64,000 bases of DNA from Planctomyces sp. SH-PL62 (GTDB taxonomy: Bacteria; Planctomycetota; Planctomycetia; Planctomycetales; Planctomycetaceae): NCBI GenBank assembly GCA_945905295.1, contig CAMDPX010000001.1, positions 105,410 to 169,409 on the forward strand, written 5' to 3'. Made by a program: the position numbers and the translations under genes. Of the stretch, positions 1-64,000 are shown one piece after another (within the stretch, counting starts at the first letter, position 1; every line of letters starts with the position of its first letter). The notes under the pieces are model-generated. The model was not told where the DNA came from. It worked only from the letters and a program-made list of their open reading frames with translations, and did no database searches.

Positions 1-2
1 CG

Positions 3-425
3 GCGGAAGCCGCGGCCGCCGAGGAGTTCAAGGAGTTCGATGAACCGGATGCGGCCGACCCGTCGAAGTCGACGATGTTCAGCCGCTTCAAGGCGATGAA
101 GAAGGACATCCAATCCGAGACTGTGCCGCTTTCAGAAATTCAGCACCAACTCGAAGGATTGAAGTCGAATGAGCAGTGGGGCTTCGTCTTCAAGTCGGTG
201 CATGAACCGCATCCGATTCTGTACGGCAATATTTTTGCCTCGTGCTACTTCCTGATGACCGGCTTCCATGCGCTGCACGTCATCATCGGCATGATCCTGT
301 TCGCCATCGTCCTGAAGCAGCCGAAGCTCGAAGGTTGGCACGACTTCGTGGAGAACAGCGGCCTGTATTGGCACTTCGTCGACTTGGTGTGGATCTTCTT
401 GTTTCCGTTGCTCTATATCGTTTGA
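3..425 (+). CDS. Cytochrome c oxidase subunit III, C-terminal part (5' end outside window)
   Basis: Frame open from base 3; YGNIFASCYFLMTGFHALHVIIGMILF...YWHFVDLVWIFLFPLLYIV is a typical COX3 C-terminus. Confidence 0.93.
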   Translation, partial: AEAAAAEEFKEFDEPDAADPSKSTMFSRFKAMKKDIQSETVPLSEIQHQLEGLKSNEQWGFVFKSVHEPHPILYGNIFASCYFLMTGFHALHVIIGMILFAIVLKQPKLEGWHDFVENSGLYWHFVDLVWIFLFPLLYIV

Positions 426-456
426 AGCCACTCTCGCTAGCGCGAAGGCCAACGAG

Positions 457-477
457 CCACCGGCACAGGGCCGGTGG
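457..477. repeat. Short intergenic hairpin CCACCGGC-ACAGG-GCCGGTGG (REP-like)
   Basis: Perfect 8-bp stem between COX3 and COX4-like genes; similar to the hairpin at 23894. Confidence 0.5.
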
Positions 478-507
478 GGTTGAGAGAGATCAAAAAGGTT
501 TTCAGTT

Positions 508-888
508 ATGCACGACGATCATTCGCATCACGAACATCCTAAGTACGCCTTGATTTTTGCGGCGCTGTGCGTTTTCACGCTCATCTCGATCATGGCCGAC
601 GTGGTGCAACTGCCATATGCAGTGAAAGTGGTGGCCGTGTTGTCGGTGGCGACGTGCAAGGCGCTGTGCGTGTTGGCGTGGTTCATGCACCTGAAGTTCG
701 AGCGGGCTTGGAAGTATGTGTTGCTGGCTCCCACCACGATCCTCGCGCTGGGGCTGCCCCTGGCTCTGATGCCCGATGTTGGCGAGCACTACTACACGCA
801 GGAAGTTCCGCAGATGGATGACTACGCAGAGCATCTGGAACATCGGAAGCATGCGGCCGAGCATCACGGCGAGGCAGAGCCGGAGTAG
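508..888 (+). CDS. Cytochrome c oxidase subunit IV / caa3-type small subunit-like membrane protein
   Basis: His-rich N-terminus then YALIFAALCVFTLISIMAD...KALCVLAWFMHLKFE; adjacent to COX3. Confidence 0.85.
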   Translation: MHDDHSHHEHPKYALIFAALCVFTLISIMADVVQLPYAVKVVAVLSVATCKALCVLAWFMHLKFERAWKYVLLAPTTILALGLPLALMPDVGEHYYTQEVPQMDDYAEHLEHRKHAAEHHGEAEPE

Positions 889-932
889 TCAACTTGGAGC
901 GCGGTGGTTGGGCTCCACCCTCCAGGAACATC

Positions 933-1871
933 ATGACCGCGATCTGCATTGATGATCTGACTCATGCCTACGGTGAGCGGCAAGCGCTCTGTGGCGTGAC
1001 GTTCGAGATTCGTCGTGGCGAGATCTTCGGAGTGCTCGGCCCCAATGGCGGCGGCAAGACGACTCTGTTTCGTGTTCTCTCGACGCTGTTGCCGATTCAG
1101 TCTGGCCGAGTAACTGTCTTGGGCTTCGATGTGGCGGCGAACTCTGCGGACATTCGGCGGCGTATCGGCGTGACGTTTCAAGCTCCAAGTCTCGATCGGC
1201 GATTGACTGTGCGAGAGAACCTCGTTCATCAAGGGCATCTTTACGGGCTCAGTGGGCGAACGTTGGCGGCGCGCATTGACGATCGGCTGGCTCGATTGGG
1301 ACTGAGCGATCGCCAGCACGCGTTGGTCAATTCGTTGTCGGGTGGCTTGCAACGCCGTGCGGAGATCGCCAAAGGGATGCTGCATGATCCGGAGTTACTG
1401 CTGCTCGACGAGCCGAGCACGGGACTCGATCCGGGTGCGCGGCACGATCTGTGGCGGTACTTGCTGCAGCTTCGCGATGAGAGTGGCGTGACGGTCGTGG
1501 TCACGACGCATCTGATGGAGGAAGCAGAGAAGTGTGATCGGCTCGGCTTGCTGGATCGCGGGAAGCTGGTCGCGCTGGGAACTCCGGCGGAATTGCGAGC
1601 GGAGATTGGTGGAGATTGTTTGACGATCTTGGCCGATGAGCCGGCTCGATTGTCGCAGTTGATCGTTGGACGATTCGGCATCGAGCCGAAGTTGTTCGGG
1701 CAATCGTTGCGGATTGAGAAGGCTCGTGGACACGAACTCTTGCGCGACTTGGTCGAAGCCTTCCCGAACGAGATCACGTCGGTGTCTTTGGGGAAGCCGT
1801 CTTTGGAAGATGTCTTTATTGCGAAGACGGGGCATCGGTTTTGGGATGAAGATGGAGCGGGAGTGAAATGA
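933..1871 (+). CDS. ABC transporter ATP-binding protein
   Basis: Walker A GPNGGGKTTLFR, signature LSGGLQRR, Walker B LLLLDEPSTGLDP; start MTAICIDD preferred. Confidence 0.93.
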   Translation: MTAICIDDLTHAYGERQALCGVTFEIRRGEIFGVLGPNGGGKTTLFRVLSTLLPIQSGRVTVLGFDVAANSADIRRRIGVTFQAPSLDRRLTVRENLVHQGHLYGLSGRTLAARIDDRLARLGLSDRQHALVNSLSGGLQRRAEIAKGMLHDPELLLLDEPSTGLDPGARHDLWRYLLQLRDESGVTVVVTTHLMEEAEKCDRLGLLDRGKLVALGTPAELRAEIGGDCLTILADEPARLSQLIVGRFGIEPKLFGQSLRIEKARGHELLRDLVEAFPNEITSVSLGKPSLEDVFIAKTGHRFWDEDGAGVK

Positions 1872-1917
1872 CACACCTTGCTTATGCCGACAACACCTGT
1901 TGGTTGGGTTTGAATTG

Positions 1918-2009
1918 CTGACAGAAAAATGGGGGCAGAAAAAAGTGACGAATCAAATCTTGTGACGATGGGAAGTTGCCCCTTTTTTCTGCCCCCATTT
2001 TTCTGTCAG
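1918..2009. repeat. Inverted repeat, 28-bp perfect arms CTGACAGAAAAATGGGGGCAGAAAAAAG
   Basis: Arms 1918-1945 and 1982-2009; each arm has an internal CAGAAAAA direct repeat. Confidence 0.9.
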
Positions 2010-2050
2010 TCGTCTCCGCAATTACTTGTTTGAATTTATTGAGAAGCCTG

Positions 2051-2917
2051 ATGACATCGGGAACGTCCGACAAATCGACTCATGAATCGGCAGCGTTCTT
2101 TTGGCTGCCGATCTGGACGCTGACGCTGCGCGAGTTGCTGCGGTTCTTTCGGCAACGGACTCGGGTGGTCGGGGCGTTGGGGCAGCCGTTGATCTTCTGG
2201 GTGCTGTTCGGAGCGGGATTGCGTGGATCGTTTCAAGCTCCGGAGTGGGCGCCGGCGGAGATGACCTATCAGGAGTATTTCTTTCCCGGTGTGACGGTGA
2301 TGATCGTGTTGTTCGCGGCGATCTTCTCGACGATCTCGATCATCGAGGATCGGCGCGAAGGATTCCTGCAAGGGGTGCTGGTGGCTCCGGTGCCGCGGTT
2401 GGCGTTGGTGCTGGGCAAGCTGACGGGCGGGACGTTGTTGGCTCTGATTCAGGCGGCGTTGTTTTTGGTGATCGGTCCGCTGTTGCAATTCGTTGGGCTG
2501 GCACCGAGCCTCGGTTGGCAACTCAGCGCTGGCGGGTGGTTGGCGATGATTGGGTTTCTCACCCTGGTGGCGTTCGCGTTGACGGCTTTGGGATACTCGA
2601 TGGCGTGGTCGCTGGATTCGACGCAGGGGTTTCATGCGTTGATGAGCGTGTTTCTGATGCCGATGTGGTTATTGTCTGGCTCGTTCTTTCCGGTGCCAGA
2701 GTCGGGTTGGTTGTCGTGGGTGATGCGATTGAATCCGCTGACTTACGGCGTTGCTGGATTGCGTCGATTGATGTCTCCGCTGTTGGCAGACGCCCCGGTG
2801 AGTGCTTCACTACCGAGCCTGATGTCCTGCCTCGGGGCGACGTGCGTGTTTTGTTTGGTGACGGTGACGCTGGCCGGCTGGCTGACTCATCGCAGGAGTG
2901 TGATCAATGTCCGATAG
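2051..2917 (+). CDS. ABC-2 type transporter permease
   Basis: TM-rich; FFPGVTVMIVLFAAIFSTISIIEDRREGFLQGVLVAPVPR; follows the ATPase; start uncertain (ORF opens at 1976). Confidence 0.88.
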   Translation: MTSGTSDKSTHESAAFFWLPIWTLTLRELLRFFRQRTRVVGALGQPLIFWVLFGAGLRGSFQAPEWAPAEMTYQEYFFPGVTVMIVLFAAIFSTISIIEDRREGFLQGVLVAPVPRLALVLGKLTGGTLLALIQAALFLVIGPLLQFVGLAPSLGWQLSAGGWLAMIGFLTLVAFALTALGYSMAWSLDSTQGFHALMSVFLMPMWLLSGSFFPVPESGWLSWVMRLNPLTYGVAGLRRLMSPLLADAPVSASLPSLMSCLGATCVFCLVTVTLAGWLTHRRSVINVR

Positions 2918-3743
2918 CTCATCGTCAACGGACAATCGTGCGGCCGATGCGACTGGTGTTGTCGCCAAGCCCTTTGGATCGCCGGTGGGGAAACCTTTGA
3001 TTGTGAAATCGTTGTTTGTCGTGAATGGCATCGTCTGTTGCGCGCTGGTGGCGGCGTGGGTGGCGTTTGGTACGCGCGGCCGGAACAACTCGGACGAGCC
3101 GAAGCCGTTTGCCAGTGCGACAGACATCACCGATGACGACGACGACGGTCGCCCGAAGGTCATCAAGATAGAAATGAAATGGCCGGAGTCGGGGATCGCC
3201 GATTTCGAGTTCACGGAACGGAGCGGCAAGGTCGTTCACAAAGAGGATCTCGTTGGGCATCCGTGGGTCGTGAGTTTCATCTTCACGCATTGCGCGGGAC
3301 CGTGCTTCCGAGTGACCTCGGCGATGCGGCGGCTTCAAGACGAGTTCTTCCAAGACACCGACCTGCGGCTGGTGACGATCACGGTCGATCCGGAACGGGA
3401 CAGCCCAGCGCAGCTCGCCAAGTATGCGAAGGACTTTCAGGCGTCGCCGGAGCGGTGGTTGTTTCTGACCGATCCCACCGGACTGAAGGACAAGATTTAT
3501 CCGCTGATCAACGGCAGCTTTCTGATGCCGGTGCAAGAAGCGACCGGTGCAATGCGGATCGAAGGGCACGAGTTCATCCACACGAACAACATCTTGTTGG
3601 TCGATGAACGTGGCGTTGTGCAGGGCAAATGGAACTCGATCGACGACGCCAGCTTCGACCAACTGCGCCGCGAGCTGCGAAAGCGATTGAAGAAGACATC
3701 GGAAAAGAGTGTTCCAAGCGAAGCCGGCACGAAAACCGAATGA
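2907..3743 (+). CDS. SCO1/SenC family copper chaperone-like protein
   Basis: TERSGKVVHKEDLVGHPWVVSFIFTHCAGPCFRVTSAMRRLQ...TVDPERDSPAQLAKYA...GHEFIHTNNILLVDERG. Confidence 0.9.
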   Translation: MSDSSSSTDNRAADATGVVAKPFGSPVGKPLIVKSLFVVNGIVCCALVAAWVAFGTRGRNNSDEPKPFASATDITDDDDDGRPKVIKIEMKWPESGIADFEFTERSGKVVHKEDLVGHPWVVSFIFTHCAGPCFRVTSAMRRLQDEFFQDTDLRLVTITVDPERDSPAQLAKYAKDFQASPERWLFLTDPTGLKDKIYPLINGSFLMPVQEATGAMRIEGHEFIHTNNILLVDERGVVQGKWNSIDDASFDQLRRELRKRLKKTSEKSVPSEAGTKTE

Positions 3744-3745
3744 CC

Positions 3746-3851
3746 GTAGTTCCAAGTTCGGTCGTCGCTGAACTCGCCAGAGTTCAGAGAGCCGCGACCG
3801 AAGTCTGAATTCTGGCGAATTCAGCTACGACTCGCTGGAACTTGGATCTAC
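3746..3851. repeat. Composite palindrome with two CTGAAnTC-GCCA/TGGC-GAnTTCAG hairpins and a 3' CTAC
   Basis: Hairpins 3768-3787 and 3805-3824; outer arms gtagttccaag / cttggatctac. Confidence 0.85.
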
Positions 3852-3854
3852 AGA

Positions 3855-4349
3855 ATGGTGAAGGACGTCATGACTCCAGATTGGGTGATGTGGTTGCCCG
3901 CGGTGAATGCCTCGTTGAATGGTGTGGCGACGGTCTTGCTGGTGCGCGGTTGGCAGCAGATTCATCGCGGTCAGCGAGTCGCTCACAAGCAGACGATGCT
4001 GGCGGCATTTGGCGTGTCGGTGGCGTTCTTGGCCTGCTATCTGACGTATCACTTCGCGTTGCAGCACTTCACGGGCAGCGGGTCGAAGAAGTTTGAGGGG
4101 GTCGGTTTCATTCGCCCCGTCTATTTCACGATCTTGATCAGCCACATCGTGCTGGCCGGCTTCGTGCCATTTCTGGCGGGGGCGGCGATCTGGTTGGGAT
4201 TGAAGGCGGATCGGGCCGAAAGGCTCGGACAAACGGCGGATTGGAGCCGCCATCGCAAGATCGCCAAGGTGACGTTTCCGGTGTGGTTGTATGTGTCGAT
4301 CACGGGAGTGGTGATCTATTTCTTGGCATATCACTGGCCGAGTTCATAG
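3855..4349 (+). CDS. DUF420 family membrane protein
   Basis: LNGVATVLLVRGWQQIHRGQRVAHKQTMLAAFGVSVAFLACYLTYHF; next to SCO. Confidence 0.85.
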   Translation: MVKDVMTPDWVMWLPAVNASLNGVATVLLVRGWQQIHRGQRVAHKQTMLAAFGVSVAFLACYLTYHFALQHFTGSGSKKFEGVGFIRPVYFTILISHIVLAGFVPFLAGAAIWLGLKADRAERLGQTADWSRHRKIAKVTFPVWLYVSITGVVIYFLAYHWPSS

Positions 4350-4378
4350 ACTCCGGCTGATGGTTACGCTTCGGGTTC

Positions 4379-4690
4379 GTGAGGATTGAGATCATGTTGC
4401 GACGAATTGTGTTGGCCGTTGTGCTGTTGTTGGGTGCGGTCGGTCCGCTGGCTCAGTCGGCTCAGGCGTGCCCGATGTGCAAGATCGCCAATGAGCAGGA
4501 CTCGCTGCTGCCGAAGGCTTACATGTACTCGATCCTTTTCATGATGGGGATGATCTTCACGATCGGCGGTGGCATCGGCTATGGGATGTACCTGCTGGGC
4601 CGCAAAGAGAACGCGGCGATCGAAGGCTGGGAGCAGGGTGAGGCGGATGCCGAGTCGAATGCGGGGGGATTGCAGCCAGCGACGACGTAG
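4379..4690 (+). CDS. Small membrane protein of the respiratory cluster
   Basis: Signal/TM segment, ACPMCKIANEQDSLLPKAY, second TM; co-directional. Confidence 0.7.
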   Translation: MRIEIMLRRIVLAVVLLLGAVGPLAQSAQACPMCKIANEQDSLLPKAYMYSILFMMGMIFTIGGGIGYGMYLLGRKENAAIEGWEQGEADAESNAGGLQPATT

Positions 4691-4708
4691 TTTCTGAGAA
4701 GGAAAAGT

Positions 4709-4774
4709 GCCCGACGAATTTAAGGAGACGACGAATGTGGTCCATCATTCGTCGTCTCCTTTCATTCGTCGGGC
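4709..4774. repeat. Long palindrome between convergent genes; candidate bidirectional terminator, REP-like
   Basis: 29-nt arms GCCCGACGAATTTAAGGAGACGACGAATG / CATTCGTCGTCTCCTTTCATTCGTCGGGC, then T-rich tract. Confidence 0.8.
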
Positions 4775-4789
4775 TCTTTTTTTGAAGCC

Positions 4790-5185
4790 TCAATTCTCAG
4801 ACTCGTCACCCCCGCCCTCATCTGATTCGAAATCGGAAGCATCGAAGAAGCAGTCGAACGCCAGGAATAGCGAGCGGGCGTAGCGGAACCAGAACAGCGG
4901 CCAGAGCATGCAATAGACCGCCAGCGGTGGAGCGACCCATTCTTTCGGGACGCCGTATCCGAAGTGCAGGATCAGATAGGCGGCGCTCATGGTCAGCGAG
5001 GTCTGGCCGTAGTTGATGTACGTCGAACCGAGGAAGTAGCCGGGCGAGCGTTCGTACTTCAGTTGGCATCCCGAGCATCGTTCGTGCATGCGGAACCAGC
5101 CGATGAAGAGCGGGCCTTCGCCGCAGCGCGGACAGCGGAGATGCAGGGCTCGTGAGAGGAGCGTGGAGGCGGAGCGTTCGGGCAT
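4790..5185 (-). CDS. DUF983 family protein
   Basis: LRCPRCGEGPLFIGWFRMHERCSGCQLKYERSPGYFLGSTYINYG. Confidence 0.88.
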   Translation of the reverse strand: MPERSASTLLSRALHLRCPRCGEGPLFIGWFRMHERCSGCQLKYERSPGYFLGSTYINYGQTSLTMSAAYLILHFGYGVPKEWVAPPLAVYCMLWPLFWFRYARSLFLAFDCFFDASDFESDEGGGDESEN

Positions 5186-5210
5186 CGAGATTGAAGATCG
5201 TTATTTGAGG

Positions 5211-6008
5211 TCAGGCGAACTGGACCGGGTCGTACTCTGAATCGCTGGGGCGCACGATGAGTCCTGGGAATTGTCCCCGCAATACCTCGGCGAGGTGTTC
5301 CATCGCGGGGCGTTCGGTGGCGTAGTGGCCGGGCAGGATCAGCGCGATGTTGCTCGCTTCCGCTTCCAGGCAGGAGTGGAAGCGAGCTTCGCCGGTCAGC
5401 AACGCCTCGCAGCCTTGTTGAGCGGCATCGCGCAGAAACTCGGCGGCTGCTCCGCAGGCGATGCCGAGTTTGGTGATTGGCCGATCCAAGTTGCCGACGT
5501 ACTGCAATGTCGAGACACGCAGCGCGGGTTTCGTAAGTTCGATGAGTTCGCCCAGTGTCATCGCGGTCGGCAAATATCCTAAGCGGCCAGCGCCAAGTAT
5601 TGACGTCGAGAGCAAACGCAGCGGCAGCACGTCATACAGATCGAACAACCTCGCAAGCTGCGAGTTGATGCCGTTGACCGAGCTGTCGTAGCTGGTATGC
5701 GGGCTGTAAACCGAGACTCCCGCGCGGATCAGCGATAACAGCATTCGCCCTTCGGAGGTTTCGGCGGTCAGTCGCTGCACGGGGCGAAACAAGATCGGAT
5801 GATGACTGACGACCAACTGACACTTTGCCGCGATCGCTTCCTCGGCGACGTTCGGGGAGAGCGTCAAGCAGGTCAGCACCGATTGGATTTCCTCGGCTGG
5901 ATCACCGAGCAACAGTCCGACGTTGTCCCAATCCTCGGCGAGGTCCGGCGGTGCGTACTCACGCAGGAAATTGGTGATCTCTCGCAGTCGAATCACAGTT
6001 AGCTCCAA
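5211..6008 (-). CDS. Nif3-like dinuclear metal center protein
   Basis: AEDWDNVGLLLGDP...VVSHHPILFRPVQRL...ALLTGEARFHSCLEAEASNIALILPGHYATE. Confidence 0.92.
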   Translation of the reverse strand: MELTVIRLREITNFLREYAPPDLAEDWDNVGLLLGDPAEEIQSVLTCLTLSPNVAEEAIAAKCQLVVSHHPILFRPVQRLTAETSEGRMLLSLIRAGVSVYSPHTSYDSSVNGINSQLARLFDLYDVLPLRLLSTSILGAGRLGYLPTAMTLGELIELTKPALRVSTLQYVGNLDRPITKLGIACGAAAEFLRDAAQQGCEALLTGEARFHSCLEAEASNIALILPGHYATERPAMEHLAEVLRGQFPGLIVRPSDSEYDPVQFA

Positions 6009-7447
6009 TCGCGGATAGGGTGGCCAGTGCAGAGCGGAAACGACTCGCCGAGCAGCGGAGCGTGATAGCGCTGGCTGGGATCAACACCGAGGTGCGTGAG
6101 AATCGTGGCCGCAAGATCGGGAGGCGTGACCGGCTTGTCGCTGACATGGCCTCCCAGGCGATCGGTCGCTCCGAAGACATGCCCGGAGGGAACGCCTCCG
6201 CCGGCGACCAGTGCGGTGAAGGCATGGGGCCAGTGATCGCGGCCTGTCTTCTCGGTGGCGTTGTTCTGAGTGAACTGGCCGATCTTCGGGGTGCGGCCGA
6301 ACTCCCCGAGCGCCACGACCATCGTGCTGTCGAGCAATCCGCGTTCGTGCAGATCGGCGAGAAACGCGGCGAACGCGCGATCAAACACCGGAGCGAGTTT
6401 CTTCAGCCGATTGAAGTTGTCGTGATGCGTGTCCCAGAAGGGCGATTGCTTCTCATCGCGCGTGTCGTCGTCCCAATTGACTGATACGAGCGACACGCCA
6501 CGCTCGACAAGTCGGCGAGCGAGTAACAAGCTTTGTCCAAATTTGTGCGAGCCGTATCGTTCGCGCGTCGGTGCCGCTTCGCGGTCGAGATCGAACGCGG
6601 CAGCGGTTTGCTCGCCGGTGATCATCGAGAACGCCTGCCGGTATTGATCGTTGACCAATTGGTTTCGCGGCCCGTCTCCCAGCACTCTGCGCACGGAGTC
6701 CACTTCGCGGAGCAATCCCTCGCGGCGCAGCAGTCGTGCGGCGGGAACATCGGTTGGCAGCCGAATGCCCGGCACCGAAAAATCGTCGCGGCTGGGATCG
6801 CCGTCGATGAGGAAGGCGTTGTGCATCTCGCCCATCAAGCCGCTCGACTGGCCGGCGATGCGAGCGCCTTGGCTGGGAAACATCAGATACCACGGCAGCA
6901 CGACCGACGAGGGCATGCCACCGGAGGCTCGGCCGTATCGCATCACCATCGCCGAGAGTGACGGCCAATCGTCAGGAGCAAGCGTGTCAGTCGTGCCCGG
7001 TCGCCGATGCGGCCGTCCTGTGATCACTTGGCTGCACGCGGTGCCGTGGACTGGGTCGCCGTGAGTCATCGAACGCAACAGGCAGAGCTTGTCCGCCTGC
7101 TTCGCGAGGTTCGGCAGCAGTTCGGAAAGTTGAATGCCTGGGGCAGAAGTGGCGATCGGTTGAAAGATGCCGCGCACGTTTTCTGGTGCTTGCGTTTTCA
7201 AATCCCAGAGGTCGATATGACTAGGACCACCGAACAAAAAAATGAAGACACAGCGTTTGGCCGGAGCGAGCGGAGTCGCTTCGGTCTTGGCTTCATTTGC
7301 CTGAGCGACAGCGTTGAGTCGCAGGCCATTGATCGTCGATTCGCTCAGCCCCAGCCAACTGAGTCCGCCGATGCACAGCCACTCGCGCCGCGACAATCTC
7401 TGCGAGCGAATCCATGGCGTTTGATCGTCGTGCCCGAACTTAAGCAT
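5999..7447 (-). CDS. DUF1501 domain-containing protein
   Basis: RREWLCIGG, CVFIFLFGGPSHIDLWDLK, GEFGRTPKI, GRDHWPHAFTALVAGGGV. Confidence 0.93.
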   Translation of the reverse strand: MLKFGHDDQTPWIRSQRLSRREWLCIGGLSWLGLSESTINGLRLNAVAQANEAKTEATPLAPAKRCVFIFLFGGPSHIDLWDLKTQAPENVRGIFQPIATSAPGIQLSELLPNLAKQADKLCLLRSMTHGDPVHGTACSQVITGRPHRRPGTTDTLAPDDWPSLSAMVMRYGRASGGMPSSVVLPWYLMFPSQGARIAGQSSGLMGEMHNAFLIDGDPSRDDFSVPGIRLPTDVPAARLLRREGLLREVDSVRRVLGDGPRNQLVNDQYRQAFSMITGEQTAAAFDLDREAAPTRERYGSHKFGQSLLLARRLVERGVSLVSVNWDDDTRDEKQSPFWDTHHDNFNRLKKLAPVFDRAFAAFLADLHERGLLDSTMVVALGEFGRTPKIGQFTQNNATEKTGRDHWPHAFTALVAGGGVPSGHVFGATDRLGGHVSDKPVTPPDLAATILTHLGVDPSQRYHAPLLGESFPLCTGHPIRDWS

Positions 7448-7501
7448 CGCAAAATCCAGAAGGAGGCGAAGCGAACGGTGAGATTATAGGGCGGCGCAGC
7501 C

Positions 7502-7667
7502 GCAAAGTAGACGAGTCACTCCGTGACTCGACAATTCCGGTCACGGAGAGGCTGTGAACTTTTTGGTAGCTGAAGTCGCCAGACTTCAGAATTCACCGAG
7601 AAAACTGAACTCTGGCGAGTTCAGCTACCAATTCTTTCACAGCCTCGGAGTGACCGGTCTACTTTGC
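7502..7667. repeat. Nested palindrome with GTAG-[two hairpins]-CTAC core
   Basis: Core 7566-7628: GTAG, hairpin 7570-7589, hairpin 7605-7624, CTAC; outer arms gcaaagtagac / gtctactttgc. Confidence 0.9.
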
Positions 7668-7755
7668 TTGCGATTCAGCGGGGAGCACCTAAGCTGTCTG
7701 TCGTGCGCTGGACAACGAGCGCGTTCTCACAGACTCCTCCTACCCGACGAAGACC

Positions 7756-8355
7756 ATGCTCAAGATTGAAACTGTTTCCGGCACGGCGGTGCCGTTGTTG
7801 TTGGATGACATTGATACGGATCGAATCATCCCCGCACGTTATCTGCGGTGCGTGACGTTTGATGGGCTCGGCGAGCACGCCTTTGAGGATGACCGCCAAC
7901 AAGATACGCGGCATCCGTTCGATGATCCGCGATTCCAGGGAAGCCGAGTGCTCGTGGCCGGACGAAATTTCGGCTGTGGCTCGTCGCGCGAACATGCTCC
8001 GCAGTCGCTGCTGCGGTGGGGCATCCAAGCGATCGTGGCGGAATCGTTCGCGGAGATTTTCTTTGGCAACTGCACGTCGCTGGGGATTCCCTGTGTCGTT
8101 GCGTCGCGAGCGGATTTGGAAAAGTTGGTCGCGGCGATTCAGGCGGATCCGAAGCTGGTGGTGACGGTCGATCTCGTCGGTTGCGAAGTGCGGTTCGGCT
8201 CGCAAACGGCAAAGGTCACGATGGTTGAGAGTGCTCGCGGTTCGCTCGTCAGTGGCCAGTGGGATTTTCTCGGCCAGTTGCTCGACAACAAACCGGGCAT
8301 CGCGGCGACGGCGGCGCGGGTGCCGTACTTGAATGGCTTCAACACGGCATCATGA
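7756..8355 (+). CDS. leuD: 3-isopropylmalate dehydratase small subunit
   Basis: [14 protein letters not shown]...[46 protein letters not shown]. Confidence 0.95.
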
Positions 8356-8371
8356 GGTTGGCTCGGCTGTC

Positions 8372-9748
8372 ATGTGGAAGTTCGCGATTCGTAATCTGTT
8401 CAGCCGACCGGCACGCTCGGCGTTGTCGTTGTTGGGGCTGACGGTGGCGGTCGCGGGGATGGTTGGGCTGTTCTCGGTCGCGCGCGGGTTGGAGCAGACG
8501 TTTGATCGCAGCTTCAAGGGCATTCCCGGAATGGTCATCGTCCAGGCGGGAGCGCCACTGCCGCTATTCTCGAAGTTGCCGACCTCCTGGAAAGAGGACA
8601 TCGAGAAAGTGCCGGGAGTGTATGTGGTCGCTCCCGAAGTCTGGCTGCGAGCCAACATCATCGAAGACAAACCGGTGATGGCTCCGCCTCGGATTTTGCT
8701 GGGCGTGGATATCCCCTCGCGGCTGAAGTTGCGGAAAGGGGTCTATACCGAGTCCATGATCGAAGGTCGCTTTCTGGCTCCTGATGACCGTGGAAAACGG
8801 ATCGTCGTCATCAGTAAGCAGATCGCCGACGAGCACCACAAGAAAATCGGCGACTCGATGAGCATCAACGGGATCGAGTTTGAAATCGCCGGGATGTATC
8901 ACATCGGTTCGCTGCTGCTGGATGTCGCGATCCTGGTGGATGGCGAGACGCTGCGGCAGCTCGGCTGGTTCGATGCGCAGGCGGTGAGCGGGTTCTACAT
9001 CGAATCGGATCTCGGCGCGTCGAATGAAGAGGTCAGCCAGCGCGTTCGTGATTTGTTGCAGGAACGGACGCTGACGACTCCATCGCCGTTGTCGTTTTTG
9101 GCTCTGGCTGGATTGGGGACGCCGAGTGCGCCGAGCAAATCGGAATCGAGCAGTGTCGGCGGCTGGTTGTTGAAGGCGTTTGCGGGATCGAACCCTGATA
9201 AGCCGTCTGACGGTAACCAGCGTGAGACTTCCAATTCATCGGTGCCTACCGGGGGGCTGACACCACCCGCTCGCCAAGAGAAGCCGAAGCGGCCATCACC
9301 GGTGGAGGTTCGGAATGCGTCGGATTTCTCCGAGCGTTTCAAAGAAATGGGCGAGGACTTGAACTTGGTCCTGACGGTGTTGACCGGCATTGGCATGACG
9401 ATCGCCGTGCTGAGCATCGTCAACACCATGCTGATGAGCGTCAGCGAACGAGTCATTGAGTTTGGTGTCCTCAAAGCGAATGGCTGGACGCCGTGGGACG
9501 TGTTGCAGTTGATCACGGCCGAAAGCGCGACGCTCGGACTGGGGGGCGGAATTTTGGGGGCGCTGATTGGCTGGGTGGCGACGCGCGTCATCAATGCGCA
9601 GTGGCCCGACCGCGTGAATCTGTTTGCGAGTCCGGGCTTGTTGGTCTTCAGTGTCGCGTTCAGCACCGTGGTCGGTTTGCTGGGGGGCTTGTATCCGGCC
9701 ATCTGGGCCATGCGCCTGTCGCCGATGGAAGCGATTCGTCGCGGTTGA
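8372..9748 (+). CDS. ABC transporter permease, MacB/FtsX-LolC-like
   Basis: MWKFAIRNLFSRPARSALSLLGLTVAVAG...TIAVLSIVNTMLMSVSERVIEFGVLKANGWTPWDVLQLITAES; start chosen at MWKF. Confidence 0.9.
   Translation: MWKFAIRNLFSRPARSALSLLGLTVAVAGMVGLFSVARGLEQTFDRSFKGIPGMVIVQAGAPLPLFSKLPTSWKEDIEKVPGVYVVAPEVWLRANIIEDKPVMAPPRILLGVDIPSRLKLRKGVYTESMIEGRFLAPDDRGKRIVVISKQIADEHHKKIGDSMSINGIEFEIAGMYHIGSLLLDVAILVDGETLRQLGWFDAQAVSGFYIESDLGASNEEVSQRVRDLLQERTLTTPSPLSFLALAGLGTPSAPSKSESSSVGGWLLKAFAGSNPDKPSDGNQRETSNSSVPTGGLTPPARQEKPKRPSPVEVRNASDFSERFKEMGEDLNLVLTVLTGIGMTIAVLSIVNTMLMSVSERVIEFGVLKANGWTPWDVLQLITAESATLGLGGGILGALIGWVATRVINAQWPDRVNLFASPGLLVFSVAFSTVVGLLGGLYPAIWAMRLSPMEAIRRG
9248..9275. repeat. Half-copy of the ACCGGGGGGCTGAC..CGCTCGCC palindrome family, in frame within the permease gene
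   Basis: accggggggctgacaccacccgctcgcc matches the arm at 44574-44602. Confidence 0.75.
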
Positions 9749-9771
9749 TCACGGAACTAATGCGTTGCGAC

Positions 9772-9856
9772 GGGGTCGGGAGTCTTTTTCATGCCGCGGA
9801 ATCTTCAAGACCTGCATATCGTTTTCTGACGCGGCATGAAAAAGACTCCCGACCCC
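9772..9856. repeat. Inverted repeat, 27-bp perfect arms GGGGTCGGGAGTCTTTTTCATGCCGCG
   Basis: Arms 9772-9798 and 9830-9856; second family member at 62701. Confidence 0.92.
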
Positions 9857-9881
9857 TTCCGTTTCCAAGGACTCTCATGCC

Positions 9882-11060
9882 ATGTCGCTCAATCCTCTGC
9901 CGCTGAGTTATTGCACCAACGTGCATCCGGGGCTGACGGTGGCTCAAGTGGAACGTGGTCTCACGGAATTCACGGTGCCGGCCGGACAGCGATTCGGATC
10001 GCCGTTGGCGGCGGGGTTGTGGTTGGCTCAGCCGGTGATTCGCGAGTTGCTGTCCGACCCGGACGGAGCGAAACGATTCGCGGCGCGCGTGGCCGAGTTG
10101 GGCTTGTGTACCTACACGCTCAATGTGTTTCCCTTCGGCGACTTTCACAGTGAGCGAGTCAAAGAAAACGTCTATCTGCCTGATTGGACTCAGCAGAACC
10201 GGTTGGAGTACTCGTGGGATTGTGCTCGCGTGTTGGCCGAACTGATCCGCGCGACGCTGCCCAGCGGTGCAGAGGGAAGTCTTTCGACGGTGCCGCTCGG
10301 CTTCAAGACACTGGCGAGGGCGACGGACTTCGAAGCGAACTGCATTCGCAACTTGATCGAGTTCGCACGACGGCTCGCGCGGCTGGAGGGGGAGACCGGG
10401 CAGATGATTCGGCTGGCGATTGAACCGGAGCCGTGCTGCGTGCTGGAAACGACGGCGGAGACCATCGCCTTCTTCCGCCGCTTGCGTGATCGTGCGGCGA
10501 GCGAGGGTGTACTCGACGCAGTCGAGCGGCATCTGGGTGTCTGCTACGACGTCTGCCATCAGTCGGTGGAGTTCGAGGATGTCGCCGAGTCGATCGCCTC
10601 GCTGGCTCGCGAACGCATTCGCATCAACAAAGTCCACATCACCTGTGCTCTGCAACTCACCAATCCCGGCGCGAATGATGCGGCGAGAGAAGCGTTGGCG
10701 CACTTCGTCGAGCCGCGTTACTTGCATCAAACATTCGCGCGGTCTGCGTCGGGTGATGTGCGGCGAGTGCTCGATTTGACCGCCGAGTTGGCACGCACTC
10801 CGCCCGCCGATTTCGCGGAAGCCGATTGCTGGCGGATTCACTTTCATGTCCCGGTCGATGCCGAGCGGATTGGGCCGCTGGAGACGACTCGCGCCGATCT
10901 AGGAAAGGGGCTGGTGGCGGTCACAAAACTGGACTACGCCCCCCATCTGGAGGTCGAGACCTACACCTGGAACGTCCTCCCCGGCGGCGACAGGCCCGAG
11001 TTGGTCACCGGCTTGGCTCGCGAACTGTCTGCCACGCGCGACTTGCTGGCCGGACGGTAA
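9882..11060 (+). CDS. EboE-like metabolite traffic protein / TIM-barrel sugar isomerase-like
   Basis: LSYCTNVHPGLTVAQVERGL...LGLCTYTLNVFPFGDFHSERVKENVYLPDW...LEVETYTWNVLP. Confidence 0.85.
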   Translation: MSLNPLPLSYCTNVHPGLTVAQVERGLTEFTVPAGQRFGSPLAAGLWLAQPVIRELLSDPDGAKRFAARVAELGLCTYTLNVFPFGDFHSERVKENVYLPDWTQQNRLEYSWDCARVLAELIRATLPSGAEGSLSTVPLGFKTLARATDFEANCIRNLIEFARRLARLEGETGQMIRLAIEPEPCCVLETTAETIAFFRRLRDRAASEGVLDAVERHLGVCYDVCHQSVEFEDVAESIASLARERIRINKVHITCALQLTNPGANDAAREALAHFVEPRYLHQTFARSASGDVRRVLDLTAELARTPPADFAEADCWRIHFHVPVDAERIGPLETTRADLGKGLVAVTKLDYAPHLEVETYTWNVLPGGDRPELVTGLARELSATRDLLAGR

Positions 11061-11229
11061 TCCTCCCAACTTCCCACCACGAATTTGTTTGCTCGGCCCC
11101 CGCGCGTTTTTTTGTCCTCGAATTCCGCTCGGGGCCGGGCTTCATTCTGACTTCAGGATTGATCCGTCATTCTCTCGCCCATTGGTTTTTGTTTTCTTTT
11201 TTGTTTTCCCATTTTCACGAGGTCACGAA

Positions 11230-11445
11230 ATGTCTGTCCTACTTTCACCGCAGGAGCCTGCCGCGATGGATCGCATCTACCCCCTGGCCGCTGATGTGGG
11301 CTTGGCCGCTCCCGGCGATGAGTTCGCCTGGGACTTCGCGCCGCACGAAATCGACGTCTCGGATTTGGAGTGCCATCCGCTGCTGGCATCCGACTTGCCG
11401 CTGAATTCAGAACTCCAGTCGCTGCAATCGACGGCGCAACTGTGA
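11230..11445 (+). CDS. Small hypothetical protein (71 aa)
   Basis: Open frame from ATG 11230 followed by a strong hairpin terminator. Confidence 0.45.
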   Translation: MSVLLSPQEPAAMDRIYPLAADVGLAAPGDEFAWDFAPHEIDVSDLECHPLLASDLPLNSELQSLQSTAQL

Positions 11446-11470
11446 CGTCTGCTTTGGTTTCTTCTGAAAA

Positions 11471-11510
11471 CAAAAGGTCTTCTCGCTCGCGTGAGAAGAC
11501 CTTTTTGTTT
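11471..11510 (+). terminator. Rho-independent-type terminator
   Basis: caaaaggtcttctcgc tcgc gtgagaagacctttttgttt. Confidence 0.85.
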
Positions 11511-11533
11511 GGAATGCCCCCTGTGACGATCAT

Positions 11534-11594
11534 GTAGGACGGACAATCCTGTCCGTCCTCAAGAACTCATGACGGACAGGATTGTCCGTTCTAC
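11534..11594. repeat. GTAG-hairpin ... hairpin-CTAC element
   Basis: GTAG 11534-11537, GACGGACA-ATCC-TGTCCGTC 11538-11557, GACGGACA-GGAT-TGTCCGTT 11571-11590, CTAC 11591-11594. Confidence 0.9.
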
Positions 11595-11636
11595 AAAATG
11601 CGCGCAGCTCAAAATGTTTTCTTCTTCGGAGCCTTC

Positions 11637-12737
11637 ATGCACCACGTTCTGCAACAACTGAGCGAAGCGGTCTCACGCCATCAGCCGGTCGCGTACACAG
11701 CATTGGTGGAGACGCGCGGGTCCACGCCTCAAAAGGCGGGAGCAACGATGCTCGTCTTCCCGGACGGTTCGCAGGTCGGCACGCTCGGCGGCGGCTGTGT
11801 CGAAGCCGAGGTGAAGCGGCGAGCGTTGCGGCTGCTCGATGATGGAAAAACGGAACTGCTGACGTTCAATCTCGACAGCGACTACGGCTGGGACGACGGC
11901 CTGATCTGCGGCGGTCGCATGAAGATGCTCGTCGATCCCGTGCGAGGCGAAGCGGAGTTCGCGTATTACCGGCAACTGCTGGAGCTGCTCGCCACCGATC
12001 AAGGCTGCACCGAGGCGGTCGTTCTGGATCCGGACAAAGCGGGCGGACACGCGGCGGATCGCTTTCTGCTCGATGACAGCGGTGCGATCGTCGTGAAAGC
12101 GAGTCACGATGCTGCTGCGGATTTGCCGCCGGCGATTGCTGAGCACTTGCGTCCGCTGACACTGCGGCCTCGGCCGTATGTGGCAGCAGGGGTCTCGTTC
12201 TTGCCGCATCTGCGCCGCTGCCGATTGGTCATCGTGGGAGCGGGGCACGTCGGCCAAAAGGTCGCCGAGTTGGCGGCCGCGTGCGACTTCGACGTCTGGG
12301 CGGTCGATGACCGCGAGCAATACTGCAATCCCGAACGCTTCCCGCTGGCCAAGCGGCTGATCGTCGGCGACATCGACACGGCCCTCAGCGGGTTGGAGAT
12401 TGACCACAGTACTTACTGCCTGATCGTGACGCGCGGACACAATCACGACGAGGAAGCGTTGTACCACCTCGCTGAGACTTCGGCTCGGTACGTCGGTCTG
12501 ATCGGCAGCCAGCGTAAGATCAAAATGATCTTTGAGGACTTGCTCCGCGAAGGCATTTCACGCGAGGCGTTGTCGCGTGTATTCGCGCCGCTGGGTTTCG
12601 ACATCGGCTCGCAAACAGTTCCGGAGATCGCCGTCAGCATCGTGGCGGAATTGATCGCCCATCGGAATCTCGGTGAGCTTCCCGCGCGGTATCGCCGTTC
12701 CAGCTTATTGGAAGAAGTCTCGGTGCCATCCACATAG
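11637..12737 (+). CDS. XdhC family protein
   Basis: VETRGSTPQKAGATMLVFPDGSQVGTLGGGCVEAEV...IVGAGHVGQKVAELA...YVGLIGSQRKIKMIFEDL. Confidence 0.92.
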   Translation: MHHVLQQLSEAVSRHQPVAYTALVETRGSTPQKAGATMLVFPDGSQVGTLGGGCVEAEVKRRALRLLDDGKTELLTFNLDSDYGWDDGLICGGRMKMLVDPVRGEAEFAYYRQLLELLATDQGCTEAVVLDPDKAGGHAADRFLLDDSGAIVVKASHDAAADLPPAIAEHLRPLTLRPRPYVAAGVSFLPHLRRCRLVIVGAGHVGQKVAELAAACDFDVWAVDDREQYCNPERFPLAKRLIVGDIDTALSGLEIDHSTYCLIVTRGHNHDEEALYHLAETSARYVGLIGSQRKIKMIFEDLLREGISREALSRVFAPLGFDIGSQTVPEIAVSIVAELIAHRNLGELPARYRRSSLLEEVSVPST

Positions 12738-13009
12738 CCGCTGCCCGCCCGCGTTCGAGTGGCCCCCAAGCCCCTCCGGGTTAAACGGTCAGTGTCCGAG
12801 GAGGGCTTGTTCGGCGTCTTCGAGTTCTTCCATCCGGCGCAGGTCGCCGTGTTTCACGATCAACCGCCGGGCTTCACTCGAAGCTCGCGTCACGGACTCT
12901 CATGGATAATCCTCCTTCCCTCCTCACCTCCCCGCACTGGTCTGTAGCCTTCATTTGCCAATAAATCTCAAAAGAGCATTTGCCAAGCGGCCATCTCCAA
13001 AGGGACACC

Positions 13010-13855
13010 ATGCGGATCGCCTTTGATTGCGAACAATGCGGAGCCAACTACAAAGTCGAAGCCGATCGCGCCGGACAGAAAGCGATCTGCAAAACCTGCG
13101 GTGCGGACTTGCGCGTCCCGGTCCCTCCGCCGCCGAACGAATCCCCCGCCACAGTCCTGCGTCACGAGGAACGGACGAAGCCGTTCGAGTTAGTCACCGG
13201 CGACGGCGAACAGATCGACGCGATCGTCGAGCACATCGAATCGCATATCGGGGAAGTGACGATGGTCTTTCACGAGATCGTCTCGGACCTCGTCCACATC
13301 GACGTGCATCACGTTCCGCCGGAGCCGGGTCGTGAGTTTCACACGCTGATCACGACCGGCATGAGCGACAAGCCGATGAACATCCCCGACGGCGCAGAGG
13401 ATTTTCGGTATGCCGAACTCGTGATCTGCCTGCCGCCCGATTGGAAGCTGACGAAAGAGGACTTCGGCAGCGAAGAAAACTACTGGCCGATCCGGCTGAT
13501 CAAATCGCTCGCGCGGTTGCCGCACGAGTACGACACCTGGCTCGGCCCCGGCCACTCGATTCCCAACGGCGGCGACGACCCGCAGCCCTATGCGAACAAC
13601 ACGCGATTGTGCTGCGCGATCATCGTTCCTGCCGTGCGGTTCGGCGAAAAGTTTCTGCGTCTGGAAACGCCGGACGAGCGAGTCATCAACTTCTACTCCG
13701 TCTGGCCGATCCTGCCCGACGAGACGGAGTTCAAACTCAAACACGGCTACGACGAACTGATGGACCGGCTGCTCTCTCGCGAAGTCTCCGATGTGATCGA
13801 CGTGAAGCGTCGGAGTGCGGTCGCTCGCCGTGGATGGTGGCCGTTCGGCAAGTAA
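13010..13855 (+). CDS. N-terminal zinc ribbon + suppressor of fused (SUFU)-like domain protein
   Basis: FDCEQCGANYKVEADRAGQKAICKTCGADLRVP, then VHHVPPEPGREFHTLITTGMSDKPMNIPDGAEDFRYAELVICLPPDWKL. Confidence 0.85.
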   Translation: MRIAFDCEQCGANYKVEADRAGQKAICKTCGADLRVPVPPPPNESPATVLRHEERTKPFELVTGDGEQIDAIVEHIESHIGEVTMVFHEIVSDLVHIDVHHVPPEPGREFHTLITTGMSDKPMNIPDGAEDFRYAELVICLPPDWKLTKEDFGSEENYWPIRLIKSLARLPHEYDTWLGPGHSIPNGGDDPQPYANNTRLCCAIIVPAVRFGEKFLRLETPDERVINFYSVWPILPDETEFKLKHGYDELMDRLLSREVSDVIDVKRRSAVARRGWWPFGK

Positions 13856-13864
13856 CCCGACGCG

Positions 13865-14293
13865 TCAGCGAGGGAGGCTCGTGGGGCACTTGTCCTTCGT
13901 GTGCGATTCGGAAACTCCGCAATCATGGCTCCCTCGGCCACACACGCAGGGGGCGAGGCCATGTTCCAGTCGCAGCTTCCATTTGCCGCTTCGGCACTCG
14001 CCATCTTCGATGGCCTTCAGTGCCTCGATGATCTTCTTATCGTCTTTCACCATCTTTTCGCCAAGTTCTTTCGCGAGTGCTTCGCCGTAGTGGTTCCGGA
14101 TTTTCTTGTCGTCAGTGCCAACGGAGTGGCAGACGTTGCAGGTCGTTTTGTTCTTCTTGGCGATTTCGGCATAACAAGAATCGAAAGCTTTCTTATAGTT
14201 CGGCCGAGCGTCTCCACGATGCACGCCGCTCAAAACAACGATGACCGAACACAAACTCCACAGTGAGCAACGCAGCCAGCGACGAGAAATCAT
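13865..14293 (-). CDS. Secreted small c-type-heme-motif protein
   Basis: N-terminal hydrophobic segment, CNVCHSVG (CxxCH). Confidence 0.75.
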   Translation of the reverse strand: MISRRWLRCSLWSLCSVIVVLSGVHRGDARPNYKKAFDSCYAEIAKKNKTTCNVCHSVGTDDKKIRNHYGEALAKELGEKMVKDDKKIIEALKAIEDGECRSGKWKLRLEHGLAPCVCGRGSHDCGVSESHTKDKCPTSLPR

Positions 14294-14341
14294 GATTGGC
14301 TCCTTGGCTGTGAGAGTTGGAACCAGGACGCGGCCGAGAGT

Positions 14342-15625
14342 TTATCCCAGGCGTTCGACGATCAACAACGGCGCGTCGGTTGGCTCATCACCAATCGTGA
14401 TCGCCGCTCGCAAGCGCGCCGCAACCTCATCGAACTTAGTGGGTGGCGCGAAGACTCGGAGGAGCGGTTGATCGGACTGAACTTCGTCGCCGATGCGGAC
14501 CAGCATTTCGAGACCGACGCTGTGGTCGATGGCGTCAGTGAGCTGACGTCGTCCGCCGCCGAGGTCGATGATGATCCAGCCGAGCGATTCCGTGTCGATG
14601 GATTCGACGATCCCGGAACGCTCGCCGCACAGGTCACGAGCCGGCGCAATCGGACGAGGTGCATCGAGCCGCCCGCCTTGAGCGACCGCCATTCGCTCGA
14701 AACGTTCGAGCGCGCGGCCGGAGTCCAGTTCGCGAAGCAGCTTCGCTCGCGCTGCCGTGCGTGTGGCGGCGACCTTCGCGCTGACCAAGACGTCTTCGGC
14801 AAGTTCCAGCACGAGTTCGCGCAGGTCGCTCGGCCCGCCTCCGCGCAGGCAATCGAGCGACTCCTCGACTTCGACCGCGTTGCCCACCATGCGACCGAGT
14901 GGTTGATTCATGTCGGTCAAGAAGGCGGTCGTCGCGACACCCATTCGTTGTCCGACCGCGACCATGCCGGCGGCCAGTTCGCGGGCGATCACTCGCGTTT
15001 TAATGAACGCGCCGCGTCCGAACTTCACGTCGAGCACCAGCGCGTTCAAGCCTTCGGCCAGCTTCTTGCTCATGATGCTGGCGGTGATCAGCGGCACGGA
15101 CGGAACAGTCGCGGTCACATCGCGCAGGGCGTAAAGCTGACGGTCAGCGGGAACCAGTTCGGGCGTCGTGCCGGTGACGACGCAGCCGACTTGCTCGGTC
15201 AGCCGATGAATTTCGTCGAGCGAGAGATCGGTGCGAAAGCCAGCGATGGACTCCAGCTTGTCGAGCGTGCCGCCCGTGGGGCCAAGACCTCGGCCGGAAA
15301 GCATGGGGACACACACATCGCAGCACGCCAGCAACGGAGCCAGCGGCAACGAGACTTTGTCGCCGATACCGCCCGTCGAATGCTTATCGACGCGCGGCAA
15401 GCTGGTCTCCGGCCAGGTCAGTGTCACGCCCGAGCGCAACATACTGTCGGTCAGCGCGGCGGTTTCCGCGTCGTTCAATCCACGTACAAACATCGCGACC
15501 AGCAGCGCGGCCATTTGATAATCGGGAATCCGACCCTGCACATGGCCGTCGATCAGAAACGCGATCTCCTCAGCGGTCAGTTCGCCGGCGTCCCGTTTCT
15601 TAGCGATCAATTGAATGGGGTTCAT
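14342..15625 (-). CDS. Thymidine / pyrimidine-nucleoside phosphorylase
   Basis: MNPIQLIAKKRDAGELTAEEI...KHSTGGIGDKVSLPLAPLLACCDVCVPMLSGRGLGPTGGTLDKLESI. Confidence 0.95.
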   Translation of the reverse strand: MNPIQLIAKKRDAGELTAEEIAFLIDGHVQGRIPDYQMAALLVAMFVRGLNDAETAALTDSMLRSGVTLTWPETSLPRVDKHSTGGIGDKVSLPLAPLLACCDVCVPMLSGRGLGPTGGTLDKLESIAGFRTDLSLDEIHRLTEQVGCVVTGTTPELVPADRQLYALRDVTATVPSVPLITASIMSKKLAEGLNALVLDVKFGRGAFIKTRVIARELAAGMVAVGQRMGVATTAFLTDMNQPLGRMVGNAVEVEESLDCLRGGGPSDLRELVLELAEDVLVSAKVAATRTAARAKLLRELDSGRALERFERMAVAQGGRLDAPRPIAPARDLCGERSGIVESIDTESLGWIIIDLGGGRRQLTDAIDHSVGLEMLVRIGDEVQSDQPLLRVFAPPTKFDEVAARLRAAITIGDEPTDAPLLIVERLG

Positions 15626-15632
15626 GGCGATC

Positions 15633-15658
15633 GTCAGCGGTCAGCGGTCAGCGGTCAG
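15633..15658. repeat. 7-bp tandem repeat (GTCAGCG)x3 + GTCAG
   Basis: gtcagcggtcagcggtcagcggtcag, covering the stop codon of the PNP gene. Confidence 0.8.
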
Positions 15659-16558
15659 AAGTCTGGTGACGAGCCGGCGGAGGTGCGGTTCGGTGCTGGC
15701 GGCGGCATGAACGACTTCTTCGCTGGTGGTTTGCTGAACGTCGTCCGCACGAAACACGTTCGTGACCATCGAAAACGCAACGACCGGCAAGCCGAGTTCG
15801 TGCGCCACCAACACTTCGGGAACGGTGGACATGCCGACGACATCGCCGAGCGTGCGCAACCATCGGTACTCCGCGCGAGTTTCGTAATTCGGTCCGAGCA
15901 TCGCGACGTAGGTGCCACGACAAATTGGAATGTGTTCTTCGGCGGCGAATCGTTCGGCGAGTGAGAGAAGTCGCGGGTCGTAGAACGGATTCCTCGCACG
16001 GCCATCCATGAGATGACTTGGCGAGCGGGGCGGCGTCAGCCGCCCGGTGCATTCGTGGGGAACCGGGGGGCTGACGCCGCCCCGCTCGCCCGTCCCTTCC
16101 GTTGAGACGGGCAAGAGTGCCCGTCCTACATTGCCCATCAAATTGACGTGGTCATCGATCAACAGGATGTCGCCAGAGCGCAGCAACGGGTTCATCCCAC
16201 CGCTCGCGTTCGACACGATTAAGTACTCCGCGCCGAGCGCGGCAAGAACTCGAACAGGAAACGTGATCTGCTGGGCTGAGTAACCTTCATACGCGTGAAA
16301 GCGACCGTCCATCGCGATCAGCGGCACGCCCGCCAAGCGACCGGCCAACAGCCGGCCGCGATGACTGTCGGCGGTCGAACGCACAAAGTGCGGCAGGTCG
16401 CGATAACTCCACTCGGCTTCGATGGTGATGTGCTGAGCGAGCGAACCGAGGCCCGTCCCCAGAATAATCGCGGCGCGAGGTCGTTCGACCCAGCCGGCGC
16501 GAACCACGGCGACGGCCTCGGCAACAGCGGCGGAGAGTTGATCGGCGGACAAATTCAT
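15641..16558 (-). CDS. Purine nucleoside phosphorylase with in-frame palindromic-element insertion
   Basis: IILGTGLGSLAQHI...VSNASGGMNPLLRSGDILLIDDHVNLMG, foreign segment, NPFYDPRLLSLAERFA...TYVAMLGPNYETRAEYRWLRTLGDVVGMSTVPE. Confidence 0.9.
   Translation of the reverse strand: MNLSADQLSAAVAEAVAVVRAGWVERPRAAIILGTGLGSLAQHITIEAEWSYRDLPHFVRSTADSHRGRLLAGRLAGVPLIAMDGRFHAYEGYSAQQITFPVRVLAALGAEYLIVSNASGGMNPLLRSGDILLIDDHVNLMGNVGRALLPVSTEGTGERGGVSPPVPHECTGRLTPPRSPSHLMDGRARNPFYDPRLLSLAERFAAEEHIPICRGTYVAMLGPNYETRAEYRWLRTLGDVVGMSTVPEVLVAHELGLPVVAFSMVTNVFRADDVQQTTSEEVVHAAASTEPHLRRLVTRLLTADR
16020..16129. repeat. Composite palindromic insertion within the PNP gene
   Basis: Arms ggcgagcggggcggcgtcagccgcccggt / accggggggctgacgccgccccgctcgcc (16020-16090), then hairpin 16106-16125 + CTAC 16126-16129. 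Confidence 0.9.
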
Positions 16559-16572
16559 CGCGAGCGTTCCCG

Positions 16573-19080
16573 TCAGCCTTGGCCGTTGTGCCGATGCCAG
16601 TCTTGTTCCATTTGTCGAAGCTGCACTTCGAGCTGCCGCAGTTCGTCCGGCGGGAGCGATTCGCCTCCGAAGCGGACTCGGTAAAACCGCGTAACGATGT
16701 CTGCCGGGACGCTCGCCAATTGTTGTTCGGAGAGTCTCTGCGACCAGGTCGGTTGCGAGGCCAAAACGAATTCACGCGCCGTTTGAGTTGGCAACGGTTC
16801 GAGTCCGGCAGATCGCAGCAACCGCAGAAAGCGTTCGTAGAACTCGACCCGCACACGCTGCTCGGCCGACTCCCCGCGCAGCCGCCGCAGGAGCACAGTC
16901 CACCAGCGCGACCAGCGACCACGCCAACCATCACCGTTGTTCGGCGCAGTTTCGCGGGGCAACAGCCAGCTCAAAAACTTTAGCCACTGCGCAAACCATC
17001 CGTCGCGTGAGGCGGCCGCTCGTTGTGATCGCGCCGCCAGCAGCTTCCAGGTCAAGCTGCCAAGCATCACCACGAATAACAGCAGCGCCGGTACATACCG
17101 CCTAAGCCCCGACGCACCTCCCTTCGTGAAGTCGCCGTTCATCGCGGCGCGGGTATCGTCCCGGATCGTTTCCCACACCTGCTGAGCCAATTCCTTGAGC
17201 GGCGTGTAGAGGTTGCTGCTCTGCTCGGAAAATGACAGGCCCACCACGCTGTGCGACCAAGTGTCGGCGAACAGATTCGCCAGATTGTTGAAGAGGCCGA
17301 ATTTCGGAGCCAGCGATTTCACACTGTCGGAACGGCTGGCGGGGGTCGCGTCGAGAACCCGCCAGTTGCCATCGAGGTATGCTTCGACCCACACATGCGC
17401 GTGCCGGCCTTGCACCACGAAGTAGCCGGTACTGCGCTTCACGTCGCCCCCTTTGAAACCGCTGACCAACCGCGCGGGAATCTCGACGGCCCGCAACATC
17501 AGCGCGAGCGCCGAGGCGAAGTATTCGCAATGCCCTTCCTTGCGGTTGAACAGGAAATCTTCGACCGCGTCGATCTTGGAATCTTTGATCGACATGTCGA
17601 GCGTGTAGCCGAACTCGCCCGAATCGCGCAAATAATGCACGAGCCTCTGCGCCTTCTCGGTCGGTGTCGCACTCGTCGCGTTCGGTGGTTGAGCGACCTG
17701 CCGTGCCAGGCTTTGCAAACGTTCGAGTCCACGCTCCGGAAGCAGACCGTAGTATTCGACCTCGTTGCGCAACGTCAGGCTCGGATGTGTGCCACGTGGG
17801 AACGGCAGGTCGCCTCCGAGCCGCGGCTTGTCGGAATAGATCGTGTACATCAGGGTTTCACGCCCGGTGATGTTGTCGCTGCGGTACAGCGTCGCGGTCA
17901 AACGCCGCTCGATGAGCTGCGATAACCGATGCTCCAACCGCCCCGCCACGTGCTGCGGCATGGCGAACAGGATGCCGGAGTCCATTGGCTCAACCCGAAA
18001 CTCCTGCCGGATGACGTCACTGGTGGTGGGCTGCGATGGCACGGTTCTCAGATTGTCGTTCTTCCCCGTGGTGCCGACACGCCATTTTCCCTTCTCGTAT
18101 TCTCCCATCACCGAGCCACGGAACAGCGGTTCGTCAAAGCCGAGCCGCGTCGCATGTTCGGCAATGTCCAACGGCTGATCGGTCGCCTGATCGAACAGCC
18201 GCACCTCCATCACCGTCTGCGTCCCTTCCAGAATCTGGCCGATGTCTCCGAGCTGCACTTCCTCGGCAAACCCGCTCTGCAAGATGCGCAGCGGCTGATC
18301 GGGCCCCTCGCCAAACGCGGCAAAACTGCCGACCCAAATCCGTGGCGTGAACATGAAGAACAACGCCCCCACCAGCGCTGACAACACGACGTTCGCGAGA
18401 ACGCCCGACGCGAATGGTCCACTGATCCAGCGCAACCGCGGATCAATCTGCACCGTGCTGACCGGGTGGCTGCGCTGATTCCACAGAAATGTTTCTGCCG
18501 ATGCCGGGAGGCCGAGGCTCCCGCCGAGCCGGTCCGTGACGATCGAAACTCGATCCGGCTCGGCGGGAGCCTCGCCCTCCCGATGTTTCGCGAACAGCAC
18601 CTGGTCGTCGGAGGCGTATCGCTCTCGTGCGCGGCTGAGCGTGAACAGCGTCAGTGTCCATACTGCGAGAACCAAGAACATCCCGCACAGCGCCCCGAAG
18701 GCTCCCGTCGAAGTCAGCACTGCTCCGACCGCGACGTGCAGCACCGCCAGCAAACACAAGGTCCAATACATCCGCGCCGTCTTGGACAGGAACAACACAA
18801 TCCACGTCAGGTACACCAGCAAGTGCGCGAGCGAAAGTAATCGCGCTTCGATCTGGCCACTGCTCAATTCCCAACCCGCCAGACCAAAGGCCGCTAAGCC
18901 CAGTACGTTGGCCCAACTGACTCGCAGCCAAAACAACTTCCAACGCTCGGTGACAAACAACGCCAAGATCGCCAGTGGGATCGTGAACGCATCCGGGAAG
19001 CTCGCCCCTTCGGCAAACGCCAACATGCCGCTGCCCAGCATCACCATGCCATACAGACTGACTTGTAGCACCGTTGTCAT
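16573..19080 (-). CDS. Transglutaminase domain protein with DUF3488-like membrane N-terminus
   Basis: Multiple TM; GEFGYTLDMSIKDSKIDAVEDFLFNRKEGHCEYFASALALMLRAVEIPARLVSGFKGGD...HAHVWVEAYLDGNWRVLDATP; start MTTVLQVSLYG overlaps the DUF58 stop. Confidence 0.92.
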   Translation of the reverse strand: MTTVLQVSLYGMVMLGSGMLAFAEGASFPDAFTIPLAILALFVTERWKLFWLRVSWANVLGLAAFGLAGWELSSGQIEARLLSLAHLLVYLTWIVLFLSKTARMYWTLCLLAVLHVAVGAVLTSTGAFGALCGMFLVLAVWTLTLFTLSRARERYASDDQVLFAKHREGEAPAEPDRVSIVTDRLGGSLGLPASAETFLWNQRSHPVSTVQIDPRLRWISGPFASGVLANVVLSALVGALFFMFTPRIWVGSFAAFGEGPDQPLRILQSGFAEEVQLGDIGQILEGTQTVMEVRLFDQATDQPLDIAEHATRLGFDEPLFRGSVMGEYEKGKWRVGTTGKNDNLRTVPSQPTTSDVIRQEFRVEPMDSGILFAMPQHVAGRLEHRLSQLIERRLTATLYRSDNITGRETLMYTIYSDKPRLGGDLPFPRGTHPSLTLRNEVEYYGLLPERGLERLQSLARQVAQPPNATSATPTEKAQRLVHYLRDSGEFGYTLDMSIKDSKIDAVEDFLFNRKEGHCEYFASALALMLRAVEIPARLVSGFKGGDVKRSTGYFVVQGRHAHVWVEAYLDGNWRVLDATPASRSDSVKSLAPKFGLFNNLANLFADTWSHSVVGLSFSEQSSNLYTPLKELAQQVWETIRDDTRAAMNGDFTKGGASGLRRYVPALLLFVVMLGSLTWKLLAARSQRAAASRDGWFAQWLKFLSWLLPRETAPNNGDGWRGRWSRWWTVLLRRLRGESAEQRVRVEFYERFLRLLRSAGLEPLPTQTAREFVLASQPTWSQRLSEQQLASVPADIVTRFYRVRFGGESLPPDELRQLEVQLRQMEQDWHRHNGQG
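18504..18581. repeat. Palindromic element in frame within the transglutaminase gene
   Basis: cgggaggccgaggctcccgccgagccgg ... ccggctcggcgggagcctcgccctcccg; encodes REGEAPAEP..RLGGSLGLPA. Confidence 0.88.
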
Positions 19081-20459
19081 ACCAGGCCCTCCAGCGCGAA
19101 GTACGGCGACAAATCTCGCGCCTCGGCCGACAGACACAGCAACTCCACAGGTTCCATCACATCGCGCGTCCGCGCCCGCAAGTCGTCGCGCGGCCGCGAC
19201 GACACGACCACCACGCGTGAGCTGCTCGAAATCCGCTGCATGGTCTCTTCCAACGTTCGGCGAACATCGGCACCCGGTGCGGCTTCCGCCAAGGCCAGTT
19301 GGTCGAGTGCCAACTCCATGCTCGATTGATGGTCCCACGCCACGGTGGCCGCGCCGATGATGATGATCCGCAGTCGCGCCTCACGCGACTGTCGCAGGTT
19401 TTCGTACAACACGGACGCGGCAAAGCTGACGGCCAGCTCGACACGATCCAGGTCCGACGCCCCCGGCAGCGCGGGCTGCCACAACTCAACCAGCAAGATC
19501 AGGTCGCGATCTCGCGTTTGCTGATACTCACGCACCATCAATTCGCCGCGTCGCGCGGTGGTCCGCCAATGAATCGCCTTCGGATTGTCGCCCGAGCGAT
19601 ATTCGCGAATGCGCTGGAATTCATCGTCGAACAACCCGGCTCGCATCTGCCGCTGTTCGGCCAACTCGGTCGCGTTCCATAGGTCGCTCCGCCAGCGCGA
19701 TGTCATCCGGCCGACTCGCGGATGCACGATCAGCTTGCCCATGTCCTGGCACACCAGGCCACGCTCAATCAGACCCAGCGGGAAGTGCGTCGTCAGCTCG
19801 ATCGGTCCGAAGGAATACTCGCCGCGCTGGCTGAATCGCACGAAGTAATGTCCACGCCGGCTCTGCCGCGCTGGAATGCGCACAAACAAAGCCGCCGCCT
19901 GAAATCGGTCGCGAGCATGCACCACTCGATCGCGAGCGGCCAGCAGCCAAGAACCCAACAGCCACTTGTGATTCTCAACTTCGATTTCCACCGAGACCAT
20001 TTCCCCCGCCATCGCGCGCTGTGGCAACGTCCGTTTCGCATTCGTTCGCCGCAGCATGGAAAACGCGATCCAGCCGTTGAGCACCCACGGTCCGATCATC
20101 ATCGCGAAGACAAACATCAGCATGTTGGTCCGCCCCAAGATCGAGCCGATGAACATGACGCTCATGATGCCGATGTAGGCCATCCCTTCGCGCGTCACCG
20201 CCATCCGATTCCGATTCCAACTGGTGAATCGAGTCCAGCGCCAGTCCGGCTTGGCCGACGCGAGCAACTGACCAAGTCCCCACAGCATCAAGAAGACCGA
20301 CGCGGCGAACAGCACCCAATAACTCGCCTCGCCCCAGTCTTCCGCGAACGACGGTGATCGCTTGAGAACAGTCAGTAATCCGGCTCCGCTGAAGACTGCC
20401 GTCGCGCCGAGCAGCGGAAACGGGCGCGAGCGGTCGTCCGTTGAGGCGAGTCCAGCCAT
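19077..20459 (-). CDS. DUF58 domain-containing protein (possibly longer N-terminus to 20621)
   Basis: LFDDEFQRIREYRSGDNPKAIHWRTTARRGELMVREYQQTRDRDLILLVELW; 4-bp overlap with the next gene. Confidence 0.9.
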   Translation of the reverse strand: MAGLASTDDRSRPFPLLGATAVFSGAGLLTVLKRSPSFAEDWGEASYWVLFAASVFLMLWGLGQLLASAKPDWRWTRFTSWNRNRMAVTREGMAYIGIMSVMFIGSILGRTNMLMFVFAMMIGPWVLNGWIAFSMLRRTNAKRTLPQRAMAGEMVSVEIEVENHKWLLGSWLLAARDRVVHARDRFQAAALFVRIPARQSRRGHYFVRFSQRGEYSFGPIELTTHFPLGLIERGLVCQDMGKLIVHPRVGRMTSRWRSDLWNATELAEQRQMRAGLFDDEFQRIREYRSGDNPKAIHWRTTARRGELMVREYQQTRDRDLILLVELWQPALPGASDLDRVELAVSFAASVLYENLRQSREARLRIIIIGAATVAWDHQSSMELALDQLALAEAAPGADVRRTLEETMQRISSSSRVVVVSSRPRDDLRARTRDVMEPVELLCLSAEARDLSPYFALEGLV

Positions 20460-20860
20460 GAATGGAGCCAAGAGAAGTGAAACGAACTGAGAGAGGCCGC
20501 GCACGGAGTCGAAGTCTAGGCAGCGCCGCGTCGGATGCCAGTGACGAATTACTGGCTCATCAGTCGGGTTCAAACTGCCGCGCGTGCCGACAATAGCGAT
20601 TGCACGGAAAAAATCGGCCAACTAGACTGCGCAATGTGAGCAATCTCGGAGGCTCAGCAAAGAGGCGTATGCGATGCCGCAACTTCTTTTGCCGACAAAA
20701 GTTTCGAGTGAGCTGCGGATTTCAGGCGAGTCGGTTTCCCGACTGTGGAGCGATCAGCGGACATCACAAGTCGGCACCGGTCTTCCGAAGCGAGCGTCGA
20801 TACAGAGGGAGAACCGATCGCGGCCCTTCGCCAACTTGCGATCAAACTATTCTTGAGGGA

Positions 20861-23089
20861 GTGAAACCTGTGGCTGAACGACAACTTTTCCAAGCGACTT
20901 TCAAATCCAAACGGCGTTGGATGGCGCTGTGCGGCACCTCGGTCGTGGCTTTGGGAACCACCTTAGTTTCCTGGGCGTTGGACGACGCCAAGCCGGCCCA
21001 GCCGGCTGGTTTACGAGGCGTCCTGCCGGCGGAAATCCCCGCCGCAGTGAACGATGAGGCGTTCGGCGCGCTGGACGGGAATTGGAAGGAATGGGGCGAA
21101 TCGACGGCGGCTGAAGTCGCCAAGCTCTACGCGGCCGAAGGACTGGATGTTGCGGCACAACGCCAGCAGTTGGACGTTCTCAAGCGGAAGTTGCTCACGA
21201 TGGAGACTTCCCTGAAGGACGCGCGTTATCGCAGCATTCACGAATCCCTCGGTAGCCTGTACGCCGCGCTCAATCGCCGTGTCGCGATCGCCGAAGCGGT
21301 GCTCGACACGCTAACGCTCGATCCGCAACAAGCTGCCAGCGAGCGTCTCGACGGTCCGCGTCAAGAAGTGGCGAAGTCGCTCAAAGATTTGGAAACAGAG
21401 CTCAACACCGTCAAGAATGGCCAAGCTTGGCTGAGCTACGTTCGTTCCGCCGAAATCACCAAGTTGGTCAGCGACAAGAAGGGTTCCGAAGCGGTTCCGG
21501 TGCTGACGGCCGTGCATCAGAAGCTGTTGCCGTCAGAAGGCACGTCTCCGGAACTTCGCACGTTTTTGGATGGTGCGAAATTCGTCGCGCTCCGGCAATC
21601 ATTGGACAGCTTTGTGAAGCTCGCGGCCACGGTCGATCAACCGATCAACCCGGAAAAGTTGCGCGCCGAGTTAGTGACCTTGGTCAGCTCCGTCGAGAAG
21701 TTTGAGGAATCGCAGTCGACCACTGACGCGGCTGCGGTTCGCAAGTCGTTCGAGACGATCCGCAAATCCTCGCCGGATCAGGGCAATCGCATCGCCGCGG
21801 CGATGGCCACGCACTACTTCAATTTCAACCTCCGCGTCGTCGCCAGCGAGAAATTCCTGTCGAAGCTCATCGGTGAATCGACGACCAAGCAGGGAGCCGT
21901 GCATGACAATGTTCTCGGCGCGAGCATCAGCGGCAATCAGTCGACAACCGTGTCCGTTGGGATCGACCTCAAACCCAACAACAACGGCATTCGATTGAAC
22001 CTCGTGGCGGATGGCGTCGCCCGCTCAAACACCGTCGGTGTCACCAGTGAAGCCAACGTTTACACGTCAGGTCATCACGTCTTCAAAGCTTCGAAACCAA
22101 TTACCTTTGACGGCAACAAGTTTGCCACGGGTGCCGCGGAGATTTCCGTGTGGCCCAGCAATACGACCACTGGAGTCTCCACGAAATACAGCGGCATGTT
22201 TCTCTTTGGCGGCATCGCTGACTCCATCGCGAGGGATGAAGTCGCCAAGCGGCGCGGTCAATCGGAAGCGATCGCGGCCGAGCGTGTTCGCAGCAAAGTC
22301 CTGCCGGAGTTCAATCAAGAGGTCGATACCAAAATCGGCGACATCAACAAGGACTTGGAAGAGAAGGTCAACTCCAAGCTGCGCGAGAAGGACTTGATGC
22401 CTTCGGCGACTAACTACCGCACGACCGAAGACGACCTGCGAGCAAATTTGCGGCTGATGGCCGATCGTGAGTTGGCTGGCGGCGACGGGCCGTTCGTGAC
22501 CGTCCCCAGCAGCGGCTTCGTGGTTGCGTTGCACGAGTCGTTGCTTAACAACAGCCTGGACCGACTGAAATTCGCCGGTCGCACCATGACGGATAAGGAA
22601 CTTGCCACCGAGATCGAAAAGTCGTTCTCCGATCTGCTCGGCCGCCAGTTCAACGCCAACAAGAAGATCGAAGCTGCTGGCGAGAGTCCGAAGGAACCGG
22701 CGACGTTCATCTTCCCTGAAAGAGACCCGATTCGCATTCGCCTCAACAACGGCCAACTGACGCTCGCCATCCGGGCGGGCCTGAAGCAGAAGGCCGGCGA
22801 AGACGACATTCCGACTCAGGAGATTACCGTGCCGCTGATGTTCCGCGTCGAAGGCACCGAGCTCGTCATCGAAAGTGGCGATATCGGAGTCGCGCCAGTG
22901 GAACCGCCCGCGAATGCGGCGATTCAGATTACTCGCGCATCTGTCGTGCGGACGAAAGTGAAAAACGCACTGCCGACTCGCAAGTTTGACCGTTTCATCA
23001 GCATCGACAAGAACCGCCAGACGCCGATTCAACTGGGCGTCGCGCAGATCAAAGCGGCGGGCGGCTGGCTGAGCCTCGCGTTCGAGTAA
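20861..23089 (+). CDS. Large hypothetical secreted/periplasmic protein
   Basis: Long open frame with N-terminal hydrophobic segment WMALCGTSVVALGTTLVSWAL; GTG start after GAGGGA (20861 or 20870). Confidence 0.7.
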   Translation: MKPVAERQLFQATFKSKRRWMALCGTSVVALGTTLVSWALDDAKPAQPAGLRGVLPAEIPAAVNDEAFGALDGNWKEWGESTAAEVAKLYAAEGLDVAAQRQQLDVLKRKLLTMETSLKDARYRSIHESLGSLYAALNRRVAIAEAVLDTLTLDPQQAASERLDGPRQEVAKSLKDLETELNTVKNGQAWLSYVRSAEITKLVSDKKGSEAVPVLTAVHQKLLPSEGTSPELRTFLDGAKFVALRQSLDSFVKLAATVDQPINPEKLRAELVTLVSSVEKFEESQSTTDAAAVRKSFETIRKSSPDQGNRIAAAMATHYFNFNLRVVASEKFLSKLIGESTTKQGAVHDNVLGASISGNQSTTVSVGIDLKPNNNGIRLNLVADGVARSNTVGVTSEANVYTSGHHVFKASKPITFDGNKFATGAAEISVWPSNTTTGVSTKYSGMFLFGGIADSIARDEVAKRRGQSEAIAAERVRSKVLPEFNQEVDTKIGDINKDLEEKVNSKLREKDLMPSATNYRTTEDDLRANLRLMADRELAGGDGPFVTVPSSGFVVALHESLLNNSLDRLKFAGRTMTDKELATEIEKSFSDLLGRQFNANKKIEAAGESPKEPATFIFPERDPIRIRLNNGQLTLAIRAGLKQKAGEDDIPTQEITVPLMFRVEGTELVIESGDIGVAPVEPPANAAIQITRASVVRTKVKNALPTRKFDRFISIDKNRQTPIQLGVAQIKAAGGWLSLAFE

Positions 23090-23122
23090 CTCGACAGCGT
23101 CCCACGAACTTGTTGACATCTT

Positions 23123-23167
23123 GCAGGACCGGAACCGCTCATGGCGATTCCGGTCCTGCTGTTTTTT
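23123..23167 (+). terminator. Rho-independent-type terminator
   Basis: gcaggaccggaacc...ggttccggtcctgc-like stem followed by gtttttt. Confidence 0.75.
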
Positions 23168-23198
23168 GACAAGGCCTTCCCGGCAAGAGCGAAACCAA

Positions 23199-23888
23199 AT
23201 GACGAACGTCGAATCGAATTTGATCGTCACGGACTTGTGCAAGGATTACGTCACCGCGGCCGGCTCCTTGACCGTGCTGAAGGGAGTGAATCTTACGCTG
23301 CACGGCGGAGACGCGCTGGCGGTCACCGGCCCATCCGGCTCGGGCAAGAGTTCGCTGCTATTCGTGCTCGGTGGCTTGGAACGTCCCACGCAGGGCTCCG
23401 TGCGGTTGCGAGGCCGTGATGTCTTTGCCGCCAACGAAACGGAACTGGCAGCGTGGCGACAGCAATCGGTGGGCTTTGTCTTTCAGGAACATCACCTGCT
23501 GCCGCAATGCACGGTCTTGGAAAACGTGTTGATCCCGCGACTCGCCGGCCCCGGCACGACGGCGGACGACATCACCCGTGCAACGAAACTGCTTGATCGA
23601 GTCGGCTTACAGCAGCGAATCGAACATCGTCCCGCTCAGCTATCGGGTGGCGAGCGGCAGCGCGTCGCTGTCTGCCGAGCTCTCATCAATCAGCCCGCGC
23701 TCTTGCTGGCCGACGAACCGACCGGCAACTTGGATCGCGAGAATGCCGACTCGATCGGCAGCCTGCTTCTGGAACTCAGCCGCGACGTCGGCAGTGTGTT
23801 GATCTGCGTGACTCACAGCGCCGACTTGGCTGCTCGCTTCCCGCGCCGTTCGGATCTGCGCGACGGCGTGCTGTCCCCAATTGCTTAA
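23199..23888 (+). CDS. ABC transporter ATP-binding protein, LolD/MacB-like
   Basis: GPSGSGKSSLLFVLGGLERPTQGSVRLRGRDVF, FQEHHLLPQCTVLENVLIP, LSGGERQRVAVCRALINQPALLLADEPTGNLD. Confidence 0.93.
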   Translation: MTNVESNLIVTDLCKDYVTAAGSLTVLKGVNLTLHGGDALAVTGPSGSGKSSLLFVLGGLERPTQGSVRLRGRDVFAANETELAAWRQQSVGFVFQEHHLLPQCTVLENVLIPRLAGPGTTADDITRATKLLDRVGLQQRIEHRPAQLSGGERQRVAVCRALINQPALLLADEPTGNLDRENADSIGSLLLELSRDVGSVLICVTHSADLAARFPRRSDLRDGVLSPIA

Positions 23889-23893
23889 TACCG

Positions 23894-23914
23894 CCACCGG
23901 GCTTGCCCCGGTGG
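23894..23914. repeat. REP-like hairpin CCACCGGGCTTGCCCCGGTGG
   Basis: Stem-loop; similar GGGCTTGtCCCaGTGGTTCC at 28911. Confidence 0.6.
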
Positions 23915-23950
23915 TTCCTGTGCTTCTGCACGACATCCGAAAGAGCGTCC

Positions 23951-25033
23951 ATGACCGAGATCTCTGCCGGCCGCCGCCACTTTGCCAGCGACAATTATTC
24001 CGGTATCTGCCCCGAAGCCTGGGACGCGATGGCCCGCGCGAATCAGGGCCACGTCCCCGCCTACGGCGATGACGGATGGACCGCCAGAGCCGCCGACTTG
24101 CTGCGCGAACTCTTCGAGGTCAATTGCGAAGTCTTCTTCGCATTTAACGGCACCGCTGCCAACGCGCTGGCGCTCTCGGCCATGTGCCAGTCGTACCACA
24201 GCATTCTCTGCCACGAATTGGCTCACGCCGAAACCGATGAATGCGGTGCGCCGGAATTTTTCTCGAACGGTTCAAAACTTCTGGTTGTCTCTGGCGAGGA
24301 AGGTCGCATCCACCCCGACTCGGTCTCGCACATGGTGCAACGACGCTGCGACATCCACTATCCCAAGCCGCGAGTGCTCAGCCTGACGCAAGCCACTGAG
24401 CTTGGCACGGTCTACTCAGTCAACGACCTGCAAGCGCTCTTCGAGACCGCTCGGCGTCACGAGTTGCGAGTCCACATGGACGGCGCACGCTTCGCCAACG
24501 CCGTCGCCGCACTCGGCGTCGCCCCGAAAGAGATCACCTGGAAAGTCGGCGTCGATGTTCTCTGCTTCGGCGGCACAAAGAACGGCATGGCGGTCGGCGA
24601 GGCGATCATCTTCTTCAAGAAGGAACTCGCCCACGAGTTCGCCTACCGCTGCAAGCAAGCCGGGCAACTCGCGTCCAAGATGCGATTCCTCGCTGCACCC
24701 TGGGTCGGCATGCTCGAATCCGGCGCGTGGCTGCGCAACGCCGCGCAGGCCAACCGCATGGCCGAGCAGCTCGAAGCGGGCCTCCAGCAAATCCCCGGCG
24801 TCGAATTCATTTCGCGCCGCCAAGCGAACTCCGTCTTCGTCCGCCTGCGTCCCGATGTCGCCACCGCACTGCGTACTCGCGGCTGGCGGTTCTACACCTT
24901 CATCGGAGCCGGCGGCGCACGCTTCATGTGCTCCTGGGACACCGCCGAGTCCGACATCGCCGCCCTCATCGCCGATGTCCGCGAGCTGACAGCCTCGAAG
25001 TCATCATCATCCCCTTCGGGCCACATCACGTAG
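23951..25033 (+). CDS. Low-specificity L-threonine aldolase-like (beta-eliminating lyase)
   Basis: FASDNYSGICPEAWDAM, HELAHAETDECGAPEFFSNGSKLL, HMDGARFANAVAALG, DVLCFGGTKNGMAVGEAIIF. Confidence 0.93.
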   Translation: MTEISAGRRHFASDNYSGICPEAWDAMARANQGHVPAYGDDGWTARAADLLRELFEVNCEVFFAFNGTAANALALSAMCQSYHSILCHELAHAETDECGAPEFFSNGSKLLVVSGEEGRIHPDSVSHMVQRRCDIHYPKPRVLSLTQATELGTVYSVNDLQALFETARRHELRVHMDGARFANAVAALGVAPKEITWKVGVDVLCFGGTKNGMAVGEAIIFFKKELAHEFAYRCKQAGQLASKMRFLAAPWVGMLESGAWLRNAAQANRMAEQLEAGLQQIPGVEFISRRQANSVFVRLRPDVATALRTRGWRFYTFIGAGGARFMCSWDTAESDIAALIADVRELTASKSSSSPSGHIT

Positions 25034-25251
25034 TGCCAATGATTCGGCATCAGACAGTCGCCCCGAATCCGCCTGGGCATTTTTCGAGCGTCATCTTCGA
25101 TGATCGCTTCAAAGGCCGCGTAGTCCGCTTCCTTGTCGAAGATTCGCCGACGCCCCGCTCCGCGATTGAGCACATGAAACAACATCCCACCAGGGGCAAC
25201 AAGCGGTCTTCGAGGCGTGATGGCCAGGTAAGTCGCGAGCCGATTCCGCAA
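25010..25251 (-). pseudogene. Truncated REP-associated tyrosine transposase (RAYT, Y1/IS200-like)
   Basis: VAPGGMLFHVLNRGAGRRRIFDKEADYAAFEAIIEDDARKMPRRIRGDCLMPNHWHYVMWPEGDDDDFEA; ends after HxH, no catalytic Tyr region. Confidence 0.85.
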
Positions 25252-25451
25252 TCGTCAATAACTGGACCTGTCCCCTTCGTCCCCAAACCAGGTGCCATTG
25301 GGCTGATCGTGTGAGAGCAATCGTTGTAACCGGCCCGCAATGTGAACTCGGTCAGCCGCCACGTCCGTCGCGCGGCGTGATCGCGACCTAGAGTTGGCTG
25401 TCCGTTTGAGGACATTTCCCCACACGACTCGGTTCGCAAGCGAGGTGTACG

Positions 25452-25724
25452 ATGTTGGCTCTGTTGAAAAAACTGCTCGACGACGAAGGGGGCTTCGTGG
25501 TCACTTCGGAGTTGATTCTGATTGCGACCATCGTCTGTTTGGGGATGGTCGTGGGACTGGCGGAAGTTTCGCACGCGGTCAGCGGAGAATTGATCGACGT
25601 GGCGAACGCTTACAACCGCCTCAATCAAGGCCGCCGGTATCAGCAGCTCGGCTGGAACGACAACGGTGGGAACAACGCGGATATTGAGCTCAACGGAACG
25701 CCCGCGGTCGACGAAGACCGGTAA
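25452..25724 (+). CDS. Small membrane protein, Flp/pilin-like
   Basis: LLKKLLDDEGGFVVTSELILIATIVCLGMVVGLAEVSHAV...; single TM after short N-terminus. Confidence 0.65.
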   Translation: MLALLKKLLDDEGGFVVTSELILIATIVCLGMVVGLAEVSHAVSGELIDVANAYNRLNQGRRYQQLGWNDNGGNNADIELNGTPAVDEDR

Positions 25725-25737
25725 GACGGCCAAGCCG

Positions 25738-25878
25738 CAAGGTAGACGAGTCACTCCGAGGCTGTGAACTTTTGGGTAGCTGAAGTCGCCAGACTTCAGA
25801 ATTCGCCGAGAAAACTGAACTCTGGCGAGTTCAGCTACCAATTCTTTCACAGGCTCGGAGTGACTCGGCGACTTTGTT
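25738..25878. repeat. Second copy of the 7502-7667 nested palindrome
   Basis: Core 25776-25838: GTAG, hairpin 25780-25799, hairpin 25815-25834, CTAC; near-identical to the 7566 copy. Confidence 0.93.
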
Positions 25879-25880
25879 CG

Positions 25881-27173
25881 CTACACGACCTTGCTTGACG
25901 TTGGCTGCCACAATGCGAGCGCATCATCGCTGAGAGGTTGACCGTTTGCAGCGACCATCAACTCGCGTCCCAGGCGATGCGAGATCGTCGCGAGTTGTCC
26001 CCATCCGGCCGACACCACGCCGGTCTGCAAATCCGCGATCGGAGCGCGACGTTCTTTGACGGCCGCAATGAAATCGGCCAGATGCGGTACTGCCAATTCG
26101 CTGGCGTCGGACGTGAGCGGTTCTTTTGAGTCGTAAACCTTCCAGCCGCCGCGATCGACGACCAGCGTGCCGCGCTCGCCAAAGAACGCGACTGCGGCGT
26201 TACGGCCTTCGGGAGCGTGATTACTCCAGGTGCGGTGTTCCCAGAGGACCGTCTTGTCGCCGCAGTCGAATTGCACATGCAGCGAATCGGGGGTCTCGGC
26301 TTCATCGGTGATGATTCGCTGGCCGCTCGTCGCGCCGATTCGCTGAGGCCACGAAACGTCCAAGCCCCAACGCGCGACATCGAGCAACTGCGAACCCCAT
26401 GCGCCGAGTTCTCCGGCCCCGTGATCCCAGAACCAGCGCCAGTGATAATGGAAACGATTGGCGAGAAATGCTCGCTGCGGCGCGGGGCCGAGCCAAGAGT
26501 CAAAATCGACTCCCGCCGGCGGCTCGTTCGCTACAGCCGGAGTGAGCGGTTGCCGGCGTTGCACGAACCAAGCCTTCGCGAGCGTCACCTTGCCGAGCTG
26601 CCCGCTCTGTACAAGCCGGATCGCCGATTGAAAGTGCGACCCGCTGCGCTGCGGCAAGCCGACCGCGACGATGCGTTGATGGTGCCGAGCCGCTGCGATC
26701 ATCGCCGCCGCTTCACCACCGCGATGACACACGGGCGTTTCAACATACACGTCCTTGCCGGCTTCGCAGGCCAACGTCGTCATCCGCGCGTGCCAATGAT
26801 CGGGTGTCGCAATCACGACCGCATCGACTCGCGGATCGTCGAGCACTTTGCGGAAGTCCCGTTCGGTTCGCGGTGTCGTCCCCTGAGCGTTCTGCACCGC
26901 CTGCATGGCTGCGGGCAACACGTTCTCATCAATGTCGCACAACGTCACGACGTTCGCGTCCTTCAATGACGCGAAACCGCTGGCCAATGCTTTGCCTTGA
27001 TTCCGCACACCGATGACCGCGATATGCAATCGCTCCGCGGCCGAACCCTGAGCCAGTGCTGCGGCTCCGGCCAGCCCCACCATGCCGGCCGCGACCCCGG
27101 CCGCGTTCTGAGCGCTCTTGCCCAGAAACTGTCGGCGATTCAGGTCACGTTTCAGAAAGTCGTCGACGTTCAT
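25881..27173 (-). CDS. Gfo/Idh/MocA family oxidoreductase
   Basis: NRRQFLGKSAQNAAGVAAGMVG; LHIAVIGVRNQGKALASGFA; VDAVVIATPDHWHARMTTLACEAGKDVYVETP. Confidence 0.93.
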   Translation of the reverse strand: MNVDDFLKRDLNRRQFLGKSAQNAAGVAAGMVGLAGAAALAQGSAAERLHIAVIGVRNQGKALASGFASLKDANVVTLCDIDENVLPAAMQAVQNAQGTTPRTERDFRKVLDDPRVDAVVIATPDHWHARMTTLACEAGKDVYVETPVCHRGGEAAAMIAAARHHQRIVAVGLPQRSGSHFQSAIRLVQSGQLGKVTLAKAWFVQRRQPLTPAVANEPPAGVDFDSWLGPAPQRAFLANRFHYHWRWFWDHGAGELGAWGSQLLDVARWGLDVSWPQRIGATSGQRIITDEAETPDSLHVQFDCGDKTVLWEHRTWSNHAPEGRNAAVAFFGERGTLVVDRGGWKVYDSKEPLTSDASELAVPHLADFIAAVKERRAPIADLQTGVVSAGWGQLATISHRLGRELMVAANGQPLSDDALALWQPTSSKVV

Positions 27174-27432
27174 GGTGCGTTGGTGCCGGTCACTGGCACG
27201 ATGGGTTTCCAAACTTTCGATGCGGTGCAGGCAAGCCGCCGACACTCGGCAACTGGCGGGGCAGTCTATCGGTCGAGCCGGGCAATGTCTTGGAAGAACT
27301 GGTTCCGAGAGGCTGGCGGCTTGACGTCACACAGCCGGGGCGGAAGATGTTGCCCAAGTTCGCGATTTCCGGCTCTCTGCGGCGTGGTGCCAGCGGTCAG
27401 CGGAGAACAACGAACCCGGCGATGATGACCGT

Positions 27433-27681
27433 ATGATGCACTCACGATTCTGGATTGGCCGCTTGTTTTGGACGGGAGCGGTGCTGACGTTTGTCGCGTT
27501 GCTGGCAGGCGCGATCTCGTTGGTCTTGCGAGCCGTGGGTGACGCCGGCGGAGCGTCCGGCGTTTGGGGTGTGTTTCTGGTCGCCGCCTGCGCGTGGGTC
27601 ATCGACTTGGTCTCGCTGGTCGCGCTGCTGGCGTGGCGAGCGATCCAAGAGGACGGCGCACCTCGTGAACCGCCACGTTGA
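27433..27681 (+). CDS. Small membrane protein, hypothetical
   Basis: Two hydrophobic segments; open frame. Confidence 0.5.
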   Translation: MMHSRFWIGRLFWTGAVLTFVALLAGAISLVLRAVGDAGGASGVWGVFLVAACAWVIDLVSLVALLAWRAIQEDGAPREPPR

Positions 27682-27734
27682 TTTTGATGTTCTGACGTTT
27701 GATCTCTGCTCCAGCCTTGTGACTCCTTGCTCCC

Positions 27735-28889
27735 ATGCCCATCAAGTTTCGTTGCGATCACTGTCGGCAATTCTTGGGCATCTCGCACAACAAGGCGGGA
27801 ATGCTGGTGGACTGTCCGACGTGCGGGCGGACGATTCGTGTCCCCGATCCTGAAGGCAAGGTTCAGCCGTTGCCGGAATTGAAGCTGAACTTCAAAGACT
27901 CGAAACTCGCCACCGCACTGGAGGAACTCGCGTCACTCGGCCGCGACGACGCCGCACTCGCCGAACCGGAGATGGTGGTTGAGCTAAGCGATAAGCCGCC
28001 GCCACCCAAGTCACCCTCAGAAGCCGCCGCATTGCCGATCGCACCGCCCCCCGCTCCGGTGCCGATTCGCGTCGAGCCAGTCCAGGCCCCGAAACCGATC
28101 CCGATTGAAGTCCACGATTCGCGCAAGCCCGCGCCGGTCGCGTCGATGCAAGAGTTATCCGCGCTGGCCAACTTGCCAACCACGCGCGATCCGGTGACGG
28201 AGCAACCGGTCGTCGATGTCGAAATGCCGTTCGGCCGTCAGGCTGCCGGGCACATTCCCTTCAAACGCGCGGGGACCAGTCGAATCGTGATCGCCGTCTT
28301 GATCGGATTCATTGTGGGATTCGGCGTTGGTCGCTGGGATCGGACGGCGGTGAAGAATTCCGATGGTCCGGGAGGAAAGCCGCTCGTGGGCAAGAATGCC
28401 GCTGTCGATCCCTCCGCAGGGAATTCCAAATCCGTCGCGGTACGTGGTCGCATCACCTATCAAACCGAATCGGGCGAGCGGCGTCCCGATCGCGGGTCGC
28501 GAGTGTTGCTGCTGCCAGAGAAACGTGTCGGCACGACCAAGCTACCGGTCACCGGATTTCGTGCGACAGATGCCGACACGTTGACCGACGCCGACAGCAA
28601 ACTTGCTGCCGCGAGTTTGCACGCACTGGGTGGCGATGTCGCGACGGTCGACGACGCCGGAAACTTTGAATCGTCCGCGCTGCCGCCCGGCACATATCGC
28701 ATCTTGGCTCTGTCCCACTTTCAACGGCGCGACGACCGTGCTCCGATTGAACCGGAGCTCAAAGGGCTGCTCGACAGTTATTTCGACAAGCCGGAGCAGT
28801 TGCTTGGTAAATGCCGTTATCAGATCGACAAAGTCAAAGTCTCCGGCAACGAACCCGCGCCCTGGGATTATTCGTTCGAGCGCGAGTAG
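27735..28889 (+). CDS. Zinc-ribbon N-terminal, TM-anchored hypothetical protein
   Basis: FRCDHCRQFLGISHNKAGMLVDCPTCGRTIRVP; Pro-rich linker; TM IVIAVLIGFIVGFGVG; C-terminal extracytoplasmic domain. Confidence 0.8.
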   Translation: MPIKFRCDHCRQFLGISHNKAGMLVDCPTCGRTIRVPDPEGKVQPLPELKLNFKDSKLATALEELASLGRDDAALAEPEMVVELSDKPPPPKSPSEAAALPIAPPPAPVPIRVEPVQAPKPIPIEVHDSRKPAPVASMQELSALANLPTTRDPVTEQPVVDVEMPFGRQAAGHIPFKRAGTSRIVIAVLIGFIVGFGVGRWDRTAVKNSDGPGGKPLVGKNAAVDPSAGNSKSVAVRGRITYQTESGERRPDRGSRVLLLPEKRVGTTKLPVTGFRATDADTLTDADSKLAAASLHALGGDVATVDDAGNFESSALPPGTYRILALSHFQRRDDRAPIEPELKGLLDSYFDKPEQLLGKCRYQIDKVKVSGNEPAPWDYSFERE

Positions 28890-29041
28890 ATACCTCTAAA
28901 ATCTCGCCATTGGGCTTGTCCCAGTGGTTCCCGCGCTCTGCAGCTACGGTCAAGCCGATCCCGATTCGCAAGCCGTCGCTGCAGAGCGTGAGAACCACCC
29001 CGGCGAGCAGGGGGGCGGGGTTTTCATTCTGAGCGCAACAA

Positions 29042-29073
29042 AAACCCAGGCTCGTTCGCACGAGCCTGGGTTT
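29042..29073. terminator. Hairpin terminator between convergent genes
   Basis: aaacccaggctcgttcgcacgagcctgggttt. Confidence 0.8.
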
Positions 29074-29109
29074 GCATTTCCAGAACGACGTCAGATCAAA
29101 CAACCGCCT

Positions 29110-30126
29110 TCAGCGACAACAACTGGGTGCCGCTCCGCAGCACGACGGAGCCGGGCGGCAGCAGGAGACCGCCGGTTGACAGCAGCTCCCAGCCGGAGCC
29201 ACGCAGCAAGTCGGAGCGGGTGCGCACGCCGGAGCTGGGCAGCAAACCGCGACTTGAATCTTCTTCTCGACCATGCGGCAGACGCAGACTTGGATTTCCT
29301 TCTCGACCTTGTACGGCACCATCACGGTGCATTGCACTTCCTTCTCTTCCATGACCGGCTTGCAGCAGACGACCGTGCGGGTGCCGGTCTTCTTCTCCGC
29401 GACGTGGACGAAGTATTGCACTTCGCGAGTGTGCGTTTCGCACTTGGGGACACACACCTTCTGAGTACAGGTTCGCGTCACCGGCTTGCAGACGGTCTCG
29501 TCGTACTCGAACGGCTGGTCTTCACAGACGACCTTGTGGACCGTGACGTCGATTTCCTTCTGGATCACTTCCGGCACCCAGACCTTTTGTGTGCAGGTCG
29601 TCATTTGCGGGCAGCAAGTCGGACGGCCGCAATCGTCGCAGCCGCGGACGAACGTCTGAACTTGAACTTGGCGATCTGCCCAATGTCCGCCTTGCTCGCA
29701 AACGGTCCGCTTCTCCGTGGACGCGACGCACTTGGCAACCTTGCGAACGCCTTGTCGTTTCTCCGTATGCGGGACCATCACCGTGAATTCGGTGGTCACG
29801 TCTTTCCACTCCGGCACCGAGACCTGAAACGTCTCTTGGCGAGTGTGCGGCTCCGCCTTCCACTCGCAGTATTCGTAGGCGACTTCTTTCCGCTCTTCGA
29901 CCATCTTGCAGACCGTAATCTTGCGAGTGTGTGTTTCCGGACGGCACTCGGTGATGCAGACCTTGCGAGTCTCCATCGTCATTTGCGGCACGAGCACGGT
30001 CCGCTCGACCATGCAGGTGGCGGGAGCCGGACAGGCCGGCTGACTACAGTGGTCGGCGGAAACAGGACTGCTCGGAACGACCAGGAATCCGAGGGCGGCG
30101 AGGCTGACCCACAAGAGCTTCTTCAT
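29110..30126 (-). CDS. Secreted Cys-rich repetitive protein, planctomycete cell-wall/YTV-like
   Basis: Signal peptide; repeats such as CTQKVWVPEVIQKEIDVTVHKVVC / CTQKVCVPKCETHTREVQYFV / CTVMVPYKVEKEIQVCVC; CC-rich tail. Confidence 0.75.
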   Translation of the reverse strand: MKKLLWVSLAALGFLVVPSSPVSADHCSQPACPAPATCMVERTVLVPQMTMETRKVCITECRPETHTRKITVCKMVEERKEVAYEYCEWKAEPHTRQETFQVSVPEWKDVTTEFTVMVPHTEKRQGVRKVAKCVASTEKRTVCEQGGHWADRQVQVQTFVRGCDDCGRPTCCPQMTTCTQKVWVPEVIQKEIDVTVHKVVCEDQPFEYDETVCKPVTRTCTQKVCVPKCETHTREVQYFVHVAEKKTGTRTVVCCKPVMEEKEVQCTVMVPYKVEKEIQVCVCRMVEKKIQVAVCCPAPACAPAPTCCVAPAGSCCQPAVSCCRPAPSCCGAAPSCCR

Positions 30127-30333
30127 GTTGCTTTCCTTTCGACGGGAGAAAACGGATCACACGGTGGCAGAATCAGTGAAGTGAGCCGCGTCCATTTGGT
30201 CCGTCCGATGACGGCAGCGAAATGCGCGACGTTGCCGAGCAAATTACCGCAACAACTCGCCGCCGAGAAGCGCTAAAATGGGAAAGATGGGTAATGTGGG
30301 AATCCACAAGTTTTCCAAGCCAAACACGATTCA

Positions 30334-31518
30334 TCAGGCCAGGATCGCCACGACCTCAGTTTGCAGAGCTCCACCTGTGACATGCACTTGGCTCTGCGGA
30401 TCGACGAAGACGTTGATTTCCGAACGGACGCCGAATTCCGGCAGATAGATGCCCGGCTCGACCGAGAAGCACGTTCGCGGCAGGATCAATCGTTCCTCGT
30501 GTGTTTCAAGGTTGTCCATGTTGGCCCCGTTACCGTGAACCTCTTGGCCGATGCTATGGCCGGTGCGATGCACGAAGCGATCGCCATATCCGGCCGCGAC
30601 GATGACCGCTCGGCAGGCATCATCGACTTCCCAACCTTGCAGCGGTCGTTTCGCCGCGAAGGCAGACTTCACACACGCGATCGCCGCATCGCGAGCCGCG
30701 GCGACAATCGCGAATACGTCGGCGATGCGAGCCGGCACGGTCTCGCCAACAAAGCCGGTGCGTGTCAGATCGCTGTAAACGGCGCGCGGTTGATCGAGCT
30801 TGCCCCACAAGTCGATCAACACGAAGTCGCCGCGTCGGATCGTCGTGTTCGCGCCGGTGCCGGTCTCGTAATGCGGGTCGCCGGAGTTCGGTCCGACGCC
30901 GACGATCGGCGGGTGATAAGTCGTCACTCCGTACTTCGCGAAGTGATCCATGATGACGTCCCGCACGGCGACTTCATTTGACTCACCGCGCGAGCGGATC
31001 TCGTCGGCGATGAACTTCCACGCCACGCCATAGGCGCTGTCGGTCACCTTCTCTGCCGCGAAGTGCGATTGGATTTGGTCGTCGTCCCAAGCCGCCTCGA
31101 AGAGCTGAATCAAATCTCCCGACGAGCCGACTTCAATACCCAATGACTTCACCAGTTCCACGGTCCCCGCATCCGCACGCGAGACATAGGGGTTGCCGTT
31201 GCGGGGCGAGTACTCCATCGCCACGCGTTTCATGCCGCCGAGCAGTTGAGCGATTCCCGCTTCGAGTTCTTGCCACTTGAGATAAACCGTCTTCGATCCC
31301 GGCAGGTGATCGAGAGAGCCGGTTTCAATCCGATGGACCAGCCGCATCGGCTCACTGCGTGCCGGCACGCAGTAGAAGAATCGTCGCGACATGACCGGCA
31401 TCTCGCCCATACCGAGCACTCGCCGAGCCAGCACGTTGCTGCCACGAAAGTCGTAGAGCAACCAACCATCAAAACCAAATTGCTGCAAAGCCTGTTGAAT
31501 CGCGGGAAGGTCAATCAT
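30334..31518 (-). CDS. M24 family Xaa-Pro peptidase-like
   Basis: GVGPNSGDPHYETGTGANTTIRRGDFVLIDLWGK...FVHRTGHSIGQEVHGNGANMDN...CFSVEPGIYLPEFGVRSEI. Confidence 0.93.
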   Translation of the reverse strand: MIDLPAIQQALQQFGFDGWLLYDFRGSNVLARRVLGMGEMPVMSRRFFYCVPARSEPMRLVHRIETGSLDHLPGSKTVYLKWQELEAGIAQLLGGMKRVAMEYSPRNGNPYVSRADAGTVELVKSLGIEVGSSGDLIQLFEAAWDDDQIQSHFAAEKVTDSAYGVAWKFIADEIRSRGESNEVAVRDVIMDHFAKYGVTTYHPPIVGVGPNSGDPHYETGTGANTTIRRGDFVLIDLWGKLDQPRAVYSDLTRTGFVGETVPARIADVFAIVAAARDAAIACVKSAFAAKRPLQGWEVDDACRAVIVAAGYGDRFVHRTGHSIGQEVHGNGANMDNLETHEERLILPRTCFSVEPGIYLPEFGVRSEINVFVDPQSQVHVTGGALQTEVVAILA

Positions 31519-31530
31519 GAAGTCTCCATA

Positions 31531-31612
31531 GTAGGTCAGCCTTTCCAGGCTGACCTGTTTTACGTTTGACGCGGTTGTGAACGTTGGGGTCAGGCTAGAA
31601 AGCCTGACCTAC
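31531..31612. repeat. GTAG-hairpin ... hairpin-CTAC element
   Basis: GTAG 31531-31534, GTCAGCC-tttcca-GGCTGAC, ... GTCAGGC-tagaaa-GCCTGAC, CTAC 31609-31612. Confidence 0.9.
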
Positions 31613-33852
31613 GGTTCCTTCGGCAACGCCCGAATCCAGCGTTCGATCAAGTCGACCGCTTCGGTGTCGATCACATTGCTGGCGATGTGCGGCATCCGGC
31701 CGAGACCGATCTTCTTCATGCGATGCAAAACCATCGACCGCGCCGGATCGCCGGGGACGAGCACTTTCGGGTCGGACAACTCGAACAATCCTTGTCCCGG
31801 ACGCACGCCGACCGTACCCGTTTCCTTGAGCGGCAACGATGCCAACAAAATGAACTCGGCATTTCCGCCACCCCACTTGCGATGACAGTGCGAGCAGTTC
31901 GCGTGCAGATACGACCGAGCGCGGGCGTCGAGCGATTGCCGCTCATCGTGATAATTCGCCAGCGGCGGATGAGCCACCTCCGGCTTGGATGGCAGCGGCT
32001 TCGTGAAGTAGCCGAGATCATTCAAGTGCTTGAGTTGGTTCTTCGGTTTTCCATCGCCGTAATCGAAGTCCCGATTCATCTGCGCCGTCGTTGCACCGAG
32101 CACGTACTTCGCCGCCATCGTGTGACAGAGGGTGCATTCGGCTCGACTTGGGAAGTGCCACTTCTGCTCGCGCACGCCGTTCGGTGCTGACTTGTCTTTG
32201 ATCTTGAAGACGCGGTCCGCCCCCTTCGCTTCCAGCAACTCAGCGTCGGTTTGTTCGTCGTTCCAAACGTAGGTGTAGCCGTTCCAGACTTGAGCGCCGT
32301 ACTCGTCGTCGTTGCCGGGCATCTTGATGTAATGCAGCAGCCGAGTCTCCAGCCGCCGCTTGGTCTTCGGATTACCCGGTTCGGTCTCCAGCGAGAACGT
32401 CTTCACGAACACGGTGCCATCGGGGAATCGCCAACCCGGCAACGAACCCGGCGCGGGAGCCGGATAGATGACCGTATCGAACTCAATCTTGCCGTCACCG
32501 GGGACCGCCATGAAGCGATCCTTGGTCGCGCCGTCCGACCACAACGGAGCGATCACGTCATACGGAATCACTCCCGCCGCCGGCTTGTGGTCTTTGACGC
32601 TCGCGAACAGACCGGTTTCGCTCAGCTTGCTAGGGAATGGCACCTTCGGCTGAGTGCTCGGCGGAACGGGGACGAGTTGATGCAGGCCCCCTCCCGCGAA
32701 ATCGACGAATAAGATCTCGCCAGCCGTGTCTTGGATGATCTCGACGATGCGGACCTGTGTATCGCACAGCTCGCGATGCTCGGTCACTTTTTTCGTCTTC
32801 GCGTCGTAGCGCAGCATCCAGACTTTGCCGGTGTCGTAGTCGCCGTAGATGTATGCGCCCGCCAATTCCGGCAGACGCTTGCCGTGATACACCCAGCCGC
32901 CGGTGATTGATCGGAAGTCGGTGTGCGAGTGCTCGACGATCGGGTCAATGAACGGCGACGGTCCCTTCGGCCGCTCGGGCCGGAAGGGATGCAAGCCTTC
33001 GCGCACGCTCCAGCCGTAATTCCCGCCGCGTTGGATGAGGTACACCATCTCCCACAAATCTTGTCCGACTTCACCCGCCCACATCTGGCCCGTCGGAGCG
33101 TCGAAGCTGAATTTCCAAACTTGGCGATGCCCGTAAGACCAAATCTCGCCACGCGCTTTCGAGTCGCCGACAAACGGGTTGTCCTTCGGGATGCCATACG
33201 CCTGGCCGTCACTCGGATGATCGACATCCAACCGCAGGATCGCGCCGAGCAAATCGGTCAGGTCTTGGCCGGTCTGCAACGAATCCGCGATCCCGCTGCC
33301 GTCGCCCGTTACGAGATACAGCATCCCATCCAACCCGAATCGCACACACCCACCGTTGTGTCCGCCGGAGGGCCATTCGAGGAGCGTCGTCTCCGACTTC
33401 TCATCCGCCTTGAGCGTTTCGCCGCGTGCGACCGTCAATCGAGACAGCCGGCTCCCTTTCGGCGATGGGTTCGCGGAATCCGCGACGCTCGTGACGTAGA
33501 GGAATCCGTTCTTCTCAAACTGCGGATGAGCCACGATGCCGTACACCGTCCGCTTCAAGTCTACGACCAGTTGCGGCTGCGGTTCCTTGGCCGAGCCATC
33601 GAGCACCCAAATTTTCCCCGGCCGTTCAGCCACCATCAGCCGCTTCGATCCCGGCACGACCGCCGCCGACAATGGCTCGAACAATTTCAGTTTCGGATAC
33701 GCCAACTCCAACCGATACGGGTCCGGCGGCTCCGGCGAGCCGACCACTTTCGAGGTCGTCCACGGCGTCCGTTCCGCCGCACACAGTTCACTCACCGGTC
33801 CACTCAACAACAGAATGCAAAACGACGTGACCCACCCGCAACTCTTGAGCAT
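31609..33852 (-). CDS. PQQ-type sugar dehydrogenase fused to SO2930-like cytochrome c region
   Basis: LEWPSGGHNGGCVRFGLDGMLYLVTGDGSG...; C-terminal CTLCHTM and CSHCHRKWGGG motifs. Confidence 0.88.
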   Translation of the reverse strand: MLKSCGWVTSFCILLLSGPVSELCAAERTPWTTSKVVGSPEPPDPYRLELAYPKLKLFEPLSAAVVPGSKRLMVAERPGKIWVLDGSAKEPQPQLVVDLKRTVYGIVAHPQFEKNGFLYVTSVADSANPSPKGSRLSRLTVARGETLKADEKSETTLLEWPSGGHNGGCVRFGLDGMLYLVTGDGSGIADSLQTGQDLTDLLGAILRLDVDHPSDGQAYGIPKDNPFVGDSKARGEIWSYGHRQVWKFSFDAPTGQMWAGEVGQDLWEMVYLIQRGGNYGWSVREGLHPFRPERPKGPSPFIDPIVEHSHTDFRSITGGWVYHGKRLPELAGAYIYGDYDTGKVWMLRYDAKTKKVTEHRELCDTQVRIVEIIQDTAGEILFVDFAGGGLHQLVPVPPSTQPKVPFPSKLSETGLFASVKDHKPAAGVIPYDVIAPLWSDGATKDRFMAVPGDGKIEFDTVIYPAPAPGSLPGWRFPDGTVFVKTFSLETEPGNPKTKRRLETRLLHYIKMPGNDDEYGAQVWNGYTYVWNDEQTDAELLEAKGADRVFKIKDKSAPNGVREQKWHFPSRAECTLCHTMAAKYVLGATTAQMNRDFDYGDGKPKNQLKHLNDLGYFTKPLPSKPEVAHPPLANYHDERQSLDARARSYLHANCSHCHRKWGGGNAEFILLASLPLKETGTVGVRPGQGLFELSDPKVLVPGDPARSMVLHRMKKIGLGRMPHIASNVIDTEAVDLIERWIRALPKEP

Positions 33853-33997
33853 GATCGCCTCCGACAACGATGACACGCGGCACTATCAAGACGCGGCGAG
33901 AGTCTATTCAGGCAGCGCGGACAACATCCAGCATCGCGCCCATTGAACCCGCATTGATTGTCCGGTCGCCACGCTCGCCAAGTGCATGGACTGTCTT

Positions 33998-34070
33998 CAT
34001 CATTTTGTTCCCCATGATTTTGCCACTCCTCCGCCTCATGAATCACAGAATCATGGGACACAAAATCATG
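33998..34070. repeat. Imperfect inverted repeat CACAGAATCATGGGACACAAAATCATG
   Basis: 27-nt arms 33998-34024 and 34044-34070; internal direct repeat AATCATG. Confidence 0.8.
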
Positions 34071-34093
34071 TTCTCGCGAACGGGAGACAATTC

Positions 34094-36157
34094 ATGCCCG
34101 CAACACATCGACGAAGTTTGGGGTTTTGTCTGTTTTGGTTGCTCGCAGCAGTGCCAATCCGCGCCGCGGAGCCGACGCTGATTTCGATTGATGACCTCTA
34201 TCGCTCCGATGCACCGCAGGGCTTGGTGATCTCGCCGAGCGGTGACAGCGCGATCTACTCGCGGCGCTGGGCCGAGCGATCATCGCGGACGTTCCGATTC
34301 TCGTTGTGGCGAGTTGAAGGGGACGCGGCGAATCGTCGATCCCTCGAAGAGGGCGAACCGGATGCGCGGTCGCCGCTGTTGTCGCCGGATGGGAAGTGGA
34401 TCGTGTTTCTTTCGACGCGACCGCTCCCGGATGGCAAGCCGGCATTCGAGCCGGTCCCGCCGTACTCCGATCCAGCCACTGACATCTGGCTAATGCCGGC
34501 CACCGGAGGCAAACCGATCCCGCTGTTCGGCCGCGACAAACCCTACGGCCGAGTCTTCAGCGATCCCTTCTACGGCCACATCAGCTTCTCGCCCGACGGA
34601 AAGCGATTTGCCTTCGTGGCTGACGATGGAGTCGATCCGCGCACTGCCGAAGAGAAAACCAACAACGTGCAGATCGTGCGTGAGGATCAAGGCGAAGGGT
34701 ACGAAGGCTATCGGCCCGCTCAGATTTGGATCGCCGATTTGCTCGATCAACCGACCAACGTTGCCTCCACGCGAGTGACTCGCGTGACCAACGATGACGT
34801 GTGGTATGGCGATCCGCAGTGGCTGCCTGATGGCAAAGCGCTGATCGTCCACGCCAACCGCACTTCCGACCGCGAGTCGGTGCGATACAGCATCAACCAC
34901 AACTTCGATCTCTGGCAGATCGAGTTATCCGGCGCGGGCTCGTCGCAGATTCGGCAACTCACGTTCGACATCGGCCCGGATGTCTCGCCGCGTCTTTCGC
35001 CCGACGGCAAACGGCTCGTGCATCTGTGCGTGCCGCGCCAAGGCTCGCACGCCGACGTCTTCAATCTGATGGTCATGGACCTGACGACCGGCGGCGTCAC
35101 CTCGCGAGTGCTGTTCGATCACCACGGAGCGAAAGCCGATCAACCACCGCAATTGCCGCCGGCGTTTCCGTTGCCGCGCGACTGCTGGCTGTCGAATGAG
35201 AAGATTCAATTCAACGCACCCAATCGGACCGGCAACAAGATGCAGGTGATCGACCTCAGCCAAGGTGTGGCTGCCTTGCCGGAAGTGGGTCGGGATGGAA
35301 TCCCAACCGACAAGCTTGCTGCCGCAAGAGTCAAACTCGCGCCGCCGGCCGACGAGTATTTGAAAGATCGCATCATCGCGAAGGGTGAGCTGGTCTCGTG
35401 GAGGAGTTTCGATGGCCAGATCATCGAGGGCATCTTCACTCGGCCGACCACGCCCGCCGTGAAGCCGCCATTCAAGATGGTGCTGTATCCGCATGGTGGT
35501 CCGCATAGCCGCTCGTCTCTGGGCTTTGATTTTGCCGTGCAGGTTTTCGCCGCGAACGGCTACTCCGTCTTCCAGCCGAACTACCGAGGGAGCGCCGGCT
35601 ATGGCCAGCGCTTCATCGACGCCGACCGCTTCGACTTCGGCGGCGGAGATATGCAAGACATCCTCACCGGCATCGAGCACTTGGTTCGCGAAGGACAGGT
35701 CGATGCGAAACGGCAGTTCGTCTACGGCATCAGCTACGGTGGCTACACGACCTGTTCATTGATCGGCCAGACGAATCAGTTCCGAGCCGCCGTGCCGCAA
35801 AACGCCGTCACCGATCTCAATGTGATGTGGGGGCTGACCGACATCCAAAGCTGGACCGAATGGGAATTCGGCGGCCTCCCCTGGGAAGTCCCACAACTCA
35901 TGCGCGACCACAGCCCGCTGACGTTCGCGTCGCGAGTGCAGACACCCACTCTCATCCTCCACGCCGCCAACGACCGCCGCTGCCCGCTCCCGATGGGCCG
36001 CATGTTCTATCGAGCCTTGAAGTCCGCCGATGTCGAAACGCAAATGGTCATCTACCCCGATGAGGGCCACCCAATCAAACAACTCCCACATCAGGAAGAC
36101 GTGTTGCGCCGAGTGCTCGATTGGTTCGCCAAGCACGACGTTGGCAAACGCGAGTAG
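34094..36157 (+). CDS. S9 family peptidase (prolyl oligopeptidase-like)
   Basis: WD40-like beta-propeller N-terminus; PHGGPHSRSSLGFDFAVQ...GISYGGYTTCSLIGQ...PTLILHAANDRRCPLPMGRMFYRALK...YPDEGHPI. Confidence 0.93.
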   Translation: MPATHRRSLGFCLFWLLAAVPIRAAEPTLISIDDLYRSDAPQGLVISPSGDSAIYSRRWAERSSRTFRFSLWRVEGDAANRRSLEEGEPDARSPLLSPDGKWIVFLSTRPLPDGKPAFEPVPPYSDPATDIWLMPATGGKPIPLFGRDKPYGRVFSDPFYGHISFSPDGKRFAFVADDGVDPRTAEEKTNNVQIVREDQGEGYEGYRPAQIWIADLLDQPTNVASTRVTRVTNDDVWYGDPQWLPDGKALIVHANRTSDRESVRYSINHNFDLWQIELSGAGSSQIRQLTFDIGPDVSPRLSPDGKRLVHLCVPRQGSHADVFNLMVMDLTTGGVTSRVLFDHHGAKADQPPQLPPAFPLPRDCWLSNEKIQFNAPNRTGNKMQVIDLSQGVAALPEVGRDGIPTDKLAAARVKLAPPADEYLKDRIIAKGELVSWRSFDGQIIEGIFTRPTTPAVKPPFKMVLYPHGGPHSRSSLGFDFAVQVFAANGYSVFQPNYRGSAGYGQRFIDADRFDFGGGDMQDILTGIEHLVREGQVDAKRQFVYGISYGGYTTCSLIGQTNQFRAAVPQNAVTDLNVMWGLTDIQSWTEWEFGGLPWEVPQLMRDHSPLTFASRVQTPTLILHAANDRRCPLPMGRMFYRALKSADVETQMVIYPDEGHPIKQLPHQEDVLRRVLDWFAKHDVGKRE

Positions 36158-36317
36158 CCCGATGGTCCGAAAGTTGAGTAGCGATTTCGTTGCTCGGTTG
36201 CGGTTGACGATTCGCGTTCAACAAGGAGTATTGGAAAACCGTTCGGACCGAGTGTAGTCTGCATGCGTGGAATGGCCCCAACAATCGGTCGGAACACGGC
36301 ATTCAGGAGCCACGCTG

Positions 36318-36542
36318 ATGACACAGATCGTTTTGGATGTTTCGCCAAGTTTGGCTCGCGAGTTGGCCGCGAGACACATCGACGAGAGTCGCGCCGGAGA
36401 GATTGCTTTGGCGGCATTGAGAGTCTGTGTCGAACAGGGAACGCACGCCGTTCCGAGTTCCGATCCCGAAGACGCCGCGACGTTTGCTCGCGAGCTGATC
36501 GAGCAGAACCGGCCGCTGTTCGAGGAGTTGGCACAACTGTGA
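36318..36542 (+). CDS. Putative antitoxin partner of Doc-like toxin
   Basis: Small ORF; stop TGA overlaps the GTG start of the Doc gene (GTGA). Confidence 0.7.
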   Translation: MTQIVLDVSPSLARELAARHIDESRAGEIALAALRVCVEQGTHAVPSSDPEDAATFARELIEQNRPLFEELAQL

Positions 36543-36982
36543 CGGCCGACGAGACGAAGGGCCAAATCGGCGATCTGGTCTTGAGCGTCTATCAGATTCA
36601 CGAAGCAGTGCTGGAGCAGACGGGTGGGATTCCCGGAATGCGCGACGCAGCCATGTTGCACGCGGCCGTCGCGCGGCCCTTCGCGACTTTTGGTGGGGAG
36701 CCGCTGTATGCGTCCGAGTTCGAGCAAGCGGCCGCTCTGTTTCACTCGCTCATCAAGAGCCATCCCTTCCTGGATGGAACAAAACGGACCGCCTTTCTTG
36801 CCGCGTTGTGGTTTCTTCGTCTGTACGGCCACACGATTCCGACCCGTCTGCCACACCCAGAAGTTGTGACGTTTTGTGTGGAGGTTGCCGAGGAAAATGC
36901 TCCACCCGAAAGATCGCCACGAACCGTTGCTGAAATCGCCGCTTGGTTTCGTAACCTGATTTCCCAAACTTCACCGAGTTGA
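36539..36982 (+). CDS. Death-on-curing (Doc/Fic) family protein
   Basis: GGIPGMRDAAMLHAAVARP...YASEFEQAAALFHSLIKSHPFLDGTKRTAFLAALWFL; GTG start. Confidence 0.88.
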   Translation: MTADETKGQIGDLVLSVYQIHEAVLEQTGGIPGMRDAAMLHAAVARPFATFGGEPLYASEFEQAAALFHSLIKSHPFLDGTKRTAFLAALWFLRLYGHTIPTRLPHPEVVTFCVEVAEENAPPERSPRTVAEIAAWFRNLISQTSPS

Positions 36983-37230
36983 TCATGCGAAACGAACGCA
37001 CGCGGCGGTTGCCGTTGTTCTTCACACATCCGATTGGATCGTTGCCTCGGCCGCAGATCAAACAACACAATTGGGAAAGACGAGTCACATTCGGCGATCA
37101 ACACTGACCACGCACGGTCATTGAGCCAGCCGTGTGATGAGAGCTACAGCGACTTGTCGGGATCGCGCCGCTTTCCATATCGTGCTACCGGAATTCAACA
37201 TCTTGAGGTGGAATACTGAGGGAGAAAATC

Positions 37231-38634
37231 ATGCCGGCTTCGGCGTCACCCAGCGGTCGATTGGATGCAGCGTATCGCGAACGATTCCCAGGCTCCGCGA
37301 AGTTGTTTGAACGCAGCTCGCGGTTGTTTCCCAGCGGCGTTACGCACGACGGACGGTACTTGCAGCCGTTCCCGATCTTTGCCAAGGAAGCATTGGGCTC
37401 GAAGAAGACCGATGTCGATGGGCACGAACTGATCGACTACTGGGTCGGACACGGAGCGTTGCTGCTGGGGCATTCGCATCCGGCGATCGTTGCGGCTGTG
37501 CAACAGCAAGTGGCGAAATCCACGCACCCCGGAGCTTGCCACGAATTGGAAATCGAATGGGCCGAATGGGTCCGCCGGTTGGTTCCGTCCGTGGAGCTGA
37601 TGCGATTCACGAACAGCGGCACCGAAGCGACGTTGATGGCGATCCGCATCTGTCGCATCGCCACCGGACGGACGAAGGTCATCAAGTTCGCCGGGCATTT
37701 TCACGGTTGGCACGACTCGGTGATCATCTCGTCCGAGCCACCCCATCCGGAAAACGTCTTGGCCGGTGCAGCTCCCGACGTGGAAGACTACCCGACGCCG
37801 GGAGTGACGATTGGTGTCTCCGGTGACATCGTGATTGTGCCGCCGAATGATCTCGCCGCGTTGGCTCGCGCGATCGACGAGCACCAGCCCGCGTGCGTGA
37901 TGCACGAAGGGAACGGCGCGCGGTGGGGTGTCGTGCCCGCTCGGCCGGAATTCGTGCGCGGTGTGCGGCAACTGACGCGAGACAAGAACATCATCTTCAT
38001 TCTCGATGAAGTCATCACCGGCTTCCGTGTCGCGCCGGGAGGCTTCCAAGAGATCTGCGACATTCAGCCGGACCTGTCCACGTTCGCGAAAGTGCTCGCG
38101 GGAGGTTTGCCCGGCGGAGTGCTCGGCGGTCGAGCCGATTTGATGCAGGCATTGGCGTTCGGCAATTCGTTCGGCAAGAAGATGAAGCATCCGGGGACGT
38201 ACAACGGCAACCCACTCTCCGCCGCCGCCGGCATCGCCGCGCTGGAGATCGTCGCGACGGGACAACCCAACCGCCGCGCGAACGAGATCGCCGCCTTGCT
38301 CCGCCGAGAACTGAACTCGCTCTTCGCCAAGAAGAGCTTGAACTGGATCGCATATGGAGATTACTCGGCGATCAAGATTCTGCCGAACTACGACGGACCA
38401 CGTTCGACGAGTGACGACTTCCTGCCGTACTCCGGCGACTGGCGGAAGCTCGACGCGAAACAGGATGCGGCGTTGTCGCAAGCGTTTCGCTGCGCGCTGT
38501 TGATGGGTGGCGTCGATTGGATGGGCTGGGCCGGATCGACTTCGGCTGCTCACGATGAAGACGACGTCGCTCGCACGGTCGACGGTTTCTCGCAAGCCAT
38601 CGACTGGCTGCGCGGCGATGGGTTTGTGAAGTGA
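37231..38634 (+). CDS. Class III aminotransferase, glutamate-1-semialdehyde aminomutase-like
   Basis: FTNSGTEATLMAIRICRIATGRTKVIKFAGHFHGWHD...FILDEVITGFRVAPGG...FAKVLAGGLPGGVLGGRADLM. Confidence 0.92.
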   Translation: MPASASPSGRLDAAYRERFPGSAKLFERSSRLFPSGVTHDGRYLQPFPIFAKEALGSKKTDVDGHELIDYWVGHGALLLGHSHPAIVAAVQQQVAKSTHPGACHELEIEWAEWVRRLVPSVELMRFTNSGTEATLMAIRICRIATGRTKVIKFAGHFHGWHDSVIISSEPPHPENVLAGAAPDVEDYPTPGVTIGVSGDIVIVPPNDLAALARAIDEHQPACVMHEGNGARWGVVPARPEFVRGVRQLTRDKNIIFILDEVITGFRVAPGGFQEICDIQPDLSTFAKVLAGGLPGGVLGGRADLMQALAFGNSFGKKMKHPGTYNGNPLSAAAGIAALEIVATGQPNRRANEIAALLRRELNSLFAKKSLNWIAYGDYSAIKILPNYDGPRSTSDDFLPYSGDWRKLDAKQDAALSQAFRCALLMGGVDWMGWAGSTSAAHDEDDVARTVDGFSQAIDWLRGDGFVK

Positions 38635-38702
38635 GCACCAGATCTCCCTGGATGTGCCCTGAAGTCGAAACTAACCTGTCGTCATCAATGAGGAGATGAT
38701 TC

Positions 38703-38942
38703 ATGGCCACGAAGCTCGCCCTAATCGAAGAACGCCTCCGCAAGCTCGAAGCCGAAGTCCACGAATTGAAAACTGCGACCGGAAATGAAAAGTCGCTACC
38801 GTGGTATCGACAAGCGGCGGGGCAATTCAAAGACGATCCCGTCTTCGACGAGATCGTGCGTCTTGGAAAAGAGATTCGAGACGCCGAACGCACGCCGGAC
38901 CCGGTCGTCCGCAAACGAGCAGTCCGCCGTAAAGGAACCTAA
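38703..38942 (+). CDS. Putative VapB-like antitoxin
   Basis: Small charged ORF immediately upstream of PIN gene. Confidence 0.6.
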   Translation: MATKLALIEERLRKLEAEVHELKTATGNEKSLPWYRQAAGQFKDDPVFDEIVRLGKEIRDAERTPDPVVRKRAVRRKGT

Positions 38943-38945
38943 GAC

Positions 38946-39374
38946 TTGCCGTATTTGCTCGACACCGATCACGTCAGTTTGGTGCAGAAAGACAATGACG
39001 ACGGCCGTCGGCTGATGACGCGATTGGATCGTGTCCCGCGCGACGATGTCGCGACGAGCATTGTGACTTATCAAGAGCAACTGCAAGGTTGGTTGGCTTA
39101 TCTCAATAGTGGCCTGAAGCCCGATGAAGTCTTGCAGGCCTACGAACGACTCGACGAATTGCGACGAGCGTTTGAACGGTACAACGTGCTCCCGTTTGAT
39201 CGGCCAGCCCAGGACATCTTTGAATCGCTGAGGCCAATCTGTCGCCGAATTGGACGATTGGACTTGCGAATTGCCAGCATCGCCTTGGCCACGGATTCCA
39301 CTCTGCTGACCCGAAACTTCGCGGATTTCTCGCGAGTCCCAGGGCTGCGATTTGAAGACTGGACTCGGCTGTGA
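38946..39374 (+). CDS. PIN domain (VapC-type) toxin
   Basis: LPYLLDTDHVSLVQK...TSIVTYQEQLQGW...RIGRLDLRIASIALATDSTLLTRNFADFSRVPGLRFEDW; TTG start. Confidence 0.88.
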   Translation: MPYLLDTDHVSLVQKDNDDGRRLMTRLDRVPRDDVATSIVTYQEQLQGWLAYLNSGLKPDEVLQAYERLDELRRAFERYNVLPFDRPAQDIFESLRPICRRIGRLDLRIASIALATDSTLLTRNFADFSRVPGLRFEDWTRL

Positions 39375-39393
39375 GCTGCGAACGGAGCATGAA

Positions 39394-40818
39394 ATGACCG
39401 GACGTGATATCGAGGAGGATGTCGCGAATCCGAACGAATTGCTGACCGCTCCTTTGCGTTCAACGATGTTGCGGTTGGCGTGGCCGGTGTTCGTCGAGCA
39501 GCTTCTGTATTTTCTGGTGGGGCTGACCGACACCTATCTGGCGGGGTTCATCAGCAAAGAGGCGACGACGGCGGTTGGACTCGCGGCGTATGTCGGCTGG
39601 TTGGCGTCGAACATCTTCTCGCTGGTCAGTTCGGGAACGGTCGCGGTGGTGGCTCGGCATTGGGGGGCGGGTGAGTTCGAGTCGGCCAACCGTTCGGCGA
39701 ATCGCGCATTGGCGATTGGCGCGGTCGTGGGTCTCGCCGTCTTCGCTTTGATTTGGCTTGCCGCTCCGTCGTATGCCGCGCTGATGAAGCTCGAAGGCAA
39801 GACCGCCGAGATGGTCGTGCGGTTTTTGCGAATTGATGGCGCGGGCTATCTCTTCTCGTGCCTCACGGTCGCGGGAGCCGCGGCGATGCGCGGCACCGGA
39901 CAGATGCGCGTGCCGATGATGATTCTGGGATTCGTCAATGTCCTGAACGTCGTCGTTACGACCGTACTGAGTGGCGTTGGGCCGGCCGAATGGTTGGCGA
40001 TCACCGATCGGTTGGGGATCACTCCATTGGGTTTAGACGGCATCGCCTATGGCACGTTGGTCGCGCGAGCCATCGGTGGGCTGATCACACTGGGTGTGTT
40101 GAGCAGTGGTCGATTCGGACTGCGACTGATTCCATCCGAAGTGTCTTTGAGCGGCGAACCCGCGCGGCGCATCTTGCGAGTCGGATTGCCGGCCGGATTG
40201 GATGGCTTATTGCGTTGGTCCGGACAGCTCGGCTTTCTGATGATCGTGGCTCGGCTGAGCGACAATGAATCGGAGCGAACGGCGATCATGGCCGCGCATC
40301 TGATTGGCATGCAGGTCGAATCGGTTTCGTTCTTGCCCGCCGGTGCGTGGGGTATGGCAGCAGCGACATTGGTTGGCCAATCGCTGGGCGCGAAACAACC
40401 GGAGCGTGCTCAAGCCGGTGGTCGCGAGGCGGCGTGGCAATGCGGTTTCCTGGCGATCGCGCTGATGGCCGTGTTCTACTTCGGAGCTCAGCCGATCTAC
40501 GAAATGATGCACAAAGACCCGGAAGTCCATACGGTGGGCGTGTCGGCGTTTCAATTCAACGCACTGTTTCAAGTGCCGTTGGTCATGGCGATCGTCTACA
40601 CGTTCGCGCTGCAAGGCGCGGGTGAGACTCGACTGCCAATGTTCATCAACTTGCTGGGCGTCTTCGGCGTGCGACTGACGTTGGCCTATGTGTGTGGCAT
40701 CGTGCTGCACGGGGGCTTGATCGGCGCGTGGATTGGCATGTGCTGTGACAACACGGTGCGAGCGATTCTGGTCGCCCTGCTGTTTCGCCGCGGGCGGTGG
40801 ATGTCGAAGAGCTTGTGA
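39394..40818 (+). CDS. MATE family efflux transporter
   Basis: RSTMLRLAWPVFVEQLLYFLVGLTDTYLAGFI...AAAMRGTGQMRVPMMILG...QVPLVMAIVYTFALQGAGETRLPMFINLLG. Confidence 0.93.
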   Translation: MTGRDIEEDVANPNELLTAPLRSTMLRLAWPVFVEQLLYFLVGLTDTYLAGFISKEATTAVGLAAYVGWLASNIFSLVSSGTVAVVARHWGAGEFESANRSANRALAIGAVVGLAVFALIWLAAPSYAALMKLEGKTAEMVVRFLRIDGAGYLFSCLTVAGAAAMRGTGQMRVPMMILGFVNVLNVVVTTVLSGVGPAEWLAITDRLGITPLGLDGIAYGTLVARAIGGLITLGVLSSGRFGLRLIPSEVSLSGEPARRILRVGLPAGLDGLLRWSGQLGFLMIVARLSDNESERTAIMAAHLIGMQVESVSFLPAGAWGMAAATLVGQSLGAKQPERAQAGGREAAWQCGFLAIALMAVFYFGAQPIYEMMHKDPEVHTVGVSAFQFNALFQVPLVMAIVYTFALQGAGETRLPMFINLLGVFGVRLTLAYVCGIVLHGGLIGAWIGMCCDNTVRAILVALLFRRGRWMSKSL

Positions 40819-40962
40819 CGGTGGCATCTTGCCGCGACAAAATCGCAATCGATGACCTCGACGACACAGATGATCCCGACTGAATATCGCCCGCATTCTC
40901 CGAAAGCAGATCGAACTCGCCGGCCGTGGTCATCGGGCGATTCACTTGGTCCGCATTCCTGG

Positions 40963-41337
40963 TCATTCTCGCCGCGCTTCGACCGCCTTGCGGATGGCCT
41001 GTTCGACTTGCAGCCAGCCTTTGGATTGCGGCGTAAAGTCCTGAATCGCTTTCGCATTCCAGGTGGCGGTTTGGAGCGTCTTCAATTCTTGCTCCAGTGA
41101 CGAGTTCTTGTCCCAATCGTTTCGGTCCAGCGGGACCACGATCAACGTGCAGGGTTGATCCTTGTCCTTCGCCCGCTTCACTGCGTCGGGTGCTTCGGTC
41201 TGTTGAATGAACTCCACCGAGGCAAGCTCGGAAGGGAGCCGACCGGATGGCCGGTGACCCCCATCTGCATTCCCGACGGATTCTTCAGCGCCAAGAACTT
41301 TGCCACATCGGCATCCTTGATGAGGGAGACGGGTCAC
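40963..41337 (-). CDS. Hypothetical ORF, possibly a fragment
   Basis: QPCTLIVVPLDRNDWDKNSSLEQELKTLQTATWNAKAIQDFTPQSKGWLQVEQAIRKAV; start unclear. Confidence 0.35.
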   Translation of the reverse strand: MTRLPHQGCRCGKVLGAEESVGNADGGHRPSGRLPSELASVEFIQQTEAPDAVKRAKDKDQPCTLIVVPLDRNDWDKNSSLEQELKTLQTATWNAKAIQDFTPQSKGWLQVEQAIRKAVEARRE

Positions 41338-42056
41338 ACGCTTTGTCCACGTTCCGCATGACGGAACTGTTCGAGTTCCTTGCGGAGCGGTTCCCAGTAC
41401 GCGCGATCCTTGGCCTGTTCGGCGCGGACCTCGGCATCCAGAGCGGCACGCAATGCGTCGAGGTCTCCGGTGAGAGCGATCGTCAACAACGTCCGCCGTG
41501 TCTGTAGCGACGTTGCTTCCGCAGGAAAGTCGCGGCAGAGCCGCACGACCAAATCCGGGGTTCGTGATTCGAGCAGCCAGAACTCAATCCATTCGGAGCG
41601 CGGAGCCGCCGCGTTCTCGCGATGATGAATCGTGACGAGCAACTCGATCATGGGCCAATCCTTGCTCCGTTGTGTTTTCTTGGCGGTCACCAAATCAGGA
41701 ACGCTGAGCAGATGAAACTCACTGCCTGTGTCGTCGGCGAAGCTGGTGCGACGATTCCAGAGGACATTGAAGTCCGCAAGCCCTCGCAACTGCGTCATGA
41801 CATCAACGCGCAGCCCCTCAACACCGGCGGCCTGACATCGGAAATGCACGGCGTGTCCGCGAGCCAATAGCTCGGGATCGAATCGCGGCACGGCGATTCG
41901 CGCGGCGTTCAATTCGCCAAACGCGCGCAGCAAACGCTCGAAGTTGTCGGCGTCGGAATAGACGACGAAGTCAACGTCCTTGCTAACTTGCGCCGCGCCG
42001 TAGAAGACGCAAGCCTGCCCGCCCATGAGCAATGCTCGGACGCCATGCTTCTGCAT
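41334..42056 (-). CDS. Nucleotidyltransferase-fold protein
   Basis: MQKHGVRALLMGGQACVFYGAAQVSKDVDFVVYSDADNFERLLRAF; start ambiguous. Confidence 0.7.
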   Translation of the reverse strand: MQKHGVRALLMGGQACVFYGAAQVSKDVDFVVYSDADNFERLLRAFGELNAARIAVPRFDPELLARGHAVHFRCQAAGVEGLRVDVMTQLRGLADFNVLWNRRTSFADDTGSEFHLLSVPDLVTAKKTQRSKDWPMIELLVTIHHRENAAAPRSEWIEFWLLESRTPDLVVRLCRDFPAEATSLQTRRTLLTIALTGDLDALRAALDAEVRAEQAKDRAYWEPLRKELEQFRHAERGQSV

Positions 42057-42207
42057 CGTCGAAAGGACTTGTCGGATCGGGGTCGGGATCAAGGCTGCCT
42101 CCCATTGCCAGGTATTGAGCGAACAACTCCTCACTGCGACGGAACCGTTCGAGCGGCGTGAGGTCCACCCATTCCTTCCATTCGTCGGGCAGTTGTTCAT
42201 AAGTCAT
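41983..42207 (-). CDS. Small partner ORF upstream of the nucleotidyltransferase
   Basis: MTYEQLPDEWKEWVDLTPLERFRRSEELFAQYLAMGGSLDPDPDPTSPFD; overlaps next gene. Confidence 0.6.
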   Translation of the reverse strand: MTYEQLPDEWKEWVDLTPLERFRRSEELFAQYLAMGGSLDPDPDPTSPFDDAEAWRPSIAHGRAGLRLLRRGAS

Positions 42208-42365
42208 GACGAGGTTCCTTGGATGCGATCGCCGAGAGTCGGACCTATCTTGGCCAATGGCGGCAGATTGAACAACAACGATGCGGTGCAAATCGGGAGG
42301 AGGCGGATTACTCTGTCAATCCGCTGTTGACTGACGACGAACCTCTGTCACGAAGGTGCCGCGCG

Positions 42366-44513
42366 ATGGTCGAATCTGGTTCTAAGTGCTGGTGGGTGGC
42401 GCTCGGTCTCGCCGCGAGTCTGCTGGCAGCTTTCGGAGCAGCGGCGCAGGAAACAGAAGCGAAGGCCAAGACGAAGTCGGTCTCGCCGGTCGACATTAAG
42501 CCGGAGCCGCGAAAGCTCACTCCGGGATCGCCGTTGAGCGTCCGCACGTTGGTGCTGCGGCCGCCGCAGATTCCGAGTGTCTTGAGTTGGACCATCGAGT
42601 CGAAACGGCATCGCGGCTATTTGATCACGGCGGCGCTCAGTCCGGACGACAAGCAGATCGCGACCGGTGGATTGGATGGCATTATTCGGATTTGGGACGC
42701 CGCGACTGGTGAGTTTCAGAAGGCGTTGGTTGGACACGACAGCTACATCCACGACTTGGCGTGGTCACCGGACGGTCGCACGCTGGCGTCGGGAGGTTCT
42801 TACGACGGGACGGCGAAGCTGTGGGATGTCCGTTCCGGGTTGAACCTGCGAAGCCTCAAACATCCGTCGTGGGCCTCGAAGGTGGTTTGGTCACCGGATG
42901 GTCGCACGTTGTTGGTCAGCGGCGGGGAGAGCGGCATCGCCAAGTTCTGGGACGTGGCGACCGGTGCCGAGCGAGGCAAGGTCGAGCATGGCCGCTATGT
43001 GTTGAGCAGCGTGTGGTCTCCGGATGGTTCGGCAGTCGCCTTCACCTGCACAGGGCAAGCGGCGCAGATGTTCGACACGTCGGAGTTCAAAGTCATTCGA
43101 TCGTTCGGTGATGGAGTCAACGAAACGAATTACTCATCGGCCTGGTCTCCCGACAGCAAGCGGCTGGCGGTGGCGACGAGCGCCGGTACGAAAATCTGGG
43201 ACGCCGAGTCGGGCGATTTGAAGGAAACGCTCGCCGGGCCGATGACCACGGTGGCTTGGTCGCCTGATGGCAAAGTGCTCGCGACCGCGTATTCCGGTCA
43301 AGCGGTGCAAACGTGGGATACGGGAACGTGGAAGCTCATCAAAGCCTTGCCGCTGGGAGCATCGGGGCTGTCGTGGACCAACGATGGCACCAAGCTCTGC
43401 CTGATGACTTCAGCGAACGTCACATTGTGGGATCGGTCGGCCGACAAAGCTCTGCCGACGCTCGACGCGACGGGGCCGGCCTCGCGCGTGATGTGGACGA
43501 CGGGCAAGATCATGGCGTCGGGGATCGGCACGCCGGCGGTCTCGCTGTGGGACGTTGCTTCCGGCAAGCTGCTGCGAAAGTTGGAAGGGCACACCGGCAC
43601 GATCAACGCGCTCGCCTGGGCCGCGAACGATAAGACGCTCGCGTCGTGCGCGAGCGATAAGACGATCCGCGTGTGGGACGCGCAGAAGGGCGAACTCATT
43701 AAGAAGCTCGAAGGTCATACAGAGAGCGTGGCGACGATTGCGTGGGCTCCCAACGGCAAGCTGCTCGCGAGTGGCAGCTATGACAAAACCGTGCGGCTGT
43801 GGGACACCGTCACCGGCAAATCGACCAAGACGTTCGAGGGACCAACCGTCGCTGTCACGCTCATGGACTGGAACGGCAAGATGCTGGTTGCAGGCGGTCC
43901 GAGCAACATGACCTACGTCTGGAACACGACCTCCGGGCAACTGGTTCGCAAGCTGGAAGTGTCGGGAGTGGCGCAGTCGATGTCCTGGTCGCCGGACGGC
44001 AAAGTGGTCGCCACCGGTGGCGCGGATGATTCGCTGCGGATCATGAATCCCGCGAACGGAGCGATCCTCTTCAAGCTCAGCTTGCCTGGCGATCCGCCCT
44101 CCGTGACTGCGCTGGCTTGGAGCGCGAAGGGGGAAACGATCGCCTCCGGCCGAGGTAATCACACGGCTCAGATTTGGAATCCGCAGAACGGCAAGGTGGC
44201 TCAGAACGTGCCGACGATGGCTCCCGTGCAACAGGTCATGTGGTCGGACACCAACCGCACGCTGGCGGTCGGGACCAGCGATCGCTCGGTCCGTTTCTTC
44301 GATACCGCCACGGGCAAGCTTCGCGCGACGTTGATCACCGATCACGACCAAGTCCCCGCGATCAGTGCCGACGGTCACTATCGCGCGGATGCGGCCCCCG
44401 AGTTGGTCTACGTCGTGCAGACAGAGTCTTCTCTCGACACATACTCCGTGGCGGACTTCGCCAAGAAGTTTCGTTGGAAGAATGCACCGAACCAGGTCAA
44501 GCTCGCTGAGTGA
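42366..44513 (+). CDS. Secreted WD40 repeat protein
   Basis: Signal-like N-terminus, many repeats e.g. LAWSPDGRTLASGGSYDGTAKLWDVRSG, IAWAPNGKLLASGSYDKTVRLWDTVTG. Confidence 0.92.
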   Translation: MVESGSKCWWVALGLAASLLAAFGAAAQETEAKAKTKSVSPVDIKPEPRKLTPGSPLSVRTLVLRPPQIPSVLSWTIESKRHRGYLITAALSPDDKQIATGGLDGIIRIWDAATGEFQKALVGHDSYIHDLAWSPDGRTLASGGSYDGTAKLWDVRSGLNLRSLKHPSWASKVVWSPDGRTLLVSGGESGIAKFWDVATGAERGKVEHGRYVLSSVWSPDGSAVAFTCTGQAAQMFDTSEFKVIRSFGDGVNETNYSSAWSPDSKRLAVATSAGTKIWDAESGDLKETLAGPMTTVAWSPDGKVLATAYSGQAVQTWDTGTWKLIKALPLGASGLSWTNDGTKLCLMTSANVTLWDRSADKALPTLDATGPASRVMWTTGKIMASGIGTPAVSLWDVASGKLLRKLEGHTGTINALAWAANDKTLASCASDKTIRVWDAQKGELIKKLEGHTESVATIAWAPNGKLLASGSYDKTVRLWDTVTGKSTKTFEGPTVAVTLMDWNGKMLVAGGPSNMTYVWNTTSGQLVRKLEVSGVAQSMSWSPDGKVVATGGADDSLRIMNPANGAILFKLSLPGDPPSVTALAWSAKGETIASGRGNHTAQIWNPQNGKVAQNVPTMAPVQQVMWSDTNRTLAVGTSDRSVRFFDTATGKLRATLITDHDQVPAISADGHYRADAAPELVYVVQTESSLDTYSVADFAKKFRWKNAPNQVKLAE

Positions 44514-44524
44514 TTCGGTCTACA

Positions 44525-44602
44525 GGCGAGCGGGGCGGCGTCAGCCCCCCGGTTCTTATCGGCCCGCGCGATCACCGGGGGGCTGACGCCGCCCCGCTCG
44601 CC
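44525..44602. repeat. Inverted repeat, 29-bp perfect arms GGCGAGCGGGGCGGCGTCAGCCCCCCGGT
   Basis: Arms 44525-44553 and 44574-44602; same family inside the PNP gene and half-copy in the permease. Confidence 0.93.
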
Positions 44603-44646
44603 AATGAAATGCACACGCTTCATGTGCCCGATTGGTTGCGCCCGGG

Positions 44647-46641
44647 CTATTCCTTCGGTGACTCTTCTTCCTTGTCCGGAGCGGCGGGCTTCGCGGCTTC
44701 GGTGGCCGGAGCGGGTGGCATGAGGAGCGTCGGAGACGCGGTCGGCATCCCTTCCGAATCGGGTGAACCGACGCCGTCGATGAGCCACAGATCGTTCTCG
44801 CCAGCCAGAGCACCCCGTTCCAACTGCACGTTCTTTTGGGCGACGGCGTATTCGGCACGCGATTGGTGATAACGAATTTCGGATTCGACGACTCGGCGCT
44901 GAGCATCCAAGATGCGGTCGATATCGACCGGCAAGTCTCCGTCCACTTCGGCTTGCAGCGACAGCATCACCTCACGAGAAGCGATGTAGCGGTTGAGACT
45001 GTTTTGACACGACTCGAATGCGCGGACGGCATCGGACAGAGCGTTGCTCAAGTCATGAATGACTTCCCGTTCTTGCTCGCGATGAATGGCACGTTCGTGG
45101 CACAGGGCGAGTTCGGCGTTGGCCACGGCGGCATGACCTTGTCGGAAACCGATGGGCATCGAGAACTCCATCCCCAGCAACCATTCCTGATGGTCCAACG
45201 TGGCGAGATTGCCGATGGCGGAGACCGGCTGGCCACCGTTCTGCTGGCCCTTGTAGTCCAGCAGCTTGTCGCCGAAGCCTCGAATTCTATACCGGGCGAT
45301 GGCGTCTAATTGGGGCAGCAGGAAATTCTGAGCGGCCAGCAACTCCATCTCGCGGCGTTTCACCTTGAGCTGCTGCCGGCGCAGTTCCGGACGACGGGAT
45401 AACGCTTCCTGCATCACGACGTCCCAGTCGTAGATGACCTCGGCTTCGTCCGGATCTTGGGCGGGCCGCAACAGTGTGCCGTCGGTGATCGGCAGGCCGA
45501 TCATGAATCGCAAGCGACGTTCGGTGACTTGGACGCCGCCGTTGGCTCGCAGTGTGCCGCCCGTGCTGCCGTTGCGGGATTGAGTTCCTTGGAGCAACCG
45601 GCCGGAGAGCGAATCATCGACCTCTTGTTTGAAGCGATAGTATTGCTCGCGAGCTTGAGCTTCCTTCGAGGCGGAGACCTGCTGAGCCTCAACCTGAGCT
45701 TTGACTTTGCGCCAGGATTCGAGCGAGGCGTACATCGCTCGGCGCTTCGCGTCCAAGTCGCGATAAGCGTAGTACAAATCCCAATACACGTTGACCACGT
45801 TGCTGACATAGTCGCGAACCGAAATCTCGAAGTCGGTCTGCGTGATGTCGGCACTGACTCGCGCCACCAGAATTCCGTTGTAAAGCCCCGGTGCCCCGCT
45901 GGGGCCGGCGATGCGGTTGTACTGCAACCCAGCACCGAGCAGCAGTGGCTGCCGAGCTTCACCCTCCGTGTAATAGTTCCACGCACTGGGAAACAAGTTG
46001 CCGGGTGCGTTGTTGCCATCTTCATCCGAGACGTTGCGGAAGATGAGCAACGCACCGCTGGCCGTCCGTTTGGAAAGCTCGGTTTTGTACTCGTGGAAGT
46101 CTTGCTGGAACGTGTTGGTGCCGCCGGCAAAGAACGAGTTGTTGTAGATGCGATCGTTCTTGCTGAAGTTCACCGATCCCTTGAACTGCGCATCGAACGC
46201 GCTCAACGCGGCATGTGTTCCGAACCGCGGATCGGTCTGTTGCAGTCCCGGCGTGTAGCGAGTGCGAATCCCTTCCGGCGTGCGCAACATCGTCCCGCCG
46301 AGTTCTCGCAGGACTTGGGAATTCTCCAACGCAATCTGCAAGACTTCGCCGACGGTGATGTCACGGTACTGAATGTCGGAATTCTCACGCAGCGATTTCG
46401 TGGTGATCGGGGCGCTGGCATGGACCGCCTCATAGATTTCGGGAACAGGGTTCTCCGCTTCAGCCGTGATCGAATCGATCTCGCCCGTGCTGTTGCCCAC
46501 CGTCGTCTTGAGAGTGTCGTAGGTCGAACACCCAACGACGCCCGCGAACGCGGTCGAGAGCAGCAGCAACAACGCCGCTCGTCCAACCGCAAAGCGACGC
46601 GGCGTTGGTCCTGAACGGATTAAGAATTGTCTCGCCGACAT
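44647..46641 (-). CDS. TolC family outer membrane protein
   Basis: LSTAFAGVVGCSTYDTLKT; repeated alpha-barrel pattern; LGMEFSMPIGFRQGHAAVANAELALCHERAIHREQEREV. Confidence 0.85.
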   Translation of the reverse strand: MSARQFLIRSGPTPRRFAVGRAALLLLLSTAFAGVVGCSTYDTLKTTVGNSTGEIDSITAEAENPVPEIYEAVHASAPITTKSLRENSDIQYRDITVGEVLQIALENSQVLRELGGTMLRTPEGIRTRYTPGLQQTDPRFGTHAALSAFDAQFKGSVNFSKNDRIYNNSFFAGGTNTFQQDFHEYKTELSKRTASGALLIFRNVSDEDGNNAPGNLFPSAWNYYTEGEARQPLLLGAGLQYNRIAGPSGAPGLYNGILVARVSADITQTDFEISVRDYVSNVVNVYWDLYYAYRDLDAKRRAMYASLESWRKVKAQVEAQQVSASKEAQAREQYYRFKQEVDDSLSGRLLQGTQSRNGSTGGTLRANGGVQVTERRLRFMIGLPITDGTLLRPAQDPDEAEVIYDWDVVMQEALSRRPELRRQQLKVKRREMELLAAQNFLLPQLDAIARYRIRGFGDKLLDYKGQQNGGQPVSAIGNLATLDHQEWLLGMEFSMPIGFRQGHAAVANAELALCHERAIHREQEREVIHDLSNALSDAVRAFESCQNSLNRYIASREVMLSLQAEVDGDLPVDIDRILDAQRRVVESEIRYHQSRAEYAVAQKNVQLERGALAGENDLWLIDGVGSPDSEGMPTASPTLLMPPAPATEAAKPAAPDKEEESPKE

Positions 46642-46914
46642 CCTTGTCGTTCCCGGTGCTGGGGGGTGGTTTCTTCCGAGCGAATTCGCTCCAAATTCAA
46701 CAGACGCAATCTTGAGACACCACATCGCTGAGATGTCTCCCCCTAGTCATCGGCACTCGACTCTGCCGATGGGAGAGATTTTTCTGATTCTGCGGGTCGA
46801 AACGATCAATCAAACCTTTCCAGTGGCTCGACGGCGTCAGCCAGCCAATTTGCGGAAGATGGGCAAGCACGCGGGCCTGTCCGCACGACTGCGCACCTTC
46901 AGCAATCGTCTTTT

Positions 46915-47059
46915 GACAGGAAGATCTGGGACAGGAAGAGCAGCACGCTGTTAGTGCGGCTCTTGGATTCGACGGCCGCATCGAGAAAGAGGATGGAATC
47001 TGAACGCGGGTTGAACTCCTATTGCTCTGCAAGATTTTCCTGCCCTAAATCTTCCTGTC
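46915..47059. repeat. Spaced inverted repeat GACAGGAAGATYTRGGRCAGGAARA
   Basis: Left 46915-46939 GACAGGAAGATCTGGGACAGGAAGA; right 47034-47059, reverse complement GACAGGAAGATTTAGGGCAGGAAAAT. Confidence 0.8.
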
Positions 47060-47113
47060 CCAGATCCGTCCGCCGCTCGCATCCAGCATTCTAAAGGCTT
47101 ACCGTTCGGCCCC

Positions 47114-49045
47114 ATGACCTTCCCTAGCCAATCGGAATCTGTTGCCCGATCCGCGTCGTTGCTGGCGCGCGTCGATGGCCTGCTGGAACATGCCGAGACC
47201 CTGGCTCGGACAACCGTCGCGACGGGGGACTATTACCGGCAGGTGCTGGGCGAATTAGCCGACATTTTGGAAGCCGACAGCGTGGCGGTTTGGTCGGCTC
47301 GCGACGACAGCGTGTCGCTGCTCTTCGACACACGCCGTGACTTGGACCGAGATCGCGTCGCCCAATCGGTCGAACCCATCGGCCGCTTGGAAGCCGACCG
47401 AACCGTCCTCGTTCCGCCCGGAGCCGGTGGACGATTGCCGAACGCCCTGGGGTTCGCGCGGTGCATCGCCTGTGTTTCTGTGGCTCCATCGTTGCGATTG
47501 GCGCTCGATGTGCGATTGCCGCCGGCGGCTCAACGTGGCGAGAACATCGCAGACGTGGTCGCTGCGGTCGCCGCGATCGTGGTCGAATTTCATCGCGGCC
47601 GACAACTCGAGCGGATGTTCTCGCTCTCGGTCGAGCGAGATCACGTCGCCGCCTTGTGTCAGATCTTGCACACCACGTTGGATCGTCGCCGCATCGCGTT
47701 CGATCTGGCGAACGAAGGCGCGGCCGCGTTACGAGTCGATCGCGTCAGCGTGTTGCTGGCGGATGAATCCGGTTTCCGATTGGAAGCCGCGACCTCCGTC
47801 AACGAAATCAACCGCCGCGCGAACGCCAGCCGCGCGATCGAGCAGCTTGTGTTCGATGTTCGCCGCCAAGGAACCGCGTTGCCGTGGACATCCGCCGAAG
47901 AATCGCCGGAGGCGGCGAAAGCGTACCTCCAAGAATCCGGAGCGAACCGCGTCCGTGTCGAACCGCTTGGTGCAAAGCCCGGCTCGTGGGACGAAGCCTG
48001 CGGCGCGGTCGTGTTGGAATCGTTCAGCAATGCGCCGCTTCACCCAGATTTCGACGGTGTCACCGAGGTCTGCCGCCATGCCACAACCGCGCTGGCCAAC
48101 GCGGCGGCCCATGAGTCTCACGGGTTGCGAAGTCGGTTGTTGAGTTGGAGAGCATTAGCTCCCTCGCGCCGAGTCCGCACGATCGCGATGTCGATCGTCG
48201 GCGTCCTGCTCGCGCTGGCCCTCATCCCAACGGATTTTGAACTGGAGTCGCACGGTCAAGTTCAACCCGCCCGGCGGCGGCACATCTATGCTCCAGCCGA
48301 TGGTGTCATCCGACAGGTCTCCGTCAACAACGCCGCCACCGTGGGCGAAGGAGCGATGTTGGCGGTGATGCGGAATCCCGATCTGGATCTCGAAGAGCAG
48401 CGCATTCGCGGCGAGATCGCCACGAGCAATGCGCGGCTGGGGGCGATCAGAGCGACTCGCGTCGATCACGATCGGCGGCCGACATCGACGTCGGCTGGAC
48501 AACTCGCGGCGGAAGAGGAAGAACTCAAGCAAACGTTGGCCAGCCTGAGTCGCCAGCTCGAAATCGTGAACCGGCGCGTCGCCGAATTAACACTTCGCTC
48601 GCCAATCGCCGGACAAGTCGTCCGTTGGGATTTGATCCGCTCGCTGGAGTCGCGGCCGGTGCGGCAAGGCCAACTGCTGATGCAAGTCGTCGATCCGGCT
48701 GGGCCGTGGCAACTCGAACTGCGCATCCCCGACCGGCACGTCCGGCATGTCCTCGCCGCTCAAGCCGCCGCAAAAGACGCGAATCCATTGGCGGTTCGGT
48801 TTCTGTTCCGCATGTCGCCCAAGACGACTTACTCGGCAACTTTGGATGACGTGCATCTCGCCACCGATCTCGATCAAGACGGTGAGCTCTCCACGCTGGC
48901 CAAGGTCACGCTGAATCCGAAAAACATCCCCGACCTGCGGCCCGGTTCCAGCGTGATCGCCAAAATCAACTGCGGCCGGCGTTCGCTGGGTTACGTTTGG
49001 ATGCGCGAGTTGCTTGAATTCCTGCAATCCCGCGTCCTGTTCTGA
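47114..49045 (+). CDS. GAF-like domain + HlyD family periplasmic adaptor
   Basis: N-terminal GAF-like region; TM MSIVGVLLALALIP; FELESHGQVQPARRRHIYAPADGVIRQVSVNNAATVGEGAMLAVMRNPDL; LRSPIAGQVVRWDL. Confidence 0.88.
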   Translation: MTFPSQSESVARSASLLARVDGLLEHAETLARTTVATGDYYRQVLGELADILEADSVAVWSARDDSVSLLFDTRRDLDRDRVAQSVEPIGRLEADRTVLVPPGAGGRLPNALGFARCIACVSVAPSLRLALDVRLPPAAQRGENIADVVAAVAAIVVEFHRGRQLERMFSLSVERDHVAALCQILHTTLDRRRIAFDLANEGAAALRVDRVSVLLADESGFRLEAATSVNEINRRANASRAIEQLVFDVRRQGTALPWTSAEESPEAAKAYLQESGANRVRVEPLGAKPGSWDEACGAVVLESFSNAPLHPDFDGVTEVCRHATTALANAAAHESHGLRSRLLSWRALAPSRRVRTIAMSIVGVLLALALIPTDFELESHGQVQPARRRHIYAPADGVIRQVSVNNAATVGEGAMLAVMRNPDLDLEEQRIRGEIATSNARLGAIRATRVDHDRRPTSTSAGQLAAEEEELKQTLASLSRQLEIVNRRVAELTLRSPIAGQVVRWDLIRSLESRPVRQGQLLMQVVDPAGPWQLELRIPDRHVRHVLAAQAAAKDANPLAVRFLFRMSPKTTYSATLDDVHLATDLDQDGELSTLAKVTLNPKNIPDLRPGSSVIAKINCGRRSLGYVWMRELLEFLQSRVLF

Positions 49046-49104
49046 CCGGCCGAAAGCCGATTGCCGACGGCCGAAAGCCGTTATCACACCTTTTCAAAGC
49101 TACG

Positions 49105-49692
49105 ATGACTCCTAAGCAAAACATCCTCTCCGCCATTCGACGGCATCACTTGCCCGAAGCTCCACTGCCAAGCCTCGATCAATCCTGGATTCAATTCAGC
49201 GACGTGTGCGCACAATTCGCCTCGGTCTTGGAGTCAGTTGGTGGCCGAGCGGTCATGGTTGCCGATACGGCGACGTTGAACTCCGAGCTGTCTGCTTTGT
49301 CTGTATGGCGGGACGCGAAGAAGACGGTCTCGCTGGTCGAAGGAGTTCATGGCAACACGGACCTCGCACAGATCGACGACCCACACGCGACGGAAGACAT
49401 CGACTTCGCGATTCTCCCCGGTCAATTCGCCGTCGCCGAAAACGGAGCCGTGTGGATTACCGACGACGGCGTGAAGCAGCGGGCGATTTACTTCATCGCT
49501 CAGCATCTCGCGCTGGTGGTCTCGGCAAATGACATCGTGCCGAACATGCACGCAGCGTATCGTCGCCTGTCGTTCGGTCAGCCGCGCTTCGGAGCATTCA
49601 TCTCCGGCCCCTCCAAGACTGCCGACATCGAGCAGTCGCTCGTAATCGGCGCACACGGCCCACGCTCGATGACCGTGTTCGTTGTCGGCTGA
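49105..49692 (+). CDS. LUD domain (LutC/YkgG-like) protein
   Basis: FAILPGQFAVAENGAVWITDDGVKQRAIYFIAQHLALVV...FGAFISGPSKTADIEQSLVIGAHGPRSMTVFVV. Confidence 0.92.
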   Translation: MTPKQNILSAIRRHHLPEAPLPSLDQSWIQFSDVCAQFASVLESVGGRAVMVADTATLNSELSALSVWRDAKKTVSLVEGVHGNTDLAQIDDPHATEDIDFAILPGQFAVAENGAVWITDDGVKQRAIYFIAQHLALVVSANDIVPNMHAAYRRLSFGQPRFGAFISGPSKTADIEQSLVIGAHGPRSMTVFVVG

Positions 49693-49695
49693 AAT

Positions 49696-49776
49696 GTGGG
49701 GCACGTTTCCAACGTGCCCGTCCTGCACGCTCACGGGCACGGGCACGCTCACGGGCACGTTGAAAACGTGCCCCAC
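49696..49776. repeat. Palindrome GTGGGGCACGTTTCCAACGTGCCC ... GGGCACGTTGAAAACGTGCCCCAC
   Basis: Hairpins 49696-49719 and 49753-49776; central GCTCACGGGCAC tandem units. Confidence 0.88.
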
Positions 49777-49784
49777 GTGAGGCA

Positions 49785-51107
49785 TCACAGCAACTCGGAA
49801 ATCGGCTGGCCGCCTTCGGTCACGATCGGAATCGGTCGCCCTTGCGGATTGACCCAATGCGTCGCGAGGTCGATGCCCGCGTACTTGAACACCGTCGCGG
49901 CGAGATCTTGCGGACGCACGGGGCGATCCTTGATGTCGTAGCCGCGTGAGTCGGTGCTGCCGATCACCTGGCCGTGCTTCAGTCCGCCGCCGGCAAGGAT
50001 CATGCTCATGCAGTTCAGCCAGTGATCGCGGCCGGCATCCTTGGTCATGATCGGACCTCGGCCGAATTCGCCCATCATCAGCACAAGCGTCTTGTCGAGC
50101 AGTCCGCGCTGTTCGAGGTCCGTGACAAGGTGATAAATCGTGCGATCCACCGTCGGCAGAATCGGAGCGAGTCCTTTTTCGATGCCGCCCCAAGGCGGAA
50201 CGTTGTCGCCGTGGTTGTCGAAGTAGCCCCATCGCGCGCTGACCAACACGAACGTCACACCCGCCTCGACCAGCCTTCGCGCGAGCAGCGCCTTCTCGCC
50301 AACCGAATCGCGGCCGTAGGCGTCTCGCAATGAATCTTTTTCCTGGCTCAAGTCAAATGCTTTCGCGGCATGACCCGACGTGACGAGGTCCATCGCCTGA
50401 GCCGTGTAGCGATCGGCATTCGCCATCGTTTCGGTGCGATCGCGGTCGCGCAGGAGTTGATCAAATTGCCGACGCAACTCATCGCGATTGCCGAGCCGAT
50501 CCAACTGAATCCCCTGAGGTAGGGCGATTCGGCCGGCCAATTCGCCGCCGTCAACCGGAGCGAACTGCGAACCCATCTGCCCGGACTCCCAAACGTCCGC
50601 TTTCCAACTGGGAGCCAACCCGACAAACGCCGGCATGCGCGGATCGTTCGAGCCGCGAAACTTCGCGACCACCGAACCCATCGACGGATACCCGTCGCCG
50701 TCCCTGACCTTGTCCACCCGCCGAGCCAACGGGTTTCCCGCCTGCATCGTGATCGGCGTGTGATTGCTCGCCTTGCAATCGACCGACCGGATAATCGTCA
50801 GCTTATCCATGATCGAAGCTTGCTTCGGCAGATGTTCGGAGAGGCGGACCCCCGGCACGCACGACTCGATGGACGAGAACGGCCCCCGAATCTCGCGCGG
50901 CGCATCCGGTTTCGGATCCCACATGTCCAAATGACTAGGGCCACCAGAGAGCCAGAAGAGGATGATCGCTTTTCGATCCGACGCCTTGGCCGCTTCGTTC
51001 GCTCGCAACAACGCCGGCAGAGCCAGCCCACCGAAGCCGGTTAACCCTGTCTGAAGAAACCAGCGGCGCGAACCAATGCGAACAAGATCGTTCATCTTCT
51101 TCTCCAA
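49785..51107 (-). CDS. DUF1501 domain-containing protein
   Basis: GSRRWFLQTGLTGFGGLALPALL; AIILFWLSGGPSHLDMWDPKPDAP; GEFGRGPIMTKDAGRDHWLNCMSMILAGGG. Confidence 0.93.
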   Translation of the reverse strand: MEKKMNDLVRIGSRRWFLQTGLTGFGGLALPALLRANEAAKASDRKAIILFWLSGGPSHLDMWDPKPDAPREIRGPFSSIESCVPGVRLSEHLPKQASIMDKLTIIRSVDCKASNHTPITMQAGNPLARRVDKVRDGDGYPSMGSVVAKFRGSNDPRMPAFVGLAPSWKADVWESGQMGSQFAPVDGGELAGRIALPQGIQLDRLGNRDELRRQFDQLLRDRDRTETMANADRYTAQAMDLVTSGHAAKAFDLSQEKDSLRDAYGRDSVGEKALLARRLVEAGVTFVLVSARWGYFDNHGDNVPPWGGIEKGLAPILPTVDRTIYHLVTDLEQRGLLDKTLVLMMGEFGRGPIMTKDAGRDHWLNCMSMILAGGGLKHGQVIGSTDSRGYDIKDRPVRPQDLAATVFKYAGIDLATHWVNPQGRPIPIVTEGGQPISELL

Positions 51108-51116
51108 CCCAGAGTG

Positions 51117-52493
51117 TTAGATCAATTCGGCAATCGGAGCGCCTTCATCCAGCATCGGAACCGGGCGGCCAGCAAAGTCTTTGAATGAAGTCGCCGGGTC
51201 GATACCCATGACGTGATAGACCGTCGCGAGGATGTCAGCCGGTTTGAGTGCTCGTTCCACCGGGAACTCTGCTTTCGAATTGGTGGCTCCGACGACCACG
51301 CCGCCTTTGAGGCCGCCGCCGGCCATCATCACGGAGATGGCGTTGCCCCAGTGGTCTCGGCCGGGGATGGCGATGCCGGGTTGGCCGTTGTTGATCTTCG
51401 GTGTGCGACCGAACTCGCCCATCACGATGACGAGCGTGCGATCAAGAATGCCGCGGACGTCGAGGTCGTCGATCAAAGCGGCGACTGCGCGATCGACCGC
51501 TTCCAGTTTGCCGCCGTGGCCTTTTTCGATATTCGAGTGATCGTCCCAGTGCGGCATATCGACGGTGGCGAACGTCGTGCCTGCTTCGACCAAACGCCGA
51601 GCCATCAGCGTGTAGCGGCCCCACGGGTTGTTGCCGTATTTGTCGATCGCCTTCGGGTCTTCCAAGTCGAGATTAAACGCCTCGCGAGCCTTTCCGCCCA
51701 GCACCATCGAGAACGCATCTTGCTGATACCGATCGACCGTCTTCATCAAGCCCGATTGATCCGCCTGCCGCTCGATCTGGTCGAGTCCACTGAGCAACGA
51801 CTGTCGATCACAGGCGCGAGTCGCTTCCAACTTGCCGAAACTGTCCAGGCACTTCGGTCGTCCGATTTTGTTTTGAGAAGTGAAGTGCAAGTACTTCTGC
51901 TCGGTGTCGACATCGAATGGGTTGTACGCCGCTCCGAGATACGCGGCACCCATGTAGCCGGGGAAGAGGTACACGCTCTGAGCGGCGGGCAGTCCAACAT
52001 ACGCCGGCATTCCCGCAACGTTCGGGCCGCGCAGCTTCGAGATGTATGCGCCGAATCCCGGATACTTCTGAGGCAAGCTGGCCGCGTTCGAGCCGAACCG
52101 TCCGGTCAGCATCCAGTGAGCACCCGCGAAGTGATCGCCGTTGTCGTGATGCACCGAGCGGACGAACGCCATCTTGTCGGCGAGCTTCGCGTGCAGGGGT
52201 AACGTCTCCGAAACGATCATGCCCGGCACGTTGGTCTGCAACGCACCGAACGGCCCACGATAATCGGACGGCGCTTGCGGTTTTGGATCATAGGTCTCCA
52301 ATTGACTAGGACCACCATCCAGCCAGATCAAGATGACCGACTTGTCGTTCTTCTCCGCCGCGCCGTGTGCCCGCAACCGCAGCAAGTCGCCGAGTGTCAG
52401 GCCGGACAAGCCGAGGAATCCGGCTTTGATTGCTGTCCGGCGCGACATGCCTTGGCAGTTGCTGGTCGGTCGGGCGTGTTCGATGGTCAGCAT
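51117..52493 (-). CDS. DUF1501 domain-containing protein
   Basis: MSRRTAIKAGFLGLSGLTLGDLLRLRA; SVILIWLDGGPSQLETYDPKPQAP; GEFGRTPKINNGQPGIAIPGRDHWGNAISVMMAGGG. Confidence 0.93.
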   Translation of the reverse strand: MLTIEHARPTSNCQGMSRRTAIKAGFLGLSGLTLGDLLRLRAHGAAEKNDKSVILIWLDGGPSQLETYDPKPQAPSDYRGPFGALQTNVPGMIVSETLPLHAKLADKMAFVRSVHHDNGDHFAGAHWMLTGRFGSNAASLPQKYPGFGAYISKLRGPNVAGMPAYVGLPAAQSVYLFPGYMGAAYLGAAYNPFDVDTEQKYLHFTSQNKIGRPKCLDSFGKLEATRACDRQSLLSGLDQIERQADQSGLMKTVDRYQQDAFSMVLGGKAREAFNLDLEDPKAIDKYGNNPWGRYTLMARRLVEAGTTFATVDMPHWDDHSNIEKGHGGKLEAVDRAVAALIDDLDVRGILDRTLVIVMGEFGRTPKINNGQPGIAIPGRDHWGNAISVMMAGGGLKGGVVVGATNSKAEFPVERALKPADILATVYHVMGIDPATSFKDFAGRPVPMLDEGAPIAELI

Positions 52494-52513
52494 GAATGTC
52501 TCCACCCAAGTTC

Positions 52514-52563
52514 GTAGCTCGGACGCCCACGTCCAAGAGACCGGACGTGGGCGTCCGGTCTAC
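52514..52563. repeat. GTAG-hairpin-hairpin-CTAC element
   Basis: GTAG CTC GGACGCCCACGTCC aagagacc GGACGTGGGCGTCC GGT CTAC. Confidence 0.9.
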
Positions 52564-53158
52564 GGTTTCTATAACAACAAATTAGAAAGCCCCGATGCGA
52601 GGATCGGACGATATCGTTCCGACCTTGAGCCGGTCAACGAGGCCCTTCACTCGCAAGTTTTCAAGAATCCGAAATCGAACCTTTTCGATCCACTGGCTGC
52701 CGGCATATCAAAATCGTTCATCTCGGTCATCGCTGCGGCGGGAATGAGTGGTTTTCCGTGACCAAAAGAAACTGGATACTCGCGGAGCTTCTCGTTGACA
52801 AATCGTCGAGTGAATTGGAAATTGCTCGGCGTGTTGCGAAGGTTGGCCAAAGTCGTAAGACCAAGTTGAATTCTCAGACAAAAAGAAGATTCGCCTTCAT
52901 CTTGGCTTAAGGATTTCGCTCTTAACCTTCACAAGTCTGGAGAATTCATCGTCGGATGATTCCAAAACAAGCAGTGGTGCCTGCTTGGAGTTGGATTGCT
53001 GGTTGTCATCGAAGCGTGGTCCTTGACTGGCCGTGAGTAGATGTCGCACGATCCGTGCACTGGCGCTTTCAGTTTGAGACTACTTCCGTTGATTCGCACG
53101 GAATGATCTGTCAGTCACGTCACTTCGGTTACCTTTTCATTTCCCAAGAGGTGTAATC

Positions 53159-54253
53159 ATGAAATTGAGATTACGGTCGCGTCTGCGAGGATTCACGCTC
53201 ATCGAGCTGCTCGTCGTTATCGCGATCATTGCGGTTCTGATCGCGCTGCTGTTGCCGGCTGTCCAACAGGCCCGCGAAGCCGCGCGTCGTGCGGATTGCA
53301 AAAGCAAACTCAAACAGATCGGGTTGGCGGTTCATAACTATGAGCAGGCTTTTAAGGTGTTTCCGCCCGGAGACATCAATGCCAATCGCATTGCGGGAAT
53401 CACAGAGAATTCGACGGTTGCGACGACCAATCAAGCTGTCAAAAACCATGTTGTCACACTGACTCTTCTGCCTTATCTCGACCAGGCACCGCTCTTCAAG
53501 CAGTTCAATATGAATTTGGCGTCCGGACCAGCACTCCATGCCGGCAACACGGTTGGCATTGCCGGGGGATGGCCGAACGTAAATACGGGCCTGCGCGACA
53601 AAGCTCTTTCGGTCTACCTGTGTGCTTCGGACGACGTCGGCAACTCCTTGTTTAGTGACGCCGAGGTTCAGCACTACAACACGGGCGGAAGTGTCGGCCG
53701 CACCAACTATCTGCCGTGTGGCGGCAGCCGAGGTTGGAGTACCAATTCGGCATACCCAGTGCGAAACGGCAACCGTACGCTGCCGAATGAAATGACCAAT
53801 ATTCAAGACTTTGGCTGCTTTGGCCATAACGGTGCCGCGACGATTGCGACGATCAAAGACGGGACGTCCAACGTGACCATGTTCGGCGAGGCTCGCCAGG
53901 GGATTGGAACGAATACGGTTAAGGGGATCGTCAATGTCGATCACTCCGCGGCCTGGAGCTGCTATACGTGGATCAGCAACTTCATTTCAGTGCATCCGAA
54001 CGCGACCGCGGGCGGGCACTGCGATAACCGCCGGTATCACATCAATGGACCCCGAGACACCGCCGGATTGGCTGGCTGTGGTGCGACGACGCTTGTGAGT
54101 CATCATGGTGGTACTGCGACGAGCGCCCATACCGGCGGCGCGCATTTCGTCATGGCGGATGGAGCGGTGAGATTCATCAGTGAATCCATTGATCACAGCC
54201 TCTACGGGCTGATCAATTTTGCGGCCGATGGTAGACCCGTTGGTAACTTCTAA
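53159..54253 (+). CDS. DUF1559 domain protein with type IV pilin-like N-terminus
   Basis: [71 protein letters not shown]. Confidence 0.95.
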
Positions 54254-54284
54254 GCACTCAACAGAATCCGAGTTTTGTTTGCAG

Positions 54285-54313
54285 CGCTGGCGTCTTCGTG
54301 TGAGACGCCAGCG
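54285..54313 (+). terminator. Hairpin terminator after DUF1559 gene
   Basis: cgctggcgtcttcgtgtgagacgccagcg then tttcttg. Confidence 0.75.
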
Positions 54314-54391
54314 TTTCTTGTCGGTGGGTCAAAAAGTTTTCGTCACCCATCTCAGAAGCCCTTACGATTCGTGGCCCCAAGGAGCGAAATT

Positions 54392-54601
54392 ATGCGAATG
54401 GGAAAAATGTTGCGGTTCCTGATGCTGCCGTTAGTCCTCTTGAGTTTGACTCTCATGATGTCGGGTTGCGGAGGAGGGGGAGGAGGAGGCAAAGATGCGG
54501 GGGTGTCACTTCCGCCAGCCCAAGATACAACGCTGGATCCGTCAAAGGACTCCACGATGACTGGTGGCGCCGATCCGAATGCCCCAGCGATCCCGAAATG
54601 A
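54392..54601 (+). CDS. Small predicted lipoprotein
   Basis: MRMGKMLRFLMLPLVLLSLTLMMSGCGGGGGGGKDAG; lipobox-like SGC. Confidence 0.8.
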   Translation: MRMGKMLRFLMLPLVLLSLTLMMSGCGGGGGGGKDAGVSLPPAQDTTLDPSKDSTMTGGADPNAPAIPK

Positions 54602-54691
54602 TCGCGATCCGAGCAACCGTGATGCCTTGCGCATCAAGTGCGGTGAGAGTTTGAAATACGCTTGGCCAACGAGCCGCGAAAAGTGAAATAA

Positions 54692-54760
54692 AAACCAGCA
54701 CGACGTGCAACTGAGTGGTGCTTCTACAAAGAACCACTCGTTTGCAAGTCGTGCTGGTTT
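54692..54760. terminator. Long hairpin between convergent genes, candidate terminator
   Basis: aaaccagcacgacgtgcaa / ttgcaagtcgtgctggttt with inner gagtggt/accactc, then cgttttttg. Confidence 0.75.
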
Positions 54761-54780
54761 CGTTTTTTGAATAATCTCGA

Positions 54781-56625
54781 TTAGGGAGCTTGCGGTTGTG
54801 ATGCGGCATCTCGACCAGTTGGTGTCCCAGTCCCCTCGATCAGTTGTAGATTGCCTTGGCGATCAGGAACCGCGTTCTTCCAGACTTCGATCCGGCCGCC
54901 TGACCAAACGACCTGAATCTCATCAATGGCTGTCGAGTTTCCTGTCGCCAACAGAACTCGCGGATCATGGCTTGCTTGGTAACTCCCGCCGGAGGGGACA
55001 TGTGCGACTTGGCGGGCTTGTCCCGTGATGCACGTGACGCGGCACCCCAGAGCTTGGCGTGAAGATCGTGTCCCGATGAGATTTAATCGGACGCTCTGGC
55101 ATGCGCGATCGCAATCGTTTCGCAGCACGGCCGGAGGTGCGGTCAAATGCGTGACGACGAGGTCAGCATCGCCGTCGTTGTCGAGATCGCCGTACGCAAC
55201 GGATCGGCCCAACCAACGCTGGCGGAAGTAGTCACCCGATTGCGCCGAAACGTCCGCAAAGCGCCGGCCCTGATGATTCCAGAGTAACTGCGGATGCATT
55301 TTGTATTCGTGTTCTGGCCCCAGCGAAGTTAAGTCCCAGATGTGGCCGTTGGCGACGAACATGTCGGGCCATGTATCGAGGTTGAAGTCGGCCAATACGA
55401 CGCCGAACCCCAGCGGTGATCGCGAAACGAGATCGACTCCCAAGGCTGTATTGGTGGCTGCAAAACCAGCCGGGCCAAGATTCGCGAACACGTCATTGAC
55501 CTGATTCCGGAAATTCGTGACGCAAAGATCCAGATGCCCATTGCGATCGTAGTCCGCACAGGCGACTCCCATCCCGGCACCGACTGTCCCGTCGTTGCTG
55601 ACGGCGACTCCCTCCAGGACTCCGACTTCTTCAAAGCGCAGGCCACCCAGATTGCGGAACAGAAAATTGGGAGACGTGTCGTTGGCCACATAGATGTCGA
55701 GCCGGCCGTCCCCATTTAGGTCGGCGATGGCCAGGGCCAAACCCTTGCCATCCGGCACGCGAGCGATGCCGGCCGCCTTACCAACCTCGTCAAATTGTCC
55801 GCTGCCCGTATTTCGATACAACAAGTCCGCTTGTCCGGTCCGCTCGATGGGACTGCACGACGTGATGATTTCGGGATGACCGAGCGGATGACAGGGCGGC
55901 TCATTTGGGGACCAATCCACATAGGTCACAACGTACAAGTCCAGCAGACCGTCGCCGTCCAGGTCGGCAAATGCGGCGCTCGTGCCCCAGCGGTCGCTGC
56001 CGACTCCGGCCTCCTCGGTGACCTCGGCAAACGTCCCGTCGCCATTGTTGCGCCACAGTCGATCGCGACCATAAGAGGCTACAAACAGGTCACAGAATCC
56101 GTCGTTGTCATAGTCCCCCGCGGCACAACCCATTCCAAATCCGTGCGCGACCAAGTGTGACGGGATCGTCACCTCTTCATACTGGAAGTTTCCCACGGCT
56201 CGATAAAGCCGGTTCGACTGGCTCAGTTCTGTGGCTGGCATTTGAAAGTGCGAACCGTTGACGAAGAACAAATCGAGTTGTCCATCTTGGTCATAATCGA
56301 ACAAGCCGACTCCGCCGCCGTTTTGGTCGGTCATGTATTTCTCGCTGCTTGGCGAACCGTAATAAACGAAGTCGATCCCCGTTTGCGGAGTCATCCATTC
56401 AAAATGAAATGGCGACTTTTCCGGTGCGGGATTCCCGCGTTGTCCGTCGCCGTCTCCCTCCGTGTGCTTGGCTGAACCGATCGGGCGGCCTGCTGGCGAG
56501 TCCACGGGTTTTTCAGACCACGGACGAAGAAAAAACAGACTCGCTGCCGCAACGAGTACCAAGACGAGAACGATCAATCCCCTGGTTGCCTTGTGGCGAG
56601 CGGAAGTTGGGGAGCCTCTTGTCAT
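54781..56625 (-). CDS. CRTAC1/FG-GAP (VCBS) repeat protein
   Basis: TGIDFVYYGSPSSEKYMTDQNGGGVGLFDYDQDGQLDLFFVNGSHF...; ASPIC/UnbV-like C-terminus. Confidence 0.92.
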   Translation of the reverse strand: MTRGSPTSARHKATRGLIVLVLVLVAAASLFFLRPWSEKPVDSPAGRPIGSAKHTEGDGDGQRGNPAPEKSPFHFEWMTPQTGIDFVYYGSPSSEKYMTDQNGGGVGLFDYDQDGQLDLFFVNGSHFQMPATELSQSNRLYRAVGNFQYEEVTIPSHLVAHGFGMGCAAGDYDNDGFCDLFVASYGRDRLWRNNGDGTFAEVTEEAGVGSDRWGTSAAFADLDGDGLLDLYVVTYVDWSPNEPPCHPLGHPEIITSCSPIERTGQADLLYRNTGSGQFDEVGKAAGIARVPDGKGLALAIADLNGDGRLDIYVANDTSPNFLFRNLGGLRFEEVGVLEGVAVSNDGTVGAGMGVACADYDRNGHLDLCVTNFRNQVNDVFANLGPAGFAATNTALGVDLVSRSPLGFGVVLADFNLDTWPDMFVANGHIWDLTSLGPEHEYKMHPQLLWNHQGRRFADVSAQSGDYFRQRWLGRSVAYGDLDNDGDADLVVTHLTAPPAVLRNDCDRACQSVRLNLIGTRSSRQALGCRVTCITGQARQVAHVPSGGSYQASHDPRVLLATGNSTAIDEIQVVWSGGRIEVWKNAVPDRQGNLQLIEGTGTPTGRDAASQPQAP

Positions 56626-56664
56626 GAAACACCGGCTGAGAAAGTTGGGTGATCCCCGCTCCGA

Positions 56665-57864
56665 TTACGGCGTGAGGTTCGAAGGCTGAACTGGAACGAT
56701 TAACTGGCTGACTCGTCGCCAACCACTGGCTTGTTTGAGATGTCCCAACCGTTCCAGTAAGTCGGCAATTTCCAAGCAGTGGTCTGGGCTGGGGTGCGTA
56801 CGGTCGAATTTATGCGAAAGAAGTACCAACTGCTTGCGGTCCTCGGCGAGTTGAGACGCACGCAGTGCGGCGGTTCGAGCACCCTCAATTCGTCCCAGGC
56901 GGCGCAGTAAGGTCGCCTGCATCAAGAGGTAGGTTTCGTCGTCAGGACGCAGCGTCAAAGCCTTTTGCAAATAGGAATTCGCCTCTTCCAATTGGTTGGA
57001 ATGGTCAGCGATGCGGCAGAGGAGAAACCAGTATCGATCGTCCTCGATCGGCTTCACTGACTCGATCTTCGACAAGCGTTGGGCGGATACCACGTCACCG
57101 CGATTAAAAAAAAACTCGGCGGCCAGGAGGCGTGTCATGAAATCCTGCGGTTGGAGTCGCAAAGCGTCTTCAAGCTGAGTCTGTGCCTGTTCTGTTTTTC
57201 CCATCATCGAATACGCGCGGGCCAACGCCAGAACGACTGCTGGCTGGCGCGGATGCTGGCGATCAGCCGCTTCCAATACGGGGATGGCTTCATGAGGTGT
57301 CGCGGTTTTGACTTCCAATTCCAACAGGAGCGGCAAGGCCCCAAAGTCATCCCAGCCGCGGCTCCAAAATTCCAACAGCAGCGTGGTCGCCTCGCGTTGA
57401 CGAAGCAGCTTGAGATTCAAACGGACGAGTTCCTCACAGGTGACGACGGATCGCGGAAAGAGTTCCAAATGCCGCCGCAACACGGACAGAGCGCGATCAA
57501 ACTGTTTGTCATGGTTCAGTGAAGACGCCAGCGCGATTCCGCCTTGCTCGAATTGTTCGCTGGTGTCCAGGATGCGATCCAAGACTGCGATCGCTTCCGG
57601 GAACTTTCGGTCCGCGTTGAGACTAATCCCGGTGATCAGCAGCGCCTGGTCCTGTTGCGGCTCAAACCAGAGCAGCGTTTTCAGAGAGTCGCGCGCACGG
57701 GCGTTGTCCCTCTGCCGCAGCGAGCGTTCCGCTTCGCGGATCAAGCTGGCGGAATTCACATGCACCCGCCAACGCAGGCCGCAATAGCCGATGACCACAG
57801 CCGCCGCGAGCACACAACCAGCCAGCGTTTTTCCGTACTTGATGCGGTGCAGAATGCGAATCAC
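56665..57864 (-). CDS. TPR repeat protein with N-terminal membrane anchor
   Basis: GCVLAAAVVIGYCGLRWR; REAERSLRQRDNARARDSLKTLLWFEPQQDQALLITGISL... Confidence 0.88.
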   Translation of the reverse strand: MIRILHRIKYGKTLAGCVLAAAVVIGYCGLRWRVHVNSASLIREAERSLRQRDNARARDSLKTLLWFEPQQDQALLITGISLNADRKFPEAIAVLDRILDTSEQFEQGGIALASSLNHDKQFDRALSVLRRHLELFPRSVVTCEELVRLNLKLLRQREATTLLLEFWSRGWDDFGALPLLLELEVKTATPHEAIPVLEAADRQHPRQPAVVLALARAYSMMGKTEQAQTQLEDALRLQPQDFMTRLLAAEFFFNRGDVVSAQRLSKIESVKPIEDDRYWFLLCRIADHSNQLEEANSYLQKALTLRPDDETYLLMQATLLRRLGRIEGARTAALRASQLAEDRKQLVLLSHKFDRTHPSPDHCLEIADLLERLGHLKQASGWRRVSQLIVPVQPSNLTP

Positions 57865-57909
57865 CTCCCATCGCGCAGAATCTGTTCGCTTCGTTGCGAT
57901 GTGGCTAGG

Positions 57910-59244
57910 ATGGTAGCCGACGATTGGGAACGTGTGAAGAAAATGGCGACGGCGTCAATTGAGTCGCAGCAATCCGGTGTCCCTGAGCGTTCGGAGTTTC
58001 TCTCAGCCATGCGATTTCGTCTCGTCGCAATCATCGTGGTGTTGCTCTTGGCCGTGATGGGACTGGGCTATGTCGCCGTCGGGGCTTCTGTCCGAAGTTC
58101 ATCCGACAGCACGTTACGAACAGCGGCCTTGTACGCAATGAAGGGCAAGCCGGATCAGGCTCGTGAGGAGCTCAAATGGCTGCTGTGGTTTGAACCGCGC
58201 CATCCGGCCGCCGTCCATTTGACGGCGATCAGCTATCTGAAGCAGAACAATCTGCCGGCGGCGATGGAACAGTTGCGAGTCATCGGCGAGGACTCTGCGT
58301 TGCATGAGAATGCGCAGAGCCTGCTGGCGAGTGCGTTACTCGCCGACCAGCAACTTGACCAAGCCGAGGTCGTGCTGAGCAATCATCTGCGGCGCTATCC
58401 GAAGTCCGTTGTGGCGCGCCGGCAATTGTTTGGGATTTTTCTCACGGAAATGCGTTCGCGAGATGCCATTCGCGTTCAGGAAGAGTATCTCCGTGAATCG
58501 GCATCCGATCGGCTCTCGCAGTCCGATCGCCTGTTGATGCTGCGCGATTTGGCGACGTCCGAATTTCATCCTCCGGCCCCTCAGGCCTGCTTGAAGACTT
58601 TGCAGTTGGCTCTCGAACGGCATCCCGAACAGCCGCAGGTCGAGTTGGCGTTGGGACGCTGTTACTTGCGAGTTGGAAACACGGAGGAAGCCATCCCTCT
58701 GTTGCGGAAGGGACTCGCTCGTGACAATCACGCTCCCGAACCTCGGTTTCTCTCCTGCGAACTGTGGATTGCCAATGATGATCCTGATCGTGCGGAATTG
58801 GTGTTGCTCAATGGGTCTGAGAGCCCGTCGGGGCCGGCGGCCCACGACACGGATGTGCTCGAAAAGGACGATCGGTTCTGGGAATTGCGGTGCCAGATCG
58901 CCGAGTCTCGCAATGATTTGGACCGTGCTCTGAATGACATCGACCAGGCGGCAATGATCCGGCCATTCAGCAAGGACCATGTTGCGAGACGCGCGCGACT
59001 GTTGCAGCGGTTGCAACGCACTGCGGAAGCTCAGCAAGCCTACACTCGCTCCCACGAGTTGGCTCGGGCCGAGTTGGACTTGTGGAAGCTGTCGCTCGAT
59101 CTGGGAACACGTAATCCCACTCCGGAGGAATGTGAGCAAATGGCTCTGCATTACACTTCGCTTGGAAAAAATCTGCCGGCGGACTGTTGGCGTCAATTAG
59201 GCCGACAAGTCGCGACGGAGACCTCGCCCGGAGCAGGCCGGTAA
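57910..59244 (+). CDS. TPR repeat protein with N-terminal membrane anchor
   Basis: FRLVAIIVVLLLAVMGLGYVAVGA; LYAMKGKPDQAREELKWLLWFEPRHPAAVHLTAISYL; paralog of the 56665-57864 protein. Confidence 0.88.
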   Translation: MVADDWERVKKMATASIESQQSGVPERSEFLSAMRFRLVAIIVVLLLAVMGLGYVAVGASVRSSSDSTLRTAALYAMKGKPDQAREELKWLLWFEPRHPAAVHLTAISYLKQNNLPAAMEQLRVIGEDSALHENAQSLLASALLADQQLDQAEVVLSNHLRRYPKSVVARRQLFGIFLTEMRSRDAIRVQEEYLRESASDRLSQSDRLLMLRDLATSEFHPPAPQACLKTLQLALERHPEQPQVELALGRCYLRVGNTEEAIPLLRKGLARDNHAPEPRFLSCELWIANDDPDRAELVLLNGSESPSGPAAHDTDVLEKDDRFWELRCQIAESRNDLDRALNDIDQAAMIRPFSKDHVARRARLLQRLQRTAEAQQAYTRSHELARAELDLWKLSLDLGTRNPTPEECEQMALHYTSLGKNLPADCWRQLGRQVATETSPGAGR

Positions 59245-59249
59245 TCCCA

Positions 59250-61010
59250 ATGGTTTCCGCACGACAACGAATTTTGATCCGCGCCGTCTCGGTGATTCTG
59301 TTCGCAGTTGCCGGGGCGATCGTTTGGTTTCGCTCGCAGCGTGGAACGGAGTTGGAATCACCGGCGATTCAGCCACCTGCAACGGATCGGAGTTCTGCCA
59401 CTCCCAGCAGTCGCACGAAGGCGGAGGCCGAATCTCCAATCCAGTTCGCGCTGATGTCGCGTTTCAAAACGGGCATCGACTTCGAGTATTACGGAAGTCC
59501 GAGCGACGAGCATTACATGACCGAACAGAACGGCGGAGGCGTGGGCTTATTCGACGCGGATGGCGATGGTCGCCTCGACGTGTTTCTGACCAACGGTTCC
59601 CATTTCAACAAACCAGCCAAAGCGGTCGGTGCCAGCCAGCGGCTGTTTCGACAAACGGCCGATTGGCAGTTTGAAGACATCACCGTGTCAGCGGGTCTGC
59701 AAGCGTTTGGTTTTGGCCAAGGCTGCGCGGCCGCGGATTACGACAACGACGGATTCTGTGATCTGTTCGTCGCCAGTTATGGAGCCAATCAACTGTGGCA
59801 CAACAACGGGGACGGAACCTTCCAGGATGTCACTCAGGAGGCCGGTGTCGCTGACGATCGTTGGGGCACCAGCGCGGCGTTTGCCGACCTGGATGGTGAC
59901 GGCAATCCCGAGCTGTACGTGGTCAATTACGTCGATTGGACTCCGGATCGAATCACGAGCCGGCGGATTCCCAGCCCGATGGATTTTCAGGGCCTGCCCG
60001 ACCGCCTCTTCCGCAATGCGGGTGACGGTCGCTTCGAGTCTGTCGGAGCAGAAGCGTGCATCGCCATTGTTGGCGAGGGCAAAGGCTTGGCAGTCTCCAT
60101 CGCCGACCTGGACGGAGACCGCCGGCCGGACATTTACGTCGCCAACGACACGACTCGAAATTTTCTGTTTCGCAATCTGGGCGGACTGAAGTTTGAAGAG
60201 ACCGGCGTCCTGAGCGGCTGCGCGGTGAGCCAGGATGGTTCGATCGGCAGCAGCATGGGAGTCGCCGTGGGGGACTACAACCGCGACGGCTGGTTCGATC
60301 TGTTTGTCACCAACTTTGCCGGAGAAGTTGTCGACGCATTCGCCGGAAACGGTCCGAACGGATTCATTGCGAACAACTCCGAGTTGGGCCTTGATCCAAT
60401 CTCGCGTCCGCTCTTGAACTTCGGCATCGTTCTGGCGGACTTTGATTCGGACCTTTGGCCGGATCTGTTCTTCGCCAATGGGCATCTCTGGGACGACACC
60501 GCCGCTGGCCACGAATATCGGATGCGTCCGAGTCTGCTGCGCAACGCCGGTGGAAAGCGATTTCGCGATGTGTCCGCAGTGGCCGGAGACTATTTTCGAG
60601 AGCGCTGGTTGGGCCGCGCCGTCGCCGTCGGCGATCTGGACAATGACGGCGATGCGGATTTCGTCGTCACCCACATCGAGGCACCGCCGGCATTACTTCG
60701 CAACGACAGCCGCCGCGCCGGCCCTGTGTTGCGACTGAAAATGATCGGCACACGTTCGGCCCGGCAACCTTTAGGAATGCAAGTCGATGTGGTTGTCGGA
60801 AACCAAACCATCGCCACACACCTTCGATCCGGGGACAGTTTCCAAGCGTCCCACGATGATCGACTGCTGATTCCCATCGGAAACGGGACGATCGTCGACG
60901 AGGTCCGGGTTCATTGGCAGGGTGGCGAAACGGAAACTTGGGCGAACCTTCCGGCTGACGAGTTGCTTTACTTGATCGAGGGGACTGGTGAGGCACACCT
61001 TCGTCGTTAG
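59250..61010 (+). CDS. CRTAC1/FG-GAP (VCBS) repeat protein
   Basis: TGIDFEYYGSPSDEHYMTEQNGGGVGLFDADGDGRLDVFLTNGSHF...; paralog of the 54781-56625 protein. Confidence 0.92.
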   Translation: MVSARQRILIRAVSVILFAVAGAIVWFRSQRGTELESPAIQPPATDRSSATPSSRTKAEAESPIQFALMSRFKTGIDFEYYGSPSDEHYMTEQNGGGVGLFDADGDGRLDVFLTNGSHFNKPAKAVGASQRLFRQTADWQFEDITVSAGLQAFGFGQGCAAADYDNDGFCDLFVASYGANQLWHNNGDGTFQDVTQEAGVADDRWGTSAAFADLDGDGNPELYVVNYVDWTPDRITSRRIPSPMDFQGLPDRLFRNAGDGRFESVGAEACIAIVGEGKGLAVSIADLDGDRRPDIYVANDTTRNFLFRNLGGLKFEETGVLSGCAVSQDGSIGSSMGVAVGDYNRDGWFDLFVTNFAGEVVDAFAGNGPNGFIANNSELGLDPISRPLLNFGIVLADFDSDLWPDLFFANGHLWDDTAAGHEYRMRPSLLRNAGGKRFRDVSAVAGDYFRERWLGRAVAVGDLDNDGDADFVVTHIEAPPALLRNDSRRAGPVLRLKMIGTRSARQPLGMQVDVVVGNQTIATHLRSGDSFQASHDDRLLIPIGNGTIVDEVRVHWQGGETETWANLPADELLYLIEGTGEAHLRR

Positions 61011-61074
61011 CCGTCAGAGATGATCGGCTACAGGTTTGTGCCTGTTCCGAGTTCCCAACGCGGACCTGGACTTG

Positions 61075-61565
61075 CCCACGTTTTGCGTGCGCGCTGAGAA
61101 CGATCGGCTGTGGATGGAGCGTGAGATCTTAAAAAAGCGACGGCCTTCTTTGTGAAGGAGTCGTGATGAGATATGCCTTCATTGAGCGGCATCGGCTCCG
61201 TCGCGAGACGTAGGGAGCCGTGTGTGTGCATCAAGCGTTAGGTCAGCGTGGGGCGAAGTGCGATCACAAGACGGTGGTCAAGGTGATGCGTGCAGTACGC
61301 CAGCGAACACGATCAACGCACGCTGGCAACTCACGACATCGAATGCAGCACGAGTCGTCGCGGTGGCTGCGGGGATAACGCGCCGGCCGAGAGCCTCTTC
61401 GCGACCTGGAAGAAGGAGCTGGCACATCGCGAAGTTTATGAAACTCCAACGGAGGCTCGCACGAGCCTGTTCGAGTCCATCGAAGTGTTTTACAACCGCC
61501 GACGCCTGCACTCGTCGTTGGGCGACGTCTCGCCGACCGACTTCGAGGCGGGGCCGCGTGACCAA
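61075..61565 (+). pseudogene. Degraded IS3-family transposase remnant
   Basis: OrfA C-term-like LRAENDRLWMEREILKK, A6 run, then MRYAFIERHRLR; OrfB C-term CGDNAPAESLFATWKKELAHREVYETPTEARTSLFESIEVFYNRRRLHSSLGDVSPTDFEA. Confidence 0.85.
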
Positions 61566-61808
61566 GAAGGAATCGTCCGAGGGCCAAAAGTTTTTTGCGG
61601 CGGCGGCGGGGCACTGTTCGCCGCGCTCCGTCTCTAAAAAAGCGAGTCGACTGTGCGCGGTGGAAAATGCCCCGCCGCCAATCCCCCGGGCCTGCGGCCG
61701 GATTCTCAGGAACCCATTTCGTGTGAAACCATCGGTCTCACTCTTAACCCAACGTACGCAATCCTTGGGTAGATTCAACCAAACATTGTCCACAGGAAGG
61801 AGCCTCTC

Positions 61809-62690
61809 ATGTCGATCCGCAAAGGCATCATCCTCGCCGGGGGTTCCGGCACTCGGCTGTATCCAGCAACGCAAGTCATCAGCAAGCAGTTGCTGCCCGT
61901 GTTCGATAAGCCGATGGTCTATTACCCGCTGGCTACGCAGATGCTGGCCGGGCTGAGACACATCCTGGTCATCAGCACGCCGCATGACTTGCCGCTGTAC
62001 CGGAAGCTGCTGAAGGACGGCAGCCAGTGGGGCATGACATTCGAGTACGCCGAGCAGCCCAATCCCGGTGGACTGTCTCAAGCGTTCTTAATCGGCGAAG
62101 AGTTCCTCGCGGGCGATCCGGCCTGCTTGATTCTCGGCGACAACATTTTTTATGGGCATCAGCTTTCGCAGCAGTTGCAGCGAGCGGCCTCGTGCGAAGC
62201 CGGCGCGACCGTCTTTGCGTATCACGTCCGCGATCCGGAGCGGTACGGCGTCGTCGAATTGGACTCGACCGGCAAGGCGATCACGATCGAAGAGAAGCCA
62301 AAGCAGCCGAAGTCGAACTACGCGGTGACCGGCTTGTACTTCTACGACCGCCACGTCTGCGAGTACGCGAAGACACTCAAGCCCTCGCCGCGCGGGGAGC
62401 TGGAAATCACCGACCTCAACCGCGTGTACCTCGAACGGGGCGAGCTGCATGTCGAGACCTTCGGGCGCGGTTCCGCGTGGCTCGACACAGGGACTCACGA
62501 ATCGCTGATCGAGGCCAGCACGTTCGTCAGCGTGCTGGAAACTCGGCAAGGTTTGAAGATCGCCTGCCTGGAAGAGATCGCCTGGCGCATGAAGTGGATC
62601 GACGACGCTCAGGTCCGCAAGTTGGCCGAACCCATGAAGAACAACAGCTACGGCCAGTATTTGTTGGATCTCGTTGCACGCGGTGACTGA
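61809..62690 (+). CDS. rfbA: Glucose-1-phosphate thymidylyltransferase
   Basis: [64 protein letters not shown]. Confidence 0.95.
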
Positions 62691-62700
62691 CGAGCGGTAC

Positions 62701-62785
62701 GGGGTCGGGAGTCTTTTTCAGGCCGCCGAGTGTCTCGCGACGTCGAACGCTAAACTGCGGCGGCCTGAAAAAGACTCCCGACCCC
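62701..62785. repeat. Inverted repeat, 28-bp perfect arms GGGGTCGGGAGTCTTTTTCAGGCCGCCG
   Basis: Arms 62701-62728 and 62758-62785; family member of 9772-9856. Confidence 0.93.
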
Positions 62786-62804
62786 TTCGCTCAAGGAGCC
62801 AATC

Positions 62805-64000
62805 ATGCGTCGAGTCTGTCCGTTGATCGCGTTAGTCGCACTGATGTCGGTTGTGCTCACGATTGGCACAACGAGCAGAGACCTGCGATCCGATGATCCG
62901 CAGTCGAAGAACGCCGCTCCGCCGACGGCTCCGAAAGCAGAACCGAAGCGGATCGAAGTCGCACTCAACGGCCACACCTTTTCGCTGCCCGAAGGCTTCA
63001 CGATTGAACTCGTGGCCGGGCCGCCGCTGGTCAATCGGCCGATCAGCGCCAGCTTTGATGAAGAGGGTCGGCTGTACGTTTCCGATTCGTCCGGCACGAA
63101 CGATCCATCGGCGAAGCAACTCATCGACAAGCCGCATCGAGTCGTCCGACTCGAAGACACCGACGGCGACGGCAAGTTCGACAAGAGCAGCGTGTTCGCC
63201 GACAAGCTGATGTTTCCGGAGGGGACGTTGTGGCACGACGGCTCGCTGTATGTGGCCGCTCCGCCGAGCATCTGGAAGCTGACCGATACCGACGGCGACG
63301 GTGTGGCCGATCAACGCGAAGAGTGGTTCAAAGGGAACACGCTCACCGGCTGCGCGAACGATCTGCATGGGCCGTATCTCGGCCCCGACGGTTATCTCTA
63401 CTGGTGCAAGGGAGCGTTCGCGGAGCAGACCTACGAACGACCGGTTCGACCCGTAGGTTGGGACTCCGTCCCGACCAATTCGACGAACAAAAACACCGAA
63501 GCCAAAACCGAACCGGTCGGGACGGAGTCCCAACCTACGAAACCGTGGACCACGAAAGCCTCGCATATTTTCCGCGCGAGACCGGACGCTCCGCGAGACC
63601 CCGCCACCGGCAGCATCAAGACATCGGCGATCGAGTGCGTGATGACCGGCGGCATGGACAACCCGGTGGATGTCGTCTTCACGCCGACCGGCGAGCGAAT
63701 CTTCACGACGACGTTCCTGGTGCATCCGGGCGGAGGCAACCGCGACGGCCTGCTGCACGCCGTGTACGGCGGAGTCTATGGCAAGGACTGGAACGTGATT
63801 GATTCCCCCAGCCACCCGCGGACCGGCGACGTGATGCCGGTGCTGTGCCATCTCGGAGCCGCCGCCCCCTGCGGCCTGGAACGCTTGCAGTCCTCCGCCT
63901 GGGGCCGCGAGTACCAAGACAATCTCTTCGCCTGCTGCTTCAACATGCGGAAGGTGACTCGCCACGTCCTGCAACCTCACGGAGCGACGTTCCAAACCGA
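62805..64000 (+). CDS. PVC-type membrane-bound dehydrogenase N-terminal part (3' end outside window)
   Basis: FSLPEGFTIELVAGPPLVNRPISASFDEEGRLYVSDSSGTND...RVVRLEDTDGDGKFDKSSVFADKLMFPEGTLWHDGSLYVAAPPSIWKLTDTDGDG. Confidence 0.92.
   Translation, partial: MRRVCPLIALVALMSVVLTIGTTSRDLRSDDPQSKNAAPPTAPKAEPKRIEVALNGHTFSLPEGFTIELVAGPPLVNRPISASFDEEGRLYVSDSSGTNDPSAKQLIDKPHRVVRLEDTDGDGKFDKSSVFADKLMFPEGTLWHDGSLYVAAPPSIWKLTDTDGDGVADQREEWFKGNTLTGCANDLHGPYLGPDGYLYWCKGAFAEQTYERPVRPVGWDSVPTNSTNKNTEAKTEPVGTESQPTKPWTTKASHIFRARPDAPRDPATGSIKTSAIECVMTGGMDNPVDVVFTPTGERIFTTTFLVHPGGGNRDGLLHAVYGGVYGKDWNVIDSPSHPRTGDVMPVLCHLGAAAPCGLERLQSSAWGREYQDNLFACCFNMRKVTRHVLQPHGATFQT
63453..63538. repeat. GTAG-hairpin ... hairpin-CTAC element in frame within the PVC dehydrogenase gene
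   Basis: GTAG GTTGGGACTCCGTCCCGAC ... GTCGGGACGGAGTCCCAAC CTAC. Confidence 0.92.

Follow-up and report, generated by a model that had tools for sequence, protein, structure and literature searches.

The locus analysed here raises the question of how a gene for a PVC-type haem-binding CxxCH protein can be read straight through a long inverted repeat, and where this repeat came from. In the first-pass annotation of the window (the whole stretch of 64,000 nucleotides under analysis), a GTAG/CTAC element was described inside this gene as an exact inverted repeat, with arms encoding the peptides VGWDSVPT and VGTESQPT and with a length that keeps the frame and adds no stop codon. The 23-mer GTAGGTTGGGACTCCGTCCCGAC was indeed found by pattern search on both strands, exactly at the positions of the two arms (Table 1), with no exact match in 100 shuffled controls. 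The perfect arms extend to 25 nt (63452-63476 and 63515-63539), and a repeat search of the window gave arms of 31 nt, 94% complementary, with 26 nt between them. The frame and both peptides are as annotated, and the ORF at 62805-63998 reads through the element with no stops, remaining open to the contig end. The statement about length holds for the net change, since 90 nt, or 30 codons, are gained relative to the empty site of the congener G004; it does not hold for the palindrome itself, because the GTAG...CTAC span of 86 nt is no multiple of three.

The host gene was identified by a match to TIGR02604 (143 bits, cut-off 122) and also to DUF7133. The window ends at the end of contig C1, and a 138-bp overlap with contig C38 continues the gene. 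The part on C38 contains a second in-frame pair (L088); a second copy, about 1.7 kb downstream, is thus very probably present in the same gene. In the orthologues of G001 and G009, both element positions fall within one ORF. In the AlphaFold model, the insert is disordered and lies between strand 208-213 and strand 245-250, which suggests that the element sits in a loop joining two strands of the dehydrogenase; the model is of modest quality (pTM 0.58, mean pLDDT 59.5) and was used for the position of the insert alone.

Table 1. Host gene, inserted element and other inverted pairs in the window
Feature	Position	Strand	Remarks
Host gene, PVC-type haem-binding CxxCH protein	62805..64000	+	TIGR02604, DUF7133; truncated by contig end
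Left REP arm	63453..63475	+	Family A: GTAG + hairpin GTTGGGAC-TCC-GTCCCGAC
Spacer, 40 nt	63476..63515		Codes for most of NSTNKNTEAKTEP; no kinship with spacers of other copies
Right REP arm	63516..63538	-	Inverted 23-mer identical to left arm
Family I REP-like inverted pair (GGGGTCGGGAGTCTTTTTCAGGCC)	62701..62785		Between upstream nucleotidyltransferase-like gene and host gene
Family I inverted pair (GGGGTCGGGAGTCTTTTTCAGGCC)	9772..9856		Upstream of a gene
Family F inverted pair (GTGGGGCACGTTTCCAACGTGCCC)	49696..49776
Family B inverted pair (GTAGGTCAGCCTTTCCAGGCTGAC)	31531..31612
GGCGAGCGGGGCGGCGTCAGCC family inverted pair	16020..16090	-	In frame inside ORF
GGCGAGCGGGGCGGCGTCAGCC... family inverted pair	44525..44602
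Inverted pair of another family	18505..18582	-	In frame inside ORF
Further inverted pairs	11534..11594, 52514..52563, 1918..2009		Near gene borders; two GTAG-headed hairpins

Each arm of the element consists of a GTAG tetranucleotide adjoining a short hairpin, folding as ....((((((((...)))))))), that is, with an 8-bp stem and a 3-nt loop. This is the structure of the GTAG REP superfamily, and the element is a GTAG-type REP pair, herein referred to as family A. With at most two mismatches, the 23-mer was found in 261 copies (128 + 133) in this genome (G000), where the reversed control pattern gave no matches, so that the annotated dispersed, in-frame element is supported and does recur elsewhere. 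The 23-mer is present in 12 of the 12 searched genomes of the genus, with 5 to 261 copies each, and in none of the 47 genomes of other genera. All compared genomes are drafts. Neighbouring copies are arranged as inverted dimers with GTAG outward in 61 of 63 pairs, the remaining two being in another order; this arrangement is the one known from REPINs and HH dimers. The conserved spacer that travels with the arms of such dimers was not found: the arms of the sampled pairs are near identical, and their spacers, of 2-86 nt, are mostly unrelated between sites. Neither a target-site duplication nor a fixed inserted length fits the elements, whose lengths are 0, 1 or 2 modulo 3, and host loops are often lost together with the insertion. 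At L018, L020 and L045, a few copies have spacer and flanks in common (CGTATTGCATG...), which suggests tandem or segmental copying of larger units.

In total, 13 Y1_Tnp proteins were found in this genome. Two of them are encoded by RAYT genes with family A copies on their flanks, 8 for the gene on contig C225 and 6-7 for that on C147. Each of the two genes also includes an in-frame REP copy, which is read as VGTESQPT near the N-terminus. The proteins match Y1_Tnp above the cut-off and REP_Tyr_transpos with 58 and 52 bits, below the cut-off of 80. Their relatives in G005 and G007 have REPs at unchanged spacing, so that RAYT genes flanked by REPs (REPtrons) were found in three genomes. Close relatives of the family A RAYT were found in G000, G005 and G007 only, and none in G006 (112 copies of the 23-mer) or G010 (91 copies), drafts that may hide them. 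RAYT relatives in other Planctomycetes and Verrucomicrobia, including Rhodopirellula maiorica and a Limisphaerales MAG, carry their own GTAG hairpins at the gene borders. For each of families A, B, F and I, separate RAYT genes with flanking copies were found, which supports one RAYT per REP family; one such gene of family I is at G000:C115, and this family is also in frame in the helicase gene of G002 and G010. This physical linkage points to RAYT activity on the REPs. At L046, coding blocks with REP pairs (1640-1890 and 3120-3205) are repeated next to a RAYT gene; it looks as though parts of the adjacent gene were duplicated along with the REPs.

Altogether, the element is very likely a RAYT-linked GTAG REP doublet, similar to REPINs or BIMEs, that landed in a protein loop and is tolerated there in frame. 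RAYT would move the REP through a single-stranded hairpin, and the doublet, with its GTAG ends outward, would land in the loop between the two strands of the CxxCH dehydrogenase. The insert would be tolerated because 30 codons are gained without a stop. Selection would clear frame-breaking insertions, and permissive loops would thus gather REPs repeatedly; a new family may land on or beside an old element and displace it, and either conversion or selection acting on the DNA hairpin would keep the surviving arms near the sequence of their family. In this scheme, transposition, conversion and translation are all deduced from sequence.

The coding load of family A was estimated in 61 pairs drawn from the first listed exact copies, which are a sample of the genome and not a census, with coding regions called by codon usage, using a score derived from the window. 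In 26 of these pairs, or about 40%, both flanks are coding in one frame and no stop lies within. Among the rest, two are in frame but contain a stop, in four the frame shifts between flanks of one strand, and the others lie at gene borders or between genes. GTAG REPs are usually, if not obligatorily, extragenic, and in-frame insertion into protein genes is a trait of the palindromic elements of Rickettsia (RPEs). Since 26 of the 32 pairs with same-strand coding on both sides are in frame and open, versus an expected 2/9 (one of three frames, with one of three phases closed by TAG; p = 2e-12), insertions that disrupt the frame seem to be eliminated. Phase 2, in which the TAG is read, is avoided. 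The hosts of the in-frame pairs, named from their sequences, include PheT (phenylalanyl-tRNA synthetase beta), a SecA-like protein, Ser/Thr kinases and a UvrD/AddA-like helicase.

These frames bear on two other explanations. The hairpin could be lost from the RNA or passed over in translation, by splicing or ribosome bypassing, leaving a protein without the insert. The 25-bp perfect stem of the whole pair is strong enough to invite this idea (-35 kcal/mol, z -10, with DNA parameters), and the inserts are found in such conserved proteins as PheT. However, frame and stops would then be irrelevant, contrary to the in-frame excess and the avoidance of phase 2, and an Rfam search of the element gave no family match; removal of this kind is very unlikely. 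Alternatively, VGWDSVPT and VGTESQPT could form a selected, functional protein module with the repeat as its by-product, as near-identical peptides recur across many proteins. Yet the left arm reads VGWDSVPT or RLGLRPD, and the right arm VGTESQPT, GRDGVPTY or SGRSPNL, depending on the frame of the host gene. Because the frame differs between hosts and the same DNA gives different peptides, a selected peptide is unlikely to be the cause of the insert. Additionally, many copies are out of frame or outside genes, and congeners have unrelated palindromes or nothing instead, which makes a protein module highly improbable.

A gap in homologues, proposed earlier as a check on the element, was found: the orthologues in other genera have no insert here and, like that of the congener G004, have a short turn, for example AEQTYERPGREPFVTRASHIFR, instead of the 30 codons. 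In several other congeners, the same site is occupied. A CCGG(C/A)GGGCGYTAGCCCCCGG pair was found in G002, G006, G009 and G011, a GGGGGGCGTCAGCCCCC pair in G010 and a GTAGC pair in G003; the insert of G008 begins with the same REP as that in the window. The comparison was extended to 23 coding sites with usable orthologues, the SecA-like L001, L012 and L027 having given none. At 14 of these sites (L009, L046, L077, both L085 sites, L088, L093, L098, L100, L101, L104, L107, L113 and the window site), at least one congener has a different inverted-repeat family. The tested rival families GTAGGTCAGCCTTTCCAGGCTGAC, GTGGGACAGGCTTCCAGCCTGTC and ACGACGCGCCAGCGAGTGGTC are multi-copy in these genomes, and four rival families at reused sites flank their own RAYT. 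In G001 and G007, the L107 site likewise contains an in-frame pair of the GGCGAGCGGGGCGGCGTCAGCC family of the window. By a rough estimate, the three in-frame pairs in the 64-kb window correspond to some 400 per genome, and finding another pair at random within about 20 nt of a particular site in ten congeners would have a probability on the order of 1%; on these rough figures, reuse at 14 of 23 sites would be far above random overlap. It can be explained by permissive loops, by targeting of old elements, or by both. An assembly or binning artefact in metagenome-assembled genomes might be considered, given that the genomes are fragmented and the window stops at a contig end, but the same in-frame sites with orthologous spacers were found in independently assembled genomes (L078, L108, L025 and L100), and such an artefact is exceedingly improbable.

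Two accounts of the reuse within the preferred REP reading were compared. In the first, loops serve as docking sites common to competing RAYT-linked families, newcomers displace older elements and RAYT-dependent conversion rewrites the arms; this is a tentative proposal that we consider rather doubtful. In the second, there is no displacement: the families enter a few tolerant loops independently, and the conservation of arms reflects a bias to recent or detectable pairs. This account has a little under an even chance. It agrees with the spacers of different families at one site, which are not more alike than those between sites (mean z 0.51 vs 0.40, p = 0.18), with the insertion points in the PheT loop, which vary between families, and with the degenerate pairs present in the PheT loop in G002, G006 and G007. 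Against it stand the six families with identical boundaries at L085 site b and one nested element: at L046 in G006, a pair of another family fills the left half, while the old right arm and the end of the spacer remain, all in frame. The age and divergence of same-family orthologues, considered below, also count against it.

Species that share both site and family have homologous spacers (mean z 5.1, n = 25), and the insertion is therefore older than the species split. In 19 same-family comparisons, identity is 96.5% for arms and 81.5% for spacers, versus 84.8% for the flanking coding DNA and 72.6% for its third codon positions; this contrast is an upper bound, because the comparison is restricted to pairs that can still be identified in both species and is thus biased towards conserved arms. 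At the L025 kinase site, for example, the arms are identical at 46 of 46 positions and the spacer, by eye, at about 31 of 40. Because the arms are so much more similar than the spacers and the third codon positions (73%), they appear to be maintained or homogenised. Neutral decay alone would be insufficient for this contrast; selection acting on the DNA hairpin would suffice, and so would copying from REPs elsewhere in the genome. The right arm of L108 in G002 has three changes, which give a subfamily sequence known from other places as well; this hints at such copying. An exchange of arms around a kept spacer was rejected as a rule, as the spacers of different families are no more alike than chance. 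A comparison of spacers with empty host loops, made for the idea of a captured loop, gave p = 0.009, driven by non-independent comparisons at L104 and L078.

GTAG REPs were described previously in many phyla, including Planctomycetes and Verrucomicrobia, together with RAYT-flanking REPs (REPtrons) and REPs that lie within genes and encode 20-30 residues; in two Xanthomonas species, recB was found to carry different REPs at roughly the same place (Di Nocera et al. 2013, PMC3733652). The elements found here have in common with those the GTAG foot, the short hairpin, inverted dimers, RAYT flanking and intragenic copies, including those in tRNA synthetases and helicases (PMC3733652). They differ in the share of sampled pairs that are in frame in ORFs, in the unrelated spacers of the outward dimers, which are usually conserved in the HH dimers of that study (PMC3733652), and in the presence of several RAYT-linked families at the same coding sites across the genus. 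REPINs, defined in Pseudomonas fluorescens SBW25, are likewise inverted REP doublets folding as one hairpin, with linked RAYT genes, but they are almost wholly extragenic (Bertels and Rainey 2011, PMC3116915). In SBW25, overlap with genes was reported for just 14 of roughly 1,067 core 16-mers, and the doublets have characteristic spacings of 71 and 110 bp (PMC3116915); in contrast, many copies are coding here, and the spacing ranges over 2-86 nt.

The RPEs (Ogata et al. 2000, 2002, as cited in PMC6649704 and PMC3733652) share with the present elements the in-frame palindromes tolerated by host proteins. In those accounts, no RAYT link is described for RPEs, and the repeats are reported to lose their identity with time (PMC6649704), whereas the REPs found here are RAYT-linked, have arms near the consensus and belong to families that replace each other at a site. 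Coding inverted repeats of nematomorph mitochondria (PMC6649704) also coexist with coding sequence and have arms evolving in concert; however, they coincide with conserved coding residues, in contrast to inserts that are dispersed and linked to a transposase. Thus, the element is a GTAG REP behaving like an RPE. GTAG REPs, including intragenic ones, are already known (PMC3733652), and the RPEs are analogous. The apparently new features are the in-frame load, the reuse of sites by rival RAYT-linked families and the contrast between arms and spacers; no description of such an in-frame scale, of recurrent loop occupation by RAYT-linked families or of this contrast was found in the literature searched, nor was anything relevant on site reuse by RPEs.

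How REPs move, and whether gene conversion drives their evolution, has been a question since the 1980s (Higgins 1988, as cited in PMC3116915). Twelve genomes of one genus with coding insertions provide aligned filled and empty sites together with a clock in the flanking codons. Arms and spacers can therefore be dated separately, which makes the question directly testable. Since relatives carry other hairpin families or nothing at the same positions, protein loops resemble landing sites that selfish DNA has used again and again, and selfish palindromes keep altering the loops of core proteins, including PheT.
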